Source of the DNA: Bacillota bacterium
Lineage (GTDB): Bacteria; Bacillota; Limnochordia; DTU087
DNA length: 46,912 nucleotides
NCBI GenBank assembly: GCA_012798695.1
Contig: JAAZMR010000090.1
Coordinates: 1-46,912, forward strand
Direction: 5' to 3'
Shown here piece by piece: positions 1 through 46,912 of the stretch. Position numbers and translations under genes: made by a program. Positions within the stretch are counted from its first letter, which is position 1; every line of letters begins with the position of its first letter. The notes under the pieces are model-generated. The model was not told the DNA's origin. It did not search any database and was given only the letters and a program-made list of their open reading frames with translations.

Positions 1-2
1 AT

Positions 3-1277
3 AGCAGTCGTGAAGAGTTTATGGCAGAGTTTGTGGCAAGGGATCACTATGTCGAACCAGCTCAGAGAGATGAGGTGCTCAGCCTACTCAAGGAAGATGG
101 GGAAGTACGGCACTATGAAGCCCAGTTTCGGCGTAAGGATGGTTCTACAATCTGGATGCTGTACTCTGCCCGGGCGTACCCAGAGGAAGGCTGGCTAGAA
201 GGTGTAATGGAAGATATCACCAGCCGGGTTGAAGCTGAAGAAAAGCTGAGGTATCTCAGCTATCATGATACTCTCACAGGGCTACATAATCGCACTTTTC
301 TGGAAGGAGAAATGGAGCGCTGCTGTGCTCATGATGCTTATCTTTCGGTCATCATCGGTGATGTGAATGGGTTGAAGCTGGTCAATGATGCCTTTGGCCA
401 TCAACAGGGAGATGTCCTGTTGGTCAAAATCGCTGATATACTTTCCAGGGCCGCTGGTGAAGAAAGCATTGTCGCTCGCTGGGGTGGTGACGAGTTCGCC
501 ATTATCCTGCCCAGTGGTGGACAGACAAGAGCCATGGGAGTGATGAAAGCTATTCGTGAAGCTTGCCAGGAAGAGGATTGTGGTGGGGTGATGCCCAGTC
601 TCGCCCTGGGTATGGCAACTAGGAGAGGGGGGAATGAACCACTGGAGGAAGTCCTCAACCGGGCCGAGGATCGTATGTATCGCCAAAAGCTAATGGAAGG
701 CAGCAGTATTCGCAGTGCCATCTTGGCTTCTTTAACCAATACCCTACGCGAAAAAAGTTTTGAGACCGAGGAACATGCCGAACGTACCCGTAAGCTGGCG
801 ATTGGCATTGGGAAGAAGCTCAACCTTTCAGAAAGCCGTCTAGCAGCCCTGTCTCTGATGGCCACTCTACATGATATCGGTAAAATAGCTACACCTGACT
901 ATATTTTGACCAAGCCGGGACCTCTCACATCTGAAGAATGGGAGGCGATTAAGAAACATCCGGAGGTGGGTTATCGCATCACCCATGCCTTGCCGGATTT
1001 GGCTCCTATCTCTGAAGCCATCCTGGCACATCATGAATGGTGGGATGGCAATGGATATCCTCGGGGCTTGAAAGGTGAAGAGATCCCTTTAGTTGCCCGA
1101 ATTATTGCCCTGGTGGATGCCTATGACGTAATGACCCATGACCGTCCTTATAAGCCGGCCATGACCCCGCAAGAAGCACTGGAAGAGTTGTTGCGATGTG
1201 CGGGGACCCAGTTTGATCCTCATTTGGTTCAGGTGTTTGTGGAGATGATGGAAAGTGAGCAGAGGATTCTGGTTTAG
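3..1277 (+). CDS. PAS-GGDEF-HD-GYP cyclic-di-GMP enzyme (5' truncated)
   Basis: The reading frame is open to the left edge, so the N-terminus is missing. Counting from the first ATG in the window (position 21), the order is the end of a PAS domain (residues 1-75), a diguanylate cyclase domain with intact GGDEF at 155-159, and an HD-GYP phosphodiesterase domain with HD at 284-285, HHE at 337-339 and GYP at 345-347. Both catalytic motifs are intact, so the protein may both make and hydrolyse cyclic-di-GMP. At the place where the RxxD product-inhibition site normally sits before GGDEF I read GEES, so allosteric feedback is probably absent. It is likely a signal-responsive enzyme governing surface or motility behaviour. 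The next gene begins about 100 bases downstream with its own strong ribosome binding site. Confidence 0.93.
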   Translation, partial: SSREEFMAEFVARDHYVEPAQRDEVLSLLKEDGEVRHYEAQFRRKDGSTIWMLYSARAYPEEGWLEGVMEDITSRVEAEEKLRYLSYHDTLTGLHNRTFLEGEMERCCAHDAYLSVIIGDVNGLKLVNDAFGHQQGDVLLVKIADILSRAAGEESIVARWGGDEFAIILPSGGQTRAMGVMKAIREACQEEDCGGVMPSLALGMATRRGGNEPLEEVLNRAEDRMYRQKLMEGSSIRSAILASLTNTLREKSFETEEHAERTRKLAIGIGKKLNLSESRLAALSLMATLHDIGKIATPDYILTKPGPLTSEEWEAIKKHPEVGYRITHALPDLAPISEAILAHHEWWDGNGYPRGLKGEEIPLVARIIALVDAYDVMTHDRPYKPAMTPQEALEELLRCAGTQFDPHLVQVFVEMMESEQRILV

Positions 1278-1384
1278 GGGAAACATATGATGCCACCACT
1301 CAGCAGGAAATATGGTAGTATTATGGAGAAGGAACAAAATGTGTAAGTTTCCGTAGACTGGGAAGCTAAAGGAGGAGAATCTTT

Positions 1385-2512
1385 TTGACGGAAAGCCAGA
1401 TTAAGCCTTGTAGGCCCAAATGGAAAGGCACCATGACCGACAGGGAACGGTTCACGAATCAGATGTTTTATAAATCCGTTGACCGTTGCTTCAATATGGA
1501 GTTTGGCTATTGGGATGAGAACTTTAAACTCTGGGATATCTTCGTAGAAAACGGCATCACCAATAACGAAGAAGCCGATATTTTCTTTAACTTCGATACA
1601 TTTAAGGTGCTCTCCGGGAATGTATGGATGAGCCCACCTTTCGCTCATCAAGTCGTCAGGGAAACGGAAACCACCCGTATCCTGATTAATGAAGATGGGT
1701 TGTTGGCCGAAGTGCCCAAGAGTGGGCATGATACTATTCCCCACTATATTGAGGCTACTGTTGTTACACCTGATGATTGGAAAAAAGTCAAAGAGGAGCG
1801 GTTTCGCCGGGATGACCCAGCCAGGATCGTTGACATAGAAGCCCTCAAAAAGGCCCACCCTTCGGATAGAGACTATCCTTTGGGTGTCGACTGTGGTTCG
1901 ATGATCGGCCGTATACGCAATATGCTGACCTTTGAAGGTTTGGCCTATGCCACCTATGACTATCCGGATATGGTGGAGGATATGGTGGAAACCTGTTGTC
2001 TCTTAGTCGAGGATTGGCTTGACCAGGTTCTGCCTCATATCGATTTTGATTTTGCCTCAGGCTGGGAGGATATTTGCTTTAAGAATGGCCCTATTGTAAC
2101 CGTAGATTTCTTTAAGAATGTGGTCACACCCAGGTACAAGCGGATCAACAAGAAACTTGAGGCTCATGGAATTGAACTTTGGTATACAGATTGTGATGGT
2201 GATGTCAGGCCCATCTTACCCTATCTGATGGAAGGCGGTATCAACTGTCTTTTCCCTTATGAGGTCAATAGTTGCAGCCACCCCGGGGAGCTGTTAGCTG
2301 AATTCGGCAAGGAGCTGCGGATCATGGGAGGAGTAGACAAGTTGGAGCTGGGCAAGGGCAAGGCAGCTATCAAAGCATATCTAGAATCATTGGTGCCGGT
2401 GGTGGAGCGGGGTGGGTATATTCCTTTCTGTGACCATCGCTGTCCACCTAATGTTACACCTGAAGACTACTTTTATTACCTGGATCTGAAGGAGAAAATG
2501 TTTGGTATGTAG
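1385..2512 (+). CDS. Uroporphyrinogen decarboxylase-fold protein (methyltransferase-like)
   Basis: A 375-residue protein of the UroD/MtaA-type superfamily. Its C-terminal part has the YTDCDGDVRPILPYL stretch and an HRCPPN element typical of uncharacterised UroD-like proteins in anaerobes. Such proteins are often corrinoid- or zinc-dependent methyltransferases rather than haem enzymes, and no haem genes are nearby. The start is TTG, chosen because GGAGGAG at 1371-1377 lies 7 bases before it; the ATG at 1433 has no such site. An aldo/keto reductase follows 28 bases later and is probably co-transcribed. The methyl or decarboxylation substrate cannot be read from the sequence. Confidence 0.82.
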   Translation: MTESQIKPCRPKWKGTMTDRERFTNQMFYKSVDRCFNMEFGYWDENFKLWDIFVENGITNNEEADIFFNFDTFKVLSGNVWMSPPFAHQVVRETETTRILINEDGLLAEVPKSGHDTIPHYIEATVVTPDDWKKVKEERFRRDDPARIVDIEALKKAHPSDRDYPLGVDCGSMIGRIRNMLTFEGLAYATYDYPDMVEDMVETCCLLVEDWLDQVLPHIDFDFASGWEDICFKNGPIVTVDFFKNVVTPRYKRINKKLEAHGIELWYTDCDGDVRPILPYLMEGGINCLFPYEVNSCSHPGELLAEFGKELRIMGGVDKLELGKGKAAIKAYLESLVPVVERGGYIPFCDHRCPPNVTPEDYFYYLDLKEKMFGM

Positions 2513-2540
2513 AGGAGCCTGATGCTAGGAGGATTGCCTG

Positions 2541-3587
2541 ATGCGAGACCAGATTCCTGGTTCTTTTGCCACAGCCAGTGATGGGGTTAACCCCTCTCAA
2601 GTTCCCACACGGACCCTCTATACAGGAGCTAAGATACCTGCCATAGGGCTGGGGACATTTGGCTCTGACCGTTTTTCCGGTGAAGCTATTGCCCAAGCTG
2701 TAGTGGGAGCGGCTGAAGTTGGTTATCGGCATTTTGATTGTGCCGCTGTATATGGAAACGAACAGTTGATTGGTGAGTCCATACAGGTAATCATGCAGGG
2801 TGGCATTCGGCGAGAAGAGCTGTGGATTACCTCCAAGTTGTGGAATGACAAGCATGCCGAGCAGGATGTGATCCCTGCCTGTATGCAGTCACTAGAAGAT
2901 CACGGGCTGGATTATTTGGATCTTTACCTGATCCATTGGCCTTTCCCCAACTACCATGCACCCGGAGTCGATGTCACATCACGTGATGCTAATGCCCAGC
3001 CTTATATCCATGAAAACTATATGAAAACCTGGCGGCAGATGGAAAAACTGGTGGAGATGGGCTTGGTGAGGCATATAGGTACCTCGAATATGACCATTCC
3101 CAAGCTGAAGCTGCTGCTGCGGGATGCCAGGATTAGGCCGGCCTGCAATCAGATGGAATTACATCCCCACTTTCAGCAGCCGGAGCTCTTCAATTTCTGT
3201 ATAGAGCATGAGCTAGTCCCGATTGGTTTCTCGCCCATCGGTTCACCCAATCGCCCCCAGCGGGATAGAAGCCATGACGACACGGCAGCTATTGAGGACC
3301 CTGTGATTGCCAAGATCGCCAAAAGGCTAGGTGTTCATCCCGCTGTAGTCTGCGTGAAGTGGGCGATACAACGTGGTCAAGTGCCGATACCCTTTTCGGT
3401 AAAGCGTGAACAGTACCTAGCTAATCTTCGTTGTGCAGTAACTGAACCCCTAACCGATGATGAGATGAGAGACATAGCGAGGATTGACCGGAACTGTCGC
3501 CTGATTAAGGGTCAAGTGTTTCTCTGGAAAGAAGGCCAACCTTGGGAAGACCTTTGGGATCCCACAGGAGAGATTACGCCTGCCTAA
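2541..3587 (+). CDS. Aldo/keto reductase
   Basis: A 348-residue NAD(P)H-dependent carbonyl reductase of the AKR superfamily, cytosolic (alpha/beta)8 barrel. The catalytic tetrad is visible: Asp and Tyr in HFDCAAVYGNE, Lys in WITSKLWN, and His in YLIHWPF. The C-terminal nucleotide-binding part has VPIPFSVKREQ. AGGAGG lies 8 bases before the ATG. It is probably co-transcribed with the UroD-like gene and is followed by a strong hairpin. AKRs of this type reduce sugars or small aldehydes, which would fit the aldehyde-producing sugar genes elsewhere in the window, but substrate is unknown. Confidence 0.92.
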   Translation: MRDQIPGSFATASDGVNPSQVPTRTLYTGAKIPAIGLGTFGSDRFSGEAIAQAVVGAAEVGYRHFDCAAVYGNEQLIGESIQVIMQGGIRREELWITSKLWNDKHAEQDVIPACMQSLEDHGLDYLDLYLIHWPFPNYHAPGVDVTSRDANAQPYIHENYMKTWRQMEKLVEMGLVRHIGTSNMTIPKLKLLLRDARIRPACNQMELHPHFQQPELFNFCIEHELVPIGFSPIGSPNRPQRDRSHDDTAAIEDPVIAKIAKRLGVHPAVVCVKWAIQRGQVPIPFSVKREQYLANLRCAVTEPLTDDEMRDIARIDRNCRLIKGQVFLWKEGQPWEDLWDPTGEITPA

Positions 3588-3603
3588 TCTCCATTTGAGT
3601 AAA

Positions 3604-3644
3604 ATAGCACTCGCTTGCGGCATCATCCGCTGGGCGAGTGCTAT
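3604..3644. terminator. Bidirectional terminator hairpin
   Basis: An 11-bp perfect stem, ATAGCACTCGC with GCGAGTGCTAT, contains an inner GCGG/CCGC helix. It sits between convergent genes. The T-rich side (TTTTACTC) is on the minus strand, so termination is probably stronger for the dehydrogenase gene. Confidence 0.75.
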
Positions 3645-3663
3645 CCTGTCGGCAATAACTAGG

Positions 3664-3684
3664 CCAGCCGGAGCGGCCGGCTGG
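3664..3684 (-). terminator. GC-rich hairpin just past the stop of the minus-strand gene
   Basis: CCAGCCGG and CCGGCTGG form an 8-bp stem with a 5-base loop, 3 bases beyond the stop codon of the Gfo/Idh/MocA gene. No T-run follows directly, so it may act with the neighbouring hairpin as a tandem terminator or protect the mRNA 3' end. Confidence 0.5.
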
Positions 3685-3687
3685 TTC

Positions 3688-4761
3688 TTATAGATCCTTA
3701 ATCAAGATCTGCTTGCCACCATTCTCGGCTGATTTATATACAGCTTCAATGATCTTGGCCACATTAATGATCTCTTGGGGTTTGGTCAAAGGTTGCTTGC
3801 CAGAGCGAATACACTCTGCAAAGTGGGCGAGTTCTGCTTGGACGATATTGATTCTTGGATCAACTTGGGGCTCAATATCCAGCAGGTTACCTGCGGCTTC
3901 CCCGAAGACCTTGAGACCACGGGAATCCTCTAGGGCACCGGCCTCAGTTCCAAACAGCTGCATGTAGGAGTTCGGTTCACAGTTACCGGCCCAGCTGGAT
4001 TCAATGAGCAGGGTGGCACCATTGGCAAACTTGACATACCCGGAGGCCATATCTTCGACATCGTTGATGCCTGGATAAACATCGCCTATCCTAGTATCCA
4101 CAGGAGGCCAGCCTCCATCGATGGCATTGTCTTTGAAAGCTTGGAAGGTAGTACCCGAGACAGCCACCGGTTCCGGAGCTCCCATCAGCCAATACATACG
4201 ATCCAGTGCATGTACACCGATATCCAGCATACAGCCGCCATAGGACTTGGCCTTTGTGGTAAACCAGCCACCGAGTCCCGGAATACCCCGGCGCCGGATG
4301 TATCCACCCTTGGCATAGTAGATATCACCGAATTTACCATCCTCAATAAATCTTTTGAGCACTTGGGAGGCACTACCAAATCGCTGGCAGAAAGCCCCCA
4401 TAAAGATTTTGCCACTAGCTTCCGCCGCCGCGATGATGGCTTGGGCATCTTCGCCTTTTACGGCTACCGGTTTCTCACAAATCACATGTTTACCGGCCTG
4501 GAGAGCATTGATACTCATTTCTCTGTGTAAGTAGTTTGGGGTACAGACGCTTACTGCATCGATATCATCTTGCTGCAAGAGTTCATGGTAATCAGTGAAT
4601 TTCCGGGGAATGCCGAATTTGTCAGCTACATAGGCCAGCTTCTTCTCATTGATATCAGCGATAGCCACTACTTCCATGCCGGGGGTGTTCTGATAGGCAG
4701 GAAGATGACCATGCTGAGCAATGCCACCGGCACCAATAACCCCGATACGGATGGTTTTCAT
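3688..4761 (-). CDS. Gfo/Idh/MocA family oxidoreductase
   Basis: A 357-residue NAD(P)-dependent sugar or inositol dehydrogenase-like protein. The N-terminal Rossmann fold begins IRIGVIGAGGIAQHGH, and the family EKP motif appears in ICEKPVAVKGED. The C-terminal alpha/beta substrate domain contains GGCMLDIGVHALD. The start is the ATG at 4761 because AGGAGG precedes it by 8 bases and the Rossmann strand starts at once; the longer frame adds 33 residues without a site. It is a single-gene unit, divergent from the DUF362 gene. Family members oxidise or reduce polyols and sugars; the exact substrate is unknown. Confidence 0.93.
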   Translation of the reverse strand: MKTIRIGVIGAGGIAQHGHLPAYQNTPGMEVVAIADINEKKLAYVADKFGIPRKFTDYHELLQQDDIDAVSVCTPNYLHREMSINALQAGKHVICEKPVAVKGEDAQAIIAAAEASGKIFMGAFCQRFGSASQVLKRFIEDGKFGDIYYAKGGYIRRRGIPGLGGWFTTKAKSYGGCMLDIGVHALDRMYWLMGAPEPVAVSGTTFQAFKDNAIDGGWPPVDTRIGDVYPGINDVEDMASGYVKFANGATLLIESSWAGNCEPNSYMQLFGTEAGALEDSRGLKVFGEAAGNLLDIEPQVDPRINIVQAELAHFAECIRSGKQPLTKPQEIINVAKIIEAVYKSAENGGKQILIKDL

Positions 4762-5046
4762 AGGATTCCTCCTTTGGTATGAAACATCAGGATCTAGCAC
4801 CATTTCTTCGCATCCCATTATATCCCAACGGCGGCTGAAGTCAATTTGGACAACACGCAATCTTCCTCGGTCTTAGACTAGTCTTCACTAAAGGAGTTAG
4901 GTGATGGTTTGCGAATAGAAGTAATAGAGCCTAATGGCTTTTTCTTGTTTAGGCGATCCTAGGCGCACACCGTTTCTAGGATATGATGCTATCTGGTAGA
5001 TGCTTGAACTCATGTGGTCACTTTTAACATCCAGGAGGTTTTAGAT

Positions 5047-6132
5047 TTGCCAAACAGGGTCAGTAAAGTATGGTTCGTACCAGTAGAGCGCGGCTCATCC
5101 AAAGAGGAGATAGCCCAGAAGACACTCCAGCTATACCAGGCGGCCAACATGAGCAGCATTCTCGCACAAGGCGATCTGGTGGCCATGAAGATGCATTTTG
5201 GCGAGAGAGATAACGACGGCTATATAAAACCCGAATATCTGCAGCCTTTGATTAAAGCCCTAAAAAGTAAAAAAGTAGAGCCATATCTCACTGATGCCAA
5301 TACACTTTATCGGGGTCAACGATCTTATTCGGTAGATCATCTCATGCAGGCCTATGCCCACGGATTTGGGCCTGAGAATATCGGAATTCCGGTGATTATT
5401 GCTGATGGTATCAGATCCAAGAGCTATGAAGAAGTGCCTATTGAAGGCCACCATTTTCAAAGTGTGAAGATCGCCAATGATATTCTCCACAGTGATGCAT
5501 TACTGGTTCTATCCCATGCTACAGGGCATGCAAGTACTGGGTTAGGTGCTGCCATCAAGAATCTGGGAATGGGTAGTGCCAGCCGCAGTGGCAAACAGAA
5601 CCAGCATTCTGATGTGAAACCTAAGGTAGTTAGAAGGCATTGCCGAGGTTGCGGGCTCTGTATTCAGTGGTGCCCGGTAGATGCCATTTCCATGGTCGAC
5701 GGCAAAGCTCACATAGATGAAGAAATTTGCTATGGATGTGCTGAGTGCACTGCTACGTGCCGGTTTGGGGCGGTGGTCGTCAACTGGGAAGGAACTAGTC
5801 AAGCACTACAGGAGAAGATGGCGGAATATGCGTGGGGAGTTATTAAAGATAAACGTGATAAGGTGGCCTGTTTTACTTATCTGATTCATGTGACCAAGAA
5901 TTGTGACTGTCATGGGAGGGCGCAGCGGCCGATAATCGATGATGTGGGCATATTGGCCTCTTATGATCCAGTGGCCATTGACCAAGCTGCTGTGGACTTA
6001 TTGGCTAAAGCCGCCAAGAAGGACCTTTTTCTAGATATGTGGCCAAGGAATGATTATAATGCACAGTTGGCGCATGCGGAGCGCTTAGGTATGGGTACTC
6101 GCCAGTATGAGCTAATTGAGATTGGAGACTAG
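5047..6132 (+). CDS. DUF362 protein with two 4Fe-4S clusters
   Basis: A 361-residue DUF362 protein: an N-terminal metal-site-like region with MKMHFGE and VLSHATGH motifs, then a ferredoxin insert with two cluster motifs (CRGCGLCIQWCPVDA and CYGCAECTATC), then a C-terminal DUF362 part. The family is thought to be redox-linked but has no firm function. I place the start at TTG 5047, 8 bases after AGGAGG at 5033-5038, rather than at GTG 5014, which has no site. The MFS gene starts 3 bases after the stop, so the two form an operon. A paralogue lies at 38952-40100. Confidence 0.88.
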   Translation: MPNRVSKVWFVPVERGSSKEEIAQKTLQLYQAANMSSILAQGDLVAMKMHFGERDNDGYIKPEYLQPLIKALKSKKVEPYLTDANTLYRGQRSYSVDHLMQAYAHGFGPENIGIPVIIADGIRSKSYEEVPIEGHHFQSVKIANDILHSDALLVLSHATGHASTGLGAAIKNLGMGSASRSGKQNQHSDVKPKVVRRHCRGCGLCIQWCPVDAISMVDGKAHIDEEICYGCAECTATCRFGAVVVNWEGTSQALQEKMAEYAWGVIKDKRDKVACFTYLIHVTKNCDCHGRAQRPIIDDVGILASYDPVAIDQAAVDLLAKAAKKDLFLDMWPRNDYNAQLAHAERLGMGTRQYELIEIGD

Positions 6133-6135
6133 GTT

Positions 6136-7410
6136 ATGGAAAAACACGCGGAGAATGAAAAGATCAGGTGGCGCAACTTTATGGCACTGTTAGGGGATAG
6201 CATCTTTTTCTACCCGGCTGTGGCGTTGTTTGAACCGACCACTACCATTCCTCTTCTCATAGATCGACTGACCGGCTCATCCCTCCTAGTAGGCTTAGTG
6301 GGGACTCTGAGGCTGGCGGGCCTACGGCTGCCGGCCTTACCCATAGCCAATCTGGTAAAACACCGAGAGCGCAAGAAGCCTTGGGTGCTCTACGGCTGTC
6401 TCGGTCGCATATTGGTGGGCCTTCTAGGAGTTGCTTTGCTGGTATCAAAACATTTGTCTGATCAGCTGCTTGTCGGCCTTGTCTTGTTCACACACCTGTT
6501 TTTCTGGTTAGGGGATGGGATTGCAGCACTCACTTGGACAGATATTGTCGGCAAATGCATACCGGAAGATCAAAGAGGGCGGTTCTTTGGTTTGGGCCAA
6601 TCCTTTGGTAACCTGGCAGCTTTCGGGGTAGGTTTTCTCGTAAAATGGATTCTGGATAATGATGCCCTGGTGTTTCCGACTAATTACGGGATTTTGTTTG
6701 TAAGTGCATTTGTCCTATTCATGGTTTCCATGGGTTCTTTTATTTTGGTGAAAGAGCCGCCTGGCGAAGTCTACGAGGAAGCAGAGCCTTTTATGCAGTT
6801 TATACGGCGACTGCCTGAATACTTAAGAAAAGACCCGGTGTTTGTGCAGATAGTCGGCAAAATCATTCTGATTGGGTTGGGTGGACTGGCCCTGCCCTTT
6901 TATGTTCTATATGCTAAGGAGAAGCTGGGATTGCCTGGTGGAGTGGCAGGCTATTTTATCTCAGCTCAGACGCTGGGCATGGTGGTAGGTGGGGGGCTTT
7001 GGGGTTATCTCGGGGATACATGGGGGCATAAGCGGACCCTGGGCTATGTGGGAGTTATCCAAGCTCTTGCTCCGGTAGCAGCCTTACTAGCTGCTTTGGC
7101 CCCTGGCTATGCGGGCAGGCTAGTCATCATGCTGGTTTCCTATGTGCTCTTAGGCATGGGTCAGTGTGGCTGGATCGTCGGCACCAATTCTATCTTGGAG
7201 ACGGTAACTCCGGAAGATCGCACTGTCTATCTGGCTTTATCCAGCACCCTACAGGCCCCCCTTTTCCTCGCCCCATTTGTCGGCGGTCTTCTTGTAGTGG
7301 TAGGGGGATATACCACTGTCTTCATTCTCGCTGCGGTGCTGCCAGCCTTGGCAAAGGTAAGAGCCATACCGGAAGTGGAAACAGCTCAGCCTTCGATTGG
7401 GGCCAGGTAG
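6136..7410 (+). CDS. MFS transporter
   Basis: A 424-residue integral membrane protein with about 12 hydrophobic segments and the major facilitator layout. A charged cytoplasmic loop (KHRERKKPW) follows the first helices and a second (GDTWGHKRTLGY, an MFS loop motif) follows about helix 8. It lies 3 bases downstream of the DUF362 gene, so translation is probably coupled. It is likely a proton-coupled exporter or importer; the sequence does not indicate the substrate. The DUF362 linkage could mean export of a redox product, but this is a guess. Confidence 0.88.
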   Translation: MEKHAENEKIRWRNFMALLGDSIFFYPAVALFEPTTTIPLLIDRLTGSSLLVGLVGTLRLAGLRLPALPIANLVKHRERKKPWVLYGCLGRILVGLLGVALLVSKHLSDQLLVGLVLFTHLFFWLGDGIAALTWTDIVGKCIPEDQRGRFFGLGQSFGNLAAFGVGFLVKWILDNDALVFPTNYGILFVSAFVLFMVSMGSFILVKEPPGEVYEEAEPFMQFIRRLPEYLRKDPVFVQIVGKIILIGLGGLALPFYVLYAKEKLGLPGGVAGYFISAQTLGMVVGGGLWGYLGDTWGHKRTLGYVGVIQALAPVAALLAALAPGYAGRLVIMLVSYVLLGMGQCGWIVGTNSILETVTPEDRTVYLALSSTLQAPLFLAPFVGGLLVVVGGYTTVFILAAVLPALAKVRAIPEVETAQPSIGAR

Positions 7411-7581
7411 AAGGGGCAGCTGTCTTGGTGGCTGCAGAGGCTAACCCTGGCTGAGGGGCTGGCGAGCAGTGTCCATAGTGCCGGTAGTCCGCAGGGATTT
7501 TGCTGGCGAGACAAGAATATTGACGTAGAGCAGCTCCTGTTATGCGATATACACAGGTGAAAACTTGGGGAGGGGATTGGA

Positions 7582-9075
7582 ATGGCAGAAAAAGGAGCGA
7601 AGCAGTTTCTAGCCTTTGATTTAGGCGCTGAGAGTGGTCGCGCTATCTTAGGGAGTTTTGATGGTGAGAAAATAGGGCTAGAAGTCCTACATCGTTTCCC
7701 GAATCAGCCGGTAACGATTATGTCCACCACATACTGGGATGTGCTTAGGCTTTTTCATGAGATGAAAGAGGGGCTAGCCCAGTGTTTGCAAGCATATGGT
7801 ACAGATATAGCGAGTATGGCTATCGATACCTGGGGAGTGGATTTCGGCCTTTTAGGACCTAATGATGAGCTTTTAGCTAACCCCATTCATTATCGAGATC
7901 CTCATACAGAGGGGATGATAGAGGAAGCCTTCAAAGTAGTCGGTCGTCAGCAGCTATTTGAGCAGACCGGTGTTCAGTTCATTCGTTTTAATACACTGTT
8001 TCAGCTGCTTTCGTTGGCCAAGCGCAACTCACCCATACTAGATAGCGCCAAGACTATGCTTTTGGTACCTAATCTCTTTGACTTCTGGTTTACTGGGCGC
8101 AAGGTCACGGAGTTTAGTATCGCGTCTACAACGCAAATGCTGGATCCTGAGCAGAGGAATTGGGCTTTTGATCTCTTAGAGCAGTTTTCCATTGATCGAG
8201 AAATGCTGACTGAGATTGTGGAACCGGGAACCGTGATTGGGCCGCTCCTGCAATCCATCACACGGGAACTCGGTTATGAAAAAGTAGACATCCCCGTAAT
8301 TGCTCCGGCCAGCCATGATACTGGCTCAGCGGTGGCTGCTGTACCGGCCGAAACTGATGATTATGTCTATATAAGCTCGGGTACATGGTCTTTGATGGGT
8401 GTAGAAGTGAGAGAACCCATTGTGAATGAAAAGAGTATGGCCCACAATTTCACCAATGAGGGTGGAGTTTGTGGGACCTATCGCTTCTTGAAGAATATCA
8501 TGGGTCTTTGGCTTGTCCAACAGTGCCGTCGAAGCTTTGAGAGGGATGGAAATAGCTACAATTATGATGAGCTCACTCGGATGGCCAGTGAGGCAAAGCC
8601 TTTGCGCATGTTCATTGACCCTGATGCAGATGAATTCATGAATCCTTTAGACATGCCGACAGCTATTCGAGATTTTTGCCGCCAAACGAATCAAGAGGTG
8701 CCTGAGACTGAGGGCGATCTAATACGGTGTTGTCTGGAGAGCCTGGCTTTGAAATACCGCTGGACGGTGGAGAAACTGGCCGAGATCACAGGCCGGACTG
8801 CGCAGGTTATTCATATGGTGGGGGGGGGTACCCAAAACCAGCTGCTTTGTCAGTTGACGGCAGATGCCACCGGATTGCCGGTAGTAGCCGGGCCGATAGA
8901 AGCTACGGCCACGGGCAACATCCTTATGCAAGCCATGGCTGTAGGGGAGATCGCGACTATCCAAGAAGGGCGGCAGATTGTGCGCAACTCCTTCCCCATG
9001 CAGGTTTACCAGCCTAAAGCTCAGGGGCCGTGGGATGACGTATATACTCGTTTCACTCAGCTGCTGGTTGACTAG
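7582..9075 (+). CDS. rhaB: Rhamnulokinase (FGGY family)
   Basis: A 497-residue sugar kinase. The N-terminal ATPase motif reads [11 protein letters not shown], followed by [10 protein letters not shown]. The FGGY-C domain has [24 protein letters not shown] and [13 protein letters not shown]-type phosphate-binding motifs (reads [13 protein letters not shown]). These match RhaB better than xylulo- or glycerol kinases. It would phosphorylate L-rhamnulose, or a related ketose, at C1. GGAGGGG precedes the ATG. A class II aldolase/epimerase gene follows about 40 bases later, probably in the same operon. No rhamnose isomerase of the RhaA type is in the window; the isomerase-fold proteins further along might replace it, which is inference. 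Confidence 0.9.
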
Positions 9076-9116
9076 ATAGGCTAGCTATTATCAGGATTTT
9101 GGTAGGGGGGATAAGC

Positions 9117-9809
9117 ATGTTAGACGAATTGAAGGCAGCGGTATTAGCCGCGAACCTGGAATTGCCGCAACGGGGCCTAGTGACATATACTTGGGGTAAT
9201 GTTAGTGGAATCTGTCGTGAGCGCGGCCTTGTCGTGATCAAACCAAGTGGTGTAGCCTATGATCAGATGAGGGCAAATGATATGGTGGTGCTCGATCTGC
9301 AAGGCAATATTGTGGAGGGATCGCTCCGGCCATCTTCCGATACTCCCACCCATCTAGCCCTTTACAGTGCATGGCCGGAGGTCGGTGGTATTGTCCATAC
9401 CCATTCCACCTATGCTACGATGTGGGCTCAGGCCCGGTGTGGCATACCTTGTTTCGGCACTACCCATGCTGATTACTTCTATGGAGAGATTCCTTGTACA
9501 CGGTTCTTGACTCAAGCTGAGATTACCGGTGACTATGAAGAGGAAACAGGCAATGTGATCATACAGACGTTTGCCGGGCGGGATCCGCTATCTATGCCGG
9601 GAGCCTTGGTGGCCGGGCATGGGCCTTTTACCTGGGGCAAAAGCCCGCAAGAAGCGGTTCATAATAGTGTAGTCTTGGAGCAGGTGGCCTTGATGGCTGT
9701 GGGTACGGTTTCGCTCATGCCAACAGCAGAAGCAATCCCCCAGGTGCTCTTAGATAAGCATTTTCTGCGTAAGCACGGGGCTAATGCTTACTATGGTCAG
9801 CAGAAGTAA
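9117..9809 (+). CDS. araD: Class II aldolase / L-ribulose-5-phosphate 4-epimerase
   Basis: A 230-residue zinc-dependent class II aldolase-family protein. [14 protein letters not shown] carries the HxH zinc pair, GHGPFTWG the third histidine, and GNVSGICRE and [11 protein letters not shown] the phosphate and metal regions. Length and motifs are those of AraD/UlaF-type ribulose-5-phosphate 4-epimerases rather than FucA. The start is ATG 9117, preceded by a GGGGGG site 7 bases upstream. It sits behind the rhamnulokinase-like kinase, a kinase plus epimerase/aldolase pairing, so the pair may process a phosphorylated pentulose or deoxy-ketose. Choice between epimerase and aldolase is not settled by the sequence. 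Confidence 0.88.
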
Positions 9810-9874
9810 TATCGGCTATGTGATCTACCGGCAGGGGAAGGCCCCAGAGGGCACATGATGAATTAATCACAAAA

Positions 9875-9903
9875 GGCTCCGGGAAGGCAGTTCACCCGGA
9901 GCC
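9875..9903 (-). terminator. Intrinsic terminator for the minus-strand gene
   Basis: GGCTCCGGG and CCCGGAGCC form a perfect 9-bp stem with an 11-base loop. On the minus strand it is followed by TTTTGTG, so it terminates the gene ending at 9937. It may also stop read-through from the plus-strand aldolase. Confidence 0.8.
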
Positions 9904-9906
9904 CTT

Positions 9907-9938
9907 AATCCATACCTCAATTTCTGTAGGTATGGATT
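9907..9938. terminator. Second hairpin of a tandem convergent terminator
   Basis: AATCCATACCT and AGGTATGGATT make an 11-bp perfect stem with a 10-base loop, overlapping the stop codon of the minus-strand gene. With the hairpin at 9875-9903 it forms a tandem pair between convergent genes. Confidence 0.6.
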
Positions 9939-10791
9939 AGTCTTTCTCAGTCGCCAAGTTGCCTTTTGCCGGGGTGCCTCGCACGGCTACCTCGGGCCGG
10001 CGCTTATTGAGGATCGCCATGGAAAGCTCGATCACTTCGGCGGCTTCTTGTGGGCTCATAGTTCCCACAGTTACCATATCCTGTTCTCTGATAGTATTCC
10101 ACACGAAATTGAAAGCAACAAATGGGGGTACTCTGCCAGCAGCCATGGGTTTAATGGTCATTACCGGCTTTTTTGCATTCCAGATCACATTATTAATCCA
10201 GTCGATTTCTACCTGCATGAGAAAACCTGCAGCATTATAAATCTGGATGTAGGTCTCTACATCATTGTTGTTGGCATCGGCATAGAGCAGCACTTCCGGC
10301 ATATGTGCACTGAGGCCGGGGATCATCCCACGCTCCCGAATCATCTTGGTATAATCATCGAGGCGGCGGATTTTCTTGTCTCCTTTATCAATCAGTTGCT
10401 CAACTGACACATGGTGAGGCATGCAGATTTCGACACCGAGTTTGGCTGCTTGATCAATCAGGGCTTCCGCCTCGGCCCGGCCGCTATCGGTATCCGCGAT
10501 GTTGATAATCGGGGTGTCGATCTTGATGCAGTGGACTCCGGTCCGATCTTCAGCTTCCTTGATGGCATCGATTAATACCGGGAAGTCAGCGAGAATACCC
10601 ATAATGGTATCTACACCGGAACGGAAGAATACTTCCAGTATGTCGGCAATGACTTTGCGATCGAGAATATTCTCTTTGATATAAGTATCTCGAGCCGGGG
10701 TCTGATGGCTAAACCCGCAAAACCAGTTAGTGCCAATGATCATCCTGGAAACGGAAAGTCCACCAACAGTGGTGCGTGGAAATTTGGTCAT
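9937..10791 (-). CDS. Aldo/keto-reductase-like TIM-barrel protein of unknown function
   Basis: A 284-residue cytosolic protein. The start TVGGLSVSRMIIGTN resembles AKR barrels, and the end (MVTVGTMSPQEAAEVIELS) resembles the AKR C-terminal helix region. However, I do not see the catalytic Asp-x4-Tyr, Lys and His tetrad in the expected places, so activity as a reductase is doubtful. It may be a barrel that lost or changed function, or belong to another barrel family. The start is ATG 10791 because GGAGAGGAG lies 7 bases upstream; the ATG 21 bases earlier has none. It is divergent from the cupin-LarA operon. Confidence 0.72.
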   Translation of the reverse strand: MTKFPRTTVGGLSVSRMIIGTNWFCGFSHQTPARDTYIKENILDRKVIADILEVFFRSGVDTIMGILADFPVLIDAIKEAEDRTGVHCIKIDTPIINIADTDSGRAEAEALIDQAAKLGVEICMPHHVSVEQLIDKGDKKIRRLDDYTKMIRERGMIPGLSAHMPEVLLYADANNNDVETYIQIYNAAGFLMQVEIDWINNVIWNAKKPVMTIKPMAAGRVPPFVAFNFVWNTIREQDMVTVGTMSPQEAAEVIELSMAILNKRRPEVAVRGTPAKGNLATEKD

Positions 10792-11090
10792 GTTCTTGCT
10801 CCTCTCCTTCATTGTCTACTCTACGATAATATTCAGCGCTCATTTGGTATCTCCTGTCGAACCCGGCAAATGACTACTTCCAGATATGGAGAAGACGTGA
10901 AGCAGATTCGAGCTGATCTAGCAGGAGTGTGGCTTTTGTGAAAGGAATTATGAATAAGGCATGGTCTATTGAGTTAATCTGGAATGATAGTACACAATGA
11001 AGATGCTTCTCATGGGAGATTGGGGTGAATTGCAGATCGGGCATACATGATATCAGGGCGAATTATTGCCCAAGAGGAGGATGATCGAGG

Positions 11091-11438
11091 ATGATCCGCA
11101 GGGCAGACGAGATGCTTCAGGAAATCCGAGAGAGAATGCGGGATGGCAATGGGAAGGTAGAAATACTGCATATCTTTCAGCGCCATGAGCTCGGGGGTAA
11201 GGCTCGGCTATGTGCCAAGATAATTTTGCAGCCCGGGTGTTCGATTGGGTATCATACTCATCATGATGAAGAAGAGATCTTCTATATTATTCGGGGAACA
11301 GGTACTGTAAATGATAATGGTAAAGAAGACATCGTGCGCGTCGGTGATGCCATCTTGACTGGAGGAGGCGCGGGGCACGGGATTGCCAATACAGGGAATG
11401 AGCCTTTAGAGATCATGGCAACGATTCTTCTCTACTAA
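11091..11438 (+). CDS. Small cupin-domain protein
   Basis: A 115-residue single-domain cupin. The metal-binding motif 1 reads GYHTHHDEEEIFYIIRGTG (three His and one Glu expected to bind metal). Motif 2 is GAGHGIANTGNEP with one His. Such proteins bind Fe, Mn or Zn and act as isomerases, dioxygenases or sugar-sensing proteins. AGGAGG at 11075-11080 precedes the ATG by 10 bases. The lactate-racemase-like gene starts 13 bases after its stop, so they share an operon; a joint role in hydroxy-acid metabolism is possible but unproven. Confidence 0.88.
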   Translation: MIRRADEMLQEIRERMRDGNGKVEILHIFQRHELGGKARLCAKIILQPGCSIGYHTHHDEEEIFYIIRGTGTVNDNGKEDIVRVGDAILTGGGAGHGIANTGNEPLEIMATILLY

Positions 11439-11451
11439 TGGAGGTATATGA

Positions 11452-12723
11452 ATGCGGGTTGAATTAGCTTATGGTCAAACATGGTTGCCGGTGGAATTGC
11501 CTGATGGGATTACAGATGTAGTTGTACCCAAGTTTATCGAGGGAGTACCTGACGAGGTAAAGGCACTGCAAGAGGCATTGAGGGAACCTATAGCTGCACG
11601 TCCAGTCAGGGAACTGGTAGAGTCAGGGGACAAGGTAGCTATCGTTTTCTGTGATGGGACCCGGCCGATGCCCAGTCATAGGGTCTTGCCGGTCTTGCTG
11701 GCTGAACTAGAGACTGTGCCGGATCTGGAGATAGTCTTGATTAATGCATTGGGAACCCACCGCCGCAATACCGAGGCAGAGCTGGAGAAGATCCTCGGAG
11801 AGGATATCGTCAAAAAGTATAAGATCGTACAGTCCTATTGTGATGAGGAAGATGCCTATAAGAAAGTGGGTGTCTCGGAGCAAGGTTATGATATTAGACT
11901 CCGGCAGGAATATGTGGATGCAGATGTGCGGATTACGACAGGATTTATTGAGCCTCATTTTTTCGCAGGGTTCAGCGGAGGCCCTAAGCTCGTTGGCCCA
12001 GGGGTAGCTAGCCGGGATACTATCATGAATATTCACGGCCCGGACCTGATTGGTGATCCTAATTCTACCTGGGGCCTATCCTATAAGGATAGCAACCCCC
12101 TTTCACAAGCCATAATGGAAGTCGCAAGCCTATGTCCACCTGATTTTAGTCTGAATGTGACCCTCAATCGGAACCATGAAATTACTGGGGCCTTTGCTGG
12201 GGACTTGGAGAACGCTCACCAGCAGGGTATTGAGTTTGTCAGAAAAACGGCCATGCAGGCCGTTGCCGAGCCCTATGACATAGTCATCACGACGAATAGT
12301 GGTTACCCCCTTGATCAGAATCTTTACCAAACGGTGAAAGGGCTATCTGCGGCCGCTCAGATTGTGAAAGATGGTGGAGTGATTATCGCCGCAGCGGAAT
12401 GCAGTGACGGTTATCCCAATCACGGTAATTACCGGGAAATGCTGCTGGAATCCCCTTCCATGGATTGTTTTCTGCAGCACCTTAGGGAGGAGCGCTACAA
12501 TGTCACTGATCGCTGGCAGGTGCAAGTACAGGCTCTAGTCCATCAAAAAGCTGATATCTACCTATATACTGATGGATTAACCGATGAAGAGATCAAGAAT
12601 GCCCATTTGCAGCCTTGTCATGATATTGCCGCCCTTGTCCGTGATCTAGTTGAGGAGCGGGGCGAGGACACCCGCATCTGTGTTCTACCCGAGGGACCTA
12701 TGACGATTCCGTATGTCAGATAG
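11452..12723 (+). CDS. larA: LarA-family nickel-dependent racemase (DUF2088)
   Basis: A 423-residue member of the LarA family. DGTRPMPSHRVLP, GTHRRNTEAE and HFFAGFSGGPKLVGPG are the conserved nucleotide, His and Lys segments around the nickel-pincer cofactor site of lactate racemase. The family racemises or epimerises alpha-hydroxy acids in the cytosol. LarA needs a cofactor built by LarB, LarC and LarE; none of these is in the window, so they must lie elsewhere if the enzyme is active. GGAGG lies 7 bases before the ATG. The substrate may be lactate or a larger sugar acid; the family includes several hydroxy-acid specificities. Confidence 0.87.
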   Translation: MRVELAYGQTWLPVELPDGITDVVVPKFIEGVPDEVKALQEALREPIAARPVRELVESGDKVAIVFCDGTRPMPSHRVLPVLLAELETVPDLEIVLINALGTHRRNTEAELEKILGEDIVKKYKIVQSYCDEEDAYKKVGVSEQGYDIRLRQEYVDADVRITTGFIEPHFFAGFSGGPKLVGPGVASRDTIMNIHGPDLIGDPNSTWGLSYKDSNPLSQAIMEVASLCPPDFSLNVTLNRNHEITGAFAGDLENAHQQGIEFVRKTAMQAVAEPYDIVITTNSGYPLDQNLYQTVKGLSAAAQIVKDGGVIIAAAECSDGYPNHGNYREMLLESPSMDCFLQHLREERYNVTDRWQVQVQALVHQKADIYLYTDGLTDEEIKNAHLQPCHDIAALVRDLVEERGEDTRICVLPEGPMTIPYVR

Positions 12724-12748
12724 GAAGCGCAAAGAATAGTGATTAGTC

Positions 12749-12784
12749 ATGGGGAGATCCGGGCTGAGGTCCGGGCCTCCCCAT
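12749..12784 (+). terminator. Terminator-like hairpin after larA
   Basis: ATGGGGAG pairs with CTCCCCAT (8 bp), with an inner TCCGGGC-rich loop able to extend it. It starts 26 bases past the larA stop. No clear T-run follows, so it may be a weak or Rho-assisted terminator. Confidence 0.55.
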
Positions 12785-12798
12785 ATGCTAGTTTGCGG

Positions 12799-12837
12799 GT
12801 TCCAACCACCCATAAGCGGTTATACGATTGTTGGAAC
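12799..12837. promoter_or_regulatory. Inverted repeat, possible operator or hairpin
   Basis: GTTCCAAC and GTTGGAAC are perfect 8-base complements 23 bases apart. Many IclR-family sites have TTCC/GGAA half-sites, but the wide spacing also suits an RNA hairpin. Confidence 0.35.
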
Positions 12838-12927
12838 TAGAACGCGGGTTTTGACCTAATTTTCAGGTAGAATGAAGTAACCTAGAATCTGGTTTGGCAA
12901 GCAATATACAAAAGTCGCATTCGTATG

Positions 12928-12941
12928 GCGGAATGTTCCGC
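12928..12941. promoter_or_regulatory. 14-bp palindrome, candidate IclR operator
   Basis: GCGGAA-TG-TTCCGC is a perfect inverted repeat about 130 bases before the first IclR gene. IclR proteins commonly bind short palindromes with GGAA/TTCC halves, so autoregulation is plausible. No second copy was noticed in the island. Confidence 0.45.
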
Positions 12942-13074
12942 AGGACATTACGATCTTTTGCCAGAAAGAAATAAGTGAAAAGTGCGAGTCATGTCCTTGG
13001 ATGTAGTTCAAGAAAGGTCGGAATGGGAATTCACAGCTGGTCCGATCATATGTCGTAGAGAAGGGGGAGTATAG

Positions 13075-13890
13075 TTGTCTGCTCACAGGGATGTGGATCT
13101 AGGGGCAAATCACGTCAAGTCAGTGAGCCGTGCCGCTCGCCTCTTAATTGCCCTAGCTGATGCCGGAACGGAAGTTTCCCTAACTGATTTAAGCCAAATA
13201 CTTGACCTCCCTGCCAGTACAGTGCATCGTTTGGCCTCAACTATGATAGTCTACCGCTTAGTCGAGCAAAACGTAATGACGGGTAAGTATCGGTTGGGTC
13301 TTGAGGCATTACATATGGGCAATGCCGTACTCCAGCAGCTAGATTTCCGTCAAGAAGCGAAGCCTTCCATGGAACGATTGGCCGAGCTGACAGGTGAAAC
13401 GGTCAACTTATCAGTGCTTAATGGTGATGAGGTCGTATATATTGAGAAAGCCGAGGGTTCTGCTTTCTTGCGGATGCTATCCCGAATTGGACACCGGGCG
13501 CCGGTTCATTGCACAGGTGTGGGAAAGGTATTACTTTCTGAAATGGCTCTGGATGAAGTTCGCGATATCCTACGTCGAACCGGCATGCCGGCTTTGACAC
13601 CCAGTACCATCGTAACCTTTGACGGCTTTCTTAGGGAGTTAGAGTTCGTACGAGTTAACGGTTATGCCCTTGATAGAGAAGAGTGTGAGGTGGGGGCTAG
13701 TTGCGTAGCAGCACCCATTCGCAATCATGTGGGTAAAATAGTCGCCGGAGTTAGCATGTCTGGTCCCTCAGTACGATTTGAAGATGAACGTTTGCCGGAA
13801 CTCATTGATCTCTTGCTAGAGACTGCCCACGGGATTTCTGTAAAGCTAGGCTTCGATCGCCGGCAGTTAGCGGTAGGTGAGAATCTGTAA
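13075..13890 (+). CDS. IclR-family transcriptional regulator (copy 1)
   Basis: A 271-residue IclR regulator. It has an N-terminal winged helix (SLTDLSQILDLPASTVHRLASTM) and a C-terminal GAF-like effector domain with the family signature ECEVGASCVAAPI. IclR proteins usually control glyoxylate, sugar-acid or aromatic catabolism, matching the Gcl-like gene two genes downstream. The start is TTG 13075 with GGGGGAG at 13063-13069. It is closely related along its whole length to the next gene, for example TGKYRLGLEALH and SRIGHRAP are shared, so the two arose by tandem duplication. A T-rich terminator follows it, so the copies are separately transcribed. Confidence 0.93.
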   Translation: MSAHRDVDLGANHVKSVSRAARLLIALADAGTEVSLTDLSQILDLPASTVHRLASTMIVYRLVEQNVMTGKYRLGLEALHMGNAVLQQLDFRQEAKPSMERLAELTGETVNLSVLNGDEVVYIEKAEGSAFLRMLSRIGHRAPVHCTGVGKVLLSEMALDEVRDILRRTGMPALTPSTIVTFDGFLRELEFVRVNGYALDREECEVGASCVAAPIRNHVGKIVAGVSMSGPSVRFEDERLPELIDLLLETAHGISVKLGFDRRQLAVGENL

Positions 13891-14246
13891 GAGGTTAGAA
13901 GCGACCTGTAGTGTTGAGGTACACCCACGGTTTGCACCAGTCGATTGTGATTTGGTGAGAGCCGTGGTTTTTTTATGTGGCAAGGCTTATTCTAAGAAAA
14001 GAGTGCCTTAGGTTTTGCTATGCGAAAACGGCTATCGTTTTGGATGAACGTTAACTGCATCTAAGCGCGACTGGTGCCAGAGAAGTTCCACATAGCGAAA
14101 ACTTTCATAATAGCACGCAAAATCCCGCAAATCCGAAAGGGTATTAACTATGGCTGTAGAATAACGATTATCAGAAGGACGAGAGTAGAGAGAAGATATG
14201 ACTGCTCGGAGAAAAAACAATACAGAGGAATCTAAGGAGCAGAACA
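13891..14246. other. Non-coding gap between the two IclR genes
   Basis: After the terminator at 13925-13974 there is an inverted repeat (AAAACG at 14025-14030 with CGTTTT at 14036-14041), and the octamer GCGAAAAC recurs near 14023 and 14097. These may be operator parts for one of the IclR proteins. No gene is supported. Confidence 0.5.
13925..13974 (+). terminator. Intrinsic terminator after IclR copy 1
   Basis: CCACGG pairs with CCGTGG, an inner CACC/GGTG helix extends it, and TTTTTTT follows at 13968-13974. This separates the two IclR genes into different transcripts. Confidence 0.85.
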
Positions 14247-15071
14247 GTGTCCAAAGATGGGATCATACAACAAGATGATAGAAACCATGTCAAATCCGTT
14301 GGACGTGCAGCATCTTTGCTGATAGCCTTGGCCCAAGAAGGCAGAGAATTGTCACTGACGGAATTGAGTAACAAAACTGGGTTGCATGTAAGTACCGCTC
14401 ATCGGCTCCTTGCAACTTTGATGGTGTACCATTTGGTGGAGCAAAATCAAGTGACTGGCAAGTATCGTTTGGGCTTAGAAGCTTTACATCTTGGTACAGC
14501 GGTATTACAGCAGCTAGATCTGCGTCAGGAAGTTCTTCCCTTCATGAGAGAGCTTTCCAAACTAACCGGTGAGACGGCTAACCTCTCCATATTGGATGGC
14601 AATGAAGTGGTTTATGTTGAAAAGGTAGAGGGCTCGTCCCCGTTAAGATTGTTTTCTCGTATAGGGCATAGAGCTCCGGCATATTGTACAGGGGCTGGAA
14701 AGGTACTACTATCGGAAATGAGCCTAGATGACGTCAGGACAATTCTAAGGAGCCAGGGCATGGTACCCCTCACCCCCAATACGCTTACCACCTTCGAGGA
14801 ATTTCTGCTCGCTTTGGAGTTTGTGCGTTTACATGGCTATGCTTTTGATGATGAAGAGTGTGAGATAGGAGCCAGCTGCATAGCTGTTCCGATCAGGGGT
14901 CATAAGGGGAAAATAGTGGCTGCCCTCAGTATTTCGGGAGCCTCCGTTCGGTTTGGGCCGGCTCGACGCTCGCAATTGGTACAGATGATGGTCGAGACTA
15001 GTCGCAACGCATCGGTTCGTTTGGGGTTTAGGGAGGATGGGTTTGCGGGAACTCCAGCTGGTTTGAGCTGA
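14247..15071 (+). CDS. IclR-family transcriptional regulator (copy 2)
   Basis: A 274-residue paralogue of the preceding gene with the same layout: winged helix (SLTELSNKTGLHVSTAHRLLATL) and effector domain with ECEIGASCIAVPI. The start is GTG 14247, with AAGGAG at 14234-14239 and 7-base spacing. It lies directly ahead of the carboligase gene in the same direction, so it is the better candidate for the local pathway regulator. The recognition helix differs from copy 1 (HVSTAHRLLATL against PASTVHRLASTM), so the two may read different operators, while the effector pocket is more alike. Confidence 0.93.
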   Translation: MSKDGIIQQDDRNHVKSVGRAASLLIALAQEGRELSLTELSNKTGLHVSTAHRLLATLMVYHLVEQNQVTGKYRLGLEALHLGTAVLQQLDLRQEVLPFMRELSKLTGETANLSILDGNEVVYVEKVEGSSPLRLFSRIGHRAPAYCTGAGKVLLSEMSLDDVRTILRSQGMVPLTPNTLTTFEEFLLALEFVRLHGYAFDDEECEIGASCIAVPIRGHKGKIVAALSISGASVRFGPARRSQLVQMMVETSRNASVRLGFREDGFAGTPAGLS

Positions 15072-15132
15072 TTTTCCTCTGAGGGATCATTGGTATCACG
15101 ATGACCATGAATTCTATGAACAAACGGAAAGG

Positions 15133-16827
15133 ATGTTGCAAGATATGCTAGTAGCAGAAGTAGTTGTAAGAATACTTGAGGAAGAGGGCATCGAAGCAGC
15201 CTTTGGTATTCCCGGGGCAGCTATTAATCCGATATACAAGTATCTAGCTCGATCAAAGATCATCAAGCACTATACGGCTCGCCACGAGGAAGGGGCTGTG
15301 CATGCGGCTGACGGCTACTACCGAGCTAGTGGTAAGCTGGCGGTGGCGATCTGTACCTCCGGTCCGGCGGCCACCAATTTCGTTACAGGATTATATACTG
15401 CTCAGATTGATTCAGTGCCATTAGTCGCAATCACTGGTAACGCTAGTACTGACCAATTTGGTAAAGAGGCGTTTCAATGTGTGCCAATTGCCGAAATCGT
15501 TAAGCCTGTTGTGAAGGCCTCTTATTGTATTACGGAACCAGAAGACATGGTGAGCATTTTGCAGACGGCTTTCCGTGTTTCGAAGGAAGGGCGCCCTGGT
15601 CCGGTACTAATTGACTTGCCTTTGGATGTACAGTTGGCGGAGATAGAATATGACCCAGTATCTTACAAACCGTTGACTTGGGAGAAGCCCAAGCCAGATA
15701 GCAAGAAGATTGACCTAGCGCTGGATATGATCATGGATGCCCGTGAACCAGTGATCATTATGGGCGGCGGAGTCATTCTAGCAGATGCCTGTGATGAACT
15801 ACGGGAATTCGTGGAGTATATGTCATTACCTGTGGTAACTACTTATATGGCCAAAGGAGGGTTGCCAGCTGGGCATCCTCTTCATGTAGGCCATGTAGGC
15901 ATCCAAGTTGGTCAACCATATGCCAACAGCTTTTTCCTAAATACAGATGTTGTCCTGGGTATCGGATGTCGTTTCACCGATAGGCATACCGGTGACCTAA
16001 GTGTCTATCGGGGTAAAAGAAAGTTTGTCCATATTGATATCGAGCCAACGCAGATTGGCAGAGTGTTCCCGTCTGATCTAGGAATTGTGTCAGATGCTAA
16101 GCTGGCTATTAATGCCTTGCTAAAGCGATCTCAAGAGCGGGGACTTAGACGAGGGCCAACCTTAGAGACTATGGGAATCCCTAAGAAGCGGTCTAGGCTC
16201 ACCCGCAAGACAGATTATGACGATTATCCCATCAAGCCGCCAAGGGTTTACCAGGAGCTGAATAGAGTTTTTGATGACAATACGTTATTTTACACTGGTT
16301 GCGGTTTAGCTCAAATCTGGTCAGGGCAGCTGCAGGAGGTGGACATGCCCCGACGTTATCTACCGTCCGGTGGTGCTGGGACTCTTGGGTATGAATTGCC
16401 TGCCGCTATTGGTGGCAAAGTTGGGTGCCCTAATCGTACATCAGTGGCAGTTGTGGGTGATGGGGGCTTCATGTTCATGGCTCAGGAATTGGCGATGGCT
16501 GCCCAATATGACTTACCTATCATTGTTGTGATAGTGAACAACGGCTATCTAAGTCTAATTCGGCAGAATCAAAAATATGCCTATGGTTGTGAGTACGGAG
16601 TAAAGCTCTGGTATGACGATAGTGGCCACAACATGACCGACTTCGTCGAATTGGCAGAGGCCATTGGCTGCAAAGGTGAGCGTGTAGAGAGAGCTGGAGA
16701 AATACAAGGAGCACTCCAGAGGGCTATTGAGTCTAAGCGTCCGTATGTCGTAGATATCATAGTGGAACGCGAGACAGATTGCTCCATGGGGGCGAACATA
16801 GCGGAAGTAAGGGAATTTCTGGACTAG
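15133..16827 (+). CDS. gcl: Glyoxylate carboligase-like ThDP enzyme
   Basis: A 564-residue thiamine-diphosphate enzyme, very close in layout to tartronate-semialdehyde synthase: FGIPGAAINPIY at the start, DLPLDVQLAEIEYDP and HIDIEPTQIGRVFPSDLGIVSDAK in the middle, and the ThDP motif GDGGFMFMAQELAMAAQYD through VNN near the end. Gcl condenses two glyoxylates to tartronate semialdehyde and CO2. E. coli Gcl has Val where other ThDP enzymes have the catalytic Glu (RHVEGA); here residues 50-55 read RHEEGA, so the Glu is present. Acceptor or donor use may therefore differ. GGAAAGG sits directly before ATG 15133, so ATG 15145 with 12-base spacing is an alternative start. Confidence 0.88.
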   Translation: MLQDMLVAEVVVRILEEEGIEAAFGIPGAAINPIYKYLARSKIIKHYTARHEEGAVHAADGYYRASGKLAVAICTSGPAATNFVTGLYTAQIDSVPLVAITGNASTDQFGKEAFQCVPIAEIVKPVVKASYCITEPEDMVSILQTAFRVSKEGRPGPVLIDLPLDVQLAEIEYDPVSYKPLTWEKPKPDSKKIDLALDMIMDAREPVIIMGGGVILADACDELREFVEYMSLPVVTTYMAKGGLPAGHPLHVGHVGIQVGQPYANSFFLNTDVVLGIGCRFTDRHTGDLSVYRGKRKFVHIDIEPTQIGRVFPSDLGIVSDAKLAINALLKRSQERGLRRGPTLETMGIPKKRSRLTRKTDYDDYPIKPPRVYQELNRVFDDNTLFYTGCGLAQIWSGQLQEVDMPRRYLPSGGAGTLGYELPAAIGGKVGCPNRTSVAVVGDGGFMFMAQELAMAAQYDLPIIVVIVNNGYLSLIRQNQKYAYGCEYGVKLWYDDSGHNMTDFVELAEAIGCKGERVERAGEIQGALQRAIESKRPYVVDIIVERETDCSMGANIAEVREFLD

Positions 16828-17128
16828 TTGGCTGTAGTGCAAGGTTTCTCCTGCGTATGCTCCGGTAGGGTAATGAAGATCGGCGTAGTAATGCCAGGCA
16901 AGACTCGAATGATACGTTAGGACTCTAAGAAAACAGAAACACCATCTGCCTATAGAATAAGAATCCGTGATAATTATATGCTTGTTAGTCCATCTTGTTG
17001 TTTGATAGTGCTACAGGTAAAACATGTTGCCTGCATATGAACAGGAGGTGAACGGACGGAGCTTATTGGATAAAGGATGTCATGTCGGGAAACCTAATCA
17101 AAGGCCGATCTTAAGTGGAGGTGTACAC
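16828..17128. other. Non-coding gap before the ABC importer
   Basis: About 300 bases without a supported gene. A 15-codon frame at 16873-16920 has an ATG and a GGTAGGG-type site but is too short to judge. The region probably carries the promoter of the importer operon; I could not fix clear -35 and -10 boxes. Confidence 0.5.
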
Positions 17129-18388
17129 ATGAAGAGGTTACCGTTATTCAAGACGTGCTTAGTGTTGCTGATGGTACTAATGCTTAGTGGAGTAAGTATG
17201 GGAAAGACCGTTGTGAAGTATGCCTATTGGGGAACGCCCGCTAATATCAAAGTTGACCAAACAATCATAAGCGAGTTTGAACGGAGAAATCCAGACATAA
17301 CAATCGAGTCTATTCATATTCCTACTCGATATGAGGACAAGTTGCTGACGATGATTGCTGGCGGTACGGCCCCCGATGTTATGCGAGTGGATGATTATTA
17401 CTACCCCACGTTGGCGGACAAAGGCGTTCTTGAAGACCTCACTGAGTATGTTGAACGAGATTCGAGCAATTTGAACCTGAACGATTTCATTCCGGAACTT
17501 GTGGAAGGTTGCAAGTATAAAGGCAAATTATATGGATTACCCAACGCGTGCGCCATGTACTCCTTGTACTACAATAAGTCGAAATTCAACGAATCTGGGT
17601 TAGATTTGCCCTCCATGTCTTGGACCTGGGATGATCTTCTGTCTGCTGCCCAGAAGTTGACTGTAGTTAACCCTAAGACAGGAAGAACCGAGGACTTTGG
17701 AGCTGCATTTCCGGTCCAGCTGCCAGACATCTTGCCGTGGGTTTGGCAAAGCGGCGGCGATATCATAGATGCCGACATGCGGACACCTACCTGGAATACT
17801 CCTGAGGTCGAAAGAGCCATCCAGTTTCTAGTAGACTTAACCCATAAGCATGGAGTATCCCCTGGCATGTCCGAGATTACGGCACAGGGAACAAGCCAGA
17901 TGTTTATGACTGGTAGAGTCGGAATGATCATAACCTGGAAAACACCTGTGCCTCAGTTCAGAACTATTAGGGAATTCGAGTGGGATATCATGGGTCTACC
18001 TCAAGGACCAGCCGGTAAACGGAGCCTTATCAAAGGTAGCAAGATCTCCATGAGTAGTGATTCCAAGGTAAAAGAAGCTGCTTGGAAGTTTACGAAGTTT
18101 ATCACTGGTGAAGAAGTAGACTATCTTTATATTGAGGAAGGGCGATATCCACCCAGACGCGTATCACTTCTTAGCTCCGATGCGTTCCTAGAGTCTTCAC
18201 CACCATCCAGTAACTGGATCTATAGTGAGGAAATCAAGCATGCGCGGATGATCCGTATCCCCCTTGCCTGGAAGGAAATGCAGACAGAAGCCAATCAGCT
18301 ATTACAGGATGTCATGTTAAATAAGATAGAGGTTAGTGAAGGTCTGGCGGAAATTGACAAGAGAGTAGAGGCCGTACTAAATAAGTAA
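17129..18388 (+). CDS. ABC sugar transporter, extracellular solute-binding protein (family 1)
   Basis: A 419-residue binding protein of the CUT1 type. It has a signal peptide (positive MKR, hydrophobic core, small residues at LSGVSMG) without a lipobox cysteine, then typical SBP_bac_1 motifs such as TIAGGTAPDVMRVDDYYYP-like (reads MIAGGTAPDVMRVDD). It captures an oligosaccharide, sugar or sugar acid outside the membrane for the two permeases downstream. The start is ATG 17129 because GGAGGTG at 17117-17123 precedes it; a longer frame from 17024 would bury the signal peptide. With no lipidation site its anchoring is unclear. No ATPase gene is in the cluster. Confidence 0.92.
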   Translation: MKRLPLFKTCLVLLMVLMLSGVSMGKTVVKYAYWGTPANIKVDQTIISEFERRNPDITIESIHIPTRYEDKLLTMIAGGTAPDVMRVDDYYYPTLADKGVLEDLTEYVERDSSNLNLNDFIPELVEGCKYKGKLYGLPNACAMYSLYYNKSKFNESGLDLPSMSWTWDDLLSAAQKLTVVNPKTGRTEDFGAAFPVQLPDILPWVWQSGGDIIDADMRTPTWNTPEVERAIQFLVDLTHKHGVSPGMSEITAQGTSQMFMTGRVGMIITWKTPVPQFRTIREFEWDIMGLPQGPAGKRSLIKGSKISMSSDSKVKEAAWKFTKFITGEEVDYLYIEEGRYPPRRVSLLSSDAFLESSPPSSNWIYSEEIKHARMIRIPLAWKEMQTEANQLLQDVMLNKIEVSEGLAEIDKRVEAVLNK

Positions 18389-18739
18389 AACCGGAACGTA
18401 CGGTTTGGTCAACCTCATAAACTGCAGATACGGAACACATGGTAGGTTAAGAGGAGGTGCTAGCCGCCTCCCTCTTGACTCGCCTTGAAGCATTGCCAAT
18501 GAGGGATGCACATTAATCGCTCCCTTAGCGCTTCTGTGGTATGTGGCGAACTCTAACAGCTGGTTGGATTGGCCTACTAGACTTGATAGGCGCTACAAGG
18601 TAGGCAATCTCATATAGGTACAAAGAGAGAGGTTAACAAGAACGTGGGCGAGGCACGAGCCACAGTCTGCTAATTCTAATAGTGCTAATTTGCTTACCTA
18701 GCAGCGCCTCGCCCAATCATTCATAGGAGACTGATCTAG
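18389..18739 (+). other. Structured intercistronic region of the importer operon
   Basis: 351 bases between binding protein and first permease, with three inverted repeats and no gene. (1) AAGAGGAGG with CCT-c-CCTCTT at 18449-18476. (2) ATTGGCCTAC with GTAGGCAAT at 18568-18608. (3) GGGCGAGGC with GCCTCGCCC at 18646-18714, with CTGCTA/TAGCAG nested inside. The last ends 26 bases before the permease start. Such hairpins can stabilise the binding-protein mRNA, damp permease expression or form a regulatory element. Confidence 0.6.
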
Positions 18740-19666
18740 ATGAGAATGATAAATAGACCTATCAGGAAAAGGCAAACACTTCGATTGAGCGAGTCAACTC
18801 AGGGAGTTCTCTTTGCTCTGCCGTGGTTTATCGGTTCTGCTATATTCCTAATTGGACCTATGCTCGCTTCCTTGTTTATGAGCTTTACCGATTGGGACAT
18901 CGTCCGTCAACCCGAATGGATTGGTGTAAGTAACTACGCCAGGATGTTTCTACAGGATAATTTGTTCTGGAAAAGTCTCGGAGTCACGACTTTGTATGCA
19001 GCCCTGAGTGTACCTCTTGAATTGATTGTGGCTATGTTGCTAGCGCTACTGTTGAATCGGAAAATCCGAGGTGTGGGTTTATATAGAACCATCTACTACC
19101 TGCCATCAATTCTTTCTGGAGTCGCTGTAGCACTTCTGTGGATGTGGATTTTTAACCCTGAATTCGGATTGCTTAACCATGTTCTAGGGTGGTTCGGTAT
19201 CCCTCCCCTACAGTGGTTATATGATAGCAAGTGGGTCATTCCATCCTTTGCTATTATGAGGCTTTGGAGTGTGGGGGGAGGAATGATCATCTATCTGGCC
19301 GGACTTCAAGGTATTCCTACCGAGTTGTACGAAGCAGCGGAAATTGACGGTGCTGGTGCTATGCATAAATTCCTCAGGGTTACTCTTCCAATGATGTCGC
19401 CAATCATACTTTATAACCTTGTACTTGGTATCATCAACTCTATGCAATCGTTTGCTAATGCCTATATTATGACTGACGGCGGACCCAATAATGCTAGTTT
19501 ATTCTATGTACTATACCTATATCGAAACGCTTTTCAGTATTTTCGAATGGGATATGCATCGTCGTTAGCTTGGGTGTTGTTTCTCTATATTTTGCTTTTG
19601 ACCTTGTTGATTTTCCGAAAGAGTGAGGCATGGGTGTATTACGAAGGCAGCCTCAGAGGAAGGTGA
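18740..19666 (+). CDS. ABC sugar transporter permease (MalF/UgpA type)
   Basis: A 308-residue integral membrane subunit with six hydrophobic segments. The cytoplasmic EAA loop that docks the ATPase reads ELYEAAEIDGAGAMHKFLRVTLPMM. ATAGGAGA precedes the ATG by about 10 bases. It pairs with the next gene, 7 bases later, to form the membrane channel. Part of the CUT1 group that imports oligosaccharides, glycerophosphodiesters or polyols; substrate unknown. Confidence 0.93.
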   Translation: MRMINRPIRKRQTLRLSESTQGVLFALPWFIGSAIFLIGPMLASLFMSFTDWDIVRQPEWIGVSNYARMFLQDNLFWKSLGVTTLYAALSVPLELIVAMLLALLLNRKIRGVGLYRTIYYLPSILSGVAVALLWMWIFNPEFGLLNHVLGWFGIPPLQWLYDSKWVIPSFAIMRLWSVGGGMIIYLAGLQGIPTELYEAAEIDGAGAMHKFLRVTLPMMSPIILYNLVLGIINSMQSFANAYIMTDGGPNNASLFYVLYLYRNAFQYFRMGYASSLAWVLFLYILLLTLLIFRKSEAWVYYEGSLRGR

Positions 19667-19673
19667 TTAGAGG

Positions 19674-20525
19674 ATGAGATTGCTACAAAGCCTGAAAACG
19701 CGAAAGTGGTTGGGAGACGGAGCAACCTATGCGATTCTTACGGTGGGGGCTTGCGCTATTTTACTTCCATTTGCCTGGATGATAAGTACCTCATTAAAGG
19801 AGCCTTCCCAGGTTTTCATTTTCCCACCCAGGTGGATTCCCAAACCGGTGGTTTGGAGAAATTACATTGATGCCTTAACCGCTTTGCCTTTCACTAGGTT
19901 TTTCCAGAATACTCTGACCATCTTATTTTTGTGCTTGGTTGGAGAATTGCTCTCGTGCTCGTTGGTTGCCTTTAGTTTCGCCCGTACTCGGTGGCGTGGA
20001 CGAGACGTATGTTTCGTACTTCTTCTATCTACCATGATGTTACCACGACAGGTAACTATCATTCCCTTGTTTGTTCTCTTTCGTCAACTTAACTGGATCG
20101 ATACTTTCCTTCCTTTGGTCATCCCTGCTTGGTTTGCGACGAATGCCTTCTATGTCTTTCTGCTTCGTCAGTTCTATATGACCATACCTCTGGAGCTAGA
20201 TGATGCAGCTAGAATTGACGGCTGTACACTATGGGGCATTTACTGGAGGATAATTGTCCCATTGTCTAAACCGGTCTTGATAGCAATTTCGGTTTTTTCC
20301 TTTCAAACTCATTGGAATGAGTTTTTCCTACCATTGATTTACTTGAATAGCACTAGCAAATTCACTATTGCACTGGGGCTTCAAAGCTTCAAGGGTATGT
20401 ATGAGACTGAATGGACCTTACTGATGGCTGCTAGCTTCACTTGCATGATTCCCTTATTGGTTATTTTCTATGTTGCCCAGAAGCATTTTGTTCAAGGGGT
20501 TGTGATTACGGGGGTAAAAGGATAG
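19674..20525 (+). CDS. ABC sugar transporter permease (MalG/UgpE type)
   Basis: A 283-residue second permease with about six membrane segments. Its EAA loop reads LELDDAARIDGCTLWGIYWRI, and the C-terminus VVITGVKG is typical of MalG-like subunits. It starts 7 bases after the first permease. The operon then continues into the FAD oxidoreductase without an ATP-binding protein, as is common in Gram-positive CUT1 systems that share one MsmX-type ATPase. Confidence 0.93.
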   Translation: MRLLQSLKTRKWLGDGATYAILTVGACAILLPFAWMISTSLKEPSQVFIFPPRWIPKPVVWRNYIDALTALPFTRFFQNTLTILFLCLVGELLSCSLVAFSFARTRWRGRDVCFVLLLSTMMLPRQVTIIPLFVLFRQLNWIDTFLPLVIPAWFATNAFYVFLLRQFYMTIPLELDDAARIDGCTLWGIYWRIIVPLSKPVLIAISVFSFQTHWNEFFLPLIYLNSTSKFTIALGLQSFKGMYETEWTLLMAASFTCMIPLLVIFYVAQKHFVQGVVITGVKG

Positions 20526-20567
20526 AAATCTTTGAGGCAAGCAAAAAATATGAAGGAGTGTGTTTGT

Positions 20568-21860
20568 ATGTCAGAAGTCTACATAGGGGAGCGTAAAGAT
20601 ATACCCATTAGAGAAAAAGTGGATGTCTTGGTGGTTGGGGGAGGTCCGGCCGGTCTGATAGCCGCTGTGGCAGCCAAGAGGGCAGGTGCAGAAGATGTAC
20701 TTCTGGTAGAGCGTTACGGTTTCCTCGGAGGTATGTTAACTGCCGGTGCAGTCCTTAACATGCGTACGTTTAATGACAGGGCAGGTAACCTTGTAATATC
20801 AGGTTTGCCTATAGAGTTCATTAAGAGACTCGACGCGGTTGGGGGGACTATTAGTTTTCCAAAGAAAGATCAGTTGGTGAGACAGTACCCGGAAATCACC
20901 AAATACGTGGCCGAGAAGTTTTGTCAAGATAATGGAGTCAGATTATTGCTACACACCTTGGTAGTTGACTCGATTATTAAGAACGGTGAGCTAAAAGGTA
21001 TCATAGTAGAGCACAAATCGGGGCGTGAAGCTATTTATGCCAAGATTGTTGTGGACGCCTCGGGGGATGGCGATGTAGCATTTAGAGCGGGAGCAGCGTA
21101 TGAGAAAAGTCCTGCCGACACGTTGCAGCCGCTTACTACGACCTTCATACTAGGGGGGGTTGCACCCAAGACGTGGCCTAGAATCGTGAGCGCAGATGCT
21201 CGAATGATTCAGGAAGAATTATATCAGCAAGGCAAGTACCCTATCAAACGAAAAGGGTTTGGATTCTTTCCTCTGCGCCGAAGAGGCGAAGTGTACGTAA
21301 ACTTGACTAGAGAACCAGGGGATGCAACAAATGTTGACCACCTGACAAAGGCTGAGATAGCGTGCCGTGAACAGATATTCCAGTTAATTGAATTTCTTCG
21401 AGAGCATATTCCTGGATTCAAAGATTGCTATCTGATTAGTGTTGCGCCTCAGATAGGTATAAGAGAGACCAGAAGAATCGTTGGCGATTATGTGCTTACA
21501 TCATCCGATGTACTAAATGCTATAGAGTATGAGGATTCGATAGCACGGGGAGCCTATCAAATCGACATTCACTATCCAGATGATGTGACAGAGCATATTC
21601 ATTTGAAGCCAGGCACCTCTTACACGATACCTTATCGATGTCTTGTTCCCAAAGATATTGATGGGTTATTGGTCGCCGGTAGATGCATATCTGCCACTCA
21701 TGAAGCTCAAGGGTCCATTCGTTGCATAGCTGGTTGTATGGCTACGGGCCAATCAGCTGGTATAGCAGCGGCCGTTGCTGCATCTCAAGAAGTATCCCCA
21801 CGGCAGCTTGATGTTCGAGAGGTACAGTCAGGATTGGTATCTCTAGGAGGCATAATCTGA
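20568..21860 (+). CDS. FAD-dependent oxidoreductase (FAD_oxidored family)
   Basis: A 430-residue flavoprotein. The dinucleotide-binding motif [16 protein letters not shown] opens the protein, and the C-terminal FAD motif [17 protein letters not shown] with the [13 protein letters not shown] segment closes it. This matches the FAD-dependent oxidoreductase group often found beside sugar importers and IclR regulators. It may oxidise a hydroxy-acid or sugar acid whose product enters the carboligase step, but that is inference. The start is ATG 20568 with AAGGAG at 20553-20558. It is the last gene of the importer operon. Confidence 0.88.
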
Positions 21861-21936
21861 TCGGGATCAAAATGATATTCGGGGGAGACTGGTCTGTGGG
21901 TTTAGAGTAGATACGGAGAGCAATTGTCAAAATGAT

Positions 21937-21963
21937 AGGCGGCCAACATTGTGTTGGTCGTCT
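21937..21963 (+). terminator. Hairpin after the FAD oxidoreductase
   Basis: AGGCGGCCAACA and TGTTGGTCGTCT form a 12-bp stem (two G-U pairs) with a 3-base loop. No T-run follows. It is probably the first of two end-of-operon structures. Confidence 0.5.
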
Positions 21964-21990
21964 ACAGTAAGGGCTCAATTGACCATTGAA

Positions 21991-22025
21991 AAAGGGTATC
22001 GCTATTTGTCTGAGCGGTACCCTTT
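21991..22025. terminator. Terminator-like hairpin between convergent genes
   Basis: AAAGGGTA and TACCCTTT pair, extended by CGCT/AGCG across a mismatch. The A-rich left side gives a T-run on the minus strand, so it may end both the importer operon and the isomerase gene. Confidence 0.65.
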
Positions 22026-22058
22026 CCGTATTCTCTTTCAAAGCAAGTTCTATAGTCT

Positions 22059-23561
22059 CTAGCCCATGATCTCCCAGAGAGGCTGCAGGCGCTGCTTGCC
22101 CCGGGACCCGAGAATTACTGGTGTAATACCTGCTATCTCACAAAGGTAGTTTAGAGCATTGACTCTGTCTCCCTGTACACCCAAAACATGGTTGCTGGGA
22201 AAAGCATTGAGGAATTCCTCGAATGTACCATCGATTCTGGCATGTACATGGGGCCAGGTGGGGTCAGTTTGGGCATTGAGAGCTTTTCTTTCTTCCTCGG
22301 GTAGATCCAGTGACTCTCCATGCATAATCGCCATATACAGCTTGTCATTGTCCCATAGCCCTAACCGGGCAAAGGTCATTTCGCTGGGAGCTGCATTGAA
22401 CTCTACTGAGGCTCCCCCAGCCTTAAAATAGAATTCCATGGCGGGATGGAAAGTGATATGCTCAAAGTTTTCCTTTGGATCCATGCTCAGAGCGGCATAA
22501 TAGCTGGAGTGGTTGCCCGAGTTGCACCAATCCCATAGATTCTTGTCGGGATGATACAGCCTTACATCCATGAAGAGAGTGGGCAGCCCACCACTAATGT
22601 ATTTTAGCATTTGCATCGTTACTGCTGCGTACGAATCAGCCTCAGTGGCACAGGCTGTAGGCTCCTTAGGGCCATTCCAGTCATAGGGGTCATTCATCAG
22701 CATTTCAGCGACATCTCCGAGACAGACATGCTCGGTAAGTTCTCGCTGTCCCTTCAGGCCACAGAAGTCAAAGCCTTTCTCTTCATTGAGCATGCGCATG
22801 GCCAGGTAGAGCCGGATCTGAGTCTTCAAGGTCTCTGGTGTCAGCATCTTGCCATCAAAAAGCAAGCGAGGTCCGAGGAGGTCTTTGAACCACTGAAATC
22901 CTTTTTCTACTTCAGCTTCATCAACTTCCTGCTCCATTCTCTTGACCAAAAGGAGTTGGTCAATCTGGCGCCCCGTGGTGCCTAAGTGCGTAATCGTAGG
23001 GGTGAGGTGGAAATAGCCAGTTTCCATGCCCATGGAATGGCCGCCATAAATGCCGAACACTTCATTTTGCATAGTCGTATAGGCTTGACTTGCCCTTAGC
23101 CAATCAATGACCCGGGCTTGGACCTTAGGATCGTGCATATCACCGACTATGCGGTGTGTGCGAAGCCCTGTCTGCCGCAAGGCTCCATCGGTGGCCAGAA
23201 GGCCTACATTGCCGGGATACTTGCCGTTATTGTTCGATAGGCTGAGAATTGGTATGTGTCTTCCCAATGAGTTCAAGAATGGCCATACCAAGAAGGGGAA
23301 ATTCCACACATTGTAACACATGATGACCTGCTTGACGTTGGCTCGGGACAGCTCTTCTCCTACCTTCTGAGCCGTTCTCACACTGGTTATGGTCTCAGTC
23401 CCTACTATTACTTCCGGTGCAGTACCATCGAGGTTCTTGATATGCTTGCGGATAATGTCTGCCCATTGGTTGAGCACTTGCATGTTCTCTTCATTATTCA
23501 GAGTGTACACATGCTCTCGCTCATCGTTCATCAGCACTAGACCAATCGGGGTTGAGCGCAT
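22059..23561 (-). CDS. L-fucose/L-arabinose isomerase-fold protein (copy 1)
   Basis: A 500-residue aldose-ketose isomerase-family protein. The expected metal ligands are Glu308 (CATEADS), Asp332 (LFMDVRL) and His458 (PSNHVLG), matching the Glu/Asp/His set of fucose isomerase. It should convert a deoxy-aldose or pentose to its ketose in the cytosol. The start is ATG 23561 since AAGGAGG lies 7 bases upstream; the longer frame adds 13 residues. It follows the CCA-adding gene by 55 bases. A diverged paralogue is at 31538-32941. Sequence alone does not separate fucose, arabinose and other substrates. Confidence 0.86.
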   Translation of the reverse strand: MRSTPIGLVLMNDEREHVYTLNNEENMQVLNQWADIIRKHIKNLDGTAPEVIVGTETITSVRTAQKVGEELSRANVKQVIMCYNVWNFPFLVWPFLNSLGRHIPILSLSNNNGKYPGNVGLLATDGALRQTGLRTHRIVGDMHDPKVQARVIDWLRASQAYTTMQNEVFGIYGGHSMGMETGYFHLTPTITHLGTTGRQIDQLLLVKRMEQEVDEAEVEKGFQWFKDLLGPRLLFDGKMLTPETLKTQIRLYLAMRMLNEEKGFDFCGLKGQRELTEHVCLGDVAEMLMNDPYDWNGPKEPTACATEADSYAAVTMQMLKYISGGLPTLFMDVRLYHPDKNLWDWCNSGNHSSYYAALSMDPKENFEHITFHPAMEFYFKAGGASVEFNAAPSEMTFARLGLWDNDKLYMAIMHGESLDLPEEERKALNAQTDPTWPHVHARIDGTFEEFLNAFPSNHVLGVQGDRVNALNYLCEIAGITPVILGSRGKQRLQPLWEIMG

Positions 23562-23616
23562 CAGATAGCCTCCTTCTGCAATTTTGCTTTCAGAAAACAC
23601 CTACCACCTTGGTTCT

Positions 23617-25020
23617 CTACTGGTAGGTATTTTCCTGTCGTTTTTGCACCAAAGGAGTCTTTTCATATGATTGCATGAGTTTCAGTAGTCTAGTTCGTTG
23701 ATTAAGCTGGGGGTCATCCAGTACCTTTTCCAAAAGCCACTCGAGCACAGCTCCTACTGCGGGACCAGGAGGTAAATCTAGAGCAGCCATCACATCATGT
23801 CCACTAACAGCCAAATCAGAAACTGCAAAAGTGGCATCACTATCCATGACCTCTACCAGGCGTTCTCTGAGTGTTTCCCAATGAGTCCACCCTGCCCAGG
23901 TGGCTTGTCGGCCCAGTGCCAAGATGTCTGCTCTGCGTATTTCCATCAAGTCCAGCACATTCTCTTTGCCTACCTTGCGAATGAAGCGACGCAGGGCTTT
24001 GTCTGTGGAGCGGGAATGGATGGGAAACATATGCCATCGCACTAGCAGGGCCACCTTTTCGGTGAGCTCTCTACTATAGCGCAGCCTAGTGAGAATGGCC
24101 CGTGTAAGCTTTTCTCCTTCTACATCATGGCCGTAAAAGTGAATTCCGTCTGCGTCTTCTATGCGTGTCATGGGCTTGGCTGCATCGTGCAGCAAAGCAG
24201 CCCAGCGCAGCTGCAAACGTGGCAGGGCACTGTCCAGTGCCTGCAAGGAATGATGCAAGACATCAAACCGGTGAAAGCTGCCTTGGGTTATGCCATCACC
24301 TTGGGCGACTTCTGGAAGAATCTCTTGCAAGAGGCCAGTCTCATGCATGGTAAGGAGTGTTTTACTGGGCAGCTTCGCCAAGAGCAGCTTACTTAGTTCA
24401 TCCCTGATGCGTTCCGAACTGACATTTCTGATTCGTGGTGGGTCGATAGCTGCTAGGGTTCTGCGGTGGGGGCGGAACCGTAAAGTCGCCATGAAACGGA
24501 AAAAGCGCAGCATCCTCAAGGCATCCTCCGCAAAGCGCTCCTGCGGATCACCTACAGTCCGCAGCAAGCGCCGTCCTAGATCGCGGCGCCCGCCAAAGGG
24601 ATCGATAAACTTTCTGGCCTCCGGATCATAGGCAATGGCATTGATGGTGAAATCCCTACGCTGTAGATCTTCTGCAATGCTGGTGGAGAATGATACATCT
24701 TCTGGATGGCGGGCATCTCGATAGATACCATCAGAACGAAAGGTAGTTACCTCGACCGCAATACCGCGGAGCATCACCGTTACCGTACCATATTTGATAC
24801 CGGTGGGTATGGTTTTCGGAAAAAGCGAGAGCACCGTGGTTGGGAGGGCATCGGTTGCCACATCCCAATCCTCAGGTGCTTCGCCGCGCAGGCTGTCCCG
24901 GACTGCACCTCCTACTAGATAGGCTTGGTAGCCGTTGTCTTTCAGAGTATCACAGATCGCGCGGACAGCCTGGGGTATATGTTCTTGAATATCATGTGAG
25001 ACGCGAAACATGAAAGTCAC
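23617..25020 (-). CDS. cca: CCA tRNA nucleotidyltransferase
   Basis: A 467-residue class II nucleotidyltransferase. The head reads YLVGGAVRDSLRG with the DWDVATDA catalytic carboxylates; the RRDFTINA and EDALRMLRFFRF segments form the neck and template region. An HD domain (LLHDAAKP) follows, as in the CCA/poly(A) polymerase class with HD. It adds or repairs the tRNA 3' CCA end. The start is GTG 25020, 10 bases after GGAGG and 5 bases past the upstream stop; ATG 25011 is an alternative. It is embedded between an unknown secreted protein and the isomerase, an unusual neighbourhood for a housekeeping gene. Confidence 0.93.
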   Translation of the reverse strand: MTFMFRVSHDIQEHIPQAVRAICDTLKDNGYQAYLVGGAVRDSLRGEAPEDWDVATDALPTTVLSLFPKTIPTGIKYGTVTVMLRGIAVEVTTFRSDGIYRDARHPEDVSFSTSIAEDLQRRDFTINAIAYDPEARKFIDPFGGRRDLGRRLLRTVGDPQERFAEDALRMLRFFRFMATLRFRPHRRTLAAIDPPRIRNVSSERIRDELSKLLLAKLPSKTLLTMHETGLLQEILPEVAQGDGITQGSFHRFDVLHHSLQALDSALPRLQLRWAALLHDAAKPMTRIEDADGIHFYGHDVEGEKLTRAILTRLRYSRELTEKVALLVRWHMFPIHSRSTDKALRRFIRKVGKENVLDLMEIRRADILALGRQATWAGWTHWETLRERLVEVMDSDATFAVSDLAVSGHDVMAALDLPPGPAVGAVLEWLLEKVLDDPQLNQRTRLLKLMQSYEKTPLVQKRQENTYQ

Positions 25021-25025
25021 CCTGC

Positions 25026-25838
25026 TTATTCCTCCATCAGGATCATATCAGGGCCATAGACCAGTATAGGTGGGGCCGACAGTCCGTGTCTGGCAGTGCC
25101 TTCAGGTGTGCTAATGAACTTCTCGATATCGAAGTCGATTCGCTCTACACCCCGAATCTTCGGTGTATGGATCTTGATAGCTAGTCCCCTCCAGCCATAG
25201 GAGTAGTTGTGGAAGTCCTTGGGATCTTCCAGATCGCTGAGTGGCGGCTTGGTTGCTCTCTCCAGTCCGCCTCGGTGGACTTTGTCTACTACGAGTTTAC
25301 CCATACGGTCCCCTAATCTGTACGTTTTCCCTATGCTGAGGTAGATTTTTGCATCGATCCCAAGCTCCGGATCGGGAGTCTCGAGATAGGCGATAGCTTC
25401 CTCACCGGCGGGTACCAGGTATCTGTCGACTTGGTAGTGTGTAGTCGCGGGGTGGATGCCGATGATCTGGGTCATACCGATCTGTTGGTCGTTTTCATCG
25501 TGGATGAAAATGGTATCAGCTGTTACGTATCCCCGTGGGCTATCACCTCTTATTACTGGGTAAGTGGTGATTAGGATTGTTTTGGGTGGTACCGTGACAG
25601 AGAACTCGTCGATTATTCTCTGACCCAATAGGTAATAGCCAAAAGCGGTAGTCAACTCCTCATGCGAGGATGAGGTATTGGCAATAGCAAGTGTAACTCT
25701 GCCTTGGTACACCCATGCAACTGCATGAAAGTAGTGGTCGCGCCTTCCGGGGAGTTTTGCACCAGCCAGGGCAGTAGAAATGCAGAGAATTAGCGTAATC
25801 ACAACCAGAGCTATACTCGTTCGAAAGGTCATTGTCAC
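25026..25838 (-). CDS. Secreted protein of unknown function
   Basis: 270 residues with an N-terminal signal peptide (FRTSIALVVITLILCISTALAGA, cleavage likely after ALA) and no lipobox. The rest is beta-rich and mostly polar (VYQGRVTLAIANTSS, YYLLGQRIIDEFSVTVPPKT), suggesting an exported beta-sandwich. I do not recognise the family. The GTG start at 25838 is preceded by AGAGGTG, which overlaps the stop of the caspase gene 12 bases upstream, so the two are translationally coupled and probably work together outside the membrane. The first three start-region codons include an ATG at 25832 as alternative. Confidence 0.78.
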   Translation of the reverse strand: MTMTFRTSIALVVITLILCISTALAGAKLPGRRDHYFHAVAWVYQGRVTLAIANTSSSHEELTTAFGYYLLGQRIIDEFSVTVPPKTILITTYPVIRGDSPRGYVTADTIFIHDENDQQIGMTQIIGIHPATTHYQVDRYLVPAGEEAIAYLETPDPELGIDAKIYLSIGKTYRLGDRMGKLVVDKVHRGGLERATKPPLSDLEDPKDFHNYSYGWRGLAIKIHTPKIRGVERIDFDIEKFISTPEGTARHGLSAPPILVYGPDMILMEE

Positions 25839-25850
25839 ATCTTTTCACCT

Positions 25851-26996
25851 CTATCTATATTTGAATATTACTGTATCGTTGCCAGACGACCAGAGTTCTG
25901 CTCTTTGATCGCGCCCTTCTCTTATCATCTGCTCGTTGATATGGAGCCGTGCCTCTTGGGCAGTTATTGCGCCATCGCTGTTTCGGTCTGCTTTCCTACC
26001 ATCCCCCACGAGTCCCCTAACAAGATGGTAAGTAAAAGCTCCGTAGGTGCTGGTGCCGTACAGGTCTTCCTCTGACTCTTGATTGGGGTTTGATGATGCT
26101 AGTACAGTATATCCCCATTTCATAAAAGCTTTAGATGTGGGGGCTCTTAGTCTCCATATGTTCCCATCAGCGAAAGAGCCACTATGGCATGCATCAATGA
26201 TCAAGGTAACCTTATTCTTTCTACGATCCAATCCGCTATTAGTCAGAGCTTCCTCTAACTCATAATCCGCCAAGAGCCCGTCATGTAAAACAATGGCGTC
26301 AAACCGCCATTTGTCTTCACCACCAATTCCATGGCCGGAAAAATAGATGACTAGGTAGTCGTTGTCTTTCATGAGAGATATCAAGTATCTTATGTCATTG
26401 AGGACGTTAGCTACGGTTGCGTCATCATCGAGACGCGTGCTATATTTTCCGACACAGGTATCGTGTTGTGTGAGTGCATACTCCATTGCATCTAAGTCTC
26501 TTGCCGGTCCCTGCAGCTCAGGAGCTGTCCAGCCATTCTCGCATCCAGGGATGTATATAGAGTGCTCTGGGTTTGATACGCCGATCAGTAAGTAGTATCC
26601 GATTCCCAGCTTGATTCCCGGGCTGTCGATTTTCGTGGGTCGACCTTCGTACACATGTATTTCTTGAGAGTACGGTTGATAGTTTGGATGAGTAACAGTG
26701 AGCTCTTTATGTCCAACCGTTATCCCATCCAACAGGAAATGGCCTGATCCATCCGTAATGTCTCGTGAGAACGTTCCCTTGACGGTGACTATAGCGTCCT
26801 TCAATGGTCTATATCCAGCAGGGACTTCAACAAGACCTTTTACCAGCAATGGCTCCCCGCCGCGAGACACTGCATCGTCTGTTGGGGCGAATACAAAACC
26901 TTCAATGCCTCCCTTCGGTGTTGGGCCAAAACACCCTGTCATCATCACCATCATACCCAGCAAGACAGCGAGCAAAACCCATTTGCTCTTTCCCAC
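25851..26996 (-). CDS. Caspase-like (peptidase C14) lipoprotein
   Basis: 381 residues from GTG 26996, chosen because GGGGGAG lies 6 bases upstream and this start gives a clean lipoprotein signal (KSK, hydrophobic core, MTGC with Cys22). Residues 30-130 look like a carboxypeptidase-regulatory/beta-sandwich domain (DAIVTVKGTFSRD). Residues 135-380 are a caspase-fold domain with the dyad His222 (YFSGHGIGG) and Cys270 (IIDACHSGS). At 337-348 there is an EF-hand-type loop, DRNSDGAITAQE, inside the caspase domain. It is therefore a membrane-anchored, extracytoplasmic cysteine protease candidate, perhaps calcium-regulated. The target is unknown; a signalling or cell-envelope role is inferred. Confidence 0.85.
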   Translation of the reverse strand: MGKSKWVLLAVLLGMMVMMTGCFGPTPKGGIEGFVFAPTDDAVSRGGEPLLVKGLVEVPAGYRPLKDAIVTVKGTFSRDITDGSGHFLLDGITVGHKELTVTHPNYQPYSQEIHVYEGRPTKIDSPGIKLGIGYYLLIGVSNPEHSIYIPGCENGWTAPELQGPARDLDAMEYALTQHDTCVGKYSTRLDDDATVANVLNDIRYLISLMKDNDYLVIYFSGHGIGGEDKWRFDAIVLHDGLLADYELEEALTNSGLDRRKNKVTLIIDACHSGSFADGNIWRLRAPTSKAFMKWGYTVLASSNPNQESEEDLYGTSTYGAFTYHLVRGLVGDGRKADRNSDGAITAQEARLHINEQMIREGRDQRAELWSSGNDTVIFKYR

Positions 26997-27242
26997 TTGG
27001 ATCTCCCCCATCCTTATGCTCTTATGTCTATTAGCACATACCATTCTTAAGAAAATCTCAATCAGGATCCTTAACTTTATTTCCACGCCACGGAACCCTT
27101 TACCTGGTATGTCCATATGCGGAAATGTGCCTGGTTATGAGAACCTGCCATGATAAAAAAGCCCTGCCTATGGCTCATTTGGCCTCCATATAGGATTAAT
27201 CTGGCGGGATAGAGAAGTAATCAAAATAGGGGGGTGAGTAGT

Positions 27243-28589
27243 GTGTCTAGGCCAGTCAGATTTCTTCATACTGCAGATGTCCACCTAGGCACTCCTTTAC
27301 AGGGTTTCTCAGGTACAGCCAAGCAGATTGAGTCCCAACTTATGGAGGCCAGCTTTGTGGCCTGGGAGCGGATCTGTGATGCTGCTTTAACCTATGATGT
27401 CGATTTTGTGCTGGTAGCGGGTGATCTATACCATAGAGAAGCCCGATCAGTTAAGGCTGCCCGTTTACTGAGAGCACAGATCGGGCGCTTGGCTAAAGCT
27501 GGTATTCCGGTCTATGCCGTCTATGGCAATCATGATCCCTTAGGCGAACGGGAAGAGCTGATGGATATGCCGGAGAACTTTCATGCCTTTCCGTCAGAAG
27601 CACCGGCCTTCTATGAAGTCAAGCATAATGGTGTGCCCTTAGCGAGGATCTTCGGTGTATCCTATCGATCTCGCCGGGAATCTAGGCGTATACATGCCAT
27701 GCTGCGGCCACCAGATGATATGGTCATCAACATCGGGCTGTTACATACTGCCCTAGATCCGGGGAACCGCAACTACTCTCCCTGTAGTCTACAGGACTTA
27801 CTCGAACAGAAAGATATCCACTACTGGGCACTGGGACATATCCATCAGCCCAGGATCATTAGAAAGCAAATGCCTGTGGTTGCTTATCCAGGTACCCCTC
27901 AAGGACGTCATCCGGGTGAATTGGGAGTAGGGGGCTGTTTTTTGGTAGAGTTATCGCTAGATAAGACACCAGATATCAGGTTTGTACCGATCTCACCTTT
28001 TATATGGCAAGAAGTAGAACTCTCCATTGCTGAGCCCTGGGAAGATGAAGAGATCTTGAACATATCGGATGTGGAACGGGCTTTACAGGCAAAAGCTGAG
28101 CAGGTACTTGAAGAGGACATATCCATGCCCGACATTCCCCGAGCTGATACAGATTGGGAGCCAGCAGGGTATCTAGTGAGGTGGGTTCTGACTGGGCGCG
28201 GACCTGCCCATAGAGCATTGACAGAAGATAATGTCCTAGATGAGCTCATCGATTACCTGCAGGATTTTCAGTATCGCAAACCGTTTCTTTGGACAGAGTC
28301 CATCCAGCTGCAAACTGCCGATCCTTTGCCGGAATGGGGAGATGTACTGGAATCCTGGCCCTTAGCTAGGGAGCTGGCAGCTATTGCAGCTGGCTGTCTT
28401 CAAGATGAAGAGCTGCAAAAACAGATAGAGATGACCCTGGGTCGGATCTGGGACATGAACTACGATCTAGAGCATCCCAAGGACTACGCTCTACCTGCGA
28501 CCCCTGAAGTTGTGGCTAGCATTATTGAACAGGCCAAGCAGCTAGCCTTTGCTAAGCTTCTGGAAGGGGGTGGGCACCTTGAAGATTAA
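27243..28589 (+). CDS. yhaO: YhaO-like SbcD-family nuclease
   Basis: A 448-residue metallophosphoesterase of the SbcD/Mre11 type. The metal motifs are FLHTADVHLG, VAGDLYH, YGNHDP, LLHTA and GHIHQP. These proteins are DNA repair exo/endonucleases that work with an SMC-like ATPase, here the next gene, which overlaps its end by 11 bases. The layout and length fit YhaO rather than SbcD. The start is GTG 27243, 8 bases after AGGGGGG; GTG 27234 sits within that site. Confidence 0.9.
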   Translation: MSRPVRFLHTADVHLGTPLQGFSGTAKQIESQLMEASFVAWERICDAALTYDVDFVLVAGDLYHREARSVKAARLLRAQIGRLAKAGIPVYAVYGNHDPLGEREELMDMPENFHAFPSEAPAFYEVKHNGVPLARIFGVSYRSRRESRRIHAMLRPPDDMVINIGLLHTALDPGNRNYSPCSLQDLLEQKDIHYWALGHIHQPRIIRKQMPVVAYPGTPQGRHPGELGVGGCFLVELSLDKTPDIRFVPISPFIWQEVELSIAEPWEDEEILNISDVERALQAKAEQVLEEDISMPDIPRADTDWEPAGYLVRWVLTGRGPAHRALTEDNVLDELIDYLQDFQYRKPFLWTESIQLQTADPLPEWGDVLESWPLARELAAIAAGCLQDEELQKQIEMTLGRIWDMNYDLEHPKDYALPATPEVVASIIEQAKQLAFAKLLEGGGHLED

Positions 28590-31464
28590 GCGGCTGCATA
28601 TTGGGGACTTTGGGATTATTCGCAACCAGACTCTAGATGACTTAGGTCCTGGGCTGATTGTGATTGGAGGTCCAAATCGGGCAGGTAAGACTTCATTCAT
28701 GCAGGTTCTAAGATATCTAGGTTATGGCTTCCCATTAGGAGCGAATCTACCACCTGCAACGCATGAATACCATGTAGAAGCCACTTTGTTGTCGGGAGAT
28801 GAGCTATGGGACCTTTTGATCAGTGGCTATGGCAAACCGCGGGTGACCGGATCAAAGGATAAATCGGTTTCTGCTGCCTCGCTCTTTGGTGAACTAGACC
28901 TATTTACTTATCACCAGTTATTTACCATCAGCTTGGACGAGCTGCGGCTTTTGCCGGAAGGGGTATCTAAAGGGGAGCAGGCCAAGCTGCAATCTGTGCT
29001 TTTAGGTGCGGGCCTGGCCGATGTGGCCCGAATCCCCAGGCTTAAAGATGAGCTAGATGCTGTTGCTAACAAGATCGGGGGCAAGCATGGCAGCCCCGAT
29101 GTCTGGATGTTTAAACCCTATCATGCCGTTATCCAAACAGGAGTTGCCCAGCGTGATGCTGCATTGGAGCAGATGGATGGATACCGAATGAAAGTAGACC
29201 AGTTAGCCGAGCTGGATGGCAGTATAGAAGAACTAAAAGTGCGGTTGCAGGATGTCCAGCAGCAAGTAATCAGAGTGGAAATACTGCTGCACAACTTTAG
29301 TGACTATCAGGCATGGTCCAAGCTCGATGCCGTTTTATCTGAACCGTTAGCTGATGCGCTCTTGACTCACTATCCAGAGGGCCTTCTGGAAAAGGCCAAG
29401 GCTCTCCAGGAAACCCATGAAGCGGCTCTGATTGACCACAGGGACAAGTTAGGAGCTCTGCGGCTGCGGGCAAATGGCAGGGAAGTTGGGGAGTGGCAGG
29501 CAGTATTGCTGGCCAGAGCGAATGAGATTGAATTGGCCCACCAGAACCTATCAGGGATTATGGCCCACATCGAAACCTATGAGCGCCAGCTGTTAGAAGT
29601 GCAAAGTGAAAAGCGGCGGCTCCAATCAGAGATTGATACTCTGGAACCCTCCTGGGAGGGGGATTTTGAGGTAATCGATCAGATCATCACACAAGTCGAT
29701 CCAGACAGGCTATATCGTACGATTGAGCAACATGAACTGCTTGATCAAGCATCCAGCCTCTATGGTCGGCTGCGGGGGATTCACGGTTGGGATGTTGGCA
29801 CACAGTTTCGCCTCTATGGGATTGGCTCGGCCATCGCGCTGCTAATTGGTATTATTATTGGTCTGTGGCAACCCTTGCTCGGCCTCGGTGTGGTGGTTAT
29901 TGGAGCTGTGGGGCTAGGGCTTTACTTATTTGGGCGCAGTGCGGCTAATCAAGAGGCTGTGACAAGTAGGTGCAATGTCATCGAGCAGCTGCTGGATATA
30001 GCGAGGAGAACCGATTGGGACTTTGATCCGGAAGACATAGATGAGAGCAGCTTGCGCTTACAGGCTGGGCTAGATGAGACGCAAAAAGAGCTGGTATCCT
30101 ACCGTCGTATTCTGGGCCTGACAGAGGCGGCCAAAGCCGAACGGTACCCTGCGAGGTTAACTGCGGTACAGAGATTATATGAGCGGATTCAATCCTTACG
30201 GCGGCGCGATCGGGAGTGTGAAGATGATCGTGATCGCCTGTATTCTGCTTTAGAGGGATTATCTGATCTGATTTCAGATTTGGGGTATCTGGTAGATGCA
30301 CCGCAAGCCACTGCTGGTTCCTTTAACCAAATGGCTCTGGTGATCGAAGAGATCCGACAGCATCTGCAGATGGCTAAGGATGTAGAAGCAGCTCAACGTA
30401 GACTGGCCAGCATAGAGCAGCATGTCCAGGAACTGATTAGTGAAGAGTTTAGTCTGGGTGAAGTAGCGGTTTCCGGGGATGGTCGAGATCTGGCCCACCA
30501 GTTGCAGGAGGTTATCCAGGCGGGTGAAAAGCGAGTCTTCTACGCAAATGCGATGCATGAGAGGCAGACCCTTGAGCAAAGGATGCAGCATTCCTTGGGG
30601 CGCAGGGAAATTGCCGCTTTACAGGCAGTTCTTCCAGATATAGCCATCTCCAAGGAGTCCGGTATCGAAGAGAGACCAGCAGGTGAGGCATCTGTACCGG
30701 TATGGAACAGATTATATGAGGAGTACCTATCCCGCGGGGATCTGGAGGAATCTTTGAGGAGAGCGGAGCAGGACAGTTTGGCTATAGGAGCAGAGCTTGA
30801 GGAGCTGCAGCAGGCACGGGACGATTTACATCGGGAAATCAGAGCCTTAGATACTGATCAAACCTTGACCCAGGCGCAAAGGGCTATAGATCAGGCAAGG
30901 AGCCAGTTGGAACCTCTCGCTCTCCAATATGGTGTGTACAAGGTCGCTGCTTTATTACTAGATACTTTGTATAAACAGTTTCTCGCTGAGGTGAAGGATA
31001 CGCTGCTGATCCGGTCAAGCGACTTGTTGCGGGAGATGACTGATGGTGAGTATCAGGAAATACAGCCACTAGATCAGCTGACCGAGGCCGGCTTTCAAGT
31101 CCAACTCGATGGGGGAGAGCAGTTACTGCCGAATGCCTTGAGCCGGGGCACGATAGAGCAGCTGTTTCTCGCAGTGCGGTTAGGAAGGATCCAAGAGATT
31201 GAGCCTGCCTTGCCGGTGATCTTTGATGACAGCTTGGTGAATTTTGATCCACGCCATGCTCACCAAGCGGTACAGGCGATCATGGGACTAGCTAGAAGGC
31301 ATCAGGTATTTGTGCTTACCTGTCATCCGGAGCTAGTGGACCTGATTAATCAAGTGGCGGGCCAAGAGCCGATTCAATACTGGCATCTGGATCGGGGAGT
31401 GTTCTCTTTAGCTGATGGGCCTCAGCTGATAGAATTACTAGGATTAGGAAGCTTTGGCAGGTAA
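28579..31464 (+). CDS. yhaN: YhaN-like SMC-family ATPase
   Basis: 961 residues from TTG 28579 (GGAAGGGGGTGGG site upstream). Walker A is GGPNRAGKTSF at about 30-40; the C-terminus has an ATP-cassette core with LSRGTIEQLFLAVRLGR signature, FDDSLVNFD Walker B and a final TCHPELVDL. Long coiled coils lie between. Near residue 430 two hydrophobic helices (IALLIGIIIGLW and VVVIGAVGLGLYLF) break the coil, suggesting membrane attachment, as in YhaN of Bacilli. It partners the YhaO nuclease for end processing or DNA repair. Confidence 0.88.
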   Translation: MKIKRLHIGDFGIIRNQTLDDLGPGLIVIGGPNRAGKTSFMQVLRYLGYGFPLGANLPPATHEYHVEATLLSGDELWDLLISGYGKPRVTGSKDKSVSAASLFGELDLFTYHQLFTISLDELRLLPEGVSKGEQAKLQSVLLGAGLADVARIPRLKDELDAVANKIGGKHGSPDVWMFKPYHAVIQTGVAQRDAALEQMDGYRMKVDQLAELDGSIEELKVRLQDVQQQVIRVEILLHNFSDYQAWSKLDAVLSEPLADALLTHYPEGLLEKAKALQETHEAALIDHRDKLGALRLRANGREVGEWQAVLLARANEIELAHQNLSGIMAHIETYERQLLEVQSEKRRLQSEIDTLEPSWEGDFEVIDQIITQVDPDRLYRTIEQHELLDQASSLYGRLRGIHGWDVGTQFRLYGIGSAIALLIGIIIGLWQPLLGLGVVVIGAVGLGLYLFGRSAANQEAVTSRCNVIEQLLDIARRTDWDFDPEDIDESSLRLQAGLDETQKELVSYRRILGLTEAAKAERYPARLTAVQRLYERIQSLRRRDRECEDDRDRLYSALEGLSDLISDLGYLVDAPQATAGSFNQMALVIEEIRQHLQMAKDVEAAQRRLASIEQHVQELISEEFSLGEVAVSGDGRDLAHQLQEVIQAGEKRVFYANAMHERQTLEQRMQHSLGRREIAALQAVLPDIAISKESGIEERPAGEASVPVWNRLYEEYLSRGDLEESLRRAEQDSLAIGAELEELQQARDDLHREIRALDTDQTLTQAQRAIDQARSQLEPLALQYGVYKVAALLLDTLYKQFLAEVKDTLLIRSSDLLREMTDGEYQEIQPLDQLTEAGFQVQLDGGEQLLPNALSRGTIEQLFLAVRLGRIQEIEPALPVIFDDSLVNFDPRHAHQAVQAIMGLARRHQVFVLTCHPELVDLINQVAGQEPIQYWHLDRGVFSLADGPQLIELLGLGSFGR

Positions 31465-31537
31465 ATGGCCACCAGTACCGTGGCATTAGATATCCAACTG
31501 CTTAGCATCATCCAACATATGCAAGGGGGCTTTTACT

Positions 31538-32941
31538 ATGAAGGAGAAAACAAAGATAGGGCTGGTTGCGATCTCAGATGAAAGGCCGGCCATTCACGGG
31601 CAAGATGAACAGCACAACCTAGATTATTTGCACATGATCAAAACGGTTCTAGAGGCTCGAGTCGATGAGGCCGGAGAGAATCTCGAGTTTGTTGTTGAGG
31701 ACCGGATCATCAATAGTATGAAGTTGGCAGTGTCTTTGGCCAAAAGGATGCGAGCCGAAGATGTTGCCGGTGTAGCTATGTGTCATCATATGTGGACATT
31801 CGCTCGCGAGGCAGCCATGTTTGCCAGGGTTTATGGGGGGCCTGTAGCCGGTTATACTAATAAAGATCCCTTACGGCCAGCCTTGGTTGGGTTGCTTTGT
31901 AGTGGTGGGACCCTAGACAAGATGGGGGTTTATCACCCACGTATCATAGGGGACATCAATCGGGAGGATGTGCAAGATGAATTCCTCTCCTGGGCAAGGG
32001 CAGCCAGTACGGCCAGCAACCTCCTCGGTGAGACCTACTGCAATTTCGGTGGCCGCAGCATGGGGATGGGAACTGCGGTAAGGGATGCTAATGACTGGAT
32101 CAAGCGATATGGTGTTGATGTTGAACAAGTTGACCAGGTAGTGCTTTTGGAGCGGGCCAAGCAGGTGGATGGCAAACTGGTGGAGCATGCTTTCAGCTGG
32201 CTGAGGGCAAACGTTGGCCATATAGATCCAACTGTACCGGAAGAGAAAATCAAGAATCAGATTCGGCTGTATGAGGCCACCAAGCAAATCTGCAATGAAA
32301 AAGGGATAGATTTCTATGGGGTTAAATGTCAGCCAGAGCTGAGTGAGATCACCGATTACGCAGTTCCCTGCCTGAACCAAGCCTTCTCCAATAGCGATTT
32401 TGACTGGAATGGTCCCAAGGAGCCGGTAGTTTGCGCCTGTGAGGCAGATATGGGTGCGGCGATGACCATGCGTCTACTTCAGGGGGTTTCCGGCCAGCCG
32501 GCTCTCTTCATGGATTTCCGAGACTATGACGAAAGACGGGATGAGTATATATTCTGCAATTGCGGCTCACAATCTGTGTGCTATGCTAAGGATATGGAAG
32601 ATATTCACTTAGTCCACACGGATAAGTACTATCCATCAGGTGGTGTGCATGTACAGTATGTCTGTAAAGCAGGAGAGGTGACCGTTGCTCGGTTGTGTGA
32701 GGATGCCGATGGGGAGTGGATGGCGATCATCCCCGGACAATTCCTTTACTATGACCGGGAGAGATGCCAAGAGACCAGCCCCCTATGGCCACATGCCTAT
32801 CTGAAGGCAGATATTGATCCCGATGAACTCTTGCAGGTATATGGGTCGAACCATGGTCATGCGGTGTACGGCAACTGGGTTAAGGAATTAACTCATCTTG
32901 GCAAGATACTAGGGTTCAGGACTAAGGTATTTGGACGGTAA
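31538..32941 (+). CDS. L-fucose/L-arabinose isomerase-fold protein (copy 2)
   Basis: 467 residues, paralogous to the protein at 22059-23561 (shared DWNGPKEP, QIRLY and the same layout). The metal ligands align: Glu302 (CACEADM), Asp326 (LFMDFRD) and His439 (GSNHGHA). It is cysteine-rich around residues 340-350 (IFCNCGSQSVCYAK), which the first copy is not. Sub-functionalisation or a different aldose is likely. GGGGG precedes the ATG by about 12 bases. Its neighbours (YhaN before, a cation exporter after) give no pathway clue. Confidence 0.86.
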   Translation: MKEKTKIGLVAISDERPAIHGQDEQHNLDYLHMIKTVLEARVDEAGENLEFVVEDRIINSMKLAVSLAKRMRAEDVAGVAMCHHMWTFAREAAMFARVYGGPVAGYTNKDPLRPALVGLLCSGGTLDKMGVYHPRIIGDINREDVQDEFLSWARAASTASNLLGETYCNFGGRSMGMGTAVRDANDWIKRYGVDVEQVDQVVLLERAKQVDGKLVEHAFSWLRANVGHIDPTVPEEKIKNQIRLYEATKQICNEKGIDFYGVKCQPELSEITDYAVPCLNQAFSNSDFDWNGPKEPVVCACEADMGAAMTMRLLQGVSGQPALFMDFRDYDERRDEYIFCNCGSQSVCYAKDMEDIHLVHTDKYYPSGGVHVQYVCKAGEVTVARLCEDADGEWMAIIPGQFLYYDRERCQETSPLWPHAYLKADIDPDELLQVYGSNHGHAVYGNWVKELTHLGKILGFRTKVFGR

Positions 32942-33004
32942 AGCTCGGCCCAGAGAGGCTCCTATGAGTCGGCCCCGTCGGCCAATTTATGGGAAAGCCG
33001 CTAG

Positions 33005-33033
33005 TTGCAGAACCTCAGCAAATTGCATATAAT
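33005..33033 (+). promoter_or_regulatory. SigA-type promoter of the CDF transcript
   Basis: TTGCAG at 33005-33010 and TATAAT at 33028-33033 are 17 bases apart. Start of transcription is expected near 33040, which leaves a leader of about 157 bases before the CDF start codon. Confidence 0.75.
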
Positions 33034-33056
33034 AAACTCAGCCGATTCATGAGATC

Positions 33057-33171
33057 AGGCGATGGGCGAACCTCCTGGGAGGGATGCCCATGGTGCTGGG
33101 CTGTGTAACAGCAGCAGGTACGCCTTTAGAACCTGTGGGACTCAATGGCTAATTGGGGACCACAGGTTTTT
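33057..33171 (+). ncRNA. Riboswitch-like leader with intrinsic terminator
   Basis: The leader has a closing helix P1 (AGGCG 33057-33061 with CGCCT 33121-33125). P2 is ATGGGC 33062-33067 with GCCCAT 33086-33091, topped by CCTCC/GGAGG. P3 is GCTG/CAGC with CTG/CAG. Then comes an intrinsic terminator, AACCTGTGG 33130-33138 with CCACAGGTT 33160-33168 and five Ts. CAGGT at 33115-33119 can pair with ACCTG at 33131-33135, so an antiterminator is possible. It matches no class I can name with confidence; the downstream metal transporter suggests a metal-ion sensor. Confidence 0.6.
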
Positions 33172-33196
33172 CGTATCTCTAATGAGGAGGATTAGT

Positions 33197-34087
33197 ATGG
33201 AAGAGACCCGTTATGAGATGGCTAGGCGAGTTTCGTTGAACACAATGATTGGTAATATCCTTCTTACTGCTGTAAAGGCTGGGGTGGGGATCATCTCCCA
33301 AAGCTCAGCCTTGATCGCAGATGCTCTGCACTCGGCTTCGGATATTGCTACAACGTTGGTAGTGATGTACAGTATGCGGATCTCCAAGTTACCCCCAGAT
33401 CCGGAACACCCTTACGGCCATGGCCGAGCAGAGAGTATAGGAGCTAAGGTTCTGTCTGTCATACTGGTCTTAGTGGGGTTGAGCATGGGCACATCGTCTA
33501 TTAGGCAACTGTGGGGTGGCACCTATGTCGTGCCTGGGCGTCTGGCGCTCTGGGCGATCCTGCTTTCGATCGTGACCAAGGAAGGCATGTATCGGTATAC
33601 TGTGGCTGTGGGCAGGACGATCGATAGCACGGCTTTGATAGCGGATGCCCTACATCACCGCTCTGATGCTTTCTCATCGGTGGCAGCATTCTTGGGCGTG
33701 ATTGGTGCCAGGCTGGGGTATCCTGTTCTTGATCCACTGGCGGCTGCGGTAGTAGCGATTTTCATAGTCCGAATGGGCATTGAAGTCTTTCGCAGTTCAC
33801 TAGATGAGCTGATGGATGCACAGGTACACGAGACCCTGCAAGCTGAGGTGCACCAATATGCCAATGGCATACCGGGAGTACAACATGTGGATGATGTGCG
33901 CATCCGGCGATATGGGCCTCAATATGTGATTGATCTGAAAGTCAGTGTTGATCATCACCTGACGGTCAAGGAAGGTCATGAGATTGCGGCCCACGTGAAG
34001 GGAGCATTGCGAGATTCTCTACCATCTGTGGGAGACGTCTTGGTACATGTCAATCCATATCCGGATCAACATGACCTGGTGGATTAA
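33197..34087 (+). CDS. Cation diffusion facilitator transporter
   Basis: A 296-residue CDF protein with about six membrane helices. The metal sites are DALHSASD and the second DALHHRSDAFSS, and the cytoplasmic domain near residues 210-290 has VDDVRIRRYG and IDLKVSVDHH. The DxxxD-type sites here contain His, typical of Zn/Fe/Mn-type exporters. GAGGAGG precedes ATG 33197 by 6 bases; the longer frame from 33062 runs through the structured leader and is not real. It exports divalent metal from the cytosol under control of the leader described above. Confidence 0.92.
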   Translation: MEETRYEMARRVSLNTMIGNILLTAVKAGVGIISQSSALIADALHSASDIATTLVVMYSMRISKLPPDPEHPYGHGRAESIGAKVLSVILVLVGLSMGTSSIRQLWGGTYVVPGRLALWAILLSIVTKEGMYRYTVAVGRTIDSTALIADALHHRSDAFSSVAAFLGVIGARLGYPVLDPLAAAVVAIFIVRMGIEVFRSSLDELMDAQVHETLQAEVHQYANGIPGVQHVDDVRIRRYGPQYVIDLKVSVDHHLTVKEGHEIAAHVKGALRDSLPSVGDVLVHVNPYPDQHDLVD

Positions 34088-34147
34088 GCACTTTGTCTCT
34101 TGGCAGCCCTAGCTATTGTCGATTCGCAACTATTGCTGGATAAGTAA

Positions 34148-34178
34148 GGGGTGGAGCTACCATTTGGTATTCCACCCC
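34148..34178. terminator. Hairpin after the CDF gene
   Basis: GGGGTGGA pairs with TCCACCCC, with inner TACCA/GGTA. It lies about 60 bases past the CDF stop between convergent genes. No T-run follows. Confidence 0.6.
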
Positions 34179-34191
34179 TAGCGGTTTAGCC

Positions 34192-34226
34192 ATCAGCGGC
34201 TAATCCCCAGTATCTCTGCCGCTGAT
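34192..34226. terminator. Second hairpin between convergent genes
   Basis: ATCAGCGGC and GCCGCTGAT form a 9-bp perfect stem with a 17-base loop, giving a tandem pair with the previous hairpin. Confidence 0.55.
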
Positions 34227-34274
34227 TCCGGCAGCTTCACCTGACAAGATCCTTGCTAATAGTCTCTCACCAGC

Positions 34275-34679
34275 TTAGCCGACCTGTGATGCCCTATCCA
34301 TGTCTCGGCTGGCAATCAGATCAATCCCCGTATCTAAGAGGTCAGCAAGGATCACATCACCAGTGTGTACCGGTGCCTCTACCTCTATATTTGCCAGAAC
34401 ACTCATTGCCTTAGCCAACAGCCCTTTAGGTATGGCGGCGGCGGTTCTGACCGGCAGCAGCGGCAAAGCACCGCCTTTGATCTTCACAGTGGTGGTCAGC
34501 ACCCTTCTCGGGTTTAGCACTTCGTTTCTAGCATATTCTTGTCCTCGACGACACTGAAATCCAGTGATTTCCAGCTCTCCATCGGCACCACTGCGCACTT
34601 CTAGCTGACAGCCGGTGGGGCAAGTGATACAGGTCATCTTCCGATTAAACTCTTTAGTCAGTTGGCCATCTTTTATCAT
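34275..34679 (-). CDS. DUF1667 cysteine-rich protein
   Basis: A 134-residue DUF1667 protein. Its cysteines are CITCPTGCQ near the start and QCRRGQEYA further on, likely for an iron-sulfur or zinc site. The family always sits beside FAD oxidoreductases of the GlpA type. The ATG overlaps the upstream stop in ATGA, with GGAGGGG 7 bases ahead, so translation is coupled. It is the third gene of the operon and probably an electron-transfer partner. Confidence 0.85.
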   Translation of the reverse strand: MIKDGQLTKEFNRKMTCITCPTGCQLEVRSGADGELEITGFQCRRGQEYARNEVLNPRRVLTTTVKIKGGALPLLPVRTAAAIPKGLLAKAMSVLANIEVEAPVHTGDVILADLLDTGIDLIASRDMDRASQVG

Positions 34680-36004
34680 TTGCGCGCCCCTCCCACTTTC
34701 TCTCGCTGAGGCCTAACTAGTTGTATCTGGGCTTCCACACAGAGCTCCCCAGCCAAGGGTTTTCCTGGTTGGTATCCCAGGTCATGCCAATGCTCTGGCT
34801 TGAGCCTGATTTTCAGCATTTCACTGGGCCGCACCTGTCGTTTGCGGGTTAATGTGACTCCATTCAGAGAAAGGGTAATGGCCTCCATAGGCTGTGTCAC
34901 CCTCAGGTAAAGATCTGCCTGGGCACCTGGTGTCAGGCGCTGTGGCAAGACATAACGGACATTTTCCCCTGGCTTCACTGTCACCTGATCTTCTTTTCTG
35001 TCCGAAGGGTCGATATCTGTTTTTTGCAGAGCATAGTGAGCTGCAGCTGTCCCGGCAATCTCTGCTTCTTCACTGACATAATCTACCAAATCATGGACAT
35101 GCAGCACATTGCCACAGGCAAAAATACCCGGAACCAGGGTTTCTCGGTTTTCATCAACTATGGCTCCACTAGTTCTGCTATCCAATGGGACCCTAGCTGC
35201 TTGTGACAGCTCATTTTCCGGAATGAGACCAACAGAAAGCAGTAGTGTATCACAGGCAATATGCCGATCAGTACCGGGAATGGGCTGCCACTTGTCGTCT
35301 ACTTGACTGACTGTTACGCCTTCAACCCGGTCCTTTCCGTGAATAGCCGTTACAGTTGAACTCAGATAGAGGGGGATATCAAAGTCTTCCAGACATTGGG
35401 CGATGTTTCTGGCTAGCCCAGCCGGGTAAGGCATGATCTCAACAACTGCTTCTACCTTGGCTCCCTCTAATGTAAAGCGTCGGGCCATGATCAGCCCGAT
35501 ATCACCGGAACCTAGGATTACCACCCTTTTACCCGGCATATAGGCATCGATGTTGACAAATCTTTGGGCAGTACCGGCAGTAAAGACTCCCGCAGGCCGA
35601 GTCCCTGGGATGCTCAATGCTCCCCGGGTTCTTTCCCGGCAGCCCATGGCCAGGATAGTGGCTTTGGCTTTTAGAATGATCAGCCCATAGCGAGGATGGA
35701 CAGCTGTGATTTCTTGTTGGGGGGATAGGTTGAGTACCATGGTATTTAGGTATACTTCTATCCCAGGGTCTTGTTGTACCTCAGGTATGAAACGATAGGC
35801 GTATTCCGGACCGGTCAACTCTTCCTGAAAACGATGCAGACCGAAACCGTTATGGATACATTGCTGGAGAATCCCTCCGAGCTCGTGGTTGCGCTCAACG
35901 ATTGTCACATGCTGAGCACCTGCTTTACGAGCCGCCAGCGCGGCCGCTAGGCCGGCTGGCCCGCCACCGATGATGGCCACATCTGTATGATAGGTTCTAG
36001 TCAT
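34676..36004 (-). CDS. NAD(P)/FAD-dependent oxidoreductase
   Basis: 442 residues of the pyridine nucleotide-disulphide oxidoreductase type. The FAD motif VAIIGGGPAGLAAALAA starts the protein and the NAD motif VVILGSGDIGLIMARR is near residue 170; GIFACGNVLHVHDLVDYV is the second FAD segment. It overlaps the upstream GlpA-like gene by 8 bases. In this operon type it acts with the GlpA-like and DUF1667 proteins, probably moving electrons from glycerol-3-phosphate or another hydroxy compound. Confidence 0.88.
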   Translation of the reverse strand: MTRTYHTDVAIIGGGPAGLAAALAARKAGAQHVTIVERNHELGGILQQCIHNGFGLHRFQEELTGPEYAYRFIPEVQQDPGIEVYLNTMVLNLSPQQEITAVHPRYGLIILKAKATILAMGCRERTRGALSIPGTRPAGVFTAGTAQRFVNIDAYMPGKRVVILGSGDIGLIMARRFTLEGAKVEAVVEIMPYPAGLARNIAQCLEDFDIPLYLSSTVTAIHGKDRVEGVTVSQVDDKWQPIPGTDRHIACDTLLLSVGLIPENELSQAARVPLDSRTSGAIVDENRETLVPGIFACGNVLHVHDLVDYVSEEAEIAGTAAAHYALQKTDIDPSDRKEDQVTVKPGENVRYVLPQRLTPGAQADLYLRVTQPMEAITLSLNGVTLTRKRQVRPSEMLKIRLKPEHWHDLGYQPGKPLAGELCVEAQIQLVRPQREKVGGARK

Positions 36005-37466
36005 GCAGCTCTCCCCCTTTCAAAAATCCTTTGGCTTCAGCTACTAAGAGGTGACTGCCATCGCCTCGCTTGGTGACCTCTAGGGGAGTCACGCCTAATT
36101 CTCGGGCGAGAATCCTGACCACATGGGGTGTACAAAAACCACCTTGACAGCGCCCCATACCTGCCCGAGTGCGGAATTTGACTCCATCTACAGTCCTGGC
36201 ACCTCGGTGTATGGCATCCACAATTTCGCCTTCAGTGATCGTCTCACAGCGGCACACCACATGGGCATAAAGAGGATTTTCCTGGATCACCCGTGCCTTT
36301 TCCTCATCAGATAGCTCCTTGAAGCGGATGACTGGGGGCCTGCGTGGATTGAAATTGGGCTTCTCATTGAGGGGAAGTCCGGCTTCCGCCAACATGTGGC
36401 ATACATGCTTGGCTATGGCGGGTGCCGCAGTTAGTCCCGGTGATTCGATGCCCATCAGATGCACGGCTCTACCCTCATGGGAAGTTTCGAAAATGAAATC
36501 TCCCGTGGAGGAGCCGGCTCGGATTCCGGCGAAGGAAGCGATAATATCTCGGCGGTTGAGACTGGGAACTAGTCCTTGTGTAAAAGCGAAGATTTCATCA
36601 AAACCCTCGGCTGTCGTAGCCAGATCATCCTTATAGGGCAGTTCCAAAGCAGTGGGGCCAATCATCAGGTTCCCTTCAGCAGTGGGAATGACCAGGATGC
36701 CTTTGGATTTTGGTGTGGGAACTGGGAATATGGTATGGGTGACCAGATCGCTAACCCGCTGATCAAAAAGGTATTCTTCTCCCTTGCGGGGGATAATAGG
36801 TGCTGCATCCAGCCCGCAAATTCTGGCCAGGTCATCGGCAAAAAGACCGGCTGAATTGACCAAATAAGTGGTAGTCCAGGAGTCCCCATTGTCAGTGGTG
36901 ACCACAAACCCGTTCTCGGTGTGAGCAATATCGGTTACGGCCAGGCCGGTATAGACCTCAGCTCCATTAGCAACGGCATTCTCAGCTTGAGCCATAGCCA
37001 GTTCAAAGGGGGCTACAACTGCTCCTGAGGGTGCCCGCAGGGCAAGGCAGATTTCCGGTGCGAGATTGGGCTCCAGGTGATGGGTTGCTTCTGCATCCAA
37101 GAGCTCCATACCCTCGACTCCGTTCTCCAATCCCTGTTGGTAATAGCGTCTGAGTATTTCTTCCTCCTCTTCAGTCCTAGCCACCATCATCAGGCCATTG
37201 CGCCAAAACGGCACATCTAGCTCATCACAAAGCTGCTCAAACATGCGGTTGCCAGCTACACTCAACTTCGTCTTCCATGAGCCCGGTTCAGAATGGAAAC
37301 CGGCATGTACAATGCCGCTATTGGCTTTGGTAGTTCCCCAACCGATTTCCGCAGCCTTCTCCAGCAGCGCAGTCTGCAGCTGTAAGCGTGATAGGGCCCG
37401 CAGGATCGCAGTGCCCACTACGCCTCCACCAATAATAATTACATCATAATGGGTTTTTGTGCCCAC
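35997..37466 (-). CDS. glpA: GlpA-like FAD-dependent dehydrogenase
   Basis: 489 residues. The N-terminal DAO domain has DVIIIGGGVVGTAILR, and the C-terminal Fer2_BFD domain has CRCETITEGEIV and GRCQGGFCTPHV for a 2Fe-2S-type site. This resembles GlpA, the catalytic subunit of anaerobic glycerol-3-phosphate dehydrogenase, but related proteins oxidise other hydroxy-acids. The start is GTG 37466 since AGAGAGG lies 9 bases upstream; GTG 37475 would abut that site. The gene heads a three-gene operon behind a leader terminator. Confidence 0.86.
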   Translation of the reverse strand: MGTKTHYDVIIIGGGVVGTAILRALSRLQLQTALLEKAAEIGWGTTKANSGIVHAGFHSEPGSWKTKLSVAGNRMFEQLCDELDVPFWRNGLMMVARTEEEEEILRRYYQQGLENGVEGMELLDAEATHHLEPNLAPEICLALRAPSGAVVAPFELAMAQAENAVANGAEVYTGLAVTDIAHTENGFVVTTDNGDSWTTTYLVNSAGLFADDLARICGLDAAPIIPRKGEEYLFDQRVSDLVTHTIFPVPTPKSKGILVIPTAEGNLMIGPTALELPYKDDLATTAEGFDEIFAFTQGLVPSLNRRDIIASFAGIRAGSSTGDFIFETSHEGRAVHLMGIESPGLTAAPAIAKHVCHMLAEAGLPLNEKPNFNPRRPPVIRFKELSDEEKARVIQENPLYAHVVCRCETITEGEIVDAIHRGARTVDGVKFRTRAGMGRCQGGFCTPHVVRILARELGVTPLEVTKRGDGSHLLVAEAKGFLKGGELHD

Positions 37467-37502
37467 CCATGTCACCTCTCTTTAGCTTCATTGACAAACA
37501 AA

Positions 37503-37558
37503 AGAAGATCCCATGATCCAGGGTAACCAAAATTACCCCCGGACTCTCAGGATCTTCT
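37503..37558 (-). terminator. Leader terminator (attenuator) of the glpA-like operon
   Basis: Read on the minus strand, AGAAGATCC and GGATCTTCT make a 9-bp stem, with GGGTAA/TTACCC nested, followed by TTTTGTTTG. It lies between a promoter and the first gene, and no minus-strand gene is directly upstream, so it must act as an attenuator. GAGTCC inside it (plus-strand 37541-37546) can pair with GGACTC near the transcript start (37619-37624). Confidence 0.75.
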
Positions 37559-37625
37559 CCTCATCTCCTGCCCTGACTTTCCAGGTATGTAGCTTTACTC
37601 TTATTGGATGGTTCTCTTGAGTCCT

Positions 37626-37654
37626 ATTTTACCGGTTTGCGGTGAGAATGGCAA
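37626..37654 (-). promoter_or_regulatory. SigA-type promoter of the glpA-like operon
   Basis: On the minus strand TTGCCA (37649-37654) and TAAAAT (37626-37631) are 17 bases apart. The start would be near 37619, giving a leader of roughly 150 bases that contains the terminator. Confidence 0.7.
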
Positions 37655-37734
37655 GGGGTGCCAGCTTTCAGTAACAGTGAAGGGATATATATACTGATGT
37701 TGAAATTCTCATATAGAACAATGTTGCGGACTAT

Positions 37735-37763
37735 TTGCAGGGAATCAGAGAGCAAAAGATAAT
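37735..37763 (+). promoter_or_regulatory. SigA-type promoter of the second UroD-like gene
   Basis: TTGCAG at 37735-37740 and GATAAT at 37758-37763 are 17 bases apart. Transcription would begin near 37770, after the GTG at 37766, which supports the downstream ATG at 37805 as the true start. Confidence 0.65.
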
Positions 37764-37804
37764 AGGTGGAGGCCTATCGCTCTAGTGCAAAGGAAACAGA
37801 GAGG

Positions 37805-38893
37805 ATGATCTCGTTGTTCAAGGATGACTGGGAAGCCGCGTGCCGGCGCATGGATGCCTGGTGGGCAGGAGAAATAGTGGATAGGTGTGTAGTGATGGTG
37901 ACCGCTCCCCGGGATCACCCGGTGGGGAATATTAGGGAGCCTAAACCATCGCTCAATGTCGAGCAGCTTTGGCTCGATGCAGAATATCGGGTTGCGGCAG
38001 CCGAGGCAAGGTTTGCGACCACCTTCTATGGCGGGGAGGCCATTCCGACTTTCTTCCCCAATCTAGGCCCTGGCATTGCTGCAACATACATAGGTGTCGA
38101 GCCGGTCTTTGCCGAAGAAACCGTTTGGTTCGACCAAGATCCGGTAGTGAAGAGCTATGGCGGCCGTCAGCCGATTAGGCTAGAAGAAAACAATCACTGG
38201 TGGCAAGTGACCCAGGAGCTGACCAGGGCATCCTTAGCCAAATCGGAAAACCGCTGGGTAACAGCGATGACTGATCTGGGTGGGAGCTTGGATCTGGTTG
38301 CTTCTTTGCGGGGGACCAAGACCTTGTTGATGGATCTGATCGATTATCCTAGTGAGGTTAAGCGGCTCACCGCAGAGGTAGATCAAGTATGGCTCCATTG
38401 TTTCCAGGAACTCGATCATATGATCCGACAACAGATGGAGGGTACATCGAGTTGGATGCACATTTGGTGTCGAGATACATGGTATCCTTTCCAGTGTGAC
38501 TGTTCAGCTATGTTTTCTCCGCAAATGTTTGAGGAATTTGTGCTGCCGAGTCTGCAAGAACAGTGCCGGCAGCTGGACTATTCCATCTACCATTGGGATG
38601 GGCCGGGTCAGATACCTCACCTTGACCTCTTACTTTCTATGCCTGAACTGACCGGTATCCAGTGGGTGCCCGGTGACGGTAACCCCGGGGTTGAGTCGCC
38701 CAAATGGTTTCCTTTATACAAACGCATTCAGGCGGCAGGTAAGAATTTGGTACTCTTAGGTGCTCCACTGCACAGTGTCGAAAGCATAGTCAAGGAGCTG
38801 TCACCCAAGGGACTGCTGATCAGTACACATGCAGATACCGAAGATGAGGCGAGAAGCCTGCTGAATGATGTGGCGAAATGGAGTGCTAGATAA
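37805..38893 (+). CDS. UroD-fold protein (methyltransferase-like, copy 2)
   Basis: A 362-residue protein of the UroD superfamily, resembling proteins labelled trimethylamine corrinoid protein 2 in annotations. The C-terminal half has YSIYHWDGPGQIPHLDLLL, PELTGIQWVPGDGNPG and LLGAPLHSVESIVKELSP, and LISTHADTEDEA near the end. The ATG at 37805 follows AAAGGA and fits the promoter at 37735-37763; the longer frame from GTG 37766 starts at or before the transcript. It is only loosely related to the protein at 1385-2512. Its role as methyltransferase is inferred. Confidence 0.78.
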   Translation: MISLFKDDWEAACRRMDAWWAGEIVDRCVVMVTAPRDHPVGNIREPKPSLNVEQLWLDAEYRVAAAEARFATTFYGGEAIPTFFPNLGPGIAATYIGVEPVFAEETVWFDQDPVVKSYGGRQPIRLEENNHWWQVTQELTRASLAKSENRWVTAMTDLGGSLDLVASLRGTKTLLMDLIDYPSEVKRLTAEVDQVWLHCFQELDHMIRQQMEGTSSWMHIWCRDTWYPFQCDCSAMFSPQMFEEFVLPSLQEQCRQLDYSIYHWDGPGQIPHLDLLLSMPELTGIQWVPGDGNPGVESPKWFPLYKRIQAAGKNLVLLGAPLHSVESIVKELSPKGLLISTHADTEDEARSLLNDVAKWSAR

Positions 38894-38896
38894 ACC

Positions 38897-38920
38897 AGGG
38901 GGCTTGAAATTGAGCCCCCT
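38897..38920. terminator. Bidirectional terminator
   Basis: AGGGGGCT and AGCCCCCT form an 8-bp stem with an 8-base loop, between convergent genes. No T-run is obvious. Confidence 0.6.
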
Positions 38921-38951
38921 GATCTATCCAGTGAGTGAGGAAGGGTCTTGG

Positions 38952-40100
38952 TTACTTGCTTCTGCGTTTCTTTCTGATCTCAACCAGCTCATAAGCACTA
39001 GTCCCCAGGCCAAGCTCTTCGGCATAGGTGACTGCTAGGCGGGGATCTTGTTCATTGACACGCAGGAACAGATCACCGGCGGTAGTCACTCCCTTATCTT
39101 CTGCCTTAGATTGCGGTAGGGGTGCAGCCTGGTCCAAAAGGTCCAGAGTGGCTGCTTCAATGGCTACTATGTCATCTGAAATCAAGATTCCTTGATCCTG
39201 CACCAAAGGAGTGTCTGCAGTGGGCATACAGTCACACTCAGGTTGCACTTCCATGACAAAGTTGACATACAGGATCTTGCCCGGTGCAAAGGTGCTGAGC
39301 ACTGCTTGGGTAGATTCCGCCATTCCCCGGGAGAAAAGGTCTGGACCAATTGGCATTTCCAGTGCACCAAATATGCATACCCTGGCACAGCGCCCACACT
39401 GATCACATTTTTCGGCATCGACGATCCAAGCCTCGCCCTGCTTCAAGGTAATAGCACCCACTGGGCAGACCTTCTCACAATGGGCACACCAAGTGCACTT
39501 TTCCTTGGTCCACAGGGGCGGATGATGTGCAGTACTGTGTAGATTGCCTCTATTCACATGGTTGCAGCGGGTACGGGCACCGACTCCGCCCATAGCTAGG
39601 TTCTTGATGGCACCACCATAGCCCGGCTCAATATGGCCCTTGCAATGGCTGAGGACAATCATAGCTGGGGCATCATATATGGCTGAGGCTACACCGATCT
39701 CTTGGATGAGTTTGCCATTGTCTATCTTGACGGGAATGGTATCACGCCCAAAGATGCCGTCAGCCATGATGATCGGAGCTCCACAGGTGAGATGGGAGTA
39801 TCCATTGGCAGCGGCCACCTCCAGATATTCCAGCCCCGGTATGCGAGTTGTCTCAGCGACAAAAGGCATACCCCCGACAGCTTTGACTGCATCCACCACT
39901 TTGCGGACAAAAACGGGGCGAACAGTGCGATAAGCTCCCGGTGAACCTAGATGCATCTTGATGGCTACATATTCATCGGGCTGGATGTAGCGGCTGAGGT
40001 CAGCTCTCTGCAGTAGTTCCTCCAGTTTGGCCGGCACGCTATAATCATATTCCCAAGTTGTTGCACGGGCATTGGCATAGAAGACTTTGGCTTTATCCAT
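38952..40100 (-). CDS. DUF362 protein with two 4Fe-4S clusters (copy 2)
   Basis: 382 residues, paralogous to the protein at 5047-6132. The ferredoxin insert reads CTWCAHCEKVCPVGA and CDQCGRCARVC, and the DUF362 part has MKMHLGSPGAYR and VLSHCKGHIEPGYG. Function is unknown but redox-linked. GGAGGAG precedes the ATG by 5 bases. It lies between a Crp/Fnr regulator (same strand, 140 bases upstream) and the UroD-like gene. A UroD-like gene near a DUF362 gene also occurs at the left end of the window. Confidence 0.88.
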   Translation of the reverse strand: MDKAKVFYANARATTWEYDYSVPAKLEELLQRADLSRYIQPDEYVAIKMHLGSPGAYRTVRPVFVRKVVDAVKAVGGMPFVAETTRIPGLEYLEVAAANGYSHLTCGAPIIMADGIFGRDTIPVKIDNGKLIQEIGVASAIYDAPAMIVLSHCKGHIEPGYGGAIKNLAMGGVGARTRCNHVNRGNLHSTAHHPPLWTKEKCTWCAHCEKVCPVGAITLKQGEAWIVDAEKCDQCGRCARVCIFGALEMPIGPDLFSRGMAESTQAVLSTFAPGKILYVNFVMEVQPECDCMPTADTPLVQDQGILISDDIVAIEAATLDLLDQAAPLPQSKAEDKGVTTAGDLFLRVNEQDPRLAVTYAEELGLGTSAYELVEIRKKRRSK

Positions 40101-40148
40101 AAGCTCTCCTCCGTATTTTTAGTAATCTCGTTAACGTTTGCAGGAAAA

Positions 40149-40168
40149 AGGAGCCAACATGGGCTCCT
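40149..40168 (-). terminator. Intrinsic terminator of the Crp/Fnr gene
   Basis: AGGAGCC and GGCTCCT make a 7-bp stem with a 6-base loop, and on the minus strand TTTTTCC follows. It separates the regulator from the DUF362 gene. Confidence 0.82.
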
Positions 40169-40242
40169 GAGTTTTGCTTTTCAGTATAGCAAACGGCTGG
40201 CGAGTGATCTGTCATCTAGATGACAACAGCTGCATGCTGAAC

Positions 40243-40914
40243 TTAGCTGGCCGCCTGGTCGTTGCAGGGTAGGACCATTTGGTGATTCACAACCTCCAAA
40301 ATCCCTTCATGGCGCAGTTGGAGCAGTAGATTGGTAACCGTGGGCCGGGAGACGTTGATGATGCTGGCAATATCTTGATGGGTGAGGGGCACCTGTATAG
40401 CTAATCCTCGTTCTGTGGGGACACCGTACTCTTCTGCCATCTGCTTCAATGCACTGATCAGACGTTCCCGGGCACTTTGGAAAGCGAGGCTGTTGATCTG
40501 CTCAGTTGATTGATTCAGTTTTCGACTGAGGCTATTGATGACCTTCATAGCTATAGAGGGGTTGGCGAGAAATATCTTCTCCAAGTTTTCCCTACTACAG
40601 ACCGTTATGCAGCATTCATCTAGGGCTATAGCGCTAAAGGAGTACTGTTCTTCACCAAAGACGGCATCTTCGCCTAGCACATGGTCTTCTTTGGCAAACC
40701 CCATGATAAACTCCTTGCCAGACTCAGATACCTTCACCATCTTGACCAGCCCAGAATTGATGATATAGATGTGACCCGCTGTCTCACCCTCCCAAAACAC
40801 TATCTGATCCTTAGTGTAGACCTGCTTTTCTGCTAGGTCGGCTACACGCTGGAGTTCGCCTTCTGTTAGGTCCGAAAAAAGGCTCAGTTTGCGAATACAA
40901 GCCAACTTCCCCAT
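40243..40914 (-). CDS. Crp/Fnr-family transcriptional regulator
   Basis: 223 residues: an N-terminal cyclic-nucleotide-type beta-roll (residues 15-115) and a C-terminal winged helix (LTHQDIASIINVSRPTVTNLLLQLRHEG, near 175-200). The beta-roll lacks the usual cAMP-binding FGE-like pattern in a recognisable form, and no N-terminal Fnr cysteine cluster is present, although CCITVCSRE occurs in the middle. Effector is unknown. AAGGAGG sits 6 bases before the ATG. It may control the divergent amidase or the nearby DUF362 gene. Confidence 0.9.
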   Translation of the reverse strand: MGKLACIRKLSLFSDLTEGELQRVADLAEKQVYTKDQIVFWEGETAGHIYIINSGLVKMVKVSESGKEFIMGFAKEDHVLGEDAVFGEEQYSFSAIALDECCITVCSRENLEKIFLANPSIAMKVINSLSRKLNQSTEQINSLAFQSARERLISALKQMAEEYGVPTERGLAIQVPLTHQDIASIINVSRPTVTNLLLQLRHEGILEVVNHQMVLPCNDQAAS

Positions 40915-41074
40915 ACAGCACCTCCTTGCCTCAACCTCGGGCCTGTCCTTTATCGATTGTATATTCGCCGGGTCCTGACAGAGTCCTTCTGCTTGTTACG
41001 GTATCCCAAGGGGTAATGCGCACCTGGTCTGCCGCATATCTTGGGAAGGAGAGACGCGGGAAAGGTGGATCAGC

Positions 41075-41908
41075 TTGTATATCTTGGTCATTCGGCGGCG
41101 ATGGTTGGTGACAGTCTTCCTGTGCCTAGCGTGGCTGGCGGTTTTTGGGATAGTCGTCGCCAATCTCTTGCCTGAGCACAGATTAGTGGTGATCGATCCA
41201 GGCCATGGCGGTATAGATGGTGGTACCAGTAGTGGGGGTACTCTGGAAAAAGATATCAATTTGAAAATGAGTCATATTCTGCGGCAAGTCCTGGAAAGAC
41301 ATCAATACCACGTCATTATGACCAGAACCGATGATAGTGATGTATCACATTTTGTGCCTGATGGAGCAAGCCGTTACCGGCGCGACCTCAGGGGTAGGGT
41401 CAAGTTAGTGGGGCGGGTGCGGCCTTGTGGGTTAATCAGTCTTCACGTCAATTGGCACCGAGATACATGGCGCAGGGGTGCTATCGTGTATTACCAAAAA
41501 GGGGAGACACAGAGCCGGGTTTTGGCTGAGTTCATCCAAAGAGAGCTCAATTCCATCCAGACCGTACAACGCCAGGCACGGGCGGCCGATTTTTATGTAC
41601 TGCGCAACACCGATGCTCCGGCAGTCTTGATTGAAATCGGGTTCATCTCCAATCCAGATGATCGGGGATTGATGCAAGATGAGACGTATCTACTTAGACA
41701 GGCAGAGGCTATTAGAAAAGGCCTAGAATCCTTTTTGCAGAGGAGTAATCGCCTTCCCTCAACTTCGGCAATGCGACCAGACGGCTTTGTGCTCTCTGAG
41801 TATGGGAAAAGCCCGGTTTTGGCTACCGGGCCCTCTCAAGTGAATAGTTGTTTGTCTGCATTTATAGGATCACAGCAATCTCTCCTATGGACATTGCTGT
41901 GCAGCTGA
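41075..41908 (+). CDS. cwlD: N-acetylmuramoyl-L-alanine amidase (CwlD-like)
   Basis: 277 residues: one N-terminal membrane helix (WLVTVFLCLAWLAVFGIVVA) and an Amidase_3 domain. Zinc ligands are His44 (DPGHGG), Glu58 (GTLEKD) and His124 (ISLHVN), with catalytic Glu187 (LIEIGFI). CwlD-type amidases help make muramic-delta-lactam in spore cortex, so the cell is probably a sporulator. The start is TTG 41075 with AAAGGTGG 6 bases upstream. Residues after about 225 form a 52-residue tail, encoded across two hairpins, with no family match. Confidence 0.87.
   Translation: MYILVIRRRWLVTVFLCLAWLAVFGIVVANLLPEHRLVVIDPGHGGIDGGTSSGGTLEKDINLKMSHILRQVLERHQYHVIMTRTDDSDVSHFVPDGASRYRRDLRGRVKLVGRVRPCGLISLHVNWHRDTWRRGAIVYYQKGETQSRVLAEFIQRELNSIQTVQRQARAADFYVLRNTDAPAVLIEIGFISNPDDRGLMQDETYLLRQAEAIRKGLESFLQRSNRLPSTSAMRPDGFVLSEYGKSPVLATGPSQVNSCLSAFIGSQQSLLWTLLCS
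41810..41901 (+). other. Two hairpins inside the amidase 3' end
   Basis: GCCCGG 41811-41816 with CCGGGC 41826-41831, and CACAGCAAT 41871-41879 with ATTGCTGTG 41893-41901. Both lie in the part of the frame that codes the non-conserved tail, and look like terminator stems without strong T-runs. Confidence 0.5.
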
Positions 41909-42035
41909 ACTCGAGTATCCCTCCTTTTTTCGTCCCCTAGGGCAAAGATAGGTATGGGAGCCAGGTACATAGGTTAGTGATACTGCGCCTATCCGGGGAC
42001 TCAATTGTTTTGTTGATTAGATCATACAGAGCAGA

Positions 42036-42064
42036 TGTGACAAAACTGTGACATGGTTTTGACG
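42036..42064 (+). promoter_or_regulatory. Three direct repeats phased at 11 bp
   Basis: TGTGACA at 42036-42042 and 42047-42053 and TTTGACG at 42058-42064 begin exactly 11 bases apart, on one helix face. The third overlaps a -35-like TTGACG, 20 bases before TATCAT. This layout is typical of OmpR/PhoB-type response regulator sites that replace a poor -35. The regulator is not in the window. Confidence 0.55.
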
Positions 42065-42152
42065 AAAAGAAGAATTTTCTTGCCTATCATTGGTCTACGA
42101 GGGTTTTGTCGACCATCACCGAGATGAACTGGTATTTCACCAGGAGGAGTTT

Positions 42153-42251
42153 GTGGGTCATTTAGTTAATATCTTGAAGGAAAGCTTTGTTGGAATAGGT
42201 AGAAATCCTTTCCATTATCGGCGAAACAAAAGCACCCTGACACCGTATTGA
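42153..42251 (+). CDS. Possible 32-residue peptide upstream of the Lrp fusion
   Basis: A GTG follows AGGAGGAG (42142-42149) with good spacing and opens a 32-residue frame (begins MGHLVNILKESFVG, basic C-terminus). The N-terminal stretch is amphipathic. It is 43 bases upstream of the Lrp gene. It might be a leader peptide or a small protein; length alone gives little support, and it may be chance. Confidence 0.35.
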   Translation: MGHLVNILKESFVGIGRNPFHYRRNKSTLTPY

Positions 42252-42294
42252 ATCATCGATCTTGCGGTGGAAGGAGGGGGGTTAGTAGTTAGCT

Positions 42295-43245
42295 TTGGCA
42301 ACTACCGGCAGATTGGATCATCTTGATAGCCAGATACTCATGCATTTGCAGAGGGATGGACGCAGCTCTTACACAGCTCTAGCTGCACTTTGCGGTGTCT
42401 CAGAGGGTACGATTCGCCAACGCATGCAGCGCTTGGAGAGCCGGGGTGTAGTCAAAATCGTAGGAGTCACTGACCCGGCCAAAATCGGAATGGATACCGT
42501 GGCGGTGATCTGGATGCGGGTGGAGCGGGGCAGGCTGGCTGAAGTCGCTTCGGCAATAGCGGCCCTCGAACACACTCATTATGTTGCATATACCACAGGT
42601 GTCTCCGATATGCTTGCGATTGCAACCCTGGGCTCACAAGAGGAGTTGGTCAGGTTCTTAGCTGAAGACTTAGGTGCTATTCAAGGCCTGACAGAGACAG
42701 AGACAAGCATGGTACTCAAAACGTGCAAACAATCCTATGATTGGTCACCATGGCCGCACAGGCTTATATCTCCTACCCCGGCAACCGATACGATACCGGA
42801 ATTAGATGAAATCGATCTACGGATTATGCGATATTTACAGCAAGATGGCCGTATGACTTTTGTGACTATCGCGGAAGAGCTGGACATTACCGAAAGCACA
42901 GTCAGACGGCGGCTGACATCGCTTTTGGAGAGTGGGATTCTCAAGGTGGCGGCGATTATCAATCCCGCTCAAGTAGGCCTTACTACAGCGGCGATAATTG
43001 GGATTAAGGTGGAAAGACAGCGCACAGCTGATATTGTAAGAACACTGGCCAGCATGACGGATGTCCGTTATCTGGCCTTATCTACGGGTAAATATGATTT
43101 GATTATTGAAGTAGTACAGGATTCCAATGAGAGATTATTAGATTTTCTGGTGGATACACTAGAGAACATACCGGGTATCCTGCGCACAGATACCCATTTA
43201 CTCCTAAAGCTATCCAAAGAGACCTACGCTTGGGGGGGTAGCTAA
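42295..43245 (+). CDS. Tandem Lrp/AsnC regulator (HTH-RAM-HTH-RAM)
   Basis: 316 residues made of two complete Lrp/AsnC units: DNA-binding domain at about 8-60 (LDSQILMHLQRDGRSSYTAL) and effector domain at 65-140, then again at 167-215 (LDEIDLRIMRYLQQDGRM) and 225-305. Normal Lrp proteins are about 150 residues and dimerise; here one chain supplies both halves. It is an amino-acid- or small-ligand-responsive regulator. The TTG 42295 start is 13 bases after AAGGAGGGGGG, a long spacing. MurB follows 38 bases later, probably co-transcribed. Confidence 0.87.
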   Translation: MATTGRLDHLDSQILMHLQRDGRSSYTALAALCGVSEGTIRQRMQRLESRGVVKIVGVTDPAKIGMDTVAVIWMRVERGRLAEVASAIAALEHTHYVAYTTGVSDMLAIATLGSQEELVRFLAEDLGAIQGLTETETSMVLKTCKQSYDWSPWPHRLISPTPATDTIPELDEIDLRIMRYLQQDGRMTFVTIAEELDITESTVRRRLTSLLESGILKVAAIINPAQVGLTTAAIIGIKVERQRTADIVRTLASMTDVRYLALSTGKYDLIIEVVQDSNERLLDFLVDTLENIPGILRTDTHLLLKLSKETYAWGGS

Positions 43246-43283
43246 GGTAGACTTAAGGGCTAAGGGGTACTGGGGGGATAGAT

Positions 43284-44198
43284 TTGCAGACATCACGGTT
43301 AGCAGATAAGATAGGAGAGGCTATCCCCGGGTTGCGCTTGTGTATGGATGAGCCCATGAGCAATCATACAACTTTCCGAGTGGGAGGCCCGGCAGACCTA
43401 ATGTTATTTCCCGCATCGGTAGAGGAGTTGAGTTGTGTTTTACAATTCCTGAATGATGCACATGTACCTGTCTATGTCATGGGTAATGGCTCTAACCTAC
43501 TGGTACGAGATGGTGGTATCCGAGGGGCAGTAATCAAACTAGCGGACAACTTCAATCATGTCTCGGTTGATGGCACCAGGCTCCGGGCCCAAGCCGGAAT
43601 CTCGCTGGCGAGGTTGGCCCACCGCGCTTTACAGGCGAGCCTGGCGGGTTTGGAGTTTGCTTCAGGTATTCCGGGAACCTTAGGTGGCGCAGTGGCCATG
43701 AATGCTGGAGCCTATGGCAGTGAAATGGCGGATGTGATTGTTCACGCAACCTGTTGTGATTTTCACGGGAATATGTACTATCTCAATCTGGAAGAACTGG
43801 AGCTGGGGTATCGCACCAGCCGGGTGCGCAGCCAGGGTTACATAGCCTTAGAGGTGATCTTGCAGCTGGAGCAGGGGGATCAGGCTGCAATCAGGACAAA
43901 AATGGATGAACTAAATCAGCGACGGCGTCAGAAACAACCACTGGCTTTTGCTAGTGCTGGCAGCACCTTCAAACGGCCTCCTGGTTATTATGCCGGCACA
44001 CTGATCGAGGAAGCGGGGCTCCGAGGAGTGGGCATTGGTCATGCCGAGGTATCAGAGCTCCACTGTGGATTCATTATCAACCGGGGAGGAGCCACTGCTG
44101 CACAGGTGCTGAAACTGATTGAATTGGTTCAGCAACGGGTCTGGGACAAATTCCGGGTCAAGCTAGAGTTGGAGGTACAGGTGGTTGGCGAAGATTAG
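43284..44198 (+). CDS. murB: UDP-N-acetylenolpyruvoylglucosamine reductase
   Basis: 304 residues of the type II MurB class. The FAD domain has NHTTFRVGGPADLM and VMGNGSNLLVRDGG, and the substrate domain has GIPGTLGGAVAMNAGAYG and SAGSTFKRPPGYYAG, whose Ser is the proton donor. The C-terminal catalytic Glu lies in KLELEVQ. It makes UDP-MurNAc for cell wall, in the cytosol. The start is TTG 43284 with TGGGGGGA upstream. It lies just after the Lrp fusion, an unusual partner. Confidence 0.95.
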   Translation: MQTSRLADKIGEAIPGLRLCMDEPMSNHTTFRVGGPADLMLFPASVEELSCVLQFLNDAHVPVYVMGNGSNLLVRDGGIRGAVIKLADNFNHVSVDGTRLRAQAGISLARLAHRALQASLAGLEFASGIPGTLGGAVAMNAGAYGSEMADVIVHATCCDFHGNMYYLNLEELELGYRTSRVRSQGYIALEVILQLEQGDQAAIRTKMDELNQRRRQKQPLAFASAGSTFKRPPGYYAGTLIEEAGLRGVGIGHAEVSELHCGFIINRGGATAAQVLKLIELVQQRVWDKFRVKLELEVQVVGED

Positions 44199-44695
44199 CT
44201 GTATCTAGATGTGCCGCTGTGGGGTTTTTTATTTTTGGCTAAAAAATGGACAACCGGCTTGGTTTTCATGCCGCAGTCTGCAGGTGGGGCGAAAGCGGCA
44301 AACAGAACAAGGCACCTGGTTGCGGGTTGGTCTTCTATCGTGATCAACAGCTAGTTCGGTGGCATATTCTGTACATCCCTCACACCAGTGGCCGAGTTCT
44401 AAGCCCATCTCATACCCATGCAAGGTACAAAAATATGTACAACTCTGCTCCGGGGTTTTTTCTGCTGCGGCGTAACGGCAGATTTCCACATCGTTTCCCT
44501 CCAATGCTTGCTTCCTACTTATCATTGTATGGAGGTTGGCTTCTTTGGATACTCGGTGGAAATTACCATTGGAGGAGATTATTTTTTCTTTTGGAAGCAG
44601 GAATGTACTACTAAGCAGGCGAAACTATCAATTAAACAAAGTAAATCCCAACAAAACACAGATACAGCTGAGTTGCTAATGAAAGGGGCTGTGCA
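44199..44695. other. Gap between murB and the microcompartment operon
   Basis: Contains a possible minus-strand Cys-rich ORF (44229-44489) and the upstream region of the microcompartment operon. A weak promoter pair, TTGTAT at 44525-44530 and GATACT at 44548-44553 with 17-base spacing, is seen. TTTTTT at 44225-44230 may mark the end of murB transcription. Confidence 0.5.
44229..44489 (-). CDS. Possible cysteine-rich small protein
   Basis: 86 residues from a GTG with GGAGGG 7 bases upstream. It contains nine cysteines in pairs or groups (SCTYFC, HWCEGC, PCSVCRFRPTC, GCPF), as expected of a zinc or iron-sulfur protein. I do not recognise the family. It opposes the flanking genes, and a plus-strand frame of similar length overlaps it, so it could be spurious. 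Confidence 0.42.
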   Translation of the reverse strand: MEICRYAAAEKTPEQSCTYFCTLHGYEMGLELGHWCEGCTEYATELAVDHDRRPTRNQVPCSVCRFRPTCRLRHENQAGCPFFSQK

Positions 44696-45475
44696 GTGGT
44701 ATCAGAGTTTCAGGTGAAGCGTGACATCATTGAAGCAGGTCGTCGGATCTACAATAGCGGCTTTGTGGCCGCTAATGACGGTAATATCAGTGTTCGAGTC
44801 AGTGATAATGTGGTCTTAGCGACTCCGACGGGGGTAAGCAAAGGCTTTATGACTCCGGACATGATCGTCACCGTTGACATGGATGGAAATGTGATAAGCG
44901 GCACTTGGAAGCCTTCATCGGAATTGAAGATGCATCTAGCCGTTTATCGAGCTAGGGAAGATGTTAAATCAGTTGTGCATGCACATCCTCCCTATGCTAC
45001 AGCCTTTGCTGTGGCGGGTTTTTCTCTGGAAAAACCGATCATGCCTGAAGTGGTGATCAACCTCGGCTGGGTGCCTCTTACCCAGTATGGCACTCCTTCC
45101 ACCGAGGAGATTCCCAACGCGATTTTGCCGTACTTACCTTGTCATGATGCTTTTCTCCTGGAGAATCATGGGGCTCTATCGGTAGGTACAGATGTATTTA
45201 ATGCACTCTTTAAAATGGAGACATTGGAAATGGGGGCCAAGATCAGCTTACTGGCTCAGCTTCTAGGTGGCGAGCGGGAGATCAGCCCAGAGAATGTCGA
45301 AAGACTTATGGAAGTAAGGAGAAATCTCGGAGTCACCGGCAGCCATCCGGCCTTCTGTGATCTGCCTGGGAATCAGGCAAACACGCAGACAGCTGGAAGC
45401 AACACCAACGAAACCGAGCTCAAACGAGTGATTACCGAGGTGGTTAAGCAAGTACTGGCAGAGCAGCGCAGATAA
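44696..45475 (+). CDS. fucA: Class II aldolase with C-terminal targeting-like tail (FucA-like)
   Basis: 259 residues. Zinc and catalytic residues are Glu76 (SSELK), His95 and His97 (VVHAHPPY) and His158 (ENHGA). FucA-like enzymes split fuculose- or rhamnulose-1-phosphate to dihydroxyacetone phosphate and lactaldehyde. After the catalytic domain (about residue 224) comes a polar linker rich in Asn, Thr and Gly, then an amphipathic helix at 240-256 (ETELKRVITEVVKQVLA). This is the hallmark of an encapsulation peptide. The GTG start has GAAAGGGG 7 bases upstream. It opens the microcompartment operon. Confidence 0.9.
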   Translation: MVSEFQVKRDIIEAGRRIYNSGFVAANDGNISVRVSDNVVLATPTGVSKGFMTPDMIVTVDMDGNVISGTWKPSSELKMHLAVYRAREDVKSVVHAHPPYATAFAVAGFSLEKPIMPEVVINLGWVPLTQYGTPSTEEIPNAILPYLPCHDAFLLENHGALSVGTDVFNALFKMETLEMGAKISLLAQLLGGEREISPENVERLMEVRRNLGVTGSHPAFCDLPGNQANTQTAGSNTNETELKRVITEVVKQVLAEQRR

Positions 45476-45532
45476 GTACTGCGCTGGATTCCGCCATTGT
45501 ACTAGATATCGTCGTTAGAGGGGAGATGGCGT

Positions 45533-45814
45533 ATGCAGGGGGCTTTGGGGTTAATTGAAGTGATAGGTTTGGCTGCTGCCTATGAAGTGGCAGATGTAGC
45601 AGTCAAGACTGCTAATGTAAGGCTTTTGGAACTGGAGCGTTCTGGGCGAGGGATGATGACTGTAAAGATTACGGGCGAAGTAGGGGCAGTAACTGCCGCT
45701 GTGGATGCTGCTGTCGCGGCTGGGAACCGGATATCTGAGGTCTATGCCAGTAAAATCATTGCCCGGCCGGATAGAGAAGTAGTTGAGTGGTTTTCGCTAA
45801 GCCAAGATGTGTAA
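45533..45814 (+). CDS. BMC-H shell protein (arginine pore-loop type)
   Basis: A 93-residue BMC-domain protein that should form hexameric shell tiles. The family start ALGLIEVIGL and the GEVGAVTAAVDAA helix are clear. The central pore loop, KIGSG in canonical hexamers, reads RSGRG at 36-40, placing two arginines at the pore. That suggests a different passenger or charge preference than the next shell gene. GGGGAG precedes the ATG. Confidence 0.92.
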   Translation: MQGALGLIEVIGLAAAYEVADVAVKTANVRLLELERSGRGMMTVKITGEVGAVTAAVDAAVAAGNRISEVYASKIIARPDREVVEWFSLSQDV

Positions 45815-45941
45815 CCACATCCATACCTTGGGCGCTTGTGACTGGAAGTTTGGGACCGTTGTGTTGAGTTTCACAATTAGATAGTCACTGAAAAGTATGA
45901 TCACAAGGCAGAATAGCCAAAGACAGAAGGGAGTAACAAGC

Positions 45942-46220
45942 ATGGGAGAGGCATTAGGTTTAATCGAAACTAGAGGTTTAGTTGGAGCCATTGAAGCGGC
46001 AGATGCCATGGTCAAAGCCGCCAATGTGCAGCTGGTCGGGTGTGAGAAGATTGGTTCGGGAATGGTCACTGTTATGGTAAGGGGCGATGTGGGGGCAATT
46101 CGGGCAGCAGTTGATGCCGGGGCAGCCGCCGCTGGCAAACTCGCTGAAGTCATAGCTGCACACGTAATTCCACGTCCACATACAGATCTGGAACGGACAA
46201 TTCTCCCTCACGCAGACTAA
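45942..46220 (+). CDS. BMC-H shell protein (canonical pore loop)
   Basis: A 92-residue BMC-H protein with [10 protein letters not shown] and the canonical loop KIGSG at residues 36-40. It probably forms the bulk shell hexamer. The start is ATG 45942 with AAGGGAG 8 bases upstream; the longer frame from 45897 has no site. It lies 127 bases downstream of the first shell gene. Confidence 0.93.
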
Positions 46221-46321
46221 GAGAAGTATAGAACGTATTACTTGTCTTGCGGAAGGGGGGAGTCATGTCCCTACTTACCTTTGCCGGATAGGCAGAGAGG
46301 TGAGGAAGGGACAAACAATCT

Positions 46322-46912
46322 ATGCAGGTTGATGAGCAACGTATTGCAACAATCGTAGAGCAAGTGATGCGGCAACTGAAGGATAATGCAAGCAATGTGG
46401 TCGCGGACAGCGGCCAGGATGGCATTTTCACTGATGTTGACGTAGCCGTTAAGGCGGCTTGGCAAGCTCAGAAAGAGTTGGTAGCCCTTTCTCTGGCCCA
46501 GAGAAAGAAGATCATCGATGCCATACGGGAAGCGGGCATAGCCAATGCTGAGTATTTTGCCCGTAAGACAGTGGAGGAGTCCGGTTTAGGGCGCTATGAA
46601 CACAAGATCCAGAAAAACATAAATGCCGCCCGTTTATCTCCGGGGATTGAGGACCTGGCTCCCAAGGTGCAAAGTGGAGATCATGGTATCACCATTACGA
46701 AAACAGCACCTTATGGTTTAATCGTATCGATTACTCCGACCACCCACCCCACCCCCTTTGTGATTAATCATGCCATTATCATGTTGGCGGGGGGTAATAC
46801 AGTCTTCTTCTGCCCACATCCAAGGGCACAACGCTGTTCTCGGGAGGCAATTCAGATCCTAAACCGCGCTATTGTTGGCGCAGGTGGCCCCAGAAACTGT
46901 TTGGTGGCGGTC
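46322..46912 (+). CDS. CoA-acylating aldehyde dehydrogenase (PduP/EutE type), 3' cut
   Basis: 197 residues are present; the frame runs off the right edge. The order is an N-terminal helix (DEQRIATIVEQVMRQLK, residues 4-20) then a linker, then the aldehyde-dehydrogenase domain (PYGLIVSITPTTHPTPFVINHA, APHP-like FCPHPRAQ). The N-terminal helix is the usual encapsulation peptide of PduP. It converts an aldehyde and CoA to acyl-CoA inside the compartment. The catalytic Cys lies beyond the window. ATG 46322 follows GAGGAAGGG by 11 bases. Confidence 0.9.
   Translation, partial: MQVDEQRIATIVEQVMRQLKDNASNVVADSGQDGIFTDVDVAVKAAWQAQKELVALSLAQRKKIIDAIREAGIANAEYFARKTVEESGLGRYEHKIQKNINAARLSPGIEDLAPKVQSGDHGITITKTAPYGLIVSITPTTHPTPFVINHAIIMLAGGNTVFFCPHPRAQRCSREAIQILNRAIVGAGGPRNCLVAV

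Follow-up and report, generated by a model that had tools for sequence, protein, structure and literature searches.

The yybP-ykoY manganese riboswitch is a metal-sensing leader that also precedes metal exporter genes. The NiCo/czcD riboswitch class is another such system, reportedly described by Furukawa et al. 2015 and by Xu and Cotruvo 2020, 2022. In published members of the NiCo/czcD class, metal binding blocks a terminator and leads to read-through (PMC7689651; PMC7917058). The solved structure from Erysipelotrichaceae holds Co(II) by the guanines G46, G47, G87, and G88 (PMC7689651). The class is named for nickel and cobalt; buffered measurements and estimates of cellular metal have since favored Fe(II) (PMC7689651; PMC9434800; PMC11477304).

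A leader of this kind is found in the window, by which we mean the whole 46,912-nucleotide stretch that was analyzed. Positions 33041-33145 (forward strand) match the NiCo model RF02683 over its full length (model positions 1-96 of 96; E 4.1e-10) with 55.5 bits, a score that exceeds the curated gathering cut-off of 37 by 18.5 bits. This was the single match when the whole window was compared with 4227 Rfam families, and it is also the sole NiCo match in a search of the 2.68-Mb host genome (E 5e-12). The original prediction had proposed a riboswitch leader on a metal exporter gene, as the covariance model confirms, and had suggested an Rfam search with NiCo and yybP-ykoY first; the former matched and the latter did not. 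Judged by its sequence, the leader is an ordinary NiCo/czcD riboswitch, a known class, and its mechanism is probably like that of the published czcD riboswitch. We place the probability that it is a metal-responsive transcriptional ON switch of this class, acting on the exporter gene, at about 95%. The features of the locus are as follows.

33005..33033, + strand: sigma-70-type promoter TTGCAG-17-TATAAT, read in the sequence, with its layout kept in relatives
33041..33145, + strand: NiCo (czcD) aptamer, a four-way junction (Rfam RF02683)
33050..33056, + strand: 5' strand of P1 (UGAG..C), pairing with 33139 and 33141-33144 (Rfam alignment)
33058..33097, + strand: P2 hairpin, 33058-33067/33086-33097 (Rfam alignment)
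33098..33099, + strand: junction GG between P2 and P3 (Rfam alignment)
33100..33112, + strand: P3 hairpin, 33100-33104/33108-33112 (Rfam alignment)
33114..33136, + strand: P4 hairpin, 33114-33119/33131-33136, containing CAGGT/ACCTG (Rfam alignment)
33128..33171, + strand: intrinsic terminator, with stem 33128-33138/33160-33170, inner stem 33141-33146/33152-33157, and U-run 33167-33171
33137..33138, + strand: junction GG between P4 and P1, also the innermost pairs of the outer terminator stem
33139..33144, + strand: 3' strand of P1, also in the inner terminator stem (Rfam alignment)
33197..34087, + strand: gene for a CDF-family divalent metal exporter of 296 amino acids, starting at ATG 33197 (TIGR01297, Pfam, structures, motif)

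The aptamer comprises four helices, and in the window each of the 26 model pairs is a standard base pair. A three-helix junction had been proposed, with CAGGT (33115-33119) and ACCTG (33131-33135) as a competing, antiterminator-like pairing. That pairing and its antiterminator-like role stand, but it forms helix P4 of the aptamer, which brings the number of helices at the junction to four. The trinucleotides GGG at 33098-33100 and GGG at 33137-33139 are invariant among 12 aptamers. By position, the GG at 33098-33099 would be the counterpart of the Co(II)-binding G46/G47, and that at 33137-33138 is the likely counterpart of G87/G88.

The leader shares with the NiCo/czcD class the four-way junction of P1-P4, the GG junction dinucleotides, a terminator that overlaps P4 and P1, and an exporter gene of the CDF (czcD) type as the likely target. 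It differs in several respects. P1 is formed by UGAG/CUCA, in contrast to ACUG/CAGU elsewhere, the 5' ACAGUA found in the Rfam consensus is absent from this lineage, and the P2 loop is lengthened by an 11-base insertion. There is possibly also an extension of P1 by AGCC/GGCU (33040-33043/33147-33150). These lineage differences represent variation within the family.

The AGCC segment lies at the likely transcript start and the GGCU segment after P1, and both are present in all six leaders of the family. The two could lengthen P1, with a calculated contribution of about 2.6-3.3 kcal/mol; because they are invariant in the six leaders, covariation does not bear on this pairing. An alternative hairpin before P1, in which CTCA at 33037-33040 pairs with the UGAG of P1, occurs in the minimum-energy fold. 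It was rejected: the CTCA is at or upstream of the probable start of transcription, and two relatives (L004 and L005) do not conserve it.

The promoter was also part of the original prediction. TTGCAG (33005-33010) and TATAAT (33028-33033) are separated by 17 bases, and a TTG-type box lies 17 nucleotides before TATAAT in five same-family relatives (L004, L005, L008, L009, and L010). A consensus promoter scan did not list TTGCAG-17-TATAAT, because TTGCAG agrees with the -35 consensus TTGACA at only three of six positions. The transcript is predicted to start at about 33040-33041.

The CDF gene expected behind the leader is indeed present, with a ribosome binding site of the GAGGAGG type before its start codon, and it is the only CDF gene detected in the host genome. 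Its product scores 244.8 bits with TIGR01297, contains the Pfam domains Cation_efflux and ZT_dimer, and has FieF/YiiP structures as its nearest solved relatives (E 9e-22); scores with equivalog models are below their cut-offs. From its position, the leader would control this gene. CDF proteins fall into Zn-CDF, Fe/Zn-CDF, and Mn-CDF groups (PMC1868760). Assigning the metal of this pump from its quartet, H45-D49/H153-D157, was tried and set aside: the H-D/H-D pattern is compatible with Zn-CDF and with some of the Fe/Zn-CDF clusters, and it speaks only against Mn-CDF.

The linkage of the NiCo element to CDF genes extends beyond the host. NiCo matches with E <= 0.001 occur in 11 of 73 genomes of the host's class, seven of them above the cut-off, and 10 of the 11, including that in the window, precede a CDF gene. 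In all, the element is found before CDF genes in 15 other genomes (L005 and L012, apparently from the same genome, are counted once), a total that includes CDF relatives elsewhere in Bacillota, such as Lachnospiraceae, Blautia, Cuneatibacter, and Oscillospiraceae, among others. The L011 match (30.6 bits, below the cut-off) was left out; the available DNA around it contains no CDF gene.

Covariation across homologous CDF leaders, which had been suggested as a check, is observed. Pairs were counted on Rfam alignments, because an unguided MAFFT alignment put the helices in the wrong places. On these alignments, which are fitted to the Rfam structure so that the counts lean toward it, and relative to 1000 shuffles that disregard relatedness, 265 of 285 cells in 11 aptamers are paired (shuffle mean 205, maximum 220). 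Two-sided changes affect 18 of the 26 pairs (shuffle mean 13, maximum 18), and the number of additional pair types is 43 (shuffle maximum 41).

Several related loci show further features. In three leaders of a sister genus (L008, L009, and L010; leader positions 1501-1617), the NiCo scores are 31-35 bits, below the Rfam cut-off, and P1 does not pair fully. In the CDF pumps of the same three loci, Glu replaces the first His of the metal site in TM5 (HDED vs HDHD), and perhaps the switch and the pump of this genus are drifting together. A CDF ortholog that is 74% identical to that of the window (L013:1250-1530) has no NiCo match in front, apparently through loss or replacement of the switch. In another related genome of the class, an OLE RNA (L006:754-1392, minus strand; 472 bits) directly adjoins a NiCo-CDF unit and is divergent from it.

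As originally proposed, an intrinsic terminator with five Ts (33167-33171) follows the aptamer, its stem spanning 33128-33170. The terminator stems take in the second GG and the 3' strand of each of P4 and P1, with bases 33131-33144 common to the aptamer and terminator folds, and so the metal-bound aptamer and the terminator are mutually exclusive. This exclusivity implies an ON switch, in which an aptamer stabilized by metal would prevent termination. Of 16 leaders folded without ligand, most show this overlap, with the P4 and P1 3' strands lying in the 5' arm of a terminator-type hairpin; L007 and L024 are the exceptions.

The leader folds with z = -4.2 relative to shuffles, a value dominated by the terminator; that of the aptamer alone is -0.9. 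In ligand-free equilibrium calculations on the growing chain, P2 has a pairing probability of 1.0. At 33160, the probabilities of P4 and P1 are 0.60 and 0.48, and at 33165 both fall to 0 while the terminator reaches 0.99. For 33041-33145 without ligand, the aptamer state lies at -22.4 kcal/mol against a minimum of -40.0 kcal/mol, and other folds are strongly favored. Reaching the ON state would therefore depend on folding kinetics and on the binding of metal.

A strong hairpin with a U-run could also be a plain terminator or attenuator of the upstream gene, with a fortuitous or decayed aptamer match beside it, and an uncontrolled terminator would fold alike. However, a promoter separates the leader from the upstream gene, all 26 aptamer pairs are intact, and the terminator, together with the P4 and P1 3' strands, is conserved almost to the base in related genera; this explanation is very improbable. 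If instead the leader is a genuine switch, its class might be doubted. The original prediction could not name one and allowed for an unassigned class, stating that a clear Rfam match would make the element already known. A new class with an unassigned ligand would accommodate the absence of the 5' ACAGUA and the longer P2 loop of this lineage. But the full-length RF02683 match far above the cut-off, the standard pairs, and the conserved junction guanines already refute it, and we regard a new class as highly unlikely. Control by a yybP-ykoY manganese riboswitch would agree with the occurrence of that class before metal exporters, the point in which the leader resembles it. In contrast, an Rfam search of the leader alone with lax filters lists, up to E 10, no yybP-ykoY match, only NiCo and snoRNA sR19, the latter a chance match (9.2 bits, E 8.7). 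This result already refutes yybP-ykoY, whose probability is negligible.

For the preferred NiCo/czcD ON switch, analogy with published members supplies three elements: that metal is bound, which metal it is, and in which direction the gene is regulated. RNA polymerase would start near 33041. Without metal, P1 and P4 would be weak, 33128-33146 would pair with 33152-33170 as the terminator, and transcription would end at 33167-33171. A transition metal (Fe2+, Co2+, or Ni2+) would bind at the GG/GG junction and stabilize P1, P4, and the four-way junction that they help to form. The stabilized aptamer would sequester the 5' half of the terminator, allowing the polymerase to read into the CDF gene, and the CDF pump would then remove the metal.

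The exporter gene is thus most likely switched on when a transition metal, for example iron, cobalt, or nickel, accumulates in the cell. The changed P1, the possible AGCC/GGCU extension, and the degenerate P1 and Glu-for-His pump of the sister genus could be signs of drift, with a slim chance that the aptamer of this uncultured Bacillota lineage is tuned to a metal other than that of characterized members. A leader that could not be named at first is now assigned to NiCo/czcD, and an uncultured family of Bacillota is added to the range of this switch seen here. Because no CDF exporter other than the one behind this switch was detected in the genome, the locus is a simple setting in which to ask what metal this class responds to inside cells.
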